This document shows positions 1-38,923 of a DNA stretch of 38,923 nt, piece by piece. Positions within the stretch are counted from its first letter, which is position 1; every line of letters begins with the position of its first letter. The notes beneath the pieces are model-generated. The model was not told where the DNA came from, searched no databases, and was given only the letters and a program-made list of their open reading frames with translations. The translations under genes and the position numbers were made by a program. This stretch comes from a virus: IMG/VR virus record IMGVR_UViG_3300044987_003178, positions 1-38,923 of that record. One strand, given 5' to 3'.

Positions 1-127
1 GGAGTTGACCAGCCCGTAGAGGAAGGCGCGGGTCACGATGATGTCGCAGGCCTCCGGGTTCTGGATGTAGCCGAGGCAGCCGGCCGCATCTGCGCTGTGC
101 GCGGCCTGCCCGGTGAGCGCGAAGGAG
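1..127. repeat. Terminal direct repeat, left copy
   Basis: These 127 bases are identical to 38797..38923. An exact repeat of this length at both ends is what an assembler leaves when it closes a circular or circularly permuted genome. It lies inside a coding sequence (the gene split between 1..168 and 38539..38923), and the reading frame continues cleanly across the junction. That argues for a closed circle rather than a true packaged terminal repeat. Confidence 0.95.
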
Positions 128-168
128 CACAAGCCGCGCTCCGTGGTCCAATCGACCTTGCTTCCCAT
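1..168 (-). CDS. Virion-associated protein, 5' part (gene split by window ends)
   Basis: This is the N-terminal 56 codons of a 141-residue protein whose remainder is at 38539..38923. The ATG at 166-168 follows a good ribosome site (GAAGGAGA, about 7 bases away), and the protein begins MGSKVDWTTERGLCSFALTG. The codons overlapping the terminal repeat read identically in both copies, so the gene is whole on a circle. It lies between the beta-helix protein gene and the head-tail adaptor gene, in a head operon. I do not recognise the family. Position and size suggest a small capsid-associated or decoration protein. Confidence 0.75.
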   Translation of the reverse strand, partial: MGSKVDWTTERGLCSFALTGQAAHSADAAGCLGYIQNPEACDIIVTRAFLYGLVNS

Positions 169-232
169 GTCGTTGTCTCCTTCTCTGCGGGCCGGACCGC
201 CTCACCGACGGTCCAGCCCGCTATGGTGTGCG

Positions 233-1177
233 TCAGGTGGTCGGGTTGGTGGAGACCCCAGCGCCGGCGTTCGGCGCCGGGTCGGCGGTGTAGATGTGGG
301 TCACGACGTCGGCCCAGCCGGAGTTGACCCCGACCAGCTGGCAGCCGCGCAGGATCACGAAGTGCGTGTTGCCGGCGGCCGGCATGTCGAAGGCGTTGCT
401 GATGCCGTTCGCCCAGTTCGCCGTGTAGTTGAAGAACAGGCAGTCGTCGAAGATCGTGTCGCGCAGGTCGCCGGCGCTGTTGTCCACCACGGCGAGGAAC
501 TTGCCGGCCGTCTCGGAGTAGCTGCGGATGTCGCAGGCGATGAAGCGGTTGCGCGCCCCGGCGACGATGAGCTCGGCGTTGGCGGCCGTGCGGATCACCG
601 AGTCGAGCCCGATGGTGCAGCGCGCGAAGGTGTTCTCCGAGCCGCTGACCTTGAGCGAGTAGGAGCCCGCTCGCGTAGCCGCCGCCGCGACACCGGTGGA
701 TCCCATGCCGGCGACGAACACGTTCTCGAGGTAGTTGCGCTCGCCCGAGACCAGTACGCAGGCTCCGTCCTCAGCCTTGTCCTTGCCGTCGAAGAACTGG
801 ATGTTCTTCACGATGCAGCCGGAACCCGAGAGCGTGAACAGGGTCGCGAGGTCGTTGGCCGCGGTGTTGACGATGCGGCAGCGCTGGCCCATGCCCGGCA
901 GATCGCCCGAGAGGCCGACCAGGTGCGTGTAGCTCTTGGCCCAGTCGATGGCCGCCGTGGGGTTGTCGGCGGTGGGCCCGCCGACGAAGAGCACGACGTC
1001 GTTCTGGTTGGTGACGCACTTGGCGTAGGCCGCGGCCACCGTCTTCAGCGGCTTCGACCACTTGGTGCCGGGGTTGGTGTCGAGCCCGCTCACCGGGTCG
1101 ACGATGTAGACGTTGCTGTTCGGACCACGCGGCACGTTCGCCAGCGCGGCGGAGATGTCGAGCGGGTAGAGGCCCAT
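233..1177 (-). CDS. Right-handed beta-helix-like protein, probable capsid-associated
   Basis: This 314-residue protein follows the major capsid gene by 19 bases and has a good GAGG ribosome site before the ATG at 1177. An early motif (VYIVDPVSGLDTNPGTKWSK) is typical of the entry into pectate-lyase-like folds, where a Gly/Asp/Asn-rich loop precedes 'W..P..T'. After it come repeated short strands with 'N.F..C.I' and 'V.NIQFFDG' rungs, as expected for a parallel beta-helix. No obvious catalytic Asp or Glu cluster was found. Such folds often occur in tailspikes and fibres, but the position beside the capsid gene favours a capsid decoration or head-fibre role. The fold is inferred by eye. Confidence 0.6.
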   Translation of the reverse strand: MGLYPLDISAALANVPRGPNSNVYIVDPVSGLDTNPGTKWSKPLKTVAAAYAKCVTNQNDVVLFVGGPTADNPTAAIDWAKSYTHLVGLSGDLPGMGQRCRIVNTAANDLATLFTLSGSGCIVKNIQFFDGKDKAEDGACVLVSGERNYLENVFVAGMGSTGVAAAATRAGSYSLKVSGSENTFARCTIGLDSVIRTAANAELIVAGARNRFIACDIRSYSETAGKFLAVVDNSAGDLRDTIFDDCLFFNYTANWANGISNAFDMPAAGNTHFVILRGCQLVGVNSGWADVVTHIYTADPAPNAGAGVSTNPTT

Positions 1178-1196
1178 CAGATCCTCACTTTCGGGG

Positions 1197-2171
1197 TCAG
1201 GCGGTCAGGAGCGAGAACGGGCAGCGCGTGGCGTCCGTCTCGTTCATCTTGTTGGGCGGGTTCGGCATGGCGAAGCCGAGGCGCATGACGCAGCGCAGCG
1301 CGGCGGAGTCCTGCTGCATGAGGTTGAGCACGATGTGACCGGTGGCGTCGCTGATGACGCCCTCGGTGAAGATCTGGTAGGTCATGTCCTGGCGGATCGC
1401 GTAGACCAGCTGGTCCCACTGGCCGACGATGTCCAGAGCCTGAGCAGCGCTGACCGACCCGTCCGTCGGGAAGTACGTCGGGGCGCCGTCGATCTCGTAG
1501 CGAGTGGCGTCCTGGGGCGCGGTGGTGAAGAGCGGCACGCCGTCGGTGCTGCGGCAGTTGCGCAGGCGGCCACGAAGAGCGGTGGCGGCGACGTGACCGG
1601 TCGCCATGTAGCCGTCCGCCTCGAGGCGCATGAGCTGGCCGTCGGCGGCACCATCTGCGGACTCGCCGGCGATGGCCTCGTAGAGGTCGGAGAAGCCGGC
1701 GATCGAGGCGACGTTCCCGGCCGCCGTGGCGACGGTGACGAGGCCGGCCCCGCCGAGGTCCGTGGTCCACGTGGCGGGGATGTTGGTGCCATAGGCCACG
1801 GCGCCCCAGATGGTGCGCGAGAAGGCCATCTCGATCTCGGGCTTGGACTCCCCCCAGATGTCGTAGTCGACGTCGTCGACGACGGCCAGCGGGATCGGCA
1901 GGATGACGGCGATCTCCTCGGCGTCGATGTACTTGTTGGTCCAGTCGACTTCGGTCGTCTGCTTGAGGCCGGTGTCGCCGGAGACGAAGTAGGCGTAGGG
2001 GCTGGCGCCGAACATCGGCATCCGCACCTGGGCGGCTGACATGTTCGGCAGCTGCCGCGCCAGCTGCATGAGCGGGTTGATCTTCGGGACGCTCTTGATG
2101 ATGTCCCGGCTCACGTCTTCGGGGATGAGCGCGCTTACCTCAGCGCGCCCCGTGATGTTTGCATAGCCCAT
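1197..2171 (-). CDS. Major capsid protein (HK97-like)
   Basis: A 324-residue protein directly downstream of the scaffold gene, which is the expected place for the major capsid protein. The N-terminal part holds ALIPEDVSRDIIKSVPKINP and then 'L..QLPNMSAAQVRMPMF', matching the N-arm and E-loop region of HK97-fold capsid proteins of the actinophage type. The middle (VDWTNKYIDAEEIAVILPIP) fits the peripheral-domain strand and spine helix region. The C-terminal part (YQIFTEGVISD...NLMQQDSAALRCVMRLGF) matches the A-domain ending common to this family. The ATG at 2171 has a GAGGA ribosome site. No maturation protease cleavage site is evident, and the family often uses a separate scaffold. Confidence 0.9.
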   Translation of the reverse strand: MGYANITGRAEVSALIPEDVSRDIIKSVPKINPLMQLARQLPNMSAAQVRMPMFGASPYAYFVSGDTGLKQTTEVDWTNKYIDAEEIAVILPIPLAVVDDVDYDIWGESKPEIEMAFSRTIWGAVAYGTNIPATWTTDLGGAGLVTVATAAGNVASIAGFSDLYEAIAGESADGAADGQLMRLEADGYMATGHVAATALRGRLRNCRSTDGVPLFTTAPQDATRYEIDGAPTYFPTDGSVSAAQALDIVGQWDQLVYAIRQDMTYQIFTEGVISDATGHIVLNLMQQDSAALRCVMRLGFAMPNPPNKMNETDATRCPFSLLTA

Positions 2172-2195
2172 GGATAGTCCTCGATTCCGTTCCGG

Positions 2196-2813
2196 TTACA
2201 TGTGCTTGCCGACGATCGCCTGGCGGATGCTCTGGTTGATGGCCTGGTTCCCGTCGCTCGACTCTCCCCCGGCTGAAGCGCCGGAGCGGAGCCGCTCTTT
2301 CGGCCGTGTCGGCTTGCCGGCGGCGGCGCCGTCATCGCCACCGCTGTTCTTCTGACCGAACGAGGTGAGCAGCTCATCGGCGTCCGCCTCGAGCTCCTCT
2401 TCGGTCGCGCCCACGAGGCGCTTCGCCTGGGCCTCTGTCAGGCCCTTGCGCATCGCGACCCGCATGCGCAGCAGCTCGCCCTGGGCGGAAGCGGCTGCCT
2501 TCTCCGCGGCCGTCGTCTTCTCAGCGAGCTTCTGGGTCTCGGTCTTGCTGGCTTCCTCCAGCTCCTGCAGGCGACGGGCAGCATCGGCGTTGGCCTTGGC
2601 CTGCGCCTCGTGCTTGCGTGACATCGCCTTCCACTTGGCGACCTCGTCGACATCGCCAGAAGGCGACGAGCCGGCGCCCGTGTCGGGCGGCGCAGACGAG
2701 CGTTGCTGGTCCTGACCATCCTTGTCCTTCGAGTCCTTCTGGTCCGTATCCACGTCTCGCTCCCGTGTCGGGTTAGCTTCGGTGACAGCCGTGGCGGCGG
2801 TCACAGGTCTCAT
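2196..2813 (-). CDS. Capsid scaffolding protein
   Basis: A 205-residue, highly charged protein between the MuF-like gene and the major capsid gene, exactly where scaffolds sit in SPP1-like and actinophage head operons. Residues 1-55 are acidic and disordered (many Asp, Lys, Gln and Ser). Residues about 57-125 form a long predicted coiled coil rich in Ala, Glu, Lys and Gln. A segment 'GLTEAQAKRLVGATEEELEA' follows, typical of phage scaffold and DUF4355-type proteins, and then a basic C-terminus that would contact the capsid shell. The ATG overlaps the previous stop (ATGA), so translation is probably coupled. Confidence 0.85.
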   Translation of the reverse strand: MRPVTAATAVTEANPTRERDVDTDQKDSKDKDGQDQQRSSAPPDTGAGSSPSGDVDEVAKWKAMSRKHEAQAKANADAARRLQELEEASKTETQKLAEKTTAAEKAAASAQGELLRMRVAMRKGLTEAQAKRLVGATEEELEADADELLTSFGQKNSGGDDGAAAGKPTRPKERLRSGASAGGESSDGNQAINQSIRQAIVGKHM

Positions 2814-3589
2814 TGGTTGCCGAGCACCGGCGTGAAGTCGGCGCCCACCTCGTGGAGCTCGCCACGGCCGAGGGCCGTGCGGAACTCATTCAGTGATCCG
2901 GTCTCGTTCCACAGGGCGCGATACTCGCGGCTTCTGCCGGGCCACTCGTAGCCCTCGCCGTACTCGATCTCGGGCTGGCAGGAACAGTTCCCGTGCGGCT
3001 CGAAGCTGGCGGTCTCCTCCGACCAGTAGACCGGTCCGCGGCTGGCCAGCATGGCGCAGAAGGCGCAGGGGTCGCCGCTGGTCACGCGGGCGAATCGGAG
3101 CTTGCTGCGCCGCGCCTCGCCCGTGATGGTGTCGCTGCCACCGAGCAGGACGAGGCGGGCGATGTCACCGGAGACACGGACGGCGCCGTGCCGCATGGCC
3201 TGGCGGAACGGCTGGCCGGACTTGAGCGCCTGATAGACGCCGCCACGGGCGCTGGCCCCGACGACGGTCCGTATCTGCTCCTCAGCGCGTTCCTTGGCGA
3301 GCGCAGCGAAGGTCGTCTCGACAGCCGCCGCTGCCGACTTCGGGTCGGCGGCCAGCATCTCGATGCGCCGGTACTGCCGCAAGTACCCCTGCGCTATGAG
3401 CGCCGACTGCTGAGACCGCGAGTGCACGAGCAGGACCACCGCATCCTCGAAGGCCTTGAAGCTCGACGGGTCCTTCGGCTGCCAGGCCGGCCACAGGCTC
3501 ATGACCTCCCTGACGACCTTGGCCCGCAGCGCGAGTTGCTGACGCCGGTGAAGCTGCGTAAGCCGGTTGCCTGCCTCGCTGATCGCCAT
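2810..3589 (-). CDS. MuF-like minor head protein
   Basis: A 259-residue protein immediately after the portal gene, in the classic portal-MuF-scaffold-capsid order. The N-terminal half is helical. The C-terminal half carries a cysteine/histidine cluster: C175 and C178 in DPCAFCAMLASRGPVY, H199, and C202 and C204 in PHGNCSC. This is the signature of actinophage MuF-like minor head proteins, sometimes annotated as capsid maturation protease/MuF. The cluster looks like a zinc site. Proteins of this family bind the portal on the inside of the procapsid. Protease activity is not shown by the sequence. Confidence 0.85.
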   Translation of the reverse strand: MAISEAGNRLTQLHRRQQLALRAKVVREVMSLWPAWQPKDPSSFKAFEDAVVLLVHSRSQQSALIAQGYLRQYRRIEMLAADPKSAAAAVETTFAALAKERAEEQIRTVVGASARGGVYQALKSGQPFRQAMRHGAVRVSGDIARLVLLGGSDTITGEARRSKLRFARVTSGDPCAFCAMLASRGPVYWSEETASFEPHGNCSCQPEIEYGEGYEWPGRSREYRALWNETGSLNEFRTALGRGELHEVGADFTPVLGNQ

Positions 3590-3591
3590 GC

Positions 3592-4896
3592 TCAGACCTC
3601 GGTCGCCTGCACCCGCAGGAGTTCCTCAAGGCTGGCGAGGGAATCGCCGCGAGCGGCCGCGTCCTTCCAGCGGGCGACGTCCTTCGTGCTCACGCCGGGG
3701 ATCTTCTCCCACAGCATCTCCGGCGGGATCATGAGCATCTGCGCCATCTTGCCGAGCGCGTCGACGGTGGCCGCCAGGGCCCGCGCCTCCGTGTCGCGCC
3801 AGCGCACCTCGGCCCCGTAGTCGACCGTGCGTCCAGCCATCTCATCGCCGAGCTCGAAGACCTGTTCCCAGCTCTCGCCGAACACGGTCTGACGCTGCTC
3901 TACCTTGCGCTGCTTGGACGCCTCAGCCGCGGCCAGCGCCTCAGCGGAGAGGTTCACCAGCTGGCCCACCAGCTCGTGGGCCGGCGTCTGCGACACCGAG
4001 GCGAGGTGTCGGATGCTCGCTTCCCGGGAGTCGAGGTAACCCTTGAGGTCGGTCTGGGAGAACTCCCCGACGGCCATCTCGTCCTTGTTCTCCTCGAACG
4101 TCCACAGCCGCGACGCCATCGCCGTGAGCTTCTGCTCCTCCGTCTCGGCGAGCCAGCCGAGCACGTAGCGCTGGCGAAAAGCCCCGTAGTGCTGGGCGAC
4201 GAGCAGGCCAAAGGTCGTGACGTCGATCTGGTCCTGCAGGACCATGAGGTCGTCGATCTCGCCCAGCGTTTCATCGTCGAGGTCGTCGATGGGGCGAAAG
4301 CGCACCGCGGGCACAACGCCGACGCCGTGGATGTCCTCCGAGACGTAGACGGGAGCCGCAGAACCGCGGACGCTGAGCCAGTAGACGCGGTCCTGGTCGA
4401 ATAGGCGGTACAGCGTCTCCTTGGGGTCGGCGGACAGGCGTCGCTCAAGTGCCCACATCGGCCAGTCGTCCTCGCCATAGACCGCCGTCATGTTGCGCGG
4501 CGAGATCCCCCGGATGGCGGCGACCGGCTCCCCCGGCAACACCGTGACGTAGGATGCCCCGTACGCCAGAGCGGCGCGGTGGACGCCGATCTGCCGGGAG
4601 TCCATACGGTTGCGCTGCCAGAGGCCCCAGGCCTCGGAGTTGTCGTCGACCCCGCGGGCGCGGTATCCGTCCACGTACATGGACTGCGTGACCGACTCGA
4701 CGACCAGCCGGAGCATGTTCACCCTGGAGATCCTGGCGAGGCGCCTGATGTCTGCGTCGGGGACTCCGTTGACCCAGCTCACAGGCTGGGTGCCCCGCAG
4801 GTAGGAGCGGATGCGGTTCAGCCTGGGGGACTCGTCGGCGCGCCACTTCAGCATGAGGCGGCACTGCTCCACGACTTCGCTCTTGTCCAGGGCCAC
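3592..4896 (-). CDS. Portal protein (SPP1 gp6-like)
   Basis: This 434-residue protein follows TerL by 23 bases. The GTG start at 4896 has a strong GAGGAGG ribosome site. The N-terminus (RIRSYLRGTQ, then 'LARISRVNMLRLVVESVTQSM') and the segment ALAYGASYVTVLPGEP match SPP1-type portals of Gram-positive phages. The C-terminal third (NLSAEALAAAEASKQRKVEQ, then GESWEQVFEL) corresponds to the crown and stem helices. Portals form the dodecameric ring through which DNA is packaged and to which connectors attach. Length is close to that of actinophage relatives. Confidence 0.93.
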   Translation of the reverse strand: MALDKSEVVEQCRLMLKWRADESPRLNRIRSYLRGTQPVSWVNGVPDADIRRLARISRVNMLRLVVESVTQSMYVDGYRARGVDDNSEAWGLWQRNRMDSRQIGVHRAALAYGASYVTVLPGEPVAAIRGISPRNMTAVYGEDDWPMWALERRLSADPKETLYRLFDQDRVYWLSVRGSAAPVYVSEDIHGVGVVPAVRFRPIDDLDDETLGEIDDLMVLQDQIDVTTFGLLVAQHYGAFRQRYVLGWLAETEEQKLTAMASRLWTFEENKDEMAVGEFSQTDLKGYLDSREASIRHLASVSQTPAHELVGQLVNLSAEALAAAEASKQRKVEQRQTVFGESWEQVFELGDEMAGRTVDYGAEVRWRDTEARALAATVDALGKMAQMLMIPPEMLWEKIPGVSTKDVARWKDAAARGDSLASLEELLRVQATEV

Positions 4897-4919
4897 AGAT
4901 GCACCTCCTCGGGTGGTGG

Positions 4920-6590
4920 TCAGAAGAAAGCCGCGCCAGTCTTGCGTGAGCGTCGGCGCTTACGCTCCGGCAACGCCAGGTACACCTGCCGCGCCATACG
5001 GGCGAGGATGAGGGCGGCCAGGGCGTCGACCTTGCGGCCGCTCTCGCGGTGCTCCTTGCCGAACGACACGCCCCAGGCGTTCGGGCGCCGGCGGGCGTTG
5101 TGGACGTGCTGTCGCACCCGGGCGTCGCCGTCGTGGCGGAAGGCCTGCTCCGTGATCTCGTTGTGCGTGCGCTCTGCGCCGTCGGTCGTGAACTCCTTCT
5201 GGCGAGCGCGCATGTCCCAGGCGATGCGGTGCTTGGGTGACGCGAAGGCGCAGAGCTCGCGGCCGCGCTCGCGACCCAGTTCCTGCGCCCAGCGGTCGAC
5301 ATAGGACTCCCACGGGTGCAGATCGGAGAAGAACGCCACCACGTCGTAGTGCTCGAAGGCGGCGCGCACCGCCCGGTCTATCTCCGCACGCGGCGCCTGG
5401 CCGCCGTGCCGCTCCGGGTCCCAGACGCCGAGCGTGAAGGTGAAGCCGTCGGAGACACGGCAGCCCATGAGGGCACTGTGGTCGTCGGTCAGCGAACCGT
5501 CGAAGCCGAGCGTGACTACCTCGCCGGCGACGACCTTCTCGGCGCGGTCCGCGAGACCGTCCCACTCCTGCGGGGTCACCCAGGCGTCCTCGGTGGCCAC
5601 GATCTGGTTGTAGTAGAAGCGGCGGGACTGGCTGGGAGCGTTGCGGGGGTCGAGGATCTCAGCGACGAGGCGCTCGATGTCGAGCCAGGTCGAATCGCCG
5701 CGCACGGCCTCGAGCACCGCCGGCGCATCCTCGGCGCAGAGCCGGGCCTCGGGCGGCGCCTCCAGTGAATCGTAGACGAACCCGACGTCCGCTGAGCGGC
5801 CGGCCTCGATCTTCTCCCAGGCCTCGCGGGCGAGTTGCGCGACAGACTCCTCGCCGGGCTCGTAGGCGTTCGTGATGGAGAGCGCCCGGGCCTGGCCATC
5901 CTTGCTCTTCGCCAGGTTGCGCGCGATGACGCGGTCCATCGCGTGGCCCTCGTTCGTCGTGAGCCAGTGATGCGTCTCGTTGCGCAGCACGAAGGTCGAG
6001 CGCGCACCCTCCATCGTGCGTGGAGAACTGGTCACAGCCTCGATGCGCTGCGCCCCGTGGTGGGCGTAGATGATCTCCTTGCCCAGGTCGATCTCGTACT
6101 CCTTCAGCGCCGCCTTGGTGAAGTAGGCGGGAAACAGGGTCATCGTGTTCTTGGTCTGCGTGATCGAGACGGCCGCCGTCTGCACCCAGGCCTGCGGGTG
6201 CGAGATGCCGGCTGGATGCTCGTTGCCCCACGGGTCCTGGACCACGGCCCCGCCCGGATCGACGCGACAGGGCCCGACAAACTCGAGTGCACAGAGCGTC
6301 GCCCCAAGCGGGTCCTTGCCGTGCCCCTTCATGCGCTGGAAGACGCCGTCCCGGTAGACGAAGCGGCCTGCGTCGTCGACCGCGTACCAGTGGAGAAGGA
6401 ACCTCAGCTGCTCCGGCGTGTAACGCCAGGGGCGTCCGTCCTCGTGCTGCAGCCACTCGGAGGCCCAGCGGACCGCGTGCCAGCCGAGCGTGCGCTCCGG
6501 CAGGTACCAGCCGCTCGAGTGCTCCAGGTCCCTCTTCCAGGTCGGACCGATGCAGACCGGCTCAACCGCCGAGCGCGTCGCGGTACTCAT
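4920..6590 (-). CDS. terL: Terminase large subunit
   Basis: A 556-residue packaging motor. The N-terminal ATPase domain shows a Walker A-like motif at residues 88-93 (KGHGKD), a form seen in actinophage large terminases, and a Walker B-like stretch near 200-207 with E205 in LRNETHHW. The C-terminal RNase H-like nuclease has candidate metal ligands D364 (LGFDGS), D423 (FFSDLH) and D522 (KVDALAAL). The protein ends in a basic tail. The start overlaps the 3' end of terS by 29 bases, which suggests coupled translation. Full length, with no sign of damage. Whether packaging is headful or cohesive-end cannot be read from the sequence. Confidence 0.95.
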   Translation of the reverse strand: MSTATRSAVEPVCIGPTWKRDLEHSSGWYLPERTLGWHAVRWASEWLQHEDGRPWRYTPEQLRFLLHWYAVDDAGRFVYRDGVFQRMKGHGKDPLGATLCALEFVGPCRVDPGGAVVQDPWGNEHPAGISHPQAWVQTAAVSITQTKNTMTLFPAYFTKAALKEYEIDLGKEIIYAHHGAQRIEAVTSSPRTMEGARSTFVLRNETHHWLTTNEGHAMDRVIARNLAKSKDGQARALSITNAYEPGEESVAQLAREAWEKIEAGRSADVGFVYDSLEAPPEARLCAEDAPAVLEAVRGDSTWLDIERLVAEILDPRNAPSQSRRFYYNQIVATEDAWVTPQEWDGLADRAEKVVAGEVVTLGFDGSLTDDHSALMGCRVSDGFTFTLGVWDPERHGGQAPRAEIDRAVRAAFEHYDVVAFFSDLHPWESYVDRWAQELGRERGRELCAFASPKHRIAWDMRARQKEFTTDGAERTHNEITEQAFRHDGDARVRQHVHNARRRPNAWGVSFGKEHRESGRKVDALAALILARMARQVYLALPERKRRRSRKTGAAFF

Positions 6591-7026
6591 CCATCACCGA
6601 GACGGGGGCCAGCTTTGGCTCCGGCTTGCGCTGGATCTCGATGCCGATGCGGCGACGGTCGCCCTCGGTCACGCCCAGGGCGGCAAAGGCCTTGAGGTAG
6701 GCGGCCAGCGACCCGCCCTTGAGCGGCACGGTGGCGCGGACGACCTTCCCCGTGATGATGCTGACGCCGACCGCCTGCGGTTTCAGGTCGCGGCTCATCG
6801 CCTCGGCCAGCAGGTAGGCGGCCGCCCAGTCGGAGGGCTCGTAGAACTTCGCCTGGCCGGAAGTGCGGAGCGACTCGTACACGCGCCTCGCGATCGGGTG
6901 CCAGCGTTGCTCAGCCGGCGGGACCTCGACCTCTCCGGTGGTCTCGACCTTCGCGACCGGGATGTCGGGCGCGTTCTGCCGGCGGCGCTCCTCGGAGCGC
7001 TTCGGTACCGGTCCTCTGGTGCCCAT
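6562..7026 (-). CDS. terS: Terminase small subunit
   Basis: This 154-residue protein begins MGTRGPVPKRSEERRR, the characteristic N-terminus of actinophage small terminases. A helical central part (ARRVYESLRTSGQAKFYEPS, then 'DWAAAYLLAEAMSRDL') and a terminal 'MDEYRDALG' also match. It recognises phage DNA and hands it to TerL, whose gene overlaps its 3' end. The ATG at 7026 follows a GGGAGG ribosome site. It lies downstream of an HNH nuclease gene, an arrangement common in phages whose packaging needs an HNH protein. Confidence 0.92.
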   Translation of the reverse strand: MGTRGPVPKRSEERRRQNAPDIPVAKVETTGEVEVPPAEQRWHPIARRVYESLRTSGQAKFYEPSDWAAAYLLAEAMSRDLKPQAVGVSIITGKVVRATVPLKGGSLAAYLKAFAALGVTEGDRRRIGIEIQRKPEPKLAPVSVMDEYRDALGG

Positions 7027-7046
7027 GTCGGGCCTCCCGATGGAAA

Positions 7047-7065
7047 GGGCCCCGTGTCGGGACCC
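7047..7065. other. Small hairpin upstream of terS
   Basis: GGGCCCCG and CGGGACCC form a stem of seven pairs with one mismatch and a TGT loop, in the 117-bp gap between the HNH gene and terS. There is no T-run on either strand. It could be a processing or attenuation site, or an incidental structure in GC-rich DNA. Confidence 0.3.
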
Positions 7066-7143
7066 CGTTGCTGGTCGGGCGGTGAAACCCGTAGTCGACC
7101 TCTGGTGCTATGCTCCCCGGCTCGGCGCGTTGCGTGGTCGGGG

Positions 7144-7446
7144 TCACCCCCCACCCCGGTCGGTCAGCCCCGGATGTCGCTCCTCCGCCCTTTTGCGCGG
7201 CTGCGCCCTCGGGTTCTGCGCGTTCGCCTCGCGCGACGTCTTGGCCGCATGGCAGGGGCGCTCATGGATCGCAGCGAGGTTCGCGTCCTCTTCCCCGCCG
7301 CCCATGCTGACCGGCACGATGTGGTCGACCTGGTTGGCTCCTGGCCGCCCACAGACGTAGCAGATCCCTTGGTCGCGTCGCAGGACGCGCTTCCTGATGC
7401 GGCCCCAGTCACGGGGCAGCGGCTTGGTGCGCCTACTCTGCGACAT
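7144..7446 (-). CDS. HNH endonuclease
   Basis: A 100-residue HNH protein. Residues about 26-70 hold the domain: 'DQGICYVCGRPGANQVDHIV' with C29 and C32 as the first zinc pair, the catalytic DH, then 'DANLAAIHERPCHAAKT' with the N and the second Cys/His group. HNH proteins encoded beside terS are known in several long-tailed phages to assist TerL in cutting DNA at packaging. The gene order here (HNH, TerS, TerL, portal) fits that role. The start overlaps the end of the preceding gene by 14 bases. A homing role is less likely, because the protein lies within the packaging operon. Confidence 0.85.
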   Translation of the reverse strand: MSQSRRTKPLPRDWGRIRKRVLRRDQGICYVCGRPGANQVDHIVPVSMGGGEEDANLAAIHERPCHAAKTSREANAQNPRAQPRKRAEERHPGLTDRGGG

Positions 7447-7747
7447 AGCGCATCAAGCGGCGTGCTTCGTAGGCTGAGGAAGGAAGCACGTAGCACGGCT
7501 CGATGCGCCCAGCGTTCAGGCGCTCGACCTCGTTACGCTCCCAGTGGGTGAGGTCAGAGGCGACGCACTGCTGTGGTGCCGTGTCGTCCACCATGGCCTC
7601 GAGGATGCGCCGGCGCGCCGTCTCGGCATGAGCCACTGCGCGGTTCTCCGCGGCGCGGCGTGAGACTTCAAGGGCGATGCGCTCTGCCTCCGTGAGCTTC
7701 GGCGCCTTGCGGCGTCTCCGTTTGGCCTGGCCCTTGCGCCTGCTCAC
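7433..7747 (-). CDS. Small basic protein of unknown function
   Basis: A 104-residue protein with a very basic N-terminus (SRRKGQAKRRRRKAPK), followed by a long helix rich in Ala, Glu and Arg and a C-terminal part ending LMRYVAE. The GTG start overlaps the preceding stop (GTGA). I do not recognise the family. The basic tail suggests nucleic-acid binding. It sits between the HTH protein and the HNH nuclease, so a part in packaging control is possible. Confidence 0.65.
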   Translation of the reverse strand: MSRRKGQAKRRRRKAPKLTEAERIALEVSRRAAENRAVAHAETARRRILEAMVDDTAPQQCVASDLTHWERNEVERLNAGRIEPCYVLPSSAYEARRLMRYVAE

Positions 7748-8034
7748 ACTGACCCTCTACCTATGTGCTGTGAGAGTGGTGCATGCCGGGCGTCAAATGG
7801 ACCCTCTTCAGTGGCACAGCAGGCTCGCAGATGGAGAAGCGCTGAGTGGTGCTGCCTAACCACAGTGGAGTGGTCGCAGCCGATGCCACGTGCGATACGC
7901 CTGAGGCTCCAGCCGTCGGCGTAGTGGAGCTGGATGATCAGCGTCTCGCGATCGGTGAGGATGTCCTCTGGCACGACACGACGGTATCCAGACGACCTGT
8001 TCGAAGAGGCGGACACACTGCCAGGATGTGCCAC
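7744..8034 (-). CDS. HTH protein, sigma-70 region 4-like; possible late regulator
   Basis: A 96-residue protein with a clear helix-turn-helix at about residues 24-68: 'LTDRETLIIQLHYADGWSLR' followed by 'RIARGIGCDHSTVVRQHHSA'. This resembles sigma region 4 or a RinA/ArpU-type activator. Such proteins are often encoded just upstream of the packaging genes and turn on late transcription. That position, first gene before HNH and terS, is the basis for the suggested role. The GTG at 8034 has only a weak ribosome site (GGTGGG), so an internal start a few codons later is possible. Confidence 0.65.
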   Translation of the reverse strand: MAHPGSVSASSNRSSGYRRVVPEDILTDRETLIIQLHYADGWSLRRIARGIGCDHSTVVRQHHSALLHLRACCATEEGPFDARHAPLSQHIGRGSV

Positions 8035-8194
8035 AAGATATGCCCACCCTTCTCCACTTCAGGTGTGAAGAAGTGCGCTGAATCAGGCTCGTTCGTGCTT
8101 GGGGCGACACGCGACAGCCTCGAGCCTGACGATGCTCACATCGCCCCTCAGGGGGGATGCAGATAGCCTCAATCAGCGCCGGATGTGCCCACCC
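8035..8194. other. Candidate attP region beside integrase
   Basis: The 134-bp gap between the integrase stop and the HTH gene, plus the integrase 3' end, holds a 13-base direct repeat with one mismatch: GATATGCCCACCC at 8037-8049 and GATGTGCCCACCC at 8182-8194. It also holds an inverted pair, GGGGCGA at 8101-8107 and TCGCCCC at 8141-8147, and the palindrome CCCCTCAGGGG at 8144-8154. Short direct repeats flanking a core are expected of integrase arm sites. No core can be named without the bacterial site. The inverted repeats might instead end integrase transcription. Confidence 0.35.
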
Positions 8195-9266
8195 CTGTGC
8201 CAGTATCGTCCGCCAACAGGCCGCCGAGGCTCGTCTCCAGGCGCTCCACGGCAAGTGCGTCGTCGTCGGCCAGGACATGGCTGTAGACCTCTGCGGTGAT
8301 GGCCGAGGAGGCGTGACCGAGGCGCTTGGACACGGCGTCGAGGCGCACTCCGGCGCGCAGGAGCTGCGTGGCGTGGGTGTGGCGCAGATCGTGGAAGCGA
8401 ACGCCCGTGCCGAGACGCTTCCAGCCGCCGGAGAAGGTCGACTGTTGCCACGATCTGCCGTCCCTGGCCGGAAACACGAGGTCTCTGTCGTGCCAGCGTT
8501 CTTCCGCAAGGCGTTCGGCGGCCTGGGCCTTGCGGTGCGCACGCAGCGCGGAGACAGTCGCAGCCATCAGCGTGATCGGTGAGTGTTTCGCGCTGCCCTT
8601 CGTGCGCCGCACCTGGAGTACGGCGCCGTCGAGATCCACGTCAGCCCATGTCAGGCGCAGCAGTTCGCCGGCGCGCATCCCGGTGGTCACTGCGACCAGC
8701 GCCGGAGCTGCGAAGCGCGTGCCCTTGACCACCGCCAGCATGACCACAGTCTCCGGCTCGGACAGCGCCCTCATGTGCGTCTTGCGCGGCTTCGGAGGAG
8801 TCACAGCGTCGAGAGGGTTGTCCGTGAGCAGGCGCCACGCGACCGCCTTGGCGAAGGCCGCTCGCAGGCGCTTGTGGCGCTTGCGGATGGTGTTGGGAGA
8901 AAGCGCGGTCTCCTGGTCGAACCACTCCTGCCACTGCAACGGGCGCACATCTGCGAGCTTGGTCGCGGAGATGGCCTTGGGGATCTGGCGAACGACCGAT
9001 TCGTCGCTGTCGACGCTGTGGGCGCTGCGCTCCTGGGTGCGCTCGTGTGCGATCCAGCGCTTGAGGTAGGCGCCCACGGTCTGCGTGTGCGGCTCGAGCA
9101 TCGACTCCCGGTGCTTGCGCTCCAGCTTGGCCTTGGCCGCGTTGCGCGCCTCGGTCCTGGTGCGCCTGATCGCGTTCGCCCTCAGCCGGCGGCCGCCGGA
9201 GCCCTCCGACTCGAAGGCACGCCAGCGGCCGTCGTCCAGCTGCTCCACCCATCCCAAGACGTTCAC
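8169..9266 (-). CDS. int: Tyrosine integrase
   Basis: A 365-residue phage integrase. The N-terminal arm-binding region (1-55) is followed by a core-binding SAM-like domain (about 60-150) and a catalytic domain (165-340). All active-site residues are visible: R198 (TGMRAGELLRL), K223 (RRTKGS), H292 and R295 (HDLRH), H318 (RLGHAS) and nucleophile Y328 (AEVYSHV). The protein therefore looks active and implies a temperate life style. The GTG start at 9266 lies 31 bp after the RusA stop. No directionality factor is adjacent. The best excisionase candidates are at 18568..18786 and 19459..19635. Confidence 0.95.
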   Translation of the reverse strand: MNVLGWVEQLDDGRWRAFESEGSGGRRLRANAIRRTRTEARNAAKAKLERKHRESMLEPHTQTVGAYLKRWIAHERTQERSAHSVDSDESVVRQIPKAISATKLADVRPLQWQEWFDQETALSPNTIRKRHKRLRAAFAKAVAWRLLTDNPLDAVTPPKPRKTHMRALSEPETVVMLAVVKGTRFAAPALVAVTTGMRAGELLRLTWADVDLDGAVLQVRRTKGSAKHSPITLMAATVSALRAHRKAQAAERLAEERWHDRDLVFPARDGRSWQQSTFSGGWKRLGTGVRFHDLRHTHATQLLRAGVRLDAVSKRLGHASSAITAEVYSHVLADDDALAVERLETSLGGLLADDTGTGVGTSGAD

Positions 9267-9297
9267 CCCGTCGGTCTGCTCTTACGACGATCTCAGT

Positions 9298-9684
9298 CTA
9301 CGCCCGGCCACACGCCTCCGCTGGTGGATAGCGCACCTCGACCTCTGCGCGCTCTTCGCTGCCCTGCACGCGCTCGGCCTTGATGCTCGTCACCTGGCAG
9401 TCGTCGGCGTAGGCCACGCCGTTCAAGCCATCACAGACCGCCTTCACGACGTTGTCGAGATCGCGCCGGTGCAGAGTCGCGAACACGCAGCGGATGACGA
9501 GCTCGACCGGGCCCACGTAGCCCGCCCGCCGCCTCCCTCTCGTGGCGACGAGGAAGGCGGCGGCGACGGAGCGCTCGTAACGCTGCGTCTTCGATGGCGT
9601 GTAGACCCTGCCGCCTCTGCCAAGGCGGGGGCGCTCCTTTGCCTGGGGCTTGCCGGGAACCACGAAGGCGACGTGGTCGCTCAT
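9298..9684 (-). CDS. RusA-family Holliday junction resolvase
   Basis: A 128-residue protein beginning with the RusA-like strand 'VAFVVPGKPQAKERPR'. It has the acidic active-site region 'RRDLDNVVKAVCDGLNGVAY' followed by ADDCQVTSIKAERV. In RusA the equivalent Asp residues bind metal and cut four-way junctions. The start codon overlaps the preceding stop (ATGA at 9681-9684). An in-frame upstream extension without conserved content was rejected. The likely role is to resolve recombination or replication branches before packaging, together with the ERF-family protein encoded upstream. Confidence 0.9.
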   Translation of the reverse strand: MSDHVAFVVPGKPQAKERPRLGRGGRVYTPSKTQRYERSVAAAFLVATRGRRRAGYVGPVELVIRCVFATLHRRDLDNVVKAVCDGLNGVAYADDCQVTSIKAERVQGSEERAEVEVRYPPAEACGRA

Positions 9685-10637
9685 GCAGTCTGCTCCACGG
9701 CCTCCGCGGCGACGCCGCACGGGCTGCCCTGGTCGGCCGCCGCGATCAGCAGCCGCCGACCGTGGTCGCGCTCCTCGATGATGGCGTGGCGGTCGCGCTT
9801 GCCACCGAAGGCATGGGTCAGTTCGTCCTCGCGGAGCACCTGCCACGCCATCGGGTTGGCGCCGGGGTGCGCGGCGACGTAGTCGAAGACCATCTCGTCG
9901 TACCTGGTGAACTGGCCGACCTCGGTGACGACCGGGTTCTCCTCACCGGGCCAGACCATGACGACGACGGGCTGCGGGGTGTTGTCCGCGATCCGCCCGC
10001 TGCCCTTGCACATCTTGCACTTGCCGTTGCCGTTGCGGCTGCCGTCCTTGGCGAACGGGCGGCCGTCGCCATCGCAGGCCCAGCAGGTCTTGGTGTGCTC
10101 GGGCTTCACGTACCCGCCGCAGCCCTCGGCGTAGCCGGTGGTGCAGCCATCGCACTCGGCGGGGCCGCTGTCGGCGCCGGCGCAGTCTGAGGGCTGGTCC
10201 TCGATGAACCCGCCGATGCACTCGCCCTCTGCTCGCGGGCCGTCCATGGTCTCGACCGTGGTCGTCACCTCGCCAGTCACCGGGTCGACGTCGGGGCTCA
10301 CGCGGCCAGATGACGCCGTGACCGTGATGCCATCGGTGTCGAGGGCGCCAGTGTTGACCACGGTGTTGACCAGGGCGACCACGTCTTCGACGGTGGTGAT
10401 GGCGGCTGCTGACGCGCGCCCCCTCTCGCGCTCCAGGACAGTGTCGATCTCGGCCACGAGTGCCCGAGCCGTCGCCACCTTCTCCTCCGCCTTCTCGTAG
10501 GCCCTGGCGATCTTCTCGTCGTCGGCGAGGTTGTCGAGAGCGGTCCTCGCCTTCTCCAGCTGCGTCGCGTGGTAGGTGCGCAGTCCCTCGAGGATCTCGA
10601 GATTCGTCTTCGGGAACATCTCGGTCTGGGTGGTCAT
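9681..10637 (-). CDS. Cysteine-rich protein with DnaJ-like zinc motifs
   Basis: A 318-residue protein of unknown function. Residues 20-75 form a probable coiled coil. Residues 140-214 carry nine cysteines including CDGC (162-165), CWACDGDG (185-192) and CKMCKGSG (207-214). The last two match the CxxCxGxG zinc motif of DnaJ-type proteins. A C-terminal region (FTRYDEMVFDYVAAHPGANP) looks helical. The ATG at 10637 is preferred because GGAGG lies 6 bases upstream; a GTG four codons earlier sits inside that site. It is the first gene after the probable origin and is coupled to rusA, so a role in DNA replication is plausible but unproven. Confidence 0.7.
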   Translation of the reverse strand: MTTQTEMFPKTNLEILEGLRTYHATQLEKARTALDNLADDEKIARAYEKAEEKVATARALVAEIDTVLERERGRASAAAITTVEDVVALVNTVVNTGALDTDGITVTASSGRVSPDVDPVTGEVTTTVETMDGPRAEGECIGGFIEDQPSDCAGADSGPAECDGCTTGYAEGCGGYVKPEHTKTCWACDGDGRPFAKDGSRNGNGKCKMCKGSGRIADNTPQPVVVMVWPGEENPVVTEVGQFTRYDEMVFDYVAAHPGANPMAWQVLREDELTHAFGGKRDRHAIIEERDHGRRLLIAAADQGSPCGVAAEAVEQTA

Positions 10638-10670
10638 GGGGTCCTCCACTGGCTTTCTGTGTCGTAGCGC

Positions 10671-10938
10671 CGGAAGGACGGAAGGATGAAATCCCTACTC
10701 TCCCCTTTAACACGTATATATGGGGGTTTTTCACGTATAGCTAGGAGTTTCAAAGAATCATCCTTCCGTCCTTCTACTTCCTGCAAATCGGCAATTTTTC
10801 ATCCTTCCGTTCGTCCTTCTGTCGTCCTTCCGCGTCCTTCCGGTTTGCACTACGACGATGCTCAAAACGGGAACTCGTCGGAAGGACCGGAAGGATGGTC
10901 GGAAGGACGGGACGTCCTGTAGCGGTCCCATCCTTCCG
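10671..10938. repeat. Iteron-like repeat cluster, probable replication origin
   Basis: About eleven copies of a 9-10 base unit CRTCCTTCCG occur in 270 bp. Reverse copies are at 10671-10680, 10680-10688, 10879-10887, 10888-10897 and 10900-10909. Forward copies are at 10759-10768 (with a partial one to 10774), 10800-10809, 10812-10821, 10823-10832, 10833-10842 and 10929-10938. They flank an AT-rich patch and run into the last 26 codons of the helicase gene. Repeats beside a D5-type helicase and an AT-rich element are typical of an initiator-bound origin. Binding of a regulator instead is possible. Confidence 0.6.
10703..10757. promoter_or_regulatory. AT-rich patch with paired CACGTATA boxes
   Basis: This short AT-rich stretch stands out in a GC-rich genome. 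It contains CACGTATA twice, at 10711-10718 and 10732-10739, 21 bp apart (two helical turns), separated by a GGGGG/TTTTT run. It lies between iteron-like repeats and upstream of the gene that starts at 10637. It may be a duplex-unwinding element of the origin, a promoter or operator for that gene, or both. No confident -35/-10 pair was identified. Confidence 0.4.
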
Positions 10939-12580
10939 ACCCAAGATCGCGTTGACGAAGGACCAGGTCCCTGACGACCGCTCGACGATGGGGCTGGTTC
11001 TGACCCCGCTTCACGCCGTGCTCGGCAAGCCGAGACGAGAGCTGCTGCAGGGTCATAGGCCGCTTGATTCCAGAAGACGAGCACCACAGCACGTAGCGTG
11101 AGAAGACGTCGGCGAGCAGCGTTTCACTGCCCGCAGCCGGCTCGAGCTCCTGCTCGATGAACTGGCCGATGACGTCGATCTCGTTGCGGTAGGCGGCAGT
11201 CTCGACGAGCACGCTTGTGGGCGGGTCGAGGCCGGCCTCCTTCCAGCGCTGGTAGCCGTCCACCATCCAGTTGAAGATGCCCGGCAGTTCGTCGGCGAGC
11301 TTGTGCATCAGCCCAGCGTCCTGGTCAGGCTCAGGAATGGAGACCTCGAAGCCCATCTTCAGGAAGCGCCGCCAGAAGCCCTGGTCGGCACCCTCCAGGC
11401 GAGGGAGGTGGTTGGTGGAGAGCAGGAGCGAGAAGCACGGCCGGAAGACCGTGGACTGGCGCGCATACATGCCCCGCGGGGAGACGTGCTCGCCGCCCGT
11501 GTACTGCTTGAGCAGGGCCTCGTCGAGCTTGTGGTGGTAGCCCGACTCGGTCGCCGTGACGAGGCGTTTGCCGGCCAGCTCGACGAGGTCCTGGCGCTGC
11601 GCTGCTCCGGCTGACTCGGCTCCGACGCACCAGGTCGTGAAGTCGGTGGTCGCGGCGTAGTCGCCGAGTATGGCGGCGAGAGTCTCCACGGTGACTGTCT
11701 TGCCGTTGGCGCCTGTGCCGTAGGGCATGAGGATGCGCTTGTTGTCGGATGGCGCGACCCCGGAGAGCGCTCTTCCTGCCCAGCGCTGCAGGAAGAGGAT
11801 GAGCTGTACGTCGCGGCCGAGGATGCGGTCGAGGTGGCCGGTCCACAGAGGGCATGCCGCCTCCGGGTCATAGGCGACACCGGCCAGGTGTGTCATGCGG
11901 TGGCTCGGCGAGTGTTTCGCGAGCTTACGCTTCTCCATGTCGAAGACACCATTGCGCAGGTTGACCAGGTGAGGCGCGGCGTCGAATGTGGCAGCGCTCG
12001 TCCGCAGCTCCGGTTCTATCTGGGCGAGCCGCAGGATCGAGGAGAGTCCGCGGGCGGACGCCGCTTGCGTGACGAAGCGCATGAGCGTCTTGTCATCCTG
12101 GCCGGCCGCCGCTCTGCGCATCCCTGCAACGGTCTGCTGAACAAGCAGGAGGGCAGCGTCCTCATCGCTCACGAAGCGGCCTGTCGGCCGTTCGTAGACA
12201 AGCCAGCGCCCCCCGGCGTACCAGATGAGTCCCCTGTGCTGCCGGGCGAAGAGGTGGGCAGACCCGGACTCGGTCAGCTCTTCAGGGAGTCGTGGCTCCG
12301 GGGTGTTGTTCCTGGCCTCGGCCTCGGCGTCAGCCTCGGCCAGCACCGCGTCGATGATGCCCTGGGGATCTGCGTACAGCCCCCGTAGAACCTCGAGCTT
12401 CGTCGAGATCTCGACGGCACGCTCGAGCGGCTCCATGGAGGCCAGCCCACGGGCCCAGAAGCGCAGCGGGTTGCCGTCTCCATTACCCGACACCCTGCCT
12501 TCTGCGACGGCCTTTTTGAGCAGCGGGTCCACGGCCGGCTTCTCTTCGGCGAAGGTGGCGGCGAGGTCGTCAGGTGGCAT
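10862..12580 (-). CDS. D5-type replicative helicase (P4-family primase/helicase, helicase part)
   Basis: A 572-residue SF3-type helicase. A D5_N-like region covers about 100-270. The ATPase carries Walker A GTGANGKT at 288-295, a Walker B-like strand LVTATE (340-345), a sensor Asn in LLLSTNHLPRL (N390) and an Arg pair at 404-405. A winged-helix-like C-terminal part (MTLQQLSSRLAEHGVKRGQN) follows. The first 100 residues show neither an archaeo-eukaryotic primase nor a TOPRIM domain, so this looks like a helicase without its own primase. The last 26 codons overlap the iteron cluster. The start overlaps the GIY-YIG gene by 11 bases. Confidence 0.88.
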   Translation of the reverse strand: MPPDDLAATFAEEKPAVDPLLKKAVAEGRVSGNGDGNPLRFWARGLASMEPLERAVEISTKLEVLRGLYADPQGIIDAVLAEADAEAEARNNTPEPRLPEELTESGSAHLFARQHRGLIWYAGGRWLVYERPTGRFVSDEDAALLLVQQTVAGMRRAAAGQDDKTLMRFVTQAASARGLSSILRLAQIEPELRTSAATFDAAPHLVNLRNGVFDMEKRKLAKHSPSHRMTHLAGVAYDPEAACPLWTGHLDRILGRDVQLILFLQRWAGRALSGVAPSDNKRILMPYGTGANGKTVTVETLAAILGDYAATTDFTTWCVGAESAGAAQRQDLVELAGKRLVTATESGYHHKLDEALLKQYTGGEHVSPRGMYARQSTVFRPCFSLLLSTNHLPRLEGADQGFWRRFLKMGFEVSIPEPDQDAGLMHKLADELPGIFNWMVDGYQRWKEAGLDPPTSVLVETAAYRNEIDVIGQFIEQELEPAAGSETLLADVFSRYVLWCSSSGIKRPMTLQQLSSRLAEHGVKRGQNQPHRRAVVRDLVLRQRDLGSEGWDRYRTSRPSDHPSGPSDEFPF

Positions 12581-13229
12581 GGTGGTGGGCTGCTGGAGAC
12601 TCGCCGTGTTGCCAGCGAGCGGAGCGGGCGGCCTTGTACGTATTCAGCCACTCAGTCTGGAAGTCCCCGAGCGGCTCCGTGTCGAACATCTCCCCAATGA
12701 AGCGGTCGACGTAGCACATGTTCCAGCCGTCCAGCTCCATCTTCTGCCTGGACATCCTGGCAGCGCGAAGGTGGGAGGCGATGTCACAGAACGAGATCCA
12801 GAGCTCTCCGCAATCGAAGCATCCCGTCATGAACGACATTCGCTCGACGGAAACGCCTTCGTCGTCGACGTCAACAACGACCCCGACAGGGCACTCTCCG
12901 CTGCGGAGCCCGAGGGCGTAGACTTCGCCTACGCGCAGCCCCATGCGCCCGGTCTTCCTAGCCTCCGAAGTTGGCGCTTCCCTCTTCCTGCTTCCGTTCA
13001 TCCTGATGTTATGGACGGGGTGCTCCGCCTCGATCGCGGCACGCTCCGCGGCGCGTAGTTCCTCGATGGTGCCGAACTGCTGCATCTCGATCCGCGCGAT
13101 CTCTCCCCACCAGGACTTGTCCCCGCTATGCTTCTCAAAGCGCCGCGCCGGGTTCCTGGTCATGCCCACATAGAGCAGCTGCTCGTCGGCGGAGAAGAAG
13201 CGGTACAGGATGTAGGTGCTACCGCCCAT
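12570..13229 (-). CDS. GIY-YIG nuclease-like protein with extra C-terminal domain
   Basis: A 219-residue protein. Residues 5-75 match a GIY-YIG domain: STYILYRFF (GIY strand), LLYVGMT (YIG strand), the conserved Arg in RNPARRFEKH, and a Glu-rich helix 'AERAAIEAEHPVHN' with the expected Glu and Asn. Residues about 95-150 (RVGEVYALGLRSGECPVGVV and following) look like a small beta barrel, and CFDCGELW contains a Cys pair. The role could be DNA repair, recombination or attack on foreign DNA. It is coupled to the helicase gene. Free-standing homing is unlikely, because it is embedded in an overlapping operon. Confidence 0.75.
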   Translation of the reverse strand: MGGSTYILYRFFSADEQLLYVGMTRNPARRFEKHSGDKSWWGEIARIEMQQFGTIEELRAAERAAIEAEHPVHNIRMNGSRKREAPTSEARKTGRMGLRVGEVYALGLRSGECPVGVVVDVDDEGVSVERMSFMTGCFDCGELWISFCDIASHLRAARMSRQKMELDGWNMCYVDRFIGEMFDTEPLGDFQTEWLNTYKAARSARWQHGESPAAHHHAT

Positions 13230-13386
13230 CCCTTACCTCCCGCACCTCGAGCTTGCTCGCGAGCTCCTCGAGCGCCAGCAGGTAGCCGTGGCGGATGGCA
13301 CTCTGGGTCTCCGGAACGCGGGTGCCGAACCAACGGTAATCGGCTCCATCCTTGAGCTCCTGGATGAGGTCCTCGACGGCGCTCAC
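13219..13386 (-). CDS. Small hypothetical protein
   Basis: A 55-residue acidic protein beginning MSAVEDLIQELKDGADYRWF. The GTG at 13386 follows an excellent GGAGGAGGTGG ribosome site and overlaps the preceding stop (GTGA), which decides the start against a longer in-frame ORF. It is helical at both ends (GYLLALEELASKLEVREV). No known family was recognised. Confidence 0.65.
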   Translation of the reverse strand: MSAVEDLIQELKDGADYRWFGTRVPETQSAIRHGYLLALEELASKLEVREVRDGR

Positions 13387-13580
13387 GGACCCACCTCCTC
13401 CGCCAGCGCCGCCAGGTCCTCGATGATCTCGTCGCACTGCGCGACGCGCCTGCGCCAGTAGCCCTCCTGGTCGGGGTGCCGCCACTGCATGTTCTCGCGA
13501 TGGTGGCGCTCCTCGCTGACGAACAGCGTCACCTTCGCGAGGCGCTCGAGGGAGGTCGGTGGGAACAGGGAGTCAGCCAT
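13383..13580 (-). CDS. Small hypothetical protein
   Basis: A 65-residue helical protein rich in charged residues (ERLAKVTLFVSEERHHREN, then EIIEDLAALAEEVGP). It overlaps its upstream neighbour by 8 bases and its downstream neighbour by 4, consistent with a real member of the early operon. No family recognised. Confidence 0.65.
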   Translation of the reverse strand: MADSLFPPTSLERLAKVTLFVSEERHHRENMQWRHPDQEGYWRRRVAQCDEIIEDLAALAEEVGP

Positions 13581-13752
13581 CGGTGCCTCCGAACGAGTCG
13601 CACTCCCGGAACGCGCTGGCGAGCGCCTCGCTACGGCAGCGCCAGCACTCGTCGTCGCGCCTTCCCGCCATGGTCATGGCCGCGAGCAGGAACCCAAAGA
13701 AGCCGCCGGCCAGGAGGGCGACCACAACGGCCGTGATCCAGAGGGCAGTCAT
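13573..13752 (-). CDS. Small single-span membrane protein
   Basis: A 59-residue protein with one N-terminal membrane segment (residues 4-30, ALWITAVVVALLAGGFFGFL). A short cytoplasmic tail carries a Cys pair (DDECWRCRSE). The ATG at 13752 has a GGGAGGAGG ribosome site and overlaps the preceding stop (ATGA), so the longer upstream reading was discarded. Function unknown. Small phage membrane proteins can act in lysis or superinfection exclusion, but nothing here decides between these. Confidence 0.65.
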   Translation of the reverse strand: MTALWITAVVVALLAGGFFGFLLAAMTMAGRRDDECWRCRSEALASAFRECDSFGGTDG

Positions 13753-13985
13753 GATCCCTCCTCCCTGATCGTCTCGAGCCACCACGGGCAGCTGTCGCAC
13801 ATCGGCGTGCAGGCGTTGCTGCACTCGTCGCTGCCGGGGATCGCGGCGCAGTTCGGGTGGCGCGCCGCCTCGGGATGCTCCTGCAGGTCGAGACCCTCAC
13901 GCAGGCGCTCGAGGAAGCTGCCGACCTGGCGTGTATGTGCGACCTGCTCGGGGTGCAGGCGCGGGAAGATGACGATGCTCTTCAT
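13749..13985 (-). CDS. Small cysteine-containing protein
   Basis: A 78-residue protein. The N-terminal part (KSIVIFPRLHPEQVAHTRQV) is followed by a cysteine-rich C-terminal half with Cys in HPNCAA, DECSNACTPMCDSCPWW. Five closely spaced cysteines suggest a metal site. Both ends overlap neighbouring genes by 4 bases. No family recognised. Confidence 0.6.
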   Translation of the reverse strand: MKSIVIFPRLHPEQVAHTRQVGSFLERLREGLDLQEHPEAARHPNCAAIPGSDECSNACTPMCDSCPWWLETIREEGS

Positions 13986-14371
13986 GGCGCGACCCCGGCC
14001 AGCCGCTGGACCAACAACAGCACGGCAACGATGCTCGTGAGCACAGGGATGCCCAGCCGCTTCGCCTCGGCGATCTCGGCGGCCACGCCCTCGCTCACCC
14101 GGCCGTCGTCGTGCTTGTTTCGGGTCACGAGCATGCAGCCGGGGCGGCCTTGCAGCAGGCGCAGGAGGGCGATGCTACGGCGCTGGTATTCGGCGACGGT
14201 GAGTGCCCGGACGCTCACGAGGCCCTCGAGGAGGTCGGCCGCCGGGTTGATCGGCACGAGGCCATCATCCATGAGGGCGCGAGAGACGACAGTCAGGTTC
14301 GCGCAGTTGGCGAGGTACTCGGGCGCCGGGCCGCTCATGGGCCCGGCCACGTAGACGTAGAAGTCGCTCAC
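13982..14371 (-). CDS. DUF4406 / nucleoside deoxyribosyltransferase-like protein
   Basis: A 129-residue protein beginning 'DFYVYVAGPMSG', the phosphate-binding-like strand of DUF4406 proteins, which are related to nucleoside 2-deoxyribosyltransferases. 'VPINPAADLLEGL' and a C-terminal segment 'DGRVSEGVAAEIAEAKRLGI' also fit, the latter including the SxG(V)xxEIxxA helix. The family is widespread in phages, where it may act in nucleotide salvage, but the activity of phage members is largely unproven. The C-terminus has an additional hydrophobic run (VLTSIVAVLLLVQRLAG). It lies just downstream of the SSB gene in the replication block. Confidence 0.75.
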   Translation of the reverse strand: MSDFYVYVAGPMSGPAPEYLANCANLTVVSRALMDDGLVPINPAADLLEGLVSVRALTVAEYQRRSIALLRLLQGRPGCMLVTRNKHDDGRVSEGVAAEIAEAKRLGIPVLTSIVAVLLLVQRLAGVAP

Positions 14372-14384
14372 GACGCCACCCCCA

Positions 14385-14834
14385 TCAGAACGGGATGTCG
14401 TCGTCGGCGAAGGCGCTCGCCAGGTTGCCCTGCGGCGGCGCGGCCGGGGCCTGCTGCCGGCGCTGCTGCGGCTGCGCCTGGCTGCGCTGTGGCGGCGCCT
14501 CCTCGCCGGCCCCGTCGTTCTTCGGCGCGAACGCCCAGCCGGCGTTGGCGACCTGCAGGTTCGTGTGCTCGACCCCGCTCTGGTCGGTCCACTTGCGCTC
14601 CTGCAGCTCGCCCCAGACGACGATCGGGGAGCCCTTGCGGAAGTAGGCCTCGATCGTCTCCACGGCGCGCCACAGCGCTACGTCGAAGAAGAGCGCCTCG
14701 GAGACCCACTCGCCGTCGACCTTGGTGCGGTAGTTGGAGGCGACGCGCAGGTTGGCCACCTGGCTGCCGCTCTGCAGGGTGTTGACCTTGGGGTCGGCGC
14801 AGAGCCTGCCGTCGGGGATCGTGATGAGGATCAT
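14385..14834 (-). CDS. ssb: Single-stranded DNA-binding protein
   Basis: A 149-residue SSB. Residues 1-110 form the OB fold with 'GRLCADPKVNTLQSGSQVAN', 'FFDVALWRAVETIEAYFRKG' and 'VVWGELQERKWTDQSG'. A Gln/Pro-rich linker follows, and the acidic tip DDDIPF matches the bacterial SSB C-terminus that recruits partner proteins. The ATG at 14834 has an AAAGG ribosome site; a longer ORF in the same frame lacks support. It is encoded with the ERF-family annealing protein and the helicase, so it probably coats phage replication intermediates. Confidence 0.94.
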   Translation of the reverse strand: MILITIPDGRLCADPKVNTLQSGSQVANLRVASNYRTKVDGEWVSEALFFDVALWRAVETIEAYFRKGSPIVVWGELQERKWTDQSGVEHTNLQVANAGWAFAPKNDGAGEEAPPQRSQAQPQQRRQQAPAAPPQGNLASAFADDDIPF

Positions 14835-14845
14835 GTGAGTACCTT

Positions 14846-15064
14846 TCAGGAGGCCGCGCGCGGCGGCATGCACTCGGTGCGTACCAGGCCGCCTGTGCCC
14901 GCCATGATCTGCAGGAGATCGGTGGCCTGGTCACGGGTCAGGGGCCGGTCGGAGTCGGGCTCGGGAAGGTAGAGGCGCGTGAAGTAGGCGCCGCTCTCGT
15001 CCCGGCAGAGCTCGATGACGTTGCCGTTGGGGCTCTTCATCGAGCCCATGGTCGTCACTGCCAT
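14846..15064 (-). CDS. Small hypothetical protein
   Basis: A 72-residue protein beginning MAVTTMGSMKSPNGNVIELC, with later 'YFTRLYLPEPDSDRPLTRDQ'. It overlaps the preceding gene by 10 bases. Several start codons are possible (ATG at 15064, GTGs at 15073 and 15076), and none has a strong ribosome site. No family recognised. Confidence 0.55.
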   Translation of the reverse strand: MAVTTMGSMKSPNGNVIELCRDESGAYFTRLYLPEPDSDRPLTRDQATDLLQIMAGTGGLVRTECMPPRAAS

Positions 15065-15429
15065 GCCCGGCACCACTCACGCGGTCCGACGGGCCGGCCC
15101 TTGAGCACGCTGCAGGTCGAGATCAGGCTGCGGTTCTTGCAGCAACCGCACGACTGATCTCCACCGGCCGGCACCGGCACCAGGAGGATGTAACCGCCTC
15201 CGTTGCCCCTCGGGCTGCGGATCGGCAACCCGAAGGGGCCGCTGCGCAAGCGGGATGCCGCGTTGCTTACGGCGGTCGAGCCGACCTCGTAGCCCAGCAC
15301 CTCGCAGACCTGCCGGTGGCTGATGACCTGGTTGGGATAGGTGACCAGGAGATAGCGCAGCACCCGGCTCGAGCGCGACTGCGTGCGGACGGCGTCGTAG
15401 CCCTCGGGCGCACAGATGAGAGACGTCAC
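15055..15429 (-). CDS. Winged-helix DNA-binding protein
   Basis: A 124-residue protein. Residues about 15-85 look like an OmpR/PhoB-type winged helix: 'SRVLRYLLVTYPNQVISHRQ', 'VCEVLGYEVGSTAVSNAASR', then a beta wing ending GGGYILLV. The C-terminal part has a Cys cluster (SCGCCKNRSLISTC), possibly a zinc site. It overlaps its upstream neighbour by 4 bases. A regulatory role is inferred. It is one of several wHTH proteins in the early region that could control lysis-lysogeny, in the absence of a clear CI-type repressor. Confidence 0.65.
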   Translation of the reverse strand: MTSLICAPEGYDAVRTQSRSSRVLRYLLVTYPNQVISHRQVCEVLGYEVGSTAVSNAASRLRSGPFGLPIRSPRGNGGGYILLVPVPAGGDQSCGCCKNRSLISTCSVLKGRPVGPREWCRAWQ

Positions 15430-15791
15430 GGCGCCACCGCCACGGCCGCAAGCTCCTCATCGACCAGGGCTCTCCCACACGGGGAGCACACGTAGGCGTC
15501 GCGGTGGTCGACGGCGAGCACGCTGCCACAGCGCCAACAGCGCGGCTCCGGTTGCCCCTTCTGCTCCACCAGGAGGTAGAGACAGCCATGGTGGGAGCCC
15601 TGCCGGCCGATGCGCCGCACGCCGAGGCCGCGGGCCGCGAGGCGCGCGAGTGTCATCCTCACGTAGTCGTGGGCGATCTTCTCCCCGGCTCTGTAGCCGC
15701 AGGCCTCGGCCAGCTCGCGCGTGGTGCGCGGTCCGCCGGAGAGCAGGTCGATGATGATCTGCTGGCGGATGCTGCCGCAGGCGCCCATCAT
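15426..15791 (-). CDS. Winged-helix protein with C-terminal zinc ribbon
   Basis: A 121-residue protein with an N-terminal winged helix (IRQQIIIDLLSGGPRTTREL, then YVRMTLARLAARGLGVRRIG) and a four-Cys ribbon (CWRCGS ... CSPCG) near the C-terminus. Tandem ATG codons at 15791 and 15788 overlap the stop of the ERF gene, so its translation is coupled to that gene. The fold suggests a DNA-binding regulator or a replication accessory protein. No specific family assigned. Confidence 0.65.
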   Translation of the reverse strand: MMGACGSIRQQIIIDLLSGGPRTTRELAEACGYRAGEKIAHDYVRMTLARLAARGLGVRRIGRQGSHHGCLYLLVEQKGQPEPRCWRCGSVLAVDHRDAYVCSPCGRALVDEELAAVAVAP

Positions 15792-17029
15792 GATGCTCCT
15801 GCTGCTACCACGCCGGACTCGATGTCGGTGGCCCAGCGCATGACGCTCTCCATCACCCTGGTCCAGGCGGCCTTCGAGAGCTCGCGGCGCGAGGTGACCT
15901 GCTCGTCCTTCCACATCAGCTCGCGCCACTCGTGCTCGGCCACGCCGGCGTTCTCGAGGCGCTTGCACTCGCTGCCGAGCCGCGTGAGCTGCGCCGCGGT
16001 GACGGTGCCGACCTTGCTCACCGTTCCCCACGGCGGGCGCTCGGCCCCCTGGTCGGTGCGCGTGGCCGCGTCCAGGGGCTTCCATGCAGCGTCGAAGTGC
16101 TCGCAGCCTCCGCAGACCGGCTCCTCGCCGCGCTTGAGGTAGGCGCACTGCATGTAGCTCGTGTCGAGCGTGCAGCCGTCCGGTCGGGCCGCTGCCCGCT
16201 GCGCCGCCTGCTGCTGCGCTTCGGTGGCCACCGGCTCGGGGGCCTCCCGCTCGGCGCGCGCGCCGGATTCGGCCGGTTCCTGCCCGCCGGCGGGCTCCTG
16301 CGCCTCGGCTGCTTTGTCGGTGATCGTGATGATGACGTCGCGCAGCTCGGTGAAGAACTCGCCGGGGACGCTGCTCCAGAGGGCGCCGTCGCCGACGCCC
16401 TTGGCCTTCAGGCGCTCGAGGAACCACACGTCGTCGTAACCTTTGCTCACCAGCATGTCGTGGAGCACCTGCGCCTCGGTGCGGGTGAGGTGGCCGTTGC
16501 CGGACGGCTCTGCCGCCGGCGGCTGCACTGGTGACTGCCTTGGGGTGGCAGCCGGCTGCGGGTGCGACGCCGGCGCGCTCTCCGGGCTGGTGGCCTCGTT
16601 GTCGGCCTCGTCGCCGGCCTCGATCATGAAGGTCTTCAGGAGGCCGTTCTTGAGCGCGTAGGACAGGGCCTTCCCGCTCGCCTTGTCTTCTGTATCGATG
16701 CCTTCTCCGGGGAACGAGACGCTGTAGGCGTCGGCGGGGTCATCGACGTTGACGAACGTCATGTCCACCATGAGCGTGGTCTTGTAGCGCGCCGTGCCGC
16801 TCTTCGTGGGCGCCACCTCGACGCAGCCCAGCGACTCCGGACGCACCGTGGCGAGGAACGCGACGCCGTGCTTGACGAGCGCCGGGCGCACGAGCGCGAC
16901 GACGTCGTCATGGCGCACGTACTTGAAGGACGGACCGGACTGGGTCTTTCCGCCCTTCTGGATGTAGGGGACCTCGCCCATCACCGCGAGCAGGCGCGAT
17001 GCGAGGTTGGGGACCGTGGTCTCGGTCAT
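15788..17029 (-). CDS. ERF-family single-strand annealing protein
   Basis: A 413-residue protein. Residues 1-145 form the ERF core: 'GEVPYIQKGGKTQSGPSFKY', 'VRHDDVVALVRPALVKHGVA' and 'GIDTEDKASGKALSYALKNG'. The last is the conserved motif of the family, with GDEADN just after it. A Pro/Ala-rich linker (150-180), a helical middle and a second linker precede a C-terminal segment with four Cys (286, 295, 306, 309), a probable zinc site. ERF proteins anneal complementary single strands and support phage recombination. The ATG at 17029 is preferred over the GTG one codon earlier because of GAGG spacing. Confidence 0.9.
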   Translation of the reverse strand: MTETTVPNLASRLLAVMGEVPYIQKGGKTQSGPSFKYVRHDDVVALVRPALVKHGVAFLATVRPESLGCVEVAPTKSGTARYKTTLMVDMTFVNVDDPADAYSVSFPGEGIDTEDKASGKALSYALKNGLLKTFMIEAGDEADNEATSPESAPASHPQPAATPRQSPVQPPAAEPSGNGHLTRTEAQVLHDMLVSKGYDDVWFLERLKAKGVGDGALWSSVPGEFFTELRDVIITITDKAAEAQEPAGGQEPAESGARAEREAPEPVATEAQQQAAQRAAARPDGCTLDTSYMQCAYLKRGEEPVCGGCEHFDAAWKPLDAATRTDQGAERPPWGTVSKVGTVTAAQLTRLGSECKRLENAGVAEHEWRELMWKDEQVTSRRELSKAAWTRVMESVMRWATDIESGVVAAGAS

Positions 17030-17033
17030 CACG

Positions 17034-17684
17034 TCACCTCGTTCGCGGGACGTAGGTGATGACGACCTTGATGCCGGGGATCTCGCCGCCGGCGCGGATC
17101 TCCTTGCCGACGCGCGCCTCGTCGAGCACGAAGTACTCGCGCGGGATTGCCGCCTCGTCGACGACCTCCCAGGTGCGGTGCTCGGCCATGCCGACGGTAC
17201 CGGACTCGGTGCGGGTGATCGTCTCGACCTTCTCGATCGCGACGGGAGGCTCTGCCGCCGGTGCTGGCTCGAGGACTACGTCGAACGCTGCGGCGATCTC
17301 CTCTTCCCGGCGCCTCTTCTCCGCGGCCTCGCGTTCGGCGCGTTCCGCCGCGCGGCGGGCCGCTTCCTCGCGAGCCTTCTTCTCGGCGAAGTAGGCGCCG
17401 GTCTTCCTGGCGATGATGTCCTTGGCGGTCTTGTACGGGGCGACGGCGTCGGCGAACGCCGCGTCGACGGCCTTGCACTCAGCGAGCGCCGGAGCCTTCA
17501 GCTCGACGCGACGTGCGTCGGCCGCCTTGATGCCCTTGGTGATGGCCGCGAGCACGGTCTTGGCGACGAGGTCGGTATCATCGTCGACGATGACGAACGC
17601 CTCGGCCTGCGCGGCCAGCTGCATGCCGACTTCACGGATGGCCACGGCCTCGGAGTCGTAGGGGATGAGAGCGGTATCAGTCAC
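17034..17684 (-). CDS. DUF1351-like recombination-associated protein
   Basis: A 216-residue protein beginning MTDTALIPYDSEAVAIREVG. A helical core (KGIKAADARRVELKAPALAE) is followed by 'FADAVAPYKTAKDIIARKTG' and then a long charged coiled coil (about 115-150). The arrangement resembles DUF1351 proteins, which are often encoded next to annealing proteins and may be nuclease partners or inhibitors. The GTG at 17684 follows GAAGGAGG, which rules out the longer in-frame ORF. It lies 4 bp before the ERF gene. Family assignment is by eye and moderate. Confidence 0.6.
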   Translation of the reverse strand: MTDTALIPYDSEAVAIREVGMQLAAQAEAFVIVDDDTDLVAKTVLAAITKGIKAADARRVELKAPALAECKAVDAAFADAVAPYKTAKDIIARKTGAYFAEKKAREEAARRAAERAEREAAEKRRREEEIAAAFDVVLEPAPAAEPPVAIEKVETITRTESGTVGMAEHRTWEVVDEAAIPREYFVLDEARVGKEIRAGGEIPGIKVVITYVPRTR

Positions 17685-17695
17685 GGCTGCCTCCT

Positions 17696-17938
17696 TCAGT
17701 AGCGGCGGCGGGAGTTGAACGTGCGGAAGAAGGCGCGTTCCTGCATGCGGCGCTGGTCGTCGTCGCGCAGCCGGCGGTAGAACTCGACGCGCTCGCGGAG
17801 CTCGGCGACGCGCTCCGCCAGACCGGCCTCTTCGGCGCGGTGCATGTCGTCTACCGCGACGCGACGGTTGTCCTCGTAGACCTGGGCATTCCCCAGCCAT
17901 TGGCCGCCGGGAGCGAGAGCTTCGGGTTCGGGCTTCAC
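17696..17938 (-). CDS. Small hypothetical protein
   Basis: An 80-residue charged helical protein (VAVDDMHRAEEAGLAERVAE, then LRERVEFYRRLRDDDQRRMQ) with a basic end RTFNSRRRY. The GTG overlaps the preceding stop (GTGA). Likely a coiled-coil protein. Function unknown. Confidence 0.65.
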   Translation of the reverse strand: MKPEPEALAPGGQWLGNAQVYEDNRRVAVDDMHRAEEAGLAERVAELRERVEFYRRLRDDDQRRMQERAFFRTFNSRRRY

Positions 17939-18174
17939 GGTCCCACCTCACTGCGCGCGGCCTCGTAGTCGGGGTCGATGTCGGGGGGGCAGTCGTCGGG
18001 CTGCTGCGGCTCGGCCTCGATGCGATCGAGCACCTCGAGGGCGCGCTTCGCTCCGACTGAGCCCATGCCGGCGCGCTCCGTGATCAGGGCGCGCTGACCG
18101 CCGGCGACGAGCCTGCGGTAGTAGTGGTCCAGCGACTCGGAGAGGTCCTGGACTGTGGGGTGCGCGGCGCTCAC
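17935..18174 (-). CDS. Small hypothetical protein
   Basis: A 79-residue protein starting MSAAHPTVQDLSESLDHYYR and ending in an acidic, Pro-rich tail. The GTG at 18174 overlaps the previous stop, so it is preferred to an upstream ATG. No known family. Confidence 0.6.
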   Translation of the reverse strand: MSAAHPTVQDLSESLDHYYRRLVAGGQRALITERAGMGSVGAKRALEVLDRIEAEPQQPDDCPPDIDPDYEAARSEVGP

Positions 18175-18461
18175 GAGATCACCCAGAGCGCGGTGCACAT
18201 CGCCAGGATGATTCCGGTGATCATGGCGACCCAGACGCAGACGACGATGGTCGTGCAGGCGAGGTCGTACAGGGTCGCGGAGAGGGTAGGGCGATGGGTC
18301 CAGCGGCGTCTATTTGAAGCTAGAACGTTCACATTCGCGCCTGAAGGCGTAAAATGCGAAACGCCTTGGATCTTCTTAGCGGACGGTCCTGGCTGGTACT
18401 TCGGTACTGGGGCGGTGGGAGTGTTCACAGCACTCCTGCCGCCCATCCTATTGGTGGGCAT
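18171..18461 (-). CDS. Small C-terminally anchored membrane protein
   Basis: A 96-residue protein with a polar, Pro-rich N-terminal 60 residues and one strong membrane segment at about 66-94 (CTTIVVCVWVAMITGIILAM). The ATG at 18461 follows GAGGAG. It is the first gene after the hairpin at 18553..18566. Function unknown. Confidence 0.65.
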   Translation of the reverse strand: MPTNRMGGRSAVNTPTAPVPKYQPGPSAKKIQGVSHFTPSGANVNVLASNRRRWTHRPTLSATLYDLACTTIVVCVWVAMITGIILAMCTALWVIS

Positions 18462-18552
18462 CTCTGCTCCTCGTTAGGCGTTCACCCCGGAAACTGCTTC
18501 TCACCTCCTCCGCTTACTTCACACACGCAATGGACATCTGCAAGTTACTGAA

Positions 18553-18566
18553 AGCCCGTAAGGGCT
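18553..18566 (-). terminator. Short hairpin after the excisionase-like gene
   Basis: AGCCC-gtaa-GGGCT forms a five-pair stem with a four-base loop. In the direction of transcription it is followed by a weak T-run (GGGCTTTC). It begins 2 bp past the stop of the gene at 18568. A weak or partial terminator is the likeliest reading. Confidence 0.4.
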
Positions 18567-18567
18567 G

Positions 18568-18786
18568 TCAAGGGCCACGCTCAATATATGCTTTCACTGA
18601 GCGGACGTACACCTGTCTATCTCCACGCGTTGGCCCCGCTTTTGTCCACCGCCAGCCTTTCCCGGGTTCACCGAACTCGCCCTCCTCGATCATGCGGATG
18701 ACGGTACGCTGCGAGACCTCCAGCAGCCTGGCCAGCTCGCCGGTCTTGTACGGCTTCTTGCGGGTCGCGTCGAACTCGGGTGTCAC
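18568..18786 (-). CDS. Excisionase-like / MerR-type HTH protein
   Basis: A 72-residue protein with 'YKTGELARLLEVSQRTVIRM' (helix-turn-helix) and a wing-like 'GEPGKGWRWTKAGPTRGDRQ', then VYVRSVKAYIE. This is the pattern of small MerR/AlpA/Xis-type DNA-binding proteins. The GTG at 18786 follows GGAGGAACT. The open frame extends upstream, but no other start has a site as good. It has its own candidate promoter and an upstream operator-like palindrome, so it may be an excisionase or a lysogeny switch protein. It lies about 9.5 kb from int. Confidence 0.7.
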   Translation of the reverse strand: MTPEFDATRKKPYKTGELARLLEVSQRTVIRMIEEGEFGEPGKGWRWTKAGPTRGDRQVYVRSVKAYIERGP

Positions 18787-18818
18787 AGTTCCTCCGGTCG
18801 GCCCCGTCGGGTGCCAGC

Positions 18819-18902
18819 AGTCTAACGCCCCGCATCGAATGGCTGGCAAGTACCGAGGCGGTGGACGAATCAGGCTCACCTTGAGACTTCTGCACCAGTG
18901 TA
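18819..18902 (-). promoter_or_regulatory. Candidate promoter(s) for the excisionase-like gene
   Basis: Reading leftward, a TAGACT box (18819-18824) lies about 33 bases before the GTG, with a possible TTGCCA -35 some 19 bases upstream. A second TACACT box (18897-18902) lies further upstream, with its -35 region falling on the palindrome at 18920..18935. Both boxes match TAnnnT. They are predictions from sequence only. Confidence 0.35.
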
Positions 18903-18919
18903 GCGCCCCGCCGGGACGC

Positions 18920-18935
18920 ACGAACGTGTGTTCGT
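18920..18935. promoter_or_regulatory. Operator-like palindrome ACGAAC-GTGT-GTTCGT
   Basis: A perfect 6+6 inverted repeat with a 4-base spacer, in the 209-bp gap before the excisionase-like gene. It overlaps the -35 position of the upstream promoter candidate. Size and symmetry suit a dimeric HTH repressor. I did not see another exact copy in the window. Confidence 0.4.
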
Positions 18936-18951
18936 ATATGGTCGTGAGGCA

Positions 18952-18993
18952 GAGAGTCCCCGGACTCCAGGGGAGAGAAGACCGGGGACTCTC
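18952..18993 (-). terminator. Strong hairpin terminator after holin-like gene
   Basis: GAGAGTCCCCGG (18952-18963) and CCGGGGACTCTC (18982-18993) are perfect 12-bp inverted arms around an 18-base loop. The structure starts 3 bases past the stop of the gene at 18996, where a terminator for the upstream leftward operon is expected. No T-run follows, as is common for actinobacterial terminators. It probably insulates the downstream promoter for 18568..18786. Confidence 0.6.
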
Positions 18994-18995
18994 GA

Positions 18996-19220
18996 CTACT
19001 GCTTGACGGTCGCGCCGATACCGAACGCCTTCACCTGAGGCAGCGCCCAGGCGATGGCGGCGGAGACGACGCCGAAGATGCCGCCGCTTATGACGATCTG
19101 CCACGTGCTCCACGAGACCGTGAAGACGTTGCCGGCGGCGTTGGCTATGAACAGCGGCCCGGCCGTCGCGATCCACACGCACGCGATCCAGAGCAGGGCC
19201 TGCTTGAGTTGCGGGGACAT
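18996..19220 (-). CDS. Holin-like small membrane protein (two spans)
   Basis: A 74-residue protein with two membrane segments: ALLWIACVWIATAGPLFIAN (about 8-27) and WQIVISGGIFGVVSAAIAWA (about 39-59). It ends in a short polar tail. The ATG at 19220 has GGAGG upstream; a longer in-frame ORF from 19235 is not needed. Size and topology suit a small holin or antiholin. It lies beside a second such gene but about 4 kb from the endolysin, so the lysis role is an inference. Confidence 0.6.
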   Translation of the reverse strand: MSPQLKQALLWIACVWIATAGPLFIANAAGNVFTVSWSTWQIVISGGIFGVVSAAIAWALPQVKAFGIGATVKQ

Positions 19221-19228
19221 GCTGCCTC

Positions 19229-19462
19229 CTACCAACGTGTGTCAGGAAACCAGTACCGTTTGGCTCCGTACATGGTCATGCCGAGTCCGACGGCGATCGG
19301 CCATGAGAACCACTGTCCGAGGATGTCGAAGTTGGCGAGATAGCCCACGCCCGCCTCGAGCGCGTAGCTGCCGAACGTGAGCAGGCCCGTCCAGAAGGCG
19401 CGGATGCCACCCATCTGAGCGCGCTGCTTGCGGGGCCGCGCCCGGCCCGTCGCTGTCGTCAT
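19229..19462 (-). CDS. Holin-like small membrane protein
   Basis: A 77-residue protein with a basic N-terminus (RARPRKQRAQ) and one or two membrane segments (FWTGLLTFGSYALEAGVGYL; WPIAVGLGMTMYGAKRYWF). It ends WFPDTRW. The ATG at 19462 overlaps the preceding stop and has GAGGAGG. It forms a pair with the membrane protein at 18996..19220, possibly holin and antiholin. A role in membrane-level exclusion is an alternative. Confidence 0.6.
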   Translation of the reverse strand: MTTATGRARPRKQRAQMGGIRAFWTGLLTFGSYALEAGVGYLANFDILGQWFSWPIAVGLGMTMYGAKRYWFPDTRW

Positions 19463-19635
19463 CGAGTCCTCCTCTCGCTGGCCAGCACGCGCCAGCGGCC
19501 TCCGTTGGCGCCGACCTTCCGGCCGCGCAGCTGTCCGCGGCGCAAGGCGTACCGGACCTGCTGGACGGAGAGGCCGTGCGCCGCGGCGTACTCCGCCGGC
19601 GTCAGCCAACGCCGCCCGTGCAGCCGCCCCGTCAT
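19459..19635 (-). CDS. Small MerR/excisionase-type HTH protein
   Basis: A 58-residue protein: 'RRWLTPAEYAAAHGLSVQQV' then RYALRRGQLRGRKVGANGGR and WRVLASE. This is a typical helix-turn-helix plus wing of small MerR-like or excisionase proteins. The ATG overlaps the previous stop. It could be an excisionase or a partner of the larger regulator encoded immediately upstream. Confidence 0.65.
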   Translation of the reverse strand: MTGRLHGRRWLTPAEYAAAHGLSVQQVRYALRRGQLRGRKVGANGGRWRVLASERRTR

Positions 19636-20411
19636 GAGGCGTAGCGGTCCATGAGGTATGAGAGCACCCGTACCCTGGCCCTGGTGTCGAGGAGCTCCAT
19701 GTGGACGACGCACTCGCCGATCGCCGCGATCTCGACGTCGACGGGCGTGAGCCCCGCGAAGGGCACCGGTCCCGGCAGCCGGGGAGCTGCGTTGTCTGGG
19801 ACCGGTGCCTCTTCCGCAGGTGCCTCCGGCTGACTCTCTGCCGGAGCATCGCGCCCAGGGGCCGTGGGCGCTTCCTTGTCGCAGTCTGCGGGCTCCGACT
19901 GCGATACCGGGTCCGGCGGTGGCTCCTTGCTGAAGTCGCCTGCGGTGGCGATCCGGTAGCCGCCGCCTACGTTGGCCGGACGGCTGACGATGAGCCCGGC
20001 CCTCACCATGCGCGTGAGGTCGCCCATCAGCGTCCCGCGGATGATGCCCAGGTCGCCGGCCATGACCGGACTGTTCTGCCAGCCCGCGTGCTGCTCGAGG
20101 TACGCCAGGATGGCCGGCTCGCGCTCGTTCCGTTCCACATCCACTTCCTGTGTCGCGACTGCGCGGACGGCCGGCGCCGCGTTCGCCACGGCCTCGCCGT
20201 GGGCCGAGTCCGGCCGCCCGCATGCACTGGCCACTGAACGGGCCTCGGCGTTGTCGATGCACGGGTCACAGAGCGGCCCGGGGTTCGTGCGCCGGAGCAG
20301 CGTCCGGCAGCCGGGCGTGGCGCACACCCTCCCGGCCGGATAGCGCCGCGAGGCCCGTCCGTTGCCGGCGATGGTGCGGGGCAGCGCAGGACCATGGATC
20401 ACGGGGGTCAT
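19632..20411 (-). CDS. Zinc-finger and winged-helix regulatory protein
   Basis: A 259-residue protein. The N-terminal part has a four-Cys finger (CATPGC ... CDPC at about 30-51). Residues about 97-155 form a winged helix (AILAYLEQHAGWQNSPVMAG, then RGTLMGDLTRMVRAGLIVSR). A disordered Pro/Glu/Ala linker (160-210) and a C-terminal helical domain (VVHMELLDTRARVRVLSYLM) follow. It is the largest DNA-binding-type protein of the early region and a candidate transcription regulator. No peptidase or oligomerisation domain of CI/LexA type was seen. Confidence 0.65.
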   Translation of the reverse strand: MTPVIHGPALPRTIAGNGRASRRYPAGRVCATPGCRTLLRRTNPGPLCDPCIDNAEARSVASACGRPDSAHGEAVANAAPAVRAVATQEVDVERNEREPAILAYLEQHAGWQNSPVMAGDLGIIRGTLMGDLTRMVRAGLIVSRPANVGGGYRIATAGDFSKEPPPDPVSQSEPADCDKEAPTAPGRDAPAESQPEAPAEEAPVPDNAAPRLPGPVPFAGLTPVDVEIAAIGECVVHMELLDTRARVRVLSYLMDRYAS

Positions 20412-20668
20412 GGGTTCCCCTTCGCGTCCGAGCGTCTGAGCGGGTCGAGCCCGGCAAGGTACTTCTCCCGCTGGCGCTTGCTGAAGAGGCCGAAGCGCAG
20501 CGCCTCCTCGACGTCGTCACACGTCAGCTTGAAGTCCCACGCCAGAGCGTGCACGGTGTCTCCGGCCACGAAGCGGTCAACGAGCGCGTGCACGGGCACC
20601 CTCGAGCCGACGAGACGCGGGGCGCCGAAGCAGTGGTCGGGGTCGGCGACGATGCGGGGCTCGCTCAC
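20408..20668 (-). CDS. DUF433-like protein (antitoxin-type fold)
   Basis: An 86-residue protein with 'CFGAPRLVGSRVPVHALVDR' and 'FVAGDTVHALAWDFKLTCDD' then VEEALRFGL. This closely follows the DUF433 pattern (cGkp.i.GtRipv..l......G.s......dy.lt.edi..al). The family is associated with toxin-antitoxin antitoxins, but no partner toxin gene is evident next to it. The GTG overlaps the upstream stop (GTGA). Confidence 0.75.
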   Translation of the reverse strand: MSEPRIVADPDHCFGAPRLVGSRVPVHALVDRFVAGDTVHALAWDFKLTCDDVEEALRFGLFSKRQREKYLAGLDPLRRSDAKGNP

Positions 20669-20877
20669 GACCGCGCCACCCGGGCGCAGGTGGCACACAC
20701 CGGCTCCGGCACCGTGCCGTCACTGACGACCTCGAGCGGCCAGCTGCGCCGCATCGGCCGGCCGCACAGTGCCATCCGGGTGAGCCGCCCGCCGCGCACG
20801 TCGATGGTGCCGGAGTCGATGTGCCAGCAGAGGCAGGGCTCGGTGCGCAGGTAGGTGGTGGTGCGGGAGAGGCTCAC
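20665..20877 (-). CDS. Small cysteine-rich protein, probable zinc binder
   Basis: A 70-residue protein with Cys/His in PCLCWHIDSG, ALCGRP and CATCARVARS. The GTG at 20877 overlaps the previous stop. The C..C..H ... C ... C..C spacing suggests one or two zinc sites. Such small zinc proteins are common in actinophage early regions and are mostly uncharacterised. Confidence 0.6.
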   Translation of the reverse strand: MSLSRTTTYLRTEPCLCWHIDSGTIDVRGGRLTRMALCGRPMRRSWPLEVVSDGTVPEPVCATCARVARS

Positions 20878-21050
20878 ACCGGGCGCCTGCGCTCCCACCG
20901 CTCTGGCGGCTGGAAGTCGTCGCCATGGCGACGCTGTGCGCGGCTCAGGTTCGCCTGCTTCTGAGCCGCCTCTCTGACCATCGCTTCGTGCGGGTCGCCG
21001 GTCCAGTCAGCGTCAAGGCGTGCGAAGTTCTCAGGGTCCGGGGAGACCAC
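20874..21050 (-). CDS. Small hypothetical protein
   Basis: A 58-residue polar protein starting MVSPDPENFARLDADWTGDP and ending PPERWERRRPV. The GTG at 21050 lies 1 bp after the upstream stop and has a weak ribosome site, so the start is uncertain. Function unknown. Confidence 0.5.
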   Translation of the reverse strand: MVSPDPENFARLDADWTGDPHEAMVREAAQKQANLSRAQRRHGDDFQPPERWERRRPV

Positions 21051-21051
21051 G

Positions 21052-21279
21052 TCAGACCCGCTCGGGCCAATGCCACGTGCCGCCCGCGAAGTTGTCGTCA
21101 TAGCAGACGTGCTCGTTGAAGAAGATGCCGGTCGGGTTGAGGACGCAGAGCGCGAGGTCTTCGGGGTCGCCGTAGACAGCCGTGACGATGGCGGCCCGGT
21201 GCAGCGGCTTGTACTCGCCGTTGGGCGTGCCATAGCTGACGTAGTGGACGATGCGGCCGACGGTAGGTGCTTCGGGCAT
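21052..21279 (-). CDS. Conserved small phage protein (GTWHWPE type)
   Basis: A 75-residue protein: 'PTVGRIVHYVSYGTPNGEYK', 'AAIVTAVYGDPEDLALCVLN' and the ending GGTWHWPERV. I recognise this as a type of small protein widespread in phage and plasmid genomes, probably an SH3-like beta barrel. Its function is unknown. The ATG at 21279 follows AAGGAGGAA. Confidence 0.7.
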   Translation of the reverse strand: MPEAPTVGRIVHYVSYGTPNGEYKPLHRAAIVTAVYGDPEDLALCVLNPTGIFFNEHVCYDDNFAGGTWHWPERV

Positions 21280-21302
21280 GATTCCTCCTTGATTGGCTGT
21301 GC

Positions 21303-22010
21303 TCACCACGTCGCCGCCGGGTCGCCCCGCCACGCGGGGAGCCACGAACCGTGCTGGACGACGTGGTAAACCCACAGGGCGAAGCGCAGATTCTTCTCCG
21401 GGTCGTACACGCCGGGGATGAAGGCGCACTTCATGCGCCGCGCCCACGTCCCGGCCCAGCTCGGCAGGTTGAACTGCACAAGGCCGTGGTCGTTGGTCGG
21501 CGAGACCGCACGCTCGCGGCCGCTGGACTCGTTCTGGATGAGGGCGACGAGCGCGTCCACGGCGCGGCCCTTGAAGCCGACCCAAAGTGCGAGGGGACGC
21601 CACCGGGATCCGCACGAGCTGCCGCCGGGGTTAGTCATCCGTTCGACCAGCCTTCCCAGCCGCCGGTCGAAGTCGGCGTGCTGTCGCCGACATGTAGCTC
21701 GGAAGGCCACCCACACGGCAGCGGAAGCGTCGCGATCCGGTCGCCCAGCCACACGTATCTTGGCACGCTCGCCGAGGCAGGCTTTGGCTCGGGCCCACTC
21801 GGCGCGGCCTCGGACGGCAGCCCCGTGAGCCTTGAGCGCGGACTTGACCAGCGCAGGTCCCGCAGTTGCCGTGGTGTCAGCTCCTTGGGTGACTGCCGCC
21901 TCGAGGACGGCCGCATGAGCCGGCGGAGAAGCACCAGGAGCAGGACCGCCGTGGAGAAGCCACAGCACCAAGAGAGAGCCGATGACCAGGACGGGGATCG
22001 CATGCCGCAT
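21303..22010 (-). CDS. Secreted lytic transglycosylase-like protein
   Basis: A 235-residue protein with an N-terminal signal or anchor segment (residues 5-20, IPVLVIGSLLVLWLLHGG), a helical middle and a C-terminal lysozyme-like domain (about 135-230). That domain has 'VDALVALIQNESSGRERAVS' with candidate catalytic E161, then NDHGLVQFNLPSWAGTW, and YDPEKNLRFALWVYHVV as the conserved last helices. It would cut peptidoglycan outside the membrane. It is the first gene of the leftward early operon, far from the endolysin gene, so it may act during infection or in maintenance rather than in final lysis. Confidence 0.8.
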   Translation of the reverse strand: MRHAIPVLVIGSLLVLWLLHGGPAPGASPPAHAAVLEAAVTQGADTTATAGPALVKSALKAHGAAVRGRAEWARAKACLGERAKIRVAGRPDRDASAAVWVAFRATCRRQHADFDRRLGRLVERMTNPGGSSCGSRWRPLALWVGFKGRAVDALVALIQNESSGRERAVSPTNDHGLVQFNLPSWAGTWARRMKCAFIPGVYDPEKNLRFALWVYHVVQHGSWLPAWRGDPAATW

Positions 22011-22193
22011 GCGCCTGCCTTCCGTCGCCTACAGGAGGCGGCGCGGCCGGGCCGCAAGAGCCAGGCGGGCCCGACCGCGCCGCGAGGACGGGGTGAACGT
22101 CCTGGGCAGACGCTAGCGGAGGGGACTGTTCGAAGAGGGCTCTCGAATCGCCGGGAGGCAGCCGATAGATGAGGGGTCGACCTTGGAGGAGCC
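22011..22193. promoter_or_regulatory. Divergent control region
   Basis: This 183-bp gap separates the leftward transglycosylase gene from the only rightward gene, so both operons must start here. It contains an imperfect palindrome at 22129-22147 (TTCGAAGAG-GG-CTCTCGAA), about 47 bp before the rightward start, suitable as an operator. A GATAGA box at about 22165 could be a rightward -10. No clear -35 is visible for either direction. Confidence 0.4.
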
Positions 22194-22922
22194 ATGGATC
22201 GTCGTCTCGTTCTCGCTGCCTGTGTGGCGGCAGTCATCTGTCTCACCCTGCCAGCAGTGGCATCAGCAGCGGCATCGTGGGCTGGGACCTGGGTGAAGGT
22301 CGCGGACGGAGCCGCGTACACGCCGACGAGCTCCGTCAAGGTCTCGTTCTACGGGACATGCACCTATGACGACTACTTCCACACGCAGCTGGTCCCGGCG
22401 ATCAGCGGAGACCTCACGTCTGGCCCCAAGTGGACGAACATGCCCGTTGACGACTCCGGCTTCGAGCAGAACGGCAAATACATGACCAGTTGGGTGTCCG
22501 GCGCCGAGGGAGACATCCCTCTCGCCCCAGGAGACGGGGTCAAGCGCGTCCAGATGCAGATCTGGAACCAGGCGATCACCGCGTTCTCCCCCATCTACAC
22601 AGCGACGGTCACCCTCGACACCCGCGGCCCAAGGACCGTCGCCCCGTACCGCCTCACCGCGAAGAAGGGCGGCTACGTCACGGTCTCCTACCAGGCGCAG
22701 GACGAGCTCAGCCCGACAGCTACTGTCTCCATCCAGCTGCGGAGCTCAGCCGGCAAGAAGCTGAAGACCATCCACCTCGGCGACCAAGAGACCGGGAAGC
22801 TGCTCACCTACCTGCTCAAGGTCAGCCTGCCGAACGGCGCGTACAAGTACGCTGTGCTCGCCACCGACCTGGCCGGCAACGCCGCCTCGAAGGTCGGGAC
22901 GAACGGCCTCACGGTCCGCTGA
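22194..22922 (+). CDS. Secreted Ig-like domain protein, probable moron
   Basis: A 242-residue protein and the only plus-strand gene. The ATG follows TTGGAGGAGCC. A signal peptide is clear (residues 1-26, hydrophobic LVLAACVAAVICLTLPAVAS, then Ala-rich cleavage site). Residues about 30-135 are beta-rich. Residues about 140-242 form an Ig/FlgD-like repeat (RLTAKKGGYVTVSYQAQDEL ... GAYKYAVLATDLAGNAAS) of the kind common in secreted actinobacterial proteins. Its own orientation and control suggest expression from the prophage, for example altering the host surface or excluding other phages. Confidence 0.75.
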   Translation: MDRRLVLAACVAAVICLTLPAVASAAASWAGTWVKVADGAAYTPTSSVKVSFYGTCTYDDYFHTQLVPAISGDLTSGPKWTNMPVDDSGFEQNGKYMTSWVSGAEGDIPLAPGDGVKRVQMQIWNQAITAFSPIYTATVTLDTRGPRTVAPYRLTAKKGGYVTVSYQAQDELSPTATVSIQLRSSAGKKLKTIHLGDQETGKLLTYLLKVSLPNGAYKYAVLATDLAGNAASKVGTNGLTVR

Positions 22923-22955
22923 GGAGCGCGGGGAGCCGAACGGCCGCGGGATCGC
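22923..22955. terminator. Convergent-gene hairpin
   Basis: The 33 bp between two facing stop codons holds nested inverted repeats (CGCGG ... CCGCG around GCC-GAAC-GGC). A bidirectional terminator is expected here by position. The stem is imperfect and has no T-run. Confidence 0.35.
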
Positions 22956-23429
22956 TCAGATGCTTCCCTCTGCGCTGGCCGACTCCATCGGGTCCTCGAC
23001 CACGACGCCCGGCTCCTCCGCCGCCCTTCCGGCGCTCTTCCTCGTCGCCCGCCCGAGCGCGGCCGCCTTCTTGACCAGGCGCGCCGTGTCGTCGCCGAGG
23101 ACGTCCGGGCGGATGACCTCCTCTACGAGGATCGTGGCGATCTCCTCGAGCGTCGCGAGGTGGCCGGTGTCGGCGCGCATCTCGGCCCGGAGAGCGCGCA
23201 GCATCTTCTCCTTGAGCAGGGCCCGGGCCGCGTTCGGCCCTGAGAGCGCAGCCTTCTTCGTGTAGTAGCTGTCGATCTCGTGGGTCCAGAAGACCTGCGT
23301 GGTGTCGGCATGGAAGGCTGCGAACTGCACGCCGCCGGCCGTGTCGTCGACGGTGAGGCGTTGGTCGGCCTGGGCGGCGTTCGGGATGAGGGTGTGCGAC
23401 GACCTGGCGTCGCTGTTCAGTATGCTCAT
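22956..23429 (-). CDS. Hypothetical protein, last gene of the late operon
   Basis: A 157-residue protein starting MSILNSDARSSHTLIPNAAQ. The ATG at 23429 has an excellent TAGGAGGA site, which excludes the longer frame. The centre (FAAFHADTTQVFWTHEIDSY, then LLKEKMLRALRAEMRADTGH) is mostly helical, and the C-terminus is charged. It follows the endolysin gene by 8 bp and ends 33 bp from the convergent gene. Structural or lysis-linked roles are both possible. I do not recognise the family. Confidence 0.7.
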   Translation of the reverse strand: MSILNSDARSSHTLIPNAAQADQRLTVDDTAGGVQFAAFHADTTQVFWTHEIDSYYTKKAALSGPNAARALLKEKMLRALRAEMRADTGHLATLEEIATILVEEVIRPDVLGDDTARLVKKAAALGRATRKSAGRAAEEPGVVVEDPMESASAEGSI

Positions 23430-23437
23430 GGATCCTC

Positions 23438-24205
23438 CTATCGTTCGAACACTACAAACCAGCTCTGCCGGGCTTCGCGAGTGTGGTAGCCGACGCCCTG
23501 GCGGCCGTTCGCCAGCGTGGCGTTGGCCTCCAGGGTCGCGAACCGCGCGCGCGAGCCGCCCTCCCAGGAAACGAACATGAACCAGTGGTCGGGGTCGGAG
23601 CGGCCGCTCCAGTCGATGACGCCGCCGTTGCCCGGCCGCGGGTCGCTCGTAAGGTGCAGGCCGTTGCGGCCGGCCGCGGCGTCGGTGAGAAACGCGTCCG
23701 TGTTCTCCCAGCGGCTTCCGCGCACGACGGCCGTGCTGCCGGCCTTGTGGTACCAGTACGCCCCGGCACGCACGCAGTAGGCGCCGCCGTCGTTGTCGTG
23801 GTCGCCGACGGTGCCGTCGGCCCACCAGTCGTTGTACTTGATGGCGTTGGCCGGCCCCTCGAGGCGGCCGACGTCGTGCCTCGCGATCGCCAGCGCCTTG
23901 AGGCGCAGCGCCCCCTCGCCGGTCACCTTGGCGAGCCGCGCCTTGCGTCGCGCCGCGAGTTCGGGCGGCAACTTGCGCTCGCCGGTCAGGTAGCCGAGGA
24001 GAGGCTCACCGGCGACTGGACGGATGTCGTCCTTCGCGTAACCGAGCGCGTACTTGGCCTGCTGCACAGCGGCACAGGTGAGCGGCCCCATCTCGCCGTC
24101 CACGTGCAGCTTGCGGTCGGGCTTGAAGCGGACGCTTGTGTTCAGCGCGATCTGCAGGGCCGTGACTCGCGGTCCCTTGTCGCCGTACTGGAGCAGTGTG
24201 GGCAT
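23438..24205 (-). CDS. Endolysin: peptidoglycan-binding plus CHAP-like domain
   Basis: A 255-residue lysin. Residues 1-60 match a PG_binding_1 repeat (YGDKGPRVTALQIALNTSVR; HVDGEMGPLTCAAVQQAKYA). After a helical linker, residues 105-255 form a CHAP-like cysteine hydrolase with candidate C144 (GGAYCVRAGA), H207 (DPDHWFMFVSW) and 'GVIDW' before the histidine. It would cleave peptidoglycan peptide bonds at lysis. The ATG at 24205 is chosen over the GTG one codon earlier because GGGAGG is then well spaced. It overlaps the stop of the holin candidate by one base. Confidence 0.85.
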   Translation of the reverse strand: MPTLLQYGDKGPRVTALQIALNTSVRFKPDRKLHVDGEMGPLTCAAVQQAKYALGYAKDDIRPVAGEPLLGYLTGERKLPPELAARRKARLAKVTGEGALRLKALAIARHDVGRLEGPANAIKYNDWWADGTVGDHDNDGGAYCVRAGAYWYHKAGSTAVVRGSRWENTDAFLTDAAAGRNGLHLTSDPRPGNGGVIDWSGRSDPDHWFMFVSWEGGSRARFATLEANATLANGRQGVGYHTREARQSWFVVFER

Positions 24206-24672
24206 CACGGCCTCCCGAAGACGAGGTAGTTGACCAGCGCGAGCGAGACGCCGCCCGCCACGAAGATCACGAGCTTGCCGAGGGTGCCTGCAAAGAAGAC
24301 CACGAGCCGCGTGTTGAAGTCGGCGTCGTCTGCGGCCGAACCACGACTGCTGGAGAAGTCCGCGCCGTCCGGATCGCCGGCGCGCCGCACCTGGAGGACG
24401 TGGTGTCGCTCCATGTGGTCGGCGTGCAGGACGCCGTGATCGTGCGCGCCCGAGTCGCCGCAGTGCACGACGAAGTCCTCACAGTCGACCTTGTCCGCGA
24501 GGAGCTGCCCAAGACTGCTGATACAGCCCATCGTCTCCGCGTGACGCTCGCGGGAGTCGGCGTCGACCGCGAACAGCAGCTCCTTGACGTCCTGCGCCCC
24601 GATGGGATCGCCGTTGCGCTTCTGCGCCCACTCGCGAAGCTTGGAGTCGGTGTGCTGACCGGGCCCGGTCAT
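24205..24672 (-). CDS. Membrane-anchored protein, holin candidate
   Basis: A 155-residue protein encoded directly before the endolysin, with translational coupling. Residues 10-62 are helical and charged. Residues 64-91 are unusually rich in His and Cys (DCEDFVVHCGDSGAHDHG and following), a possible metal site. Residues 123-152 form one long membrane segment (LVVFFAGTLGKLVIFVAGGV). Position favours a holin or spanin-like role, although the large soluble N-terminal part is not typical of a holin. Confidence 0.6.
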   Translation of the reverse strand: MTGPGQHTDSKLREWAQKRNGDPIGAQDVKELLFAVDADSRERHAETMGCISSLGQLLADKVDCEDFVVHCGDSGAHDHGVLHADHMERHHVLQVRRAGDPDGADFSSSRGSAADDADFNTRLVVFFAGTLGKLVIFVAGGVSLALVNYLVFGRP

Positions 24673-25088
24673 GGCAGCCTCCAGAACCAGAGGTCGAGCT
24701 TCGCGATGCGCTCGCGGATGTAGAGCAGGTCGTGCTCCGGATCCGGGGCATCGCCGACGCCGGTGGTGAAGTACCGCGACGTCCCGCCCGGCTCCGCGAA
24801 CTCGACGACGCCGGCGAGGACGACGGCCTCCTGGATGGTGGTGACGAGCTCCTCGAGGTCGCCACCGGAGCCGCCGTCTGTCTCGTGGACGAAGATGGGC
24901 ATGAACATGCGCACGAGCGGCTCATGGACGTTGAGCTGGCGGATCGCGCCGGTGTAGTTGCGCGTCTCGCGGGACGCCTTCTGCGTGCTGCCGAGCTTGA
25001 AGCCTTTGCACAGGAAGGTGTTCGCGCGGTCGTTCAGGTTCAATACCTCACCGCCGGCAGGGGTGAACTTGAAGACGTGGTTGGCCAT
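24669..25088 (-). CDS. Minor tail protein
   Basis: A 139-residue protein beginning MANHVFKFTPAGGEVLNLND. It lies between the large hub protein and the holin candidate. The centre has 'ETRNYTGAIRQLNVHEPLVR' and the C-terminus 'DLLYIRERIAKLDLWFWRLP'. Start and stop codons overlap both neighbours. Beta-rich sequence and position suggest a tail-tip or baseplate component. No family identified. Confidence 0.6.
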   Translation of the reverse strand: MANHVFKFTPAGGEVLNLNDRANTFLCKGFKLGSTQKASRETRNYTGAIRQLNVHEPLVRMFMPIFVHETDGGSGGDLEELVTTIQEAVVLAGVVEFAEPGGTSRYFTTGVGDAPDPEHDLLYIRERIAKLDLWFWRLP

Positions 25089-28000
25089 CAGCGCCTCCTG
25101 GTCGCATAGGGCAGCGGAGGCCGCTGCAGGAACGCGTTCGACGGAGCCGCCGAATACGGTTGTCCCGGTCGCGCCTGGAACCTGTCCAGGTAACCTGTGC
25201 CACCGAGGCTCAGGGTCACCGTGTCGGAGCCCGCGTCGACGGCCATGCGCGTGATGACCGCGCCCTGCACGTCGACCTCCGGTCCCGTGACGTCGACTTC
25301 GTAGGCGACTTTCATGGCGCAGGCGCCCTCGATGCCCTCCAGGGTGATGGTCCCCTCCCACTCGGGGCCGTCGCCGGTGGTGCCGCGCTCGATGATGTAG
25401 GACTGCGCCACCGGGGCCGCGCCGGCCGCCGAGTGCACGGTCTGGCTCGCGTCCACGAGGGCGCTGGTCGTGGGCAGGTCGGAGACTTCGTCGCCGTCGA
25501 TGTCGAACGCCTTGCTGGTCGGCACCCATGCGGCCAGAACGCGGCGGTCGTCGACGTCGTTCATCGGTTCCGTGTAGACCACGCGGGCCGTCTCGATCGT
25601 GCCCTCGGCGCGCACGTTCGCCTCGCAGCGCACGCCGGGGATGGTCGCATCCACAGTGTAGGTGCCGCGCACCGGCACGCAGAAGAAGCTCGGGTCCCAG
25701 CCCCAGTACAGGCGCTCAGCCGACATGCCGACGCCACGCTGGATGGCCGCCAGCCTGGTCGCAAAGGGATCGATCTTGACGTCCTGCCCCTCGGCTGCCG
25801 TGAGCTGCGCGATCTCGCCGCCCCCGGAGGCCGCGGCGATCATGGCGGTGAGGTCTCCGGCACCAGGATCATGGTCGTTCGCCAGTGCCTTGACCTCGCG
25901 GAGCTCCACGTACTGCGAGCCCTCCGTGAACATCTGGTTGCAGGCGCGCCAGTACATCCACTCGGGCGGCTCATCACGCACGTCGCCATAGGTCTCGAGC
26001 GGGTCCTCCCAGCCGTGGCTCGAGGAGAACGGCAGCTGCAGGACGGCGAAGGTGGAGTAGAAGACCAGCAGCGTCGCGTCACAGGCAAGGCTTATGGTCT
26101 CCTCGGCGGCTGCGCTCTCGAGGACCGGGTTGCCGTACTCGTCGAAGACGTATTCGCCGGCGTCGTAGCCGGGTGTGCCGGGGACCATCGTCTCGCCGGT
26201 CACCGGATCGACCTTGCGGTAGACGGCGGCGGCGGTGTTGGCCTGGCCGGCGGTGCCCTGGTCGCCCGGCCCCCAGCGATAGAGGAGGTGTTCGTCGGTG
26301 AGCATGGCGATGGGGTCGCGCACCGGCAGGGTCCGCGGGTCGTCGACGGCGTAGAGGCCGGCCCAGAGGCTGCCCGGCGGGTCGATGCCGTAGAACTCCC
26401 ACTCGGTGATCTGCGGGAAGTCGGCGATGGCCCAATCGAGGTCGCGCCAGGAGAGCACGCGGCGCGTGCCGTCCGTCACGTCGTCGCGCATGAGGGCCGC
26501 GGAATCACCGCCGCCGGAGTCGGCGGTCGGCGTGGCCAGGTTGTACCGCGCCTTCGCCCGCAGCCCTGACCAACGCTCGTCCGTGACGCCCTTGCCGGCG
26601 CGCGCGTAGAAGGCGGCCCAGAGGACGGGCGGCGCCGGGCAGTCGGCCGAGTATGTGCCTCTCCCCTCGCTCGCCCCGGTCACCGGCGGCGGCAGTGTGT
26701 TGCCGCGGTAGCCGGTGTACTCGGCGGCGCCACTCGTGCCCGGCGGCGTGCGGTAGACCGCGACGGTGCCCTCTTCGATGTCGGCGCTCTGGAACCCGAT
26801 GCCGTTGCCGGTGTTCATCGTGATCTCGAAGCCGGCCGTGCCCGGCGTCGAATTCCAGTTCTGGCAGTCGAGCTGCGCCCACGTCTCGGTGACGTCGGAG
26901 TCGGAGCCCACCCAGGAGAAGTCCTCGACCTTGTTGTGGTCCTTTGCCGGCCCATCGCACACCACCTCATAGGTGATGAACTCGCCCGTGTAGACCTTCT
27001 CTGGCTGGTTCACGACCTCGCCATGGTAGAGATCGCCCCACGGCGAGGTGATAGCGATCTCCTCGCCGTTCGCCGGCACCGGGCACGGAGGGCTCATGCG
27101 GAACGAGCACGGGCCATAGCCTCCCGAGACGTTGCTCTCCCAGCGCAGGGCCGAGTCGACATCGATGAAGGGCGTGAAGTCGACGCCGCCGATCGCGATG
27201 TGGATGTTCCCGATGAGCGTGTGCTCGCCAGACGTGAGCGCGGGGTTCGGCGTGACCGGCGGCCAGACCGGAGAACCGGCCGGCGGCTCCGGCAGGGGCA
27301 CGTGGCCGTAGACGTCGAGGACGCGCAGGAAGCCCCGCACCTCGGCGGCGGCGATCGTGAGACTGCCGGCAAGGCTGTAGTCGCCGCCGCCGTAGGGCGT
27401 GACGAGGATGGTCCCGGAGACCTGCGCGCGCGCCGTGCGCATGACGCCGGCAGCGTGCATCGTGGTGGAGATGGCGCCCGCGGCCGCAGCCGGGGCGGTA
27501 GTGAGGCCGCCGGCGAGCTTCGGCGGGGCGTAGAGGGCGCCGGAGACTTGGGCTGCGGCGGCAGTGAGAGCGCCAGAGGCCGCCCCGGGGTCGCTGGGAG
27601 CCTTGATCGCGACGCCGACGATACACTGCCTGACGGTGCCGGAGCACAGATAGGACCAGTTCCCTGTCGAGCCGGTGCCACTCGCGGTCCCGTAAGCCAT
27701 ACAGCCGCTGCTGTAGGCGTTAGAGATGTCGAACGCCTCGGACCACGACGACGGGTTCTGAGAGGCCACGGCATGACTGGAGAACGAATGCCCCCCGACC
27801 TGGGCCTGACCGAACATCACCAGCACCTGGTCATCCGTGGTTGTGCTGATCGACAGGTCGTAAGCTGGAGCGTTCGTGGTCGACGACGCGCCGTAGGCTC
27901 CGGAGTCGACTGTCGGCGCGGTTTGATGCGTTCCGGAGAAGGCCGCCAGGGAGACAAGCCCGGTCTTGGCGGAGGCGAGCGTGAAGGTGAAGTCAGAAGC

Positions 28001-28240
28001 GGCGACGTCCGCAGCCTCGGCGATCTTCCAGTAGAGGTATGCGCCCAGGTATCCCGAGCCGTAAGCAACGGCACTGCTGAAGCCACTCGGCGGAGTGACA
28101 GACGCCGGGTTCGTCGTGTTGTCGATGCCGAGCCAGGCAAGCATGAGGTCGCCGACCTCGAGCCCCGTCGGCTTCCCGACTACCCAACTCGTGGTCGAGT
28201 AGGGCTGCGCCGTCGCGGTCGCTCTATGGGCGATGGTCAT
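25088..28240 (-). CDS. Large tail-tip/hub protein with N-terminal adhesin-like domain
   Basis: A 1050-residue protein. Residues 1-215 form a beta-rich domain (SWVVGKPTGLEVGDLMLAWL; 'VSLAAFSGTHQTAPTV') seen at the start of many actinophage minor tail proteins. Residues 215-305 are Ala/Gly-rich with three loosely repeated 'QVSG' or 'EVRG' segments. Residues from about 340 resemble a tail hub or tail-protein-D region (IGGVDFTPFIDVDSALRWES, then DLYHGEVVNQPEKVYTGEFI). The rest is beta-rich and includes a large insertion. It is likely to close the tail tip and contact the host surface. Domain limits are approximate. Confidence 0.75.
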   Translation of the reverse strand: MTIAHRATATAQPYSTTSWVVGKPTGLEVGDLMLAWLGIDNTTNPASVTPPSGFSSAVAYGSGYLGAYLYWKIAEAADVAASDFTFTLASAKTGLVSLAAFSGTHQTAPTVDSGAYGASSTTNAPAYDLSISTTTDDQVLVMFGQAQVGGHSFSSHAVASQNPSSWSEAFDISNAYSSGCMAYGTASGTGSTGNWSYLCSGTVRQCIVGVAIKAPSDPGAASGALTAAAAQVSGALYAPPKLAGGLTTAPAAAAGAISTTMHAAGVMRTARAQVSGTILVTPYGGGDYSLAGSLTIAAAEVRGFLRVLDVYGHVPLPEPPAGSPVWPPVTPNPALTSGEHTLIGNIHIAIGGVDFTPFIDVDSALRWESNVSGGYGPCSFRMSPPCPVPANGEEIAITSPWGDLYHGEVVNQPEKVYTGEFITYEVVCDGPAKDHNKVEDFSWVGSDSDVTETWAQLDCQNWNSTPGTAGFEITMNTGNGIGFQSADIEEGTVAVYRTPPGTSGAAEYTGYRGNTLPPPVTGASEGRGTYSADCPAPPVLWAAFYARAGKGVTDERWSGLRAKARYNLATPTADSGGGDSAALMRDDVTDGTRRVLSWRDLDWAIADFPQITEWEFYGIDPPGSLWAGLYAVDDPRTLPVRDPIAMLTDEHLLYRWGPGDQGTAGQANTAAAVYRKVDPVTGETMVPGTPGYDAGEYVFDEYGNPVLESAAAEETISLACDATLLVFYSTFAVLQLPFSSSHGWEDPLETYGDVRDEPPEWMYWRACNQMFTEGSQYVELREVKALANDHDPGAGDLTAMIAAASGGGEIAQLTAAEGQDVKIDPFATRLAAIQRGVGMSAERLYWGWDPSFFCVPVRGTYTVDATIPGVRCEANVRAEGTIETARVVYTEPMNDVDDRRVLAAWVPTSKAFDIDGDEVSDLPTTSALVDASQTVHSAAGAAPVAQSYIIERGTTGDGPEWEGTITLEGIEGACAMKVAYEVDVTGPEVDVQGAVITRMAVDAGSDTVTLSLGGTGYLDRFQARPGQPYSAAPSNAFLQRPPLPYATRRR

Positions 28241-28269
28241 CCGGGGCTCCGCCTATCTCCTGGTCGAGA

Positions 28270-28716
28270 TCACGCCTGGTTGATGGGGACCGAGATCTTG
28301 AGCGCCGTGACCGCAACGCTGGACCCGGCTGCGATGATCGCCGCGTTGCTCACGAGGTCATCGCCAGCGGTCGCCGAGGCAGTGCCCTGGACGATGCACG
28401 TGTCGTCACTCTTGCAGAGGCGGAAGTGCGTGATAGCACTGGCGTTTCCGGTTGCCGAGGCGTCCTCTAGGTCCGGGTCGACGTCGAGGTCTGCCTCGGC
28501 CGCGAGGTTGCCGCCGCTGTACGCGGCTGCACCGAAGGCCGGGTTGTTCAGCGTGATGGTCGCCACCTCGGTCGCCGCAGCCGTGTTCGCGGTCGCGGGC
28601 TCGGCCCCGGTGTAGATGACGAGCTTCCCCGGGCTTGCGCCGTCGAGGATGTCGACGAGCGCGTCGCACATGGCGACCGCCGCCGCCTGAGAGACTCTGC
28701 AGTGGTGGGCCGCCAT
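28270..28716 (-). CDS. Tail-associated structural protein
   Basis: A 148-residue Ala/Thr/Asp-rich protein beginning MAAHHCRVSQAAAVAMCDAL. 'GKLVIYTGAEPATANTAA' and 'TITLNNPAFGAAAYSGGNL' give a beta-strand pattern seen in small phage tail proteins. The ATG at 28716 has GGAAGG 8 bases upstream and is preferred to an in-frame GTG at 28725, which would sit on that site. It is encoded between two adhesin-type tail genes. Fibre-associated function is inferred. Confidence 0.65.
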   Translation of the reverse strand: MAAHHCRVSQAAAVAMCDALVDILDGASPGKLVIYTGAEPATANTAAATEVATITLNNPAFGAAAYSGGNLAAEADLDVDPDLEDASATGNASAITHFRLCKSDDTCIVQGTASATAGDDLVSNAAIIAAGSSVAVTALKISVPINQA

Positions 28717-28717
28717 G

Positions 28718-28837
28718 TCAGTCACCTTCCTTGGTCTTGGTATCCACGGGCGGCCTCACGACGAGGACGCCCGTGACCTTCACTTTGATGGGGAGCACGA
28801 CGGTGGCCGTCTCCCTGCGCGCGTCGCCTTCAGTCAT
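28718..28837 (-). CDS. 39-residue protein between tail genes
   Basis: A short frame starting MTEGDARRETATVVLPIKVK and ending in charged residues. Its ATG overlaps the stop of the glycine-rich protein gene (TGATG), and its stop lies just before the next ATG. This fills an otherwise empty gap with a coupled gene. It resembles one beta hairpin. Possible roles are a small tail peptide or a translation-coupling spacer. Confidence 0.5.
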   Translation of the reverse strand: MTEGDARRETATVVLPIKVKVTGVLVVRPPVDTKTKEGD

Positions 28838-30711
28838 CAGTGCATCTCCTCGTAGGTCCGTGGACACTGCTCGTCGCCGGACTCGTCGTTGTGCGTCATG
28901 AACTCGGGCAGGTGCCTGATCTCCACCATGACGTCGTTGGAGAGACAGACCGGCTCACCGAACTCCGTGTCTTCAGGGTCCGTGCCGACGATCAGTGGGT
29001 GTCTGACGAGTGACTCATCCATCGTGCGGATGCGGATCACGACGATCCCCCTGCCGCCGTCTCCGGCGGAATACTGGGCGTCGCCCACATTGAGGTATCC
29101 GCCGCCGCCGCCGCCGCCGGTTCCAAGTGCGCCGTCCTGGCCCTCTTCCCCACCGCCACCGTATCCGGGCTTCGTCGCCGCGGTCGACCATGACCATCCT
29201 CCCGGCTTGCGGGGACCGCCGGCACCGCCACCCGCGTACCAGTCGACATACATGTACTGGTGCGCGGTCTCTTCGTACATGTGCCAGCCACGGATGTCGC
29301 AGGGGCGGCCGTGGCCGCCGTGGAAAGGATTCCCCGACTGCATCTCGCCGAACTGGTCATAGGTGAACCAGGGCCACTCGACGCCGTCGACCGTGCGCGT
29401 GGGGATGTGTGCGCCGCCGCCGCCGCCGCCGGCAAGGACCTGGCCGCCATAAGCACTGGTGCCGATCTTGCCGTCGTGCCCGCGAGGAAGACTGACGATC
29501 CAGAAGCGGTCCTCATCGTCGTCTTCCCAGAACCCCGTCCCGCCCTCGGGGGCGTCCACGGGGTCACCGTTCTCATCGGTCACATAGGGGTGCGTCGAGT
29601 ACCACTCGTCGACCTGCGCCCCTCCACCGGCAGCGGCTCCTCCGTCGCGTGTCCCATTGACCACGCCATAGTCCCAGAACGACCCGTCGCCGGGGACGTA
29701 CTGGTCGAACGGGATCGTGTCTCCGTACTCCTCCTCGCCCCACTCCCAGATCCATGCGTGCCAGGTGCGCCCGCCGCCGCCGGATCCGCCGGAGTTCGGA
29801 GGCCACCCCTCCCCCGCGAGAGGCTCATAATCAATGAACTCCGTGCCTCCATAGCCACCGCCGAGCGCCGTGTAGCCGGCGAAGGAGCTGTCGCCGCCGT
29901 TGTCAGGCACAGCGCTCCCGTCGGTGTGCTCACCGCCGGCACCAACGATCACATCCCCGTCGTTCTCCCCGGCCTCGATCGTCACGTCGTGTTTGTCGAT
30001 CATCTCGCCGGCGCCGCCGCCGCCACCTTCCGGGCCATACCCCCCCGGGGCGCCGCCGCCGACCGCAAGGATGTCAGCAACGATGGACTCGCCGTTCAGC
30101 AGAGTGAACGAACTCGACCCGGAGAAGGTGTAGACCGTCCAGCCCGGAAGCGTGCGGAAGTACAGGAGCTCCGACGGCTCAGAGATATTGAGCGAACGGT
30201 CGATGCCCCGCACGCGGTAGCAGCGCTCCTCGCCCGCTGCGCCGACTTCGGTCCACGAGAGCGTCGGATGCACGCGCTCCCAAACCATGGCCCGGCAGGG
30301 GCCCGAGGTCGAAGACTCGATGAGGTAGCCGAGCATCTCGTCGGGACGCAGCTTGCTGGATGGGTTCCAGCGCCACAGGAGGTCGTCGCCCACGACCCGG
30401 CCACGTAGACCGGAGGGAGCCGTCGGCGGCACCTGGTCGGCCGGCGGCCGGGCGCTCGTCGAGACGCTGAACCAGGCCGCGTCCACCTCGCTCGACTCCT
30501 CGGCGTCGCGGTAAGCCTTCACCTGATAGCGGTAGGCCCGCGAGGGCAGGACGTCATCGTCGATGAAGACCTCGGCGTAGGTCATGGCGACATCGCGGTC
30601 GTCACGGAAGACGCGGTAGTGGTGGTAGACGGGCAGACCGTCGGTGCCGAACATGGGGCCGTCCATGCGATCCCAGGCGATGAGCACACGGTCGTGGCGC
30701 GAGAACTGCAT
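28837..30711 (-). CDS. FN3 and glycine-rich tail adhesin
   Basis: A 624-residue protein. Residues 1-87 and 95-188 look like fibronectin type III domains (RAYRYQVKAYRDAEESSEVD; EERCYRVRGIDRSLNISEPS). Residues 190-562 form a glycine-rich domain. It opens WTVYTFSGSSSFTLLNGESI and closes GDGGRGIVVIRIRT, with many runs of four to seven Gly separated by two inserts rich in Trp, Tyr, Asp and His (about 316-415 and 436-490). Related Gly-rich domains occur in phage adhesins such as T-even-like gp38 proteins. It probably recognises a host surface sugar or protein. The start overlaps the tape measure stop (TGATG). Confidence 0.8.
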   Translation of the reverse strand: MQFSRHDRVLIAWDRMDGPMFGTDGLPVYHHYRVFRDDRDVAMTYAEVFIDDDVLPSRAYRYQVKAYRDAEESSEVDAAWFSVSTSARPPADQVPPTAPSGLRGRVVGDDLLWRWNPSSKLRPDEMLGYLIESSTSGPCRAMVWERVHPTLSWTEVGAAGEERCYRVRGIDRSLNISEPSELLYFRTLPGWTVYTFSGSSSFTLLNGESIVADILAVGGGAPGGYGPEGGGGGAGEMIDKHDVTIEAGENDGDVIVGAGGEHTDGSAVPDNGGDSSFAGYTALGGGYGGTEFIDYEPLAGEGWPPNSGGSGGGGRTWHAWIWEWGEEEYGDTIPFDQYVPGDGSFWDYGVVNGTRDGGAAAGGGAQVDEWYSTHPYVTDENGDPVDAPEGGTGFWEDDDEDRFWIVSLPRGHDGKIGTSAYGGQVLAGGGGGGAHIPTRTVDGVEWPWFTYDQFGEMQSGNPFHGGHGRPCDIRGWHMYEETAHQYMYVDWYAGGGAGGPRKPGGWSWSTAATKPGYGGGGEEGQDGALGTGGGGGGGYLNVGDAQYSAGDGGRGIVVIRIRTMDESLVRHPLIVGTDPEDTEFGEPVCLSNDVMVEIRHLPEFMTHNDESGDEQCPRTYEEMH

Positions 30712-33700
30712 CAGAACGTCGTCCTCGCCACGCTGACCTTCCCATTGCCGAGGTAGGGCTCCAGGCGGTAGGCGATGCTGCGCAGGTCGCCGTCGCTGAC
30801 CTCGCCGGAGAGCGCGAAGACCGGCAGGACGACCTGGGTGACCCCACCCTGGCCGCCCCCGGCGACGCCGAGCGCGACGCCCCCGGCGGTGGCTGAGCCC
30901 AGCTTGCTGCCCATCGTCTTGGAGAGGTCGCTCATGCTGGCGAAGATGTCGCGCAGCGTGCTCACGGCTGCCTGCGCGGCCTGCAGGCGCGTCATGTCGG
31001 GGATCTGGTCCAGCGCGGAGCTCAGCGCCGTGACGATCTGCAGGAGGGCGCCACCGACGCCCTGCCAGATGCCGCCCATGCTGCCGGCCCGCTTCGTGAA
31101 GTCCTCGAGCGCACCGAGCTTCTCGGGCAGCTCGCTGGCCAGGTCAAGGATGCTGCCGATGGTCTCGACCATCGTGCCGACGTTGCCGAGGTCGGCGGCG
31201 TTCGCCTTGAGCTCGTCGCCGCTCCACACCGCCTGGAACCCGGTGACCAGCTGACCGACGGCCTCGATCAGCGCCGAGGTCAGCTCGGCCCAGTTCTGGC
31301 GCACCAGGCTGACCGCCGACTTCGGCGCGTTCGCGATGAAGTCGAGGATGCTGCCCAGCGGTCCCACCATCTGACCGATGAGCTGCATCGTGTCGCCCTG
31401 GCTCTTGAGGAGCTCATCGCCGACGCCCTCGTAAGCGTCGAGGAACTGCCCGACCGCGTCCCGCACCGCATCGCCCAGGGCGCGCCACGCCTGCGGGATG
31501 ACCTTGACCGCCTCTTCGGGAGCCGCGGTGAAGAACGAGACGATGGCGCCGAGCGAGCCGGCCATGCCGGCCACCGACCCCATGCGGCCGGCGTCCTTGC
31601 CGAGCTTCTTCGTGGTCACGTCCTCGAAGGCGGCGAGGACCTCAGCCACGGCGGAGCGCACGACCTGCGCGAGCTGTCCCCACTTCTGTGGCACGACGGA
31701 GACAGCCTTGTCCGGCAGGTTCGCGAGCGTGCCGATGAGGCTGCCGATGCCGCCGGCCGCGGCGCCGATCGAGCCCATGCGCGTCGCGTCTGCGCCGAGA
31801 CGCTTGGAGTCAACGTCGTCGAAGACGGCGAGGACCTCGTCGACGGCCGTCTTCGCCACGCGCGCCAGGGCACGCCATTTCTGCGGCATGACGGTCACCG
31901 CCTTGTCGGGCAGCGAAGCGAGCGAGCTGACGAGTGCGGAGAGGCCGCCTGCAGCGCCACCCGCCGACCCCGCCCGTTCGGCGCTGCGCGCCAGCTCCTT
32001 CGTCGTCGACTCCTCGAAGACGGCCAGGACCTGAGAGAGACCGCTCTTCGTCATGGTGGCCAGCGCCGCCCAGTTCTGGCGACCGGGACTGACGGCCTTC
32101 TTGGGAAGCCCGGCGAGGCCGCCCACGAACGTGCCGAGCGAGCCGGCCATGCTGCCGATGTCCCCGGCCCGCTCGGCGCTCGTGCCGAGCGCCTTGGTCG
32201 AGTAGTCGTCGAAGACGCCGAGGATGTCGCCGAGGGCGCCGCGCAGCATGGACGCGAGGGCGCCCCAGTTCTGCCGCGCCGGCGCCACGGCCTTCTTCGG
32301 CAGCTCTGCCAGCGAGGTCGCCACGGCCCCGATCCCGCCGGCGATGGAGCCGACGGACCCGGTGCGGTCGGCGAACGTCTTGAGAGCCTCATCGGACATG
32401 TCGGCGAAGGCCGAGGTGATCTCGCCGCCCGCTTTGCGGACGCCGGCGGAGATGCTGGTCCAGTCACGGGCCAGTACCTGCTCTGCGTTCTTGGGGATGC
32501 GCGCCAGCGTGCCAACGAGCTGGGCGCCGGCGGCGGCGGTGTCCTCGGCTGTGGCTGCCACCGCGGCGGCCACCGGGGCCCCGGCAGCGGCAGGCGCGAT
32601 CGCAGTGGGAGCGGTGCTGCCGTGCGCGGAGACAGGTGCCCCCGACTCCCCAGGAGCCGGCGGGGCGGCCGGGTTGAGCGCGCTGTTCGCCTTCCCGCGC
32701 AGCCACTGGCCGATGATGCTCATAGGGCCCAGGACCATGTCGACGCCGCTCATGACCCAGTTCGCGATGTCCATGCCCAGCTTCTTGAAGCTGGCCCCGT
32801 CGAGGCTCGGCGCGCGCAGGCCCTTCTCCGAGATCTCGGTGAAGTAGTTGCTGATGTCGCCCAGCGCCTTGGAGAGGTCACCGGCGACTGCCAGCGTGTC
32901 ACCGAAGGCGCTGCTGGTCCCCGCCAGGCCGGCCGGCAGCTTGTCGAGCCCGGTGAGGATGTCGTTGAGGCTGCCGACCATCTCGGCCAGCTTCGGAAGC
33001 ACCTCGGTGCCGACCTTCGCGCCCAGGTCCTGGAGCTTCGACGTGACCCTCTTGGTGCCGTTCGCGAGGCTGTCCGATGTCTCGGAGACGTCGCCCTGCG
33101 CGTTCTTCGTCTGCTGCAGGATGAGGGCGTAGGCCGCGGTCGCACGCGTCATCGGCGGGAGGCTCGCGCCGGCCGTGTCGAGGCCCATCCGCATCGCCTG
33201 CGCCTTGAGCGAGGCCTCGTCCAGCATGACGCCGAACTGGCGCAGCGGTTCGGTCTCGCCGATGAGGCCGGCGCGGATGGCCTGCAGAGCATCAGCGACG
33301 GGCACATTGTTGAACGATGCGAGGTCGGCCGCGAGCAGCACGAGACGCTCGCTCATGGCGGCCGACTCCTCCTGCCCGTAGCCCATGGAGGTGAAGAGGT
33401 TGCCGAAGGTGGCCATGGCCTCGAGCGCCGCCTGACGGCTGAGCAGGAGCTTGTCGGAGGCCTCCTCGGCGAAGTCGACGACGCTCTGCGCCGCCTCACC
33501 GAAGACCACCTTCGTCTTGTTCATGGTCTCGTTGAGGTCGGACGCCTGGTCCACCGAGTAGGCGAGGCCGGCGGCCAGGGCGAGGCCGGCGGCGCCGGCG
33601 ATCTCCCACTTGTACTGGCCGAGCACGGACGTCATCTCGCTGACGACGCCACGCATCCCGGCCTTCACCGGGCCGGGGTCGACGGAGAGCGGCAGCACGA

Positions 33701-33914
33701 TGGGTATGCCCTTCGCGCTGGTCGCAAGTCCGGCCATCTGCAGCTTCGCGCCGGCCAGCTCCTTCTGCAGATGCTTGGTGTCGATGCCGAACTTGGCGTC
33801 CCACTGCTTCTTCGTGAAGACGCTTGCCTCTGTGCGCGCCTTGGCGAGGTCGGCAAAGTAGCCCTTGGCGTCGAGGCCGAGACTCGCGTAGAGGTCGCCT
33901 ACTTGCAGAGGCAT
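30711..33914 (-). CDS. Tape measure protein
   Basis: A 1067-residue protein after the frameshifting tail chaperone, the standard place for the tape measure. Residues about 85-330 contain the phage TMP core (SDLNETMNKTKVVFGEAAQS; AMATFGNLFTSMGYGQEES; ALQAIRAGLIGETEPLRQFG), with a hydrophobic segment at 104-121. A Pro/Ala linker (412-460) leads into seven tandem 65-residue repeats (about 455-920). A C-terminal part ends in a beta-rich tail. At about 1.5 angstrom per helical residue it predicts a tail near 160 nm, a rough estimate. Confidence 0.93.
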   Translation of the reverse strand: MPLQVGDLYASLGLDAKGYFADLAKARTEASVFTKKQWDAKFGIDTKHLQKELAGAKLQMAGLATSAKGIPIVLPLSVDPGPVKAGMRGVVSEMTSVLGQYKWEIAGAAGLALAAGLAYSVDQASDLNETMNKTKVVFGEAAQSVVDFAEEASDKLLLSRQAALEAMATFGNLFTSMGYGQEESAAMSERLVLLAADLASFNNVPVADALQAIRAGLIGETEPLRQFGVMLDEASLKAQAMRMGLDTAGASLPPMTRATAAYALILQQTKNAQGDVSETSDSLANGTKRVTSKLQDLGAKVGTEVLPKLAEMVGSLNDILTGLDKLPAGLAGTSSAFGDTLAVAGDLSKALGDISNYFTEISEKGLRAPSLDGASFKKLGMDIANWVMSGVDMVLGPMSIIGQWLRGKANSALNPAAPPAPGESGAPVSAHGSTAPTAIAPAAAGAPVAAAVAATAEDTAAAGAQLVGTLARIPKNAEQVLARDWTSISAGVRKAGGEITSAFADMSDEALKTFADRTGSVGSIAGGIGAVATSLAELPKKAVAPARQNWGALASMLRGALGDILGVFDDYSTKALGTSAERAGDIGSMAGSLGTFVGGLAGLPKKAVSPGRQNWAALATMTKSGLSQVLAVFEESTTKELARSAERAGSAGGAAGGLSALVSSLASLPDKAVTVMPQKWRALARVAKTAVDEVLAVFDDVDSKRLGADATRMGSIGAAAGGIGSLIGTLANLPDKAVSVVPQKWGQLAQVVRSAVAEVLAAFEDVTTKKLGKDAGRMGSVAGMAGSLGAIVSFFTAAPEEAVKVIPQAWRALGDAVRDAVGQFLDAYEGVGDELLKSQGDTMQLIGQMVGPLGSILDFIANAPKSAVSLVRQNWAELTSALIEAVGQLVTGFQAVWSGDELKANAADLGNVGTMVETIGSILDLASELPEKLGALEDFTKRAGSMGGIWQGVGGALLQIVTALSSALDQIPDMTRLQAAQAAVSTLRDIFASMSDLSKTMGSKLGSATAGGVALGVAGGGQGGVTQVVLPVFALSGEVSDGDLRSIAYRLEPYLGNGKVSVARTTF
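31172..32552 (-). repeat. Seven 65-residue (195-bp) repeats within tape measure gene
   Basis: Tryptophans at residues 485, 550, 615, 680, 745, 810 and 875 recur at exactly 65-residue spacing. Each lies in a segment like 'LP.KAV...RQNW.ALA', followed by '...VLAVF.....K.L....R.GS.G..AGG'. The repeats have diverged in protein sequence but kept perfect length, so insertions and deletions seem to be excluded. This implies a regular structure along the tail lumen. Confidence 0.9.
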
Positions 33915-34494
33915 CAGACCACCCTTCTGCCGAGAGATCCCATCAGCTCGTGAAACTCGTCTTCGCCCACCGGCTTGGGGTCCTGCGACGCCGCCATGAG
34001 GAAGCGCGACTCGGCCGAGAGCCCAGCCAGGAGCACGCAGAAGCGACGCCAGGTCATGGCGTCCAGCTCTTCGGTGATGTCGATGCCGTATTCACGGGCG
34101 AAGTCCGCCTCGATCAGGCCCCAGCGCGCGAGGACTTGCGCCGCGCCGCCCCGCTGGGGCTCGCCTGTTCCCCCGGACCGTCACCGGCCGGAGCTGTGTA
34201 GACCGCCATGACCATGTGCAACAACTGCAGGAGGTCGGCCATGTCGAAGTCGGCGTGCGAGAGCAGCTCGTCGAGGACGTCCTGAGGAAGCATGCGCGAG
34301 AGCATCCCCAGGGAGTCGCCGGTGCTCAGCTCGGAGTCGGGTCCCTGCTCATCCTGGATGCGCACCACGTCAAGCAGGACTCCGGCCGGGATGTTTCCCG
34401 GCAGCTCGAAGTCCCGCCCGTAGGCGTGGAGCACGACGGGCTCGCGCCGGCGTTCGGCGCGAGCCTCGTCGAAGTCGATGTACCGGTCGGCCAT
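33914..34494 (-). CDS. Tail assembly chaperone, long form made by -1 frameshift
   Basis: After the short form's frame, a -1 shift opens a second frame that continues to the stop at 33914-33916. It encodes 'VLARWGLIEADFAREYGIDI', 'TEELDAMTWRRFCVLLAGLS' and 'AESRFLMAASQDPKPVGEDE'. That is the usual T-domain sequence of such fusions in actinophages (WRRF...LLAGL.AES). The second frame has no suitable start codon of its own before this conserved region. The fusion would be about 193 residues. Its stop overlaps the tape measure ATG (TGATG). This mirrors the gpG/gpGT system of lambda. Confidence 0.88.
34114..34494 (-). CDS. Tail assembly chaperone, short form
   Basis: A 126-residue protein between the major tail protein and tape measure genes. 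It begins MADRYIDFDEARAERRREPV; 'YGRDFELPGNIPAGVLLDVV' and LPQDVLDELLSHADFDMADL match the G-type chaperone of actinophages. The last 20 residues, after the frameshift site, are basic and low-complexity, as expected of the non-shifted tail. Together with the long form it should coat the tape measure during tail assembly. Confidence 0.85.
   Translation of the reverse strand: MADRYIDFDEARAERRREPVVLHAYGRDFELPGNIPAGVLLDVVRIQDEQGPDSELSTGDSLGMLSRMLPQDVLDELLSHADFDMADLLQLLHMVMAVYTAPAGDGPGEQASPSGAARRKSSRAGA
34168..34174 (-). other. Candidate -1 frameshift site GGGGGAA
   Basis: In the transcript the sense frame reads CCG GGG GAA CAG. A slip back by one base on the run of five G keeps a GGG codon paired and leads into the open chaperone frame (GGA ACA GGC GAG). 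It is the most slippery sequence in the overlap of the two frames. A GC-rich region downstream could form a stimulating structure. Confidence 0.65.
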
Positions 34495-34497
34495 GGA

Positions 34498-34941
34498 TCA
34501 GCTTCCGGACTCGGCGGGAATGCCCTTGACCGAGAGCGTCGCGGACCAGTTGGCCCCAGACTTGTGGTCGCCGCCGAACGGCTGGCATTCCACGGAGGCG
34601 GTGAAGATCCAGATGAGGCCGCCGGGGCTGGTGATCTGGAACTGCAGACGGGCCTCCTCGCCGGTCTCCCACTGCACGGCCTCGACCGCGGCCTGCCCGG
34701 AGTCGCGCTCCCCGGTGTCGGGGTCCTCGAGGCGGTTCGCCGTCACGGCGAAGCTGACGGCGTGCCCGACGATGCGCTCGTCGGCGCCGTCGGAGTCGCA
34801 GTCGGACAGGTCGATCTTGTCTGTCGAGACAGACATCGTGAGGTCCTTGCGGCCGCCGATCTTGGTCCACGTCGGCGAGCCCTCGGTGCCGGTGTTGACG
34901 TTCAGGACGAAGTCCCTGCTCAGTACCTTCTCCAGCGCCAT
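34498..34941 (-). CDS. Major tail protein
   Basis: A 147-residue protein beginning MALEKVLSRDFVLNVNTGTE. 'WTKIGGRKDLTMSVSTDKID' and 'GHAVSFAVTANRLEDPDTGE' are typical of siphovirus tail tube subunits, and the C-terminal strand pair ends WSATLSVKGIPAESG. It precedes the tail chaperone gene and follows the tail terminator gene, the standard order. It should form hexameric rings around the tape measure. Confidence 0.88.
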   Translation of the reverse strand: MALEKVLSRDFVLNVNTGTEGSPTWTKIGGRKDLTMSVSTDKIDLSDCDSDGADERIVGHAVSFAVTANRLEDPDTGERDSGQAAVEAVQWETGEEARLQFQITSPGGLIWIFTASVECQPFGGDHKSGANWSATLSVKGIPAESGS

Positions 34942-34953
34942 GAGTGGTGCTCC

Positions 34954-35388
34954 TTACTCGCGATGTGCGGTCTGCGCCCTGACGTGCAGGGCGAGGTTGA
35001 CGACGAACTCGTGACGGCCGAGATCGTCGGTTCCGAGGTAGACGGGTCCGGTCTGCTGACAGGTCGCGAGGATGAGGCGGACCTCATCGTCGGTGTCTGC
35101 GGCCAAGGTCGTGTGCGCGAGGCCCTGCCAGGCCGCGTACACCGCGCCAGCCCGGCTCTCCGCCGTGCGCGGGTCGTCGGTTCCGCGGATGTGGACCTGC
35201 ACGGTCGGCTCGTCGTAGCCGAGCATCCAGTCGCCCTCGACCGGGTTCGCTCCGTAGGCGGTGACCGAGACCGCCTCGTCCGGATCGGGCGGCAGCTGGC
35301 GCTGCACGAAGCAGTCGCCGCCGGCGTCCTCACGCAGGTCGACGAGGCCGAGGCTGTGCATGTAGTGGGCGACGGCCGCGGCGATCAC
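34954..35388 (-). CDS. Tail terminator protein
   Basis: A 144-residue protein between the gp10-like gene and the major tail gene. The N-terminal helix (IAAAVAHYMHSLGLVDLRED), then GYDEPTVQVHIRGTDDPRTA and 'AVYAAWQGLAHTTLAADTDD', and the final strand 'LGRHEFVVNLALHVRAQT' match the tail terminator/minor capsid pattern of siphoviruses. The GTG start overlaps the previous stop (GTGA). It would cap the tail tube before joining to the head. Confidence 0.82.
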   Translation of the reverse strand: MIAAAVAHYMHSLGLVDLREDAGGDCFVQRQLPPDPDEAVSVTAYGANPVEGDWMLGYDEPTVQVHIRGTDDPRTAESRAGAVYAAWQGLAHTTLAADTDDEVRLILATCQQTGPVYLGTDDLGRHEFVVNLALHVRAQTAHRE

Positions 35389-35777
35389 GTGTAGAGCCTC
35401 CGTAGCTCCACGGCTATCAGCGTCACGCCGATCTCGGATGACGCCTTCGCCGGCCGCTCCAGGAACTTGGCGGTCTTGCCGGCCCCGTGCCGCGCGTGCA
35501 GGTCCTCGTGGACCCAGACGGCGATGTTGCCGCGGCCCCTCCGGCGAGCGTCCTCGCGCACGGGAGGAGAGGTGTAGGACACGGTGGCCTTGAGGGTCAC
35601 GGGGTCGACGTCGACCGTGCCGGAATCGCGCAGGGCTCCGGATCCGGCGCCCTCGGCGACGGGGCAGACATCCTGTGACTCCGCGAGCACGTGGTTGGCC
35701 CAGGCCTCGAGGCCGCGAGCCGCCGCTGCCATCATGCCGGTGGTCGCCTTCGCATCGTCCCAGAGGAAACGGCTCAT
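35385..35777 (-). CDS. HK97 gp10-like head-tail connection protein
   Basis: A 130-residue protein. An N-terminal helix (MMAAAARGLEAWANHVLAES) is followed by the characteristic 'CPVAEGAGSGALRDSGTVDV' (CPV.tG.LrdS motif of the gp10/HK97_gp10 family), strands including TVSYTSPPV and IAVWVHE, and a final helix 'KFLERPAKA'. It follows the glycosyltransferase cassette with a 4-base overlap. The family acts at the head-tail interface or in tail completion. Confidence 0.88.
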   Translation of the reverse strand: MSRFLWDDAKATTGMMAAAARGLEAWANHVLAESQDVCPVAEGAGSGALRDSGTVDVDPVTLKATVSYTSPPVREDARRRGRGNIAVWVHEDLHARHGAGKTAKFLERPAKASSEIGVTLIAVELRRLYT

Positions 35778-36580
35778 GGGGCCACCTTCAGCGTCTCCCA
35801 GTTGGGCAGGCCGCTCAGACGCCTGACCCGCCGGCTCGTCGGGGCCAGCCGCAGGACAAGACCAGTGACGCAGTGCCGCATCACGACCACGTCGTCGATC
35901 GCCTCAGCGCCGCTGACCACGCGACCGCTCCAGTCGATGTCGAGCGCCGATGCGTCCTCGCCGATGAATGTGTGAGCGACGCGCGTGTGCATCGCCTTGA
36001 CGCGGTCAGTGCCGCCGCGGCCGGGCACGAGCGAGGGCCCGTCGGCGTGGTCGACGAGCGATGGCCACGTGTACCAGGTGAGGACACTGCGCTGCAGCTC
36101 GAAGAAGCGCGAGAGGCGGCGGTCGTAGTTGGGGATGTCCTTCAGAGCGTCGCAGTGCGCGATCATTTCAGGGATGAGCGCCGTCGGCACGGCGACGAGC
36201 GGACCCCAGTTCAGAGTGTGCATCGTGAGCCACGAGGCCCCGAGCTTGCGCGCCTTGACGGCCGCATTGGTGACCATCTCGGCGTAGGGCCGCACACGCC
36301 CGACGTAGCCGCAGACGGGGACGCCGGCCGGCACCTTGGAGAGCGCGACCTCGAGGCCGGCGAAGAGGTCGCGACAGACGAGGACGTCGTCCTGGATGAC
36401 GGCGTGATGAGTGCAGGCCGGGTCGTAGGCGAGCATCGCCCGCCTGCCGGTATCCCAGCGGCTGTTCTTCTCGTCCCAGGTGACCGGCACGTCACGGTCG
36501 AGGCGCGCGCGGATGGCCTCCACCTGCTTGGCGCGCTTGGGGTGAGCCATCATGGCCACGGACAGCGTGACGGCGCTCAC
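35774..36580 (-). CDS. Glycosyltransferase (actinophage type)
   Basis: A 268-residue protein. It starts 'SAVTLSVAMMAHPKRAKQVE', followed by VTWDEKNSRWDTGRRAML and 'HHAVIQDDVLVCRDLFAGLE'. QDD at 63-65 stands in for the metal-binding DxD of GT-A enzymes. I recognise this combination from putative glycosyltransferases in actinobacteriophages. The donor and acceptor are unknown. It is coupled on both sides, to the methyltransferase gene upstream and the gp10-like gene downstream, and so is co-expressed with virion assembly genes. Modification of virion proteins is the simplest inference. Confidence 0.78.
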   Translation of the reverse strand: MSAVTLSVAMMAHPKRAKQVEAIRARLDRDVPVTWDEKNSRWDTGRRAMLAYDPACTHHAVIQDDVLVCRDLFAGLEVALSKVPAGVPVCGYVGRVRPYAEMVTNAAVKARKLGASWLTMHTLNWGPLVAVPTALIPEMIAHCDALKDIPNYDRRLSRFFELQRSVLTWYTWPSLVDHADGPSLVPGRGGTDRVKAMHTRVAHTFIGEDASALDIDWSGRVVSGAEAIDDVVVMRHCVTGLVLRLAPTSRRVRRLSGLPNWETLKVAP

Positions 36581-37137
36581 GTGGCCACCTCACGGAAGAC
36601 CCAGAAGCCGATGTCGCGTTCGCCGGCCGGCCGGTGCAGGATCTCCCAGCCCTTCGGCACATCGGGCAGGAACTCGCGATGCAGGACGTGCGCCTCGCCC
36701 TCTTCGTCGACGTTCGACGAATGGATGCAGACGAGCGGCGCCGAGCCGAAGAGGAGGCGCAGGTGACGCCGGTAGTAGCGCTCTTCGGTCAGGTGGAAGA
36801 TGACGTCCAGTGACAGCGCCAGCTGCGCCGGCGGCAGGTCGGGCGTCTTCCAGCCATCGAACTGGACCCAGGTGCGACGCGGCAGCCTGACGCGCTCCTC
36901 GCAGAGCGCGAGCGCCGTGGGTGAGACATCGATACCGACGTAGCGGCGGCAGTGCAGCATCGCGGCGATCACGCCGTCACCGCAGCCCCAGTCGACGACG
37001 CGGTTGACGTGGCGCTCGGCGATGAGGGCATTGACGAAAACAGCCTTGCGCTCGGCCTCGGCGCCGCAGGAGCCGGGCCCGGAGCCGCGCTTTCCCTCGC
37101 GGTAGCGGCGCTCCCAGTAGGTGGTGACGCTGCTCAC
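36577..37137 (-). CDS. SAM-dependent methyltransferase (class I)
   Basis: A 186-residue protein with motif I VVDWGCGDG at about 47-55, the acidic strand-2 end YVGIDVSPTAL with D70, and LALSLDVIFHLTEERYYRRH in place of motif IV (D near 113). There is no DNA-methylase catalytic motif (no PC or DPPY), so a small-molecule, sugar or protein substrate is more likely. The GTG overlaps the preceding stop. Lying between two glycosyltransferases, it may O-methylate the sugar they attach. Confidence 0.82.
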   Translation of the reverse strand: MSSVTTYWERRYREGKRGSGPGSCGAEAERKAVFVNALIAERHVNRVVDWGCGDGVIAAMLHCRRYVGIDVSPTALALCEERVRLPRRTWVQFDGWKTPDLPPAQLALSLDVIFHLTEERYYRRHLRLLFGSAPLVCIHSSNVDEEGEAHVLHREFLPDVPKGWEILHRPAGERDIGFWVFREVAT

Positions 37138-37772
37138 AGGATGCGTCCCTTCATGCGGTGCTGGTTGTTCCACCAGTGACGCGCCACCTCGTCGGGCGCC
37201 GGCGGCTTACTCAGCCGCTCGAGCTCGTTGCAGGCCACGGCGTAGAACCACGCCTGGGGGTAGACCGTCATCTCGTCCTCGTGGCCGCGATACTGAGCTG
37301 TCACGTAGTGAGGGCCGCTGACCTTGCTGGGGCGGATGCTGCGACCAGAAAGGACGGAGGCCGACAGGTTCGCGACGAGCCGTGCCATGAAGGCGTTGCC
37401 GGGCTCACAGCCGAGGATCGCGTTGTTGACGACGCGATCCTGTATCTCCCAGGCGGCGAAGCAGGGCACGTCGCAGAGGCCGTCGATGGGCTTGAGTGGC
37501 TGGAAGTCGACATCCACCCAGACGCCGCCGTACTCGAGGAGAAGTTCGTAGCGCAGGACGTCTGAGCGCAGCTGCGCCTCGAAGCCGGGGCAGAGCTCGG
37601 CGGCGCGGTCGAACAGCTCAGCGTTGCGCAGCTCGGGCAGATCCGCGTCCGTCCAGAGGTGGTACTCCCACCCTGGGTGGAGCAGGCGCCAGCCGGCGGC
37701 GAACTCGGAGAACTCCGCCGGCATTGCGCTGCCGGTCCAGTACTGATGCAGGATCATCTCCAAGCGATTCAC
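37134..37772 (-). CDS. DXD-sugar glycosyltransferase (Gly_transf_sug/OCH1-like)
   Basis: A 212-residue protein starting with a GTG that overlaps the head-closure stop. 'MILHQYWTGSAMPAEF', 'HPGWEYHLWTDADLPEL' and 'LRSDVLRYELLLEYGGVWVD' followed by VDFQPLKPID match the Gly_transf_sug family (PF04488), with metal-binding D87-V-D89. C-terminal 'GPHYVTAQY' and 'ACNELERLSKPP' also fit. The enzyme would transfer a hexose from a nucleotide sugar. It is slightly shorter than many relatives but has the core. It heads a three-gene cassette between connector genes. Confidence 0.88.
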   Translation of the reverse strand: MNRLEMILHQYWTGSAMPAEFSEFAAGWRLLHPGWEYHLWTDADLPELRNAELFDRAAELCPGFEAQLRSDVLRYELLLEYGGVWVDVDFQPLKPIDGLCDVPCFAAWEIQDRVVNNAILGCEPGNAFMARLVANLSASVLSGRSIRPSKVSGPHYVTAQYRGHEDEMTVYPQAWFYAVACNELERLSKPPAPDEVARHWWNNQHRMKGRIL

Positions 37773-38083
37773 GCGCACACCACTTCCACGACCACCGTTT
37801 CTCCAGGGCGCCCCGAGGGTTCGACTGAGATGACCCTGCTGTGGTAGTCGCCGATCGTGACGAGCGAGTCCGCGGCGAAGAGAGATTCGTCGTCCGGATG
37901 CACGTGCAGGGTCAGCTCCGAGACCACCTCGGCGCCGCTTGCGTCGCGCACGAGGCGGCGCGTCCAGGAGACCTTGCAGGCGACCGCGATGCCGTCCGCC
38001 CTGACGGGTCCGTAGGCGCCCTCTCCGGTGCGCGTCTCCACCGTGACTTCGTCGCGCAGCAGTCTGCGTGAGACGCCTCTCAT
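37769..38083 (-). CDS. Head closure (head-tail stopper) protein
   Basis: A 104-residue protein beginning MRGVSRRLLRDEVTVETRTG, a typical opening of head-closure proteins. A set of beta strands follows (VSWTRRLVRDASGAEVVSEL; SLVTIGDYHSRVISVEPSGR). ATG at 38083 overlaps the adaptor stop (TGATG); a GTG one codon earlier is possible. It should bind the adaptor ring and keep DNA in the filled head. Confidence 0.8.
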   Translation of the reverse strand: MRGVSRRLLRDEVTVETRTGEGAYGPVRADGIAVACKVSWTRRLVRDASGAEVVSELTLHVHPDDESLFAADSLVTIGDYHSRVISVEPSGRPGETVVVEVVCA

Positions 38084-38535
38084 CACTCGGCCGGCTCCGG
38101 AGCGTTGACGACGATGTAGCCGTCGTCGCTGAAGAGCGCGGCGACGTCACCCTCGAGCGAGGGCAGGGGAAGGTCAGTCGTGAGGGTGACCGTCCCGACG
38201 CCGAGCCGTCCGGCGGCACGCCTGACGGCACGCTTCTCGTCGGCCGTCAGGTAGACGCCGGAGGCGGTGACGACGCCGGCACGCCATGTATAGGAGCCGA
38301 TCGTCTCGCCCTGCAGCCCGGCGGGGTTGTCGAACGCCCGCCGGGCTGCCTCGCATACGACCGGCAGCAGGGCCGCCGGCACGGTGGCACTCGTCCAGGG
38401 AGCGTCCAGGTCAGCGACGTCCAGGATCAGCGCCGAAGCGTCTTCGAGGAGAGCATTCACCTGGGCGATCTCGTCCTCGGTGAGAGTCACGCCCCAGCGC
38501 ACCTCGCAGTCGGTGTATGCGGCGAGCGCGGCCAT
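38083..38535 (-). CDS. Head-tail adaptor protein (gp15/gp6-type connector)
   Basis: A 150-residue helical protein. 'EVRWGVTLTEDEIAQVNALL', EDASALILDVADLDAPW and 'AALLPVVCEAARRAFDNPAG' match the Gp15/Gp19-type adaptor of Gram-positive phages. The centre (GETIGSYTWRAG...VYLTADEKRAVRRAAG) contains the 'LT..E...L' segment typical of actinophage members. It docks on the portal. The gene is preceded by the 141-residue virion protein split at the window ends. Confidence 0.85.
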   Translation of the reverse strand: MAALAAYTDCEVRWGVTLTEDEIAQVNALLEDASALILDVADLDAPWTSATVPAALLPVVCEAARRAFDNPAGLQGETIGSYTWRAGVVTASGVYLTADEKRAVRRAAGRLGVGTVTLTTDLPLPSLEGDVAALFSDDGYIVVNAPEPAE

Positions 38536-38538
38536 GGA

Positions 38539-38923
38539 TCACGCCGTGAAGTCAGGCACGCGAACGTACTCGAAGAAGAAGATCCCCGAGTAGCCGGAGG
38601 TGTCGGCCGAGCCGAAGGCGGCGATGTAGTCGCCCTCCGGGACCTTCGGCAGCGAATCGGCGGCGTCGCCGTTGGCGAACCCGGTGACGGCGGTGCCGTG
38701 CGAGTCGGCCTGCGCCGCGGCGGCGAACAGGTCGGTCCGATCGTGCGCGCCGGCCACCGTGGCGGCGTTGCCGACGGTGATGTTCGCGACCCCCGCGGAG
38801 TTGACCAGCCCGTAGAGGAAGGCGCGGGTCACGATGATGTCGCAGGCCTCCGGGTTCTGGATGTAGCCGAGGCAGCCGGCCGCATCTGCGCTGTGCGCGG
38901 CCTGCCCGGTGAGCGCGAAGGAG
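38539..38923 (-). CDS. Virion-associated protein, 3' part (gene split by window ends)
   Basis: C-terminal part of the protein that starts at 168. Read across the junction, the full product is 141 residues and ends YVRVPDFTA. Its sequence is rich in Ala, Gly, Thr and Asp with alternating hydrophobic residues (IFFFEYVRV near the end), which fits a beta-rich structural protein. The stop codon is 3 bases from the ATG of the adaptor gene at 38535, so the two are probably translated together. No enzyme motif is seen. Function as a small capsid or decoration protein is inferred from position only. Confidence 0.75.
   Translation of the reverse strand, partial: SFALTGQAAHSADAAGCLGYIQNPEACDIIVTRAFLYGLVNSAGVANITVGNAATVAGAHDRTDLFAAAAQADSHGTAVTGFANGDAADSLPKVPEGDYIAAFGSADTSGYSGIFFFEYVRVPDFTA
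38797..38923. repeat. Terminal direct repeat, right copy
   Basis: Exact copy of bases 1..127. Joining the two copies gives a 38,796-bp circle and restores one intact minus-strand gene. A real direct terminal repeat of phage DNA is possible but less likely, because the repeat starts and ends in mid-gene. Confidence 0.95.

Follow-up and report, generated by a model that had tools for sequence, protein, structure and literature searches.

The locus analysed here comprises the 3' end of a helicase gene, a dense array of short boxes and an AT-rich gap lying among them. The window, by which we mean the whole 38,923-nt stretch of viral DNA, encodes terminase, portal, major head, tape measure and tail proteins, and its terminase was closest to those of actinobacteriophages (48% to Streptomyces phages). 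The ORF at 6562-7026, which adjoins the terminase large subunit, matched phrog_226, labelled "minor tail protein" (E 5e-36); by its position a small terminase is more likely, and the phrog_226 label may be wrong. A major head protein was found at the left end of the window (1-2171) and a head-tail adaptor at the right end (38083-38923), suggesting that the two ends of the record join in a circular or permuted genome. Close relatives of the window were limited to two 100% identical contigs from sister metagenomes, and no DNA similarity of the array region to phage records was found.

The gene that runs into the array encodes a D5-type SF3 helicase (P0001), which matched primase/helicase families of PHROG down to 8e-90. 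Its AlphaFold2 (AF2) model had a mean pLDDT of 85.6 with a confident core, and a Foldseek search with this model returned ASFV PrimPol, the SaPI5 primase-helicase 7ola (E 1.2e-15) and MPXV E5. The C-terminal arrangement of helices and strands at about residues 455-541 was compatible with a winged helix, and residues 554-572 had pLDDT values below 50, forming a predicted disordered tail beyond the winged-helix domain. Compared with its homologues (700-860 aa), the protein lacks most of the N-terminal region, and the helicase of locus L182 (503 aa) was similar.

We counted the repeats over the complete record. CRTCCTTCCG occurred in 9 exact copies, every one at 10671-10938 (5 on the + strand and 4 on the - strand), and the reversed pattern had 0 occurrences in the 38,923-bp record. 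The 8-base core TCCTTCCG was present in 10 copies, all in the same segment and with five in each orientation, and the 6-base core TCCTTC identified 12 boxes there. When we simulated 2000 sequences of 268 bp with the dinucleotide make-up of the window, no 8-mer exceeded 5 copies, indicating that the box cluster is not a product of chance. These results bore out the original prediction of dense repeats in both orientations. A search of the array region against Rfam gave sub-threshold miRNA matches only, which arise from the inverted repeats.

With positions counted from the helicase stop, the array runs from -77 to +191. Following the helicase gene 5' to 3', the boxes lie at -77 (forward) and at -46, -34 and -25 (reverse) within the coding sequence, followed by +19, +29, +40 (one mismatch), +52 and +93 (forward), an AT-rich gap of ~70 bp, and +175 and +183 (reverse). 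The AT-rich patch has two boxes (10671-10688) on its downstream side, and the series on its helicase side (10759-10842) is longer (Table 1). As had been claimed, the boxes continue into the last codons of the helicase: four of them (10879-10938) are inside the helicase ORF, 12580-10862(-), where they encode ...GSEGW...RPSDHPSGPSDEF and make up a further inverted group that encloses another gap, of 36 bp.

Table 1. Features of the helicase gene end and the adjoining box array
Feature	Position	Strand	Details
Box set, downstream side of AT-rich gap	10671..10688	-	CGTCCTTCCG 10671-10680 and CATCCTTCCG 10679-10688, spacing 8
AT-rich gap, presumed unwinding site	10689..10758		38.6% GC; minimum-GC stretch of the record here
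Two imperfect 21-bp direct repeats in AT-rich gap	10706..10747		TTTAACACGTATATATGGGGG / TTTTTCACGTATAGCTAGGAG
Box set, helicase side of AT-rich gap	10759..10842	+	Exact at 10759, 10800, 10823, 10833; one mismatch at 10812; degenerate CGTCCTTCTA at 10767
D5-type SF3 helicase (P0001), 572 aa, presumed initiator	10862..12580	-	Pfam D5_N 1.6e-19, Pox_D5 1.1e-4
Box-encoded helicase tail, codons about 545-572, rare codons	10862..10945	-	Codon usage, pLDDT
Three boxes within helicase coding sequence	10879..10909	-	10879 (one mismatch), 10888, 10900; read as RPSD-HPSG-GPSD
Outermost box CATCCTTCCG, within helicase coding sequence	10929..10938	+	Read as GSEGW

The lowest-GC stretch of the whole window fell among the boxes at stretch lengths of 50, 70, 100 and 150 bp; for example, 10707-10776 had 38.6% GC versus a mean of 68.4%. 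The AT-rich patch that had been described among the boxes was thereby confirmed. The two 21-bp direct repeats in the gap contain CACGTATA, and may be comparable to the accessory type 2 repeats that are annotated for the P4 ori.

We also examined the part of the helicase that the boxes encode. The last 27 helicase codons scored below 1997 of 1999 other 27-codon windows in codon usage (overlapping windows from 13 genes), and GC3 was 0.63 in the tail, compared with 0.83 in the rest of the helicase and 0.89 in the 13 genes. Boxes reach into the coding region in another lineage too (L246). The original prediction held that the helicase tail may be shaped by DNA function, and three features support this: the predicted disorder, the place beyond the winged helix and the unusually rare codons. 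Since the boxes sit in the last codons, DNA binding would dictate part of an otherwise unstructured protein tail; a protein function of the tail remains compatible with this.

We compared the array with origins already described beside helicases of this family. The GenBank record of the Streptococcus thermophilus phage Sfi21 annotates an origin at 34487-34784 (302 bp) that starts in the last codons of the helicase gene, and our scan resolved it into two copies of TTAGTTAC, an AT-rich gap of about 71 bp and two copies of GTAACTAA. Like the window, Sfi21 thus carries two inverted box pairs around an AT-rich gap at the 3' end of a homologous helicase gene; unlike the window, it has another box, fewer boxes and none in coding sequence by the same scan. 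The helicase profile that we built matched the Sfi21 helicase and P4 alpha at 1e-23 and 7e-26, respectively. P4 alpha shares D5_N and Pox_D5 with the window helicase, and the alpha gene is followed on its 3' side by crr, whose 8-bp type 1 repeats point both ways; the window likewise has boxes resembling type 1 repeats, oriented both ways, 3' of a primase-helicase gene. However, the P4 crr consists of two 120-bp direct repeats, P4 has a separate annotated ori, and alpha has a Toprim primase. The boxes of the window form a single cluster rather than a separate ori and crr sharing one box. A strict search for the layout, defined as two tandem boxes, a gap of 30-130 bp and two inverted tandem boxes, gave no match in P4.

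The SaPI origin has been reported to lie directly downstream of rep and to be recognised via the C-terminal domain, and in vitro the C-terminal domain of SCCmec Cch2 bound repeats located downstream (PMC7581432). The window helicase belongs to the same family (D5_N/Primase_Cterm) as SaPI5 Rep and SCCmec Cch2. PICI origins are described as "always" having two iteron sets that flank an AT-rich region, a layout stated in 2018 to be unique to PICIs (PMC6092414). In the window, the array is immediately 3' of the presumed initiator gene, and its opposed box sets have the minimum-GC stretch between them; the likeness to a D5/SF3 initiator with a C-terminal DNA-binding domain is one of family and fold only (Pfam, AF2, Foldseek to 7ola). 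Unlike the SaPI/PICI systems, the window has a different box, an extra inverted group in coding sequence and a helicase without the N-terminal region of longer homologues. SaPIs and PICIs are satellites, whereas the window has the terminase, portal, capsid and tail genes of a tailed phage; its classification as a PICI satellite was rejected because it encodes proteins for the terminase, portal, major head, tape measure and tail.

We surveyed helicase relatives in 80 IMG/VR loci, six phage records and the window, scoring repeated 8-mers along each locus. Clustering at 70% identity gave 30 clusters, each represented by its best-scoring member. The results showed a repeat peak score of at least 8 in 18 of the 30 helicase clusters, and 12 of these 18 peaks fell between -150 and +300 bp relative to the helicase stop, compared with 0.88 expected and a maximum of 6 in 20,000 simulations. 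A lack of repeats in relatives with the same helicase had been named in advance as evidence against an origin; distant homologues (about 30% identity) bear their own box arrays at the same place, just 3' of the stop codon, and the idea survived this check. The box words vary by lineage, with AGTACAGA in KiSi, CGGGTGCC in GMA4, and GTGAAGGG, GGTGACAT, GTGAACGA and others elsewhere.

Across 731 kb, 11 of 32 clusters, Sfi21 among them, had the strict layout at the 3' end of the helicase gene, and it occurred clearly elsewhere only once (L198); a second flag away from the gene end (L015, at +551) proved to be part of the same array. In AcaML1, this search gave two copies of TCTGACGG, a 53-bp gap and two copies of CCGTCAGA at +62. 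That only about a third of the helicase clusters have the strict layout counts against the origin reading. A search of the helicase alone against bacterial genomes gave no match.

In the converse direction, we scanned DNA with no protein information. The pattern GGAAGGA-N1-9-GGAAGGA-N60-90-TCCTTCC was searched over 2.9 million IMG/VR viral contigs, giving 53 matches, 36 of which had a D5 helicase. In all 36, the array centre was 52-190 bp past the helicase stop. The reversed control pattern gave 11 matches in the same contigs, with a D5 helicase in 0 of 11. The 36 helicase-bearing matches formed 16 clusters at 70% identity: two matches were the identical sister contigs of the window phage, one was a fragment too short to cluster, and the remainder formed 15 further clusters. 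A similar scan of bacterial genomes returned 94 matches, and the 10 with a D5 helicase, mostly from Sphingomonadales, all lay 54-169 bp past the stop. An earlier loose scan with a pair of TCCTTCCG was set aside; among the matches listed, most were background.

Several other observations came from the scans. For 17 viral matches (L062, L222, L233, L236, L243, L248-L251 and others), no D5 helicase could be detected in the stretch retrieved; some of these stretches end early, and other matches may be due to chance or to another initiator. In Gemmatimonadota contigs (L297, L323, L338, L339, L349 and others), individual Gemmatimonadales genomes had the inverted GGAAGGA pattern on several of their contigs with no D5 helicase, in some cases on both strands; this looks like a dispersed palindromic repeat family. 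One GGAAGGA lineage had, besides the 3'-end array, a second TCCTTCC group ~400-500 bp before the matched helicase region (L040 4633-4711, L058 6032-6110, L231 8933-9011, L235 5330-5408), which may be upstream of the helicase gene or inside its 5' part.

Across the GGAAGGA clusters, the box consensus was YGGAAGGAT or a near variant of it. The winged helix of P0001 had a mean identity of 0.20 to those of other GGAAGGA-box helicases versus 0.23 to those of surveyed relatives, mostly with other boxes, and co-variation of box and winged helix was looked for in this comparison and not found. Either the box was arrived at by convergence, or specificity sits elsewhere than in the winged helix. It is possible, if somewhat doubtful, that one box word, YGGAAGGAT, serves at least 16 helicase lineages with dissimilar winged helices; if true, the shared box would permit cross-recognition of initiators and origins among phages and satellites.

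From these sequence comparisons, the array is very probably the replication origin of the phage, of the helicase-initiator type represented by SaPI/PICI, P4 and Sfi21, and it would then be a further case of a known origin type, whose layout has been described in phage satellites and in a small number of phages. Of the earlier claim of an iteron-type origin, the origin itself has held up, supported by the arrays beside homologous helicases, the blind scan, the Sfi21 origin and the P4 crr. The parallel with plasmid Rep and iterons has not, and an origin of that kind was rejected, the boxes being in both orientations and the adjoining gene encoding an SF3 helicase. GC skew of the window, which had been proposed as a check, gave no clear origin signal and was uninformative.

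In the mechanism we propose, the D5-type SF3 helicase from the adjoining gene would act as initiator, its C-terminal winged-helix domain binding the 9-10 bp boxes YGGAAGGAY. At the two flanks of the AT-rich gap, the opposed box sets would anchor helicase rings; the rings would melt the gap, load in opposite directions and move apart, giving bidirectional replication in the way suggested for SaPI Rep. Further copies of the helicase may bind the extra inverted group within the helicase gene, serving cooperative loading or copy control. For the window phage we infer binding by its own helicase, melting of the gap, origin activity and this role of the coding boxes.

Alternatively, the repeats could act by folding, as a DNA cruciform or an RNA stem-loop at the end of the helicase mRNA, as proposed for pRN1 and phage BIP-1. 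The pRN1 protein ORF904 and BIP-1 resemble the window in having an SF3 helicase with a C-terminal winged helix, and in pRN1 a 100-bp stem-loop just 3' of this gene is essential for replication (PMC4234260); unlike the window, both have a stem-loop and no iterons, according to their authors. The strand of the window folds far better than shuffled sequences (z -6.4 as DNA and -7.6 as RNA), but this largely follows from inverted boxes by construction. In the GGAAGGA-phage arrays, a second box was present on both sides in 9 of 20, with equal spacing in only 3 of those 9, and non-box positions were 35% complementary, a raw figure without a shuffled baseline. Boxes therefore persist in these arrays and a continuous stem does not, which favours protein-binding boxes and makes action by folding decidedly unlikely.

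It is highly unlikely that the array is instead an operator/promoter region holding repressor or activator sites for the downstream gene 10649-9681(-). The array is directly upstream of that gene, operators can consist of clustered inverted boxes, and the AT-rich gap could house a promoter; however, a search for sigma-70-like promoters found none at the array. Across lineages, moreover, the arrays follow the 3' ends of D5 helicase genes while the genes downstream differ (for example, RusA in KiSi and an ATPase-like gene in Sfi21), and at this place P4 has crr and Sfi21 its annotated origin. Autoregulation could still accompany origin function.

Arm-type sites of an attachment region, bound by integrase or excisionase, are a most improbable explanation of the boxes. 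A tyrosine integrase is encoded at 9266-8169(-), and P4 has attP arm repeats annotated near its integrase gene; but the array is about 1.4 kb from the integrase gene with two other genes between them, rather than beside it, and the arrays of relatives stay with the helicase even in phages with no integrase annotated beside the array. Hardly credible is a by-product of a low-complexity Pro-Ser tail (PSD/PSG repeats): three boxes do give xPSx units in one frame, but 6 of 10 boxes lie outside coding sequence, the fourth coding box points the other way, the box codons are rare for the window phage, and most relatives have their boxes in non-coding DNA, where the peptide is absent.

Judged by sequence, the layout once called unique to PICIs is common in phages with D5 helicases, many of them distantly related, and our findings call into question its published PICI-only status (PMC6092414). 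The origins of most phages are unknown, and here a concrete predicted origin is provided for the window phage. A simple rule, namely boxes within about 200 bp of the stop codon of a D5 helicase gene, yields predicted origins in many other phages, among them KiSi and other cluster K mycobacteriophages, and in Sphingomonadales prophages. The locus is also a candidate case of DNA-binding sites apparently writing the C-terminus of a protein.

What the first reader, a model, noticed from the sequence alone, without database searches (positions are those of the whole stretch)
35774..37772. Glycosyltransferase-methyltransferase-glycosyltransferase cassette embedded in the head-tail connector operon
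Three sugar-modification-type genes lie between the head-closure gene and the gp10-like gene. Every junction is a 4-base overlap (GTGA or ATGA), so they are locked into translation with virion assembly genes. Seen: a DXD sugar transferase (DVD 87-89), a class I methyltransferase (VVDWGCGDG) and a second transferase (QDD 63-65). Known: some mycobacteriophages glycosylate their capsid or tail proteins. Inference: this phage decorates virion proteins with a methylated sugar chain built by two transferases, made just when connectors and tails are made. Modification of the host wall polymer, to block superinfection, is the alternative.
Basis: partly seen in the sequence, partly recalled or inferred. 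Interest (0 to 1): 0.75.

Follow-up and report, generated by a model that had tools for sequence, protein, structure and literature searches.

The report
Phage cassette that likely sugar-coats virions
This temperate phage carries three overlapping genes (sugar transferase, methyltransferase, sugar transferase) that very probably attach a small, perhaps methylated, sugar to its own particle proteins, as some mycobacteriophages do, and the sequences point to a specific target: a serine at the very end of the tail-tube protein.

Summary
In detail: three genes with 4-base overlaps lie between head-closure and gp10-like genes. GT-A (37134-37772) is GT32-like with DxD, MT (36577-37137) is class I with a NodS-like predicted fold, and GT-B (35774-36580) belongs to phrog_854. 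The virion-glycosylation reading is supported. GT-B is a homologue (30%) of Che8 gp110, which the literature says is essential for virion glycosylation. Che8 gp108-110 is itself a GT/methyltransferase/GT/GT cassette. In IMG/VR contigs GT-A, a methyltransferase and GT-B travel together (MT then GT-B in 28/29, GT-A upstream in 24/24) beside structural genes, with variable extra sugar-modifying genes. New here: major capsid and tail-tube proteins of phrog_854 phages, though mostly unrelated, end in C-terminal Ser, mostly Gly-Ser (14/14 proteins in 7 independent phages, against 8/24 in 12 phages lacking it). This fits reports that Che8-type glycans sit at the C-termini of these two proteins. In the window only the tail-tube protein ends -GS (34501-34506); the capsid protein ends -TA. 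The rule is not exclusive: HK97 capsid ends -GS without the gene. Verdict: a new variant of a known kind, with a sharp testable acceptor prediction.

The parts
37134..37772 (-). GT-A: GT32-type DxD glycosyltransferase (212 aa), inferred to extend or vary the glycan
   Evidence: Pfam PF04488 2.4e-10; D87, D89, D71, R74 and H199 conserved in relatives; profile matches solved GT32/GT44-type enzymes such as the initiation-specific alpha-1,6-mannosyltransferase 9n3s
36577..37137 (-). MT: class I SAM methyltransferase (186 aa), inferred glycan methylase
   Evidence: PF13649 2.7e-7; DWGCGDG invariant; AlphaFold2 pLDDT 91.5, best PDB fold match NodS, the Nod-factor chitooligosaccharide N-methyltransferase, E 3.4e-10
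35774..36580 (-). GT-B: phrog_854 glycosyltransferase, homologue of Che8 gp110, inferred initiating protein glycosyltransferase; residues 223-268 are a poorly conserved, low-confidence tail
   Evidence: phrog_854 3.3e-36; BLASTP to Che8 gp110 30% over 197 aa, 8e-17; GT-A-fold model pLDDT 82.6, hits GnT-I, POMGnT2, KfiA
34498..34941 (-). Major tail (tube) protein, 147 aa, ends ...PAESGS: predicted glycan acceptor
   Evidence: PF06199 1.2e-6 and phrog_3884 1.3e-21; the only window protein among 18 checked that ends in Gly-Ser
34501..34506 (-). C-terminal Gly-Ser codons of the tail-tube protein (predicted acceptor Ser147)
   Evidence: Sequence; C-terminal Ser/Gly-Ser co-occurs with phrog_854
37769..38086 (-). 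Head-tail connector / head closure, overlaps GT-A by 4 bases
   Evidence: phrog_3881 3.5e-16
38083..38535 (-). Head-tail adaptor Ad1
   Evidence: phrog_137 2.7e-23
35385..35777 (-). gp10/Neck1-like protein, overlaps GT-B by 4 bases
   Evidence: weak phrog_556 0.0015, phrog_5 0.075
34954..35388 (-). Tail terminator
   Evidence: PF12691 8.7e-16
1197..2171 (-). Major head protein, ends ...SLLTA (no C-terminal Ser; predicted not to be modified by the same rule)
   Evidence: phrog_10 1.5e-30; C-terminus

Best explanation
The three genes form a self-contained virion-protein glycosylation cassette of the Che8 type. GT-B (phrog_854) transfers the first sugar from a host nucleotide-sugar to the hydroxyl of the C-terminal serine of the tail-tube protein (34498-34941, ...ESGS) during late infection. 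GT-A (GT32) adds or elaborates a second sugar, and MT caps the glycan with a methyl group from SAM. The tail-tube subunits would then each carry a small surface glycan at their C-terminus. Shown: family membership, motifs, gene order, conserved linkage with virion genes, homology to an experimentally implicated enzyme, and co-occurrence of C-terminal Ser/Gly-Ser. Inferred: GT-B as initiator, the sugar identities, methylation of the sugar, Ser147 as acceptor, and the benefit (shielding of the particle, or altered surface or adsorption).
For: GT-B belongs to phrog_854 and is homologous to Che8 gp110. Published summaries of Freeman et al. 2023 say Che8 gp110 and Corndog gp38 are essential for capsid glycosylation (PMC12363180), that cluster O phages have an O-methyltransferase followed by three glycosyltransferases that modify capsid and tail tube (PMC11600133), and that the glycans sit at the C-termini of both subunits (PMC12619734). 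Che8 gp108 is a GT2 + Methyltransf_24/TylF fusion, so its cassette also contains a sugar-methylase-type domain. Linkage: MT-found contigs have GT-B within 1.5 kb downstream in 28/29 and GT-A upstream in 24/24; 49/51 GT-B contigs with enough upstream sequence have GT-A. Flanks are head and tail genes, also in actinobacterial prophages. Extra members are sugar-modifying: polysaccharide deacetylase, UDP-glucose dehydrogenase, FkbM and Methyltransf_24 methylases, LicD, GT2, GDP-mannose dehydratase. C-terminal Ser on capsid/tail-tube proteins: 14/14 in 7 phrog_854 phages vs 8/24 in 12 phages without it (Fisher 3e-5; Gly-Ser 11/14 vs 3/24, 8e-5). Within one capsid family, cassette+ members end LGS/GGS (6/6) and close cassette- relatives end LGA, LGA, LGD, LGV (0/4).
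Against: No virion mass data exist for this phage. GT-B is only 30% identical to Che8 gp110, and Freeman et al. could not be read directly. The window's capsid protein ends -TA, so only one of the two usual acceptors fits. The C-terminal rule is not exclusive: HK97 capsid ends -SSGS and mEp506 both end -SGS without phrog_854, BIB3 ends -SS/-AS, and several distant capsid relatives on contigs without the gene end in Ser. GT-B-bearing L051 has a tail-tube protein ending -TRA. Fisher tests ignore relatedness. A methylated protein side chain, rather than a methylated sugar, is not excluded.
Confidence: 0.78

Rival explanations
1. Lysogenic or late-stage modification of a host surface polymer (teichoic acid, arabinogalactan, capsule or other glycan) to block superinfection or re-adsorption, as gtr serotype-conversion cassettes do.
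For: The phage is temperate (tyrosine integrase 8169-9266); some relatives carry capsule-type enzymes (polysaccharide deacetylase, LicD, UDP-glucose dehydrogenase).
Against: No hydrophobic stretch in any of the three proteins (max 19-residue Kyte-Doolittle mean 0.86-1.41). No GtrA/GtrB-like flippase or lipid-carrier transferase among the window genes scanned. Genes sit in the late structural operon. The closest functionally tested homologue acts on virions (PMC12363180). Co-occurrence with capsid/tail C-termini is not expected under this reading.
Confidence: 0.1
2. Glycosylation of phage DNA bases (T4-like or hypermodified-base glycosylation).
For: Phage glycosyltransferases are often DNA-directed, and phage glucosyltransferases have been read that way in annotations (PMC10955285).
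Against: No thymidylate/dCMP hydroxymethylase or other base-hypermodification gene found among the window genes scanned; cassette co-varies with virion genes and not with replication genes; the Che8 homologue is reported to modify virion protein.
Confidence: 0.04
3. Virion glycosylation, but with other acceptors (capsid, fibre or minor tail proteins), or with MT methylating protein rather than sugar; the C-terminal Gly-Ser of the tail tube is a coincidence.
For: C-terminal Ser is fairly common in phages lacking phrog_854 (8/24) and in distant capsid relatives; some MT fold matches are protein N-terminal methyltransferases; some IMG/VR cassettes lie next to tail-fibre genes.
Against: 14/14 vs 8/24 association, the S-to-A/D/V contrast in one capsid family, and published C-terminal attachment. 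Best MT fold match is a glycan methylase, NodS.
Confidence: 0.25

Closest known systems
Che8-type virion glycosylation cassette (mycobacteriophage cluster F, gp108-gp109-gp110; Freeman et al. 2023)
   Same: phrog_854 transferase as last gene; at least one other transferase and a methyltransferase module; 4-base overlaps; tail-tube protein ends -GS
   Different: Che8's other transferases are GT2-type/phrog_8858 and phrog_1721, its methylase is Methyltransf_24 fused to GT2; its cassette lies at the right genome end; its capsid also ends -GS whereas the window's ends -TA
Corndog/Dylan cassette (mycobacteriophage cluster O)
   Same: O-methyltransferase plus glycosyltransferases ending in phrog_854, embedded in the structural operon (Dylan gp32-35 between portal and protease); capsid ends -GS, tail tube ends -DS
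   Different: Three transferases; methyltransferase first; different upstream transferase families; inserted before the capsid gene
Actinoplanes phage phiAsp2 Pas33-Pas34-Pas35
   Same: GT / methyltransferase-containing protein / phrog_854, last junction a 4-base overlap; Pas19 ends -AGS
   Different: Pas34 is a 596-aa GT + Methyltransf_24 fusion; no GT32; capsid not identified with certainty
GT32 (Och1-like) glycosyltransferases
   Same: GT-A protein: PF04488 with DxD
   Different: Catalytic core only (212 aa), no membrane anchor; substrate unknown
NodS chitooligosaccharide N-methyltransferase
   Same: Best fold match of the MT model (TM about 0.7)
   Different: 17% identity; substrate of the phage enzyme untested

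Membership tests
Che8-type virion glycosylation system | phrog_854 (Che8 gp110-like) glycosyltransferase | tested here: met
   3.3e-36 to phrog_854; 30% identity to Che8 gp110
Che8-type virion glycosylation system | Further transferase(s) and a methyltransferase in the same overlapping gene set | tested here: met
   GT-A and MT in the window; Che8 gp108 = GT2 + Methyltransf_24/TylF
Che8-type virion glycosylation system | Tail-tube protein with C-terminal Ser (Gly-Ser), the reported glycan end | tested here: met
   ...PAESGS; Che8 ...QYSDGS
Che8-type virion glycosylation system | Capsid protein with C-terminal Ser | tested here: not met
   Window capsid ends ...SLLTA; Che8 ...NKTGS. Whether this is a defining feature is not established
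Che8-type virion glycosylation system | Glycan covalently present on virion subunits | not testable with these tools
   Needs mass spectrometry of particles; none exist for this metagenomic virus
GT32 glycosyltransferase | Gly_transf_sug domain above cut-off with DxD | tested here: met
   41.4 bits vs cut-off 23; D87/D89
gtr-type serotype conversion | Flippase plus lipid-carrier transferase plus multi-pass membrane transferase | tested here: not met
   No membrane segments in the three proteins; none found among the window genes scanned with Pfam
DNA glucosylation (T4-like) | Base hydroxymethylation gene with DNA glucosyltransferase | tested here: not met
   No such domain among the window genes scanned; small unscanned ORFs remain

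The most novel reading that the evidence does not exclude
phrog_854 enzymes are initiating protein O-glycosyltransferases that read a minimal C-terminal tag, Ser (usually Gly-Ser), which has arisen independently on unrelated capsid and tail-tube proteins in actinobacteriophages and even in coliphages (mEp390, LMessi). The tag is gained and lost with the cassette, so acceptor and glycan cassette form an exchangeable virion-coating module.
Probability: 0.5. Interest if true: 0.75.

Novelty: new variant of a known kind. Interest (0 to 1): 0.58.

Why it matters
Virion glycosylation in phages was reported only in 2023 and mainly in mycobacteriophages. This analysis shows that the cassette type is widespread in uncultivated, mostly actinobacterial phages, is modular and moves around the virion operon. 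It also offers a sequence rule (C-terminal Ser/Gly-Ser on capsid and tail tube together with phrog_854) that predicts which phages and which proteins are sugar-coated. A peptide-level mass measurement can test it, and it bears on phage surface chemistry, immune recognition of therapeutic phages and small-tag protein glycosylation.

Tried and rejected
Sequence search of GT-B in the PDB: nothing even at E = 1, so a fold comparison was needed. MT against GenBank phages by tblastn: no match. Megablast of the window end against phages: no match, so no near relative is deposited there. The 4-base overlaps as special evidence: rejected, since neighbouring connector junctions show them too. Capsid C-terminal Gly-Ser as an exclusive marker: rejected because of HK97 and mEp506 and several distant relatives. 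Gene-agnostic test: ORFs ending -GS are 6.1% in GT-B loci vs 2.3% in loci without GT-B, but one large family dominates, so it is only supporting. Tail-tube family test: -GS 3/6 vs 1/48, but many controls are incomplete contigs. Freeman et al. 2023 could not be opened; only papers citing it were read. Some structure hits of GT-A are large clostridial toxins: this is shared catalytic-fold ancestry of the GT32/GT44 clan only. GT-A is a bare 212-aa core with no delivery parts, and this was not pursued.

Full report
Observation. Motifs and neighbours are as described. The overlaps are not special to the cassette: Ad1/head-closure and gp10-like/tail-terminator overlap the same way.

What the proteins are. 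GT-A matches Pfam Gly_transf_sug (2.4e-10), i.e. GT32-like with a DxD motif. MT is a class I methyltransferase; an AlphaFold2 model from 26 window/IMG-VR sequences (pLDDT 91.5) matches NodS, a chitooligosaccharide N-methyltransferase, best in the PDB. That suggests a glycan substrate, but class I folds are promiscuous. GT-B has no Pfam domain but is phrog_854 at 3.3e-36. Its model (pLDDT 82.6 overall, the last 40 residues unreliable) has a GT-A fold closest to a mimivirus R655 protein, GnT-I, KfiA and POMGnT2 (TM about 0.4-0.5, so fold level only). The Q63-D64-D65 motif is invariant in 33 aligned relatives.

Link to a known system. tblastn of GT-B finds 386 phage records, nearly all mycobacteriophages plus Gordonia phages and Actinoplanes phage phiAsp2. 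Direct comparison with Che8 gp110 gives 30% identity over 197 residues (8e-17), and Che8 gp110 is phrog_854 at 1e-99. Papers citing Freeman et al. 2023 state that Che8 gp110 and Corndog gp38 are essential for capsid glycosylation (PMC12363180), that cluster O phages carry an O-methyltransferase followed by three glycosyltransferases which modify capsid and tail-tube proteins (PMC11600133), and that the glycans are at the C-termini of both subunits (PMC12619734). The original paper was not available. Che8 gp108-109-110 overlap by 4 bases, and gp108 is a GT2 + Methyltransf_24/TylF fusion, so the tested system also contains a sugar-methylase-type domain. phiAsp2 Pas33-34-35 has the same functional order.

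Conservation as a unit. In viral contigs fetched with MT alone, GT-B lies within 1.5 kb downstream in 28 of 29 testable cases and GT-A upstream in 24 of 24. Among 51 GT-B contigs with enough upstream sequence, 49 have GT-A and 35 have GT-A plus a recognised methyltransferase. The middle of the cassette varies: nothing extra (window, L008, L009), Methyltransf_24, FkbM, polysaccharide deacetylase, UDP-glucose dehydrogenase, GT2 or LicD. A Microbacterium prophage adds GDP-mannose dehydratase. Position also varies: after head closure in the window, between capsid and Ad1 in L003-L007 and L051-L053, between a phrog_792 protein and a head-tail adaptor in another group. The unit thus moves but stays with virion genes. 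The host range indicated by genome hits is mainly Actinomycetota.

Acceptor. Inspecting C-termini showed that capsid and tail-tube proteins of cassette-bearing phages tend to end in -GS or -S. Che8 capsid gp6 ends NKTGS and tail tube gp11 ends SDGS; none of the 14 other Che8 structural-region proteins examined ends in GS. The same holds for Dylan (LVGS / KGDS), prophiGD27-1 (RAGS / IAGS), Fryberger (YAGS / EPAS), LittleLaf (PQGS / FGGS), coliphage mEp390 (SSGS / ASGS) and Gordonia phage Neville (PDPS / AAGS), whose capsid and tail proteins are mostly unrelated; phrog_854 presence was checked in each whole record. Records without phrog_854 (Dubu, AGM1, TM4, Giles, Swervy, Herb, Splinter, SophKB, BIB3, HK97, HK446, mEp506) have 8 of 24 such proteins ending in Ser and 3 of 24 in Gly-Ser, against 14/14 and 11/14 (Fisher 3e-5 and 8e-5, uncorrected for relatedness). 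In one capsid family the contrast is nearly isogenic: cassette-bearing members end TLGS or PGGS (6/6), and close relatives in which no cassette is seen between capsid and Ad1 end TLGA, TLGA, TLGD, TLGV. In the tail-tube family of the window, -GS occurs in 3 of 6 with GT-B and 1 of 48 without. Exceptions are real: HK97 capsid and both mEp506 proteins end -GS, BIB3 proteins end -SS/-AS, all without the gene, and distant capsid relatives often end in Ser. A Ser-ended capsid or tail-tube protein is thus nearly always present when phrog_854 is (L051 and the window each have only one), but such an ending alone does not show that the enzyme is there.

In the window, of 18 proteins checked only the tail-tube protein (34498-34941) ends in Gly-Ser (...PAESGS); the capsid protein ends ...SLLTA. 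The prediction is therefore tail-tube Ser147, not the capsid.

Mechanism proposed. GT-B is the constant component across all these systems, whereas the other transferases and methylases change. The simplest scheme is that GT-B primes the C-terminal serine, GT-A elongates, and MT caps with a methyl group. Homology, linkage and C-terminal co-occurrence are shown; the order, sugars, methyl target and function are inferred.

Rivals. Wall modification lacks the membrane and lipid-carrier components. DNA glycosylation lacks base-modification genes among those scanned. A different virion acceptor remains the main live alternative.

Verdict. It is a new variant of a known kind; the general C-terminal tag rule is the part that would interest specialists.

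Noticed in passing
window 1-232 and 38539-38923: The record is circularly permuted or terminally joined: contig L002 runs capsid - 233-1177 gene - the gene cut at the window end - Ad1, so the window's last gene continues at its start (about 142 aa).
   Followed up: partly
window 1197-2171 versus L006:3769-4710: Terminase (70%) and portal (55%) resemble L006, but the capsid protein is of another family (phrog_10 versus phrog_283) and the cassette has moved from before Ad1 to after head closure: a head-module swap.
   Followed up: partly
L069:1700-3600: Where cassette-bearing relatives keep the sugar genes (between capsid and Ad1), this cassette-free phage has a large reading frame that looks like a LamG/SGNH-type surface protein (by eye, no family search), perhaps an alternative capsid decoration.
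   Followed up: no
Enterobacteria phage mEp390 (L180), LMessi (L184), Cronobacter phage ENT39118 (L186): HK97-like enterobacterial phages carry phrog_854 and have capsid and tail-tube proteins ending -GS; virion glycosylation may extend beyond actinobacteriophages. Their profile match spans a TGA.
   Followed up: partly
L060 (Candidatus Shapirobacteria contig): A distant GT-B homologue (27%) sits in a CPR bacterium assembly; its context was not studied.
   Followed up: no
window 30711-33914: The tape-measure protein contains several similar repeats of roughly 70 residues (MGS..GxLG..P..AV....W..L), seen by eye.
   Followed up: no
L056:5751-6665: A Microbacterium prophage carries a GDP-mannose 4,6-dehydratase (PF16363, 9e-109) directly upstream of its GT32 and phrog_854 genes, suggesting a phage-made sugar donor (deoxyhexose).
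   Followed up: partly
window 233-1177: 314-aa protein right after the capsid gene with no Pfam or PHROG match; possibly a second head or decoration protein.
   Followed up: no
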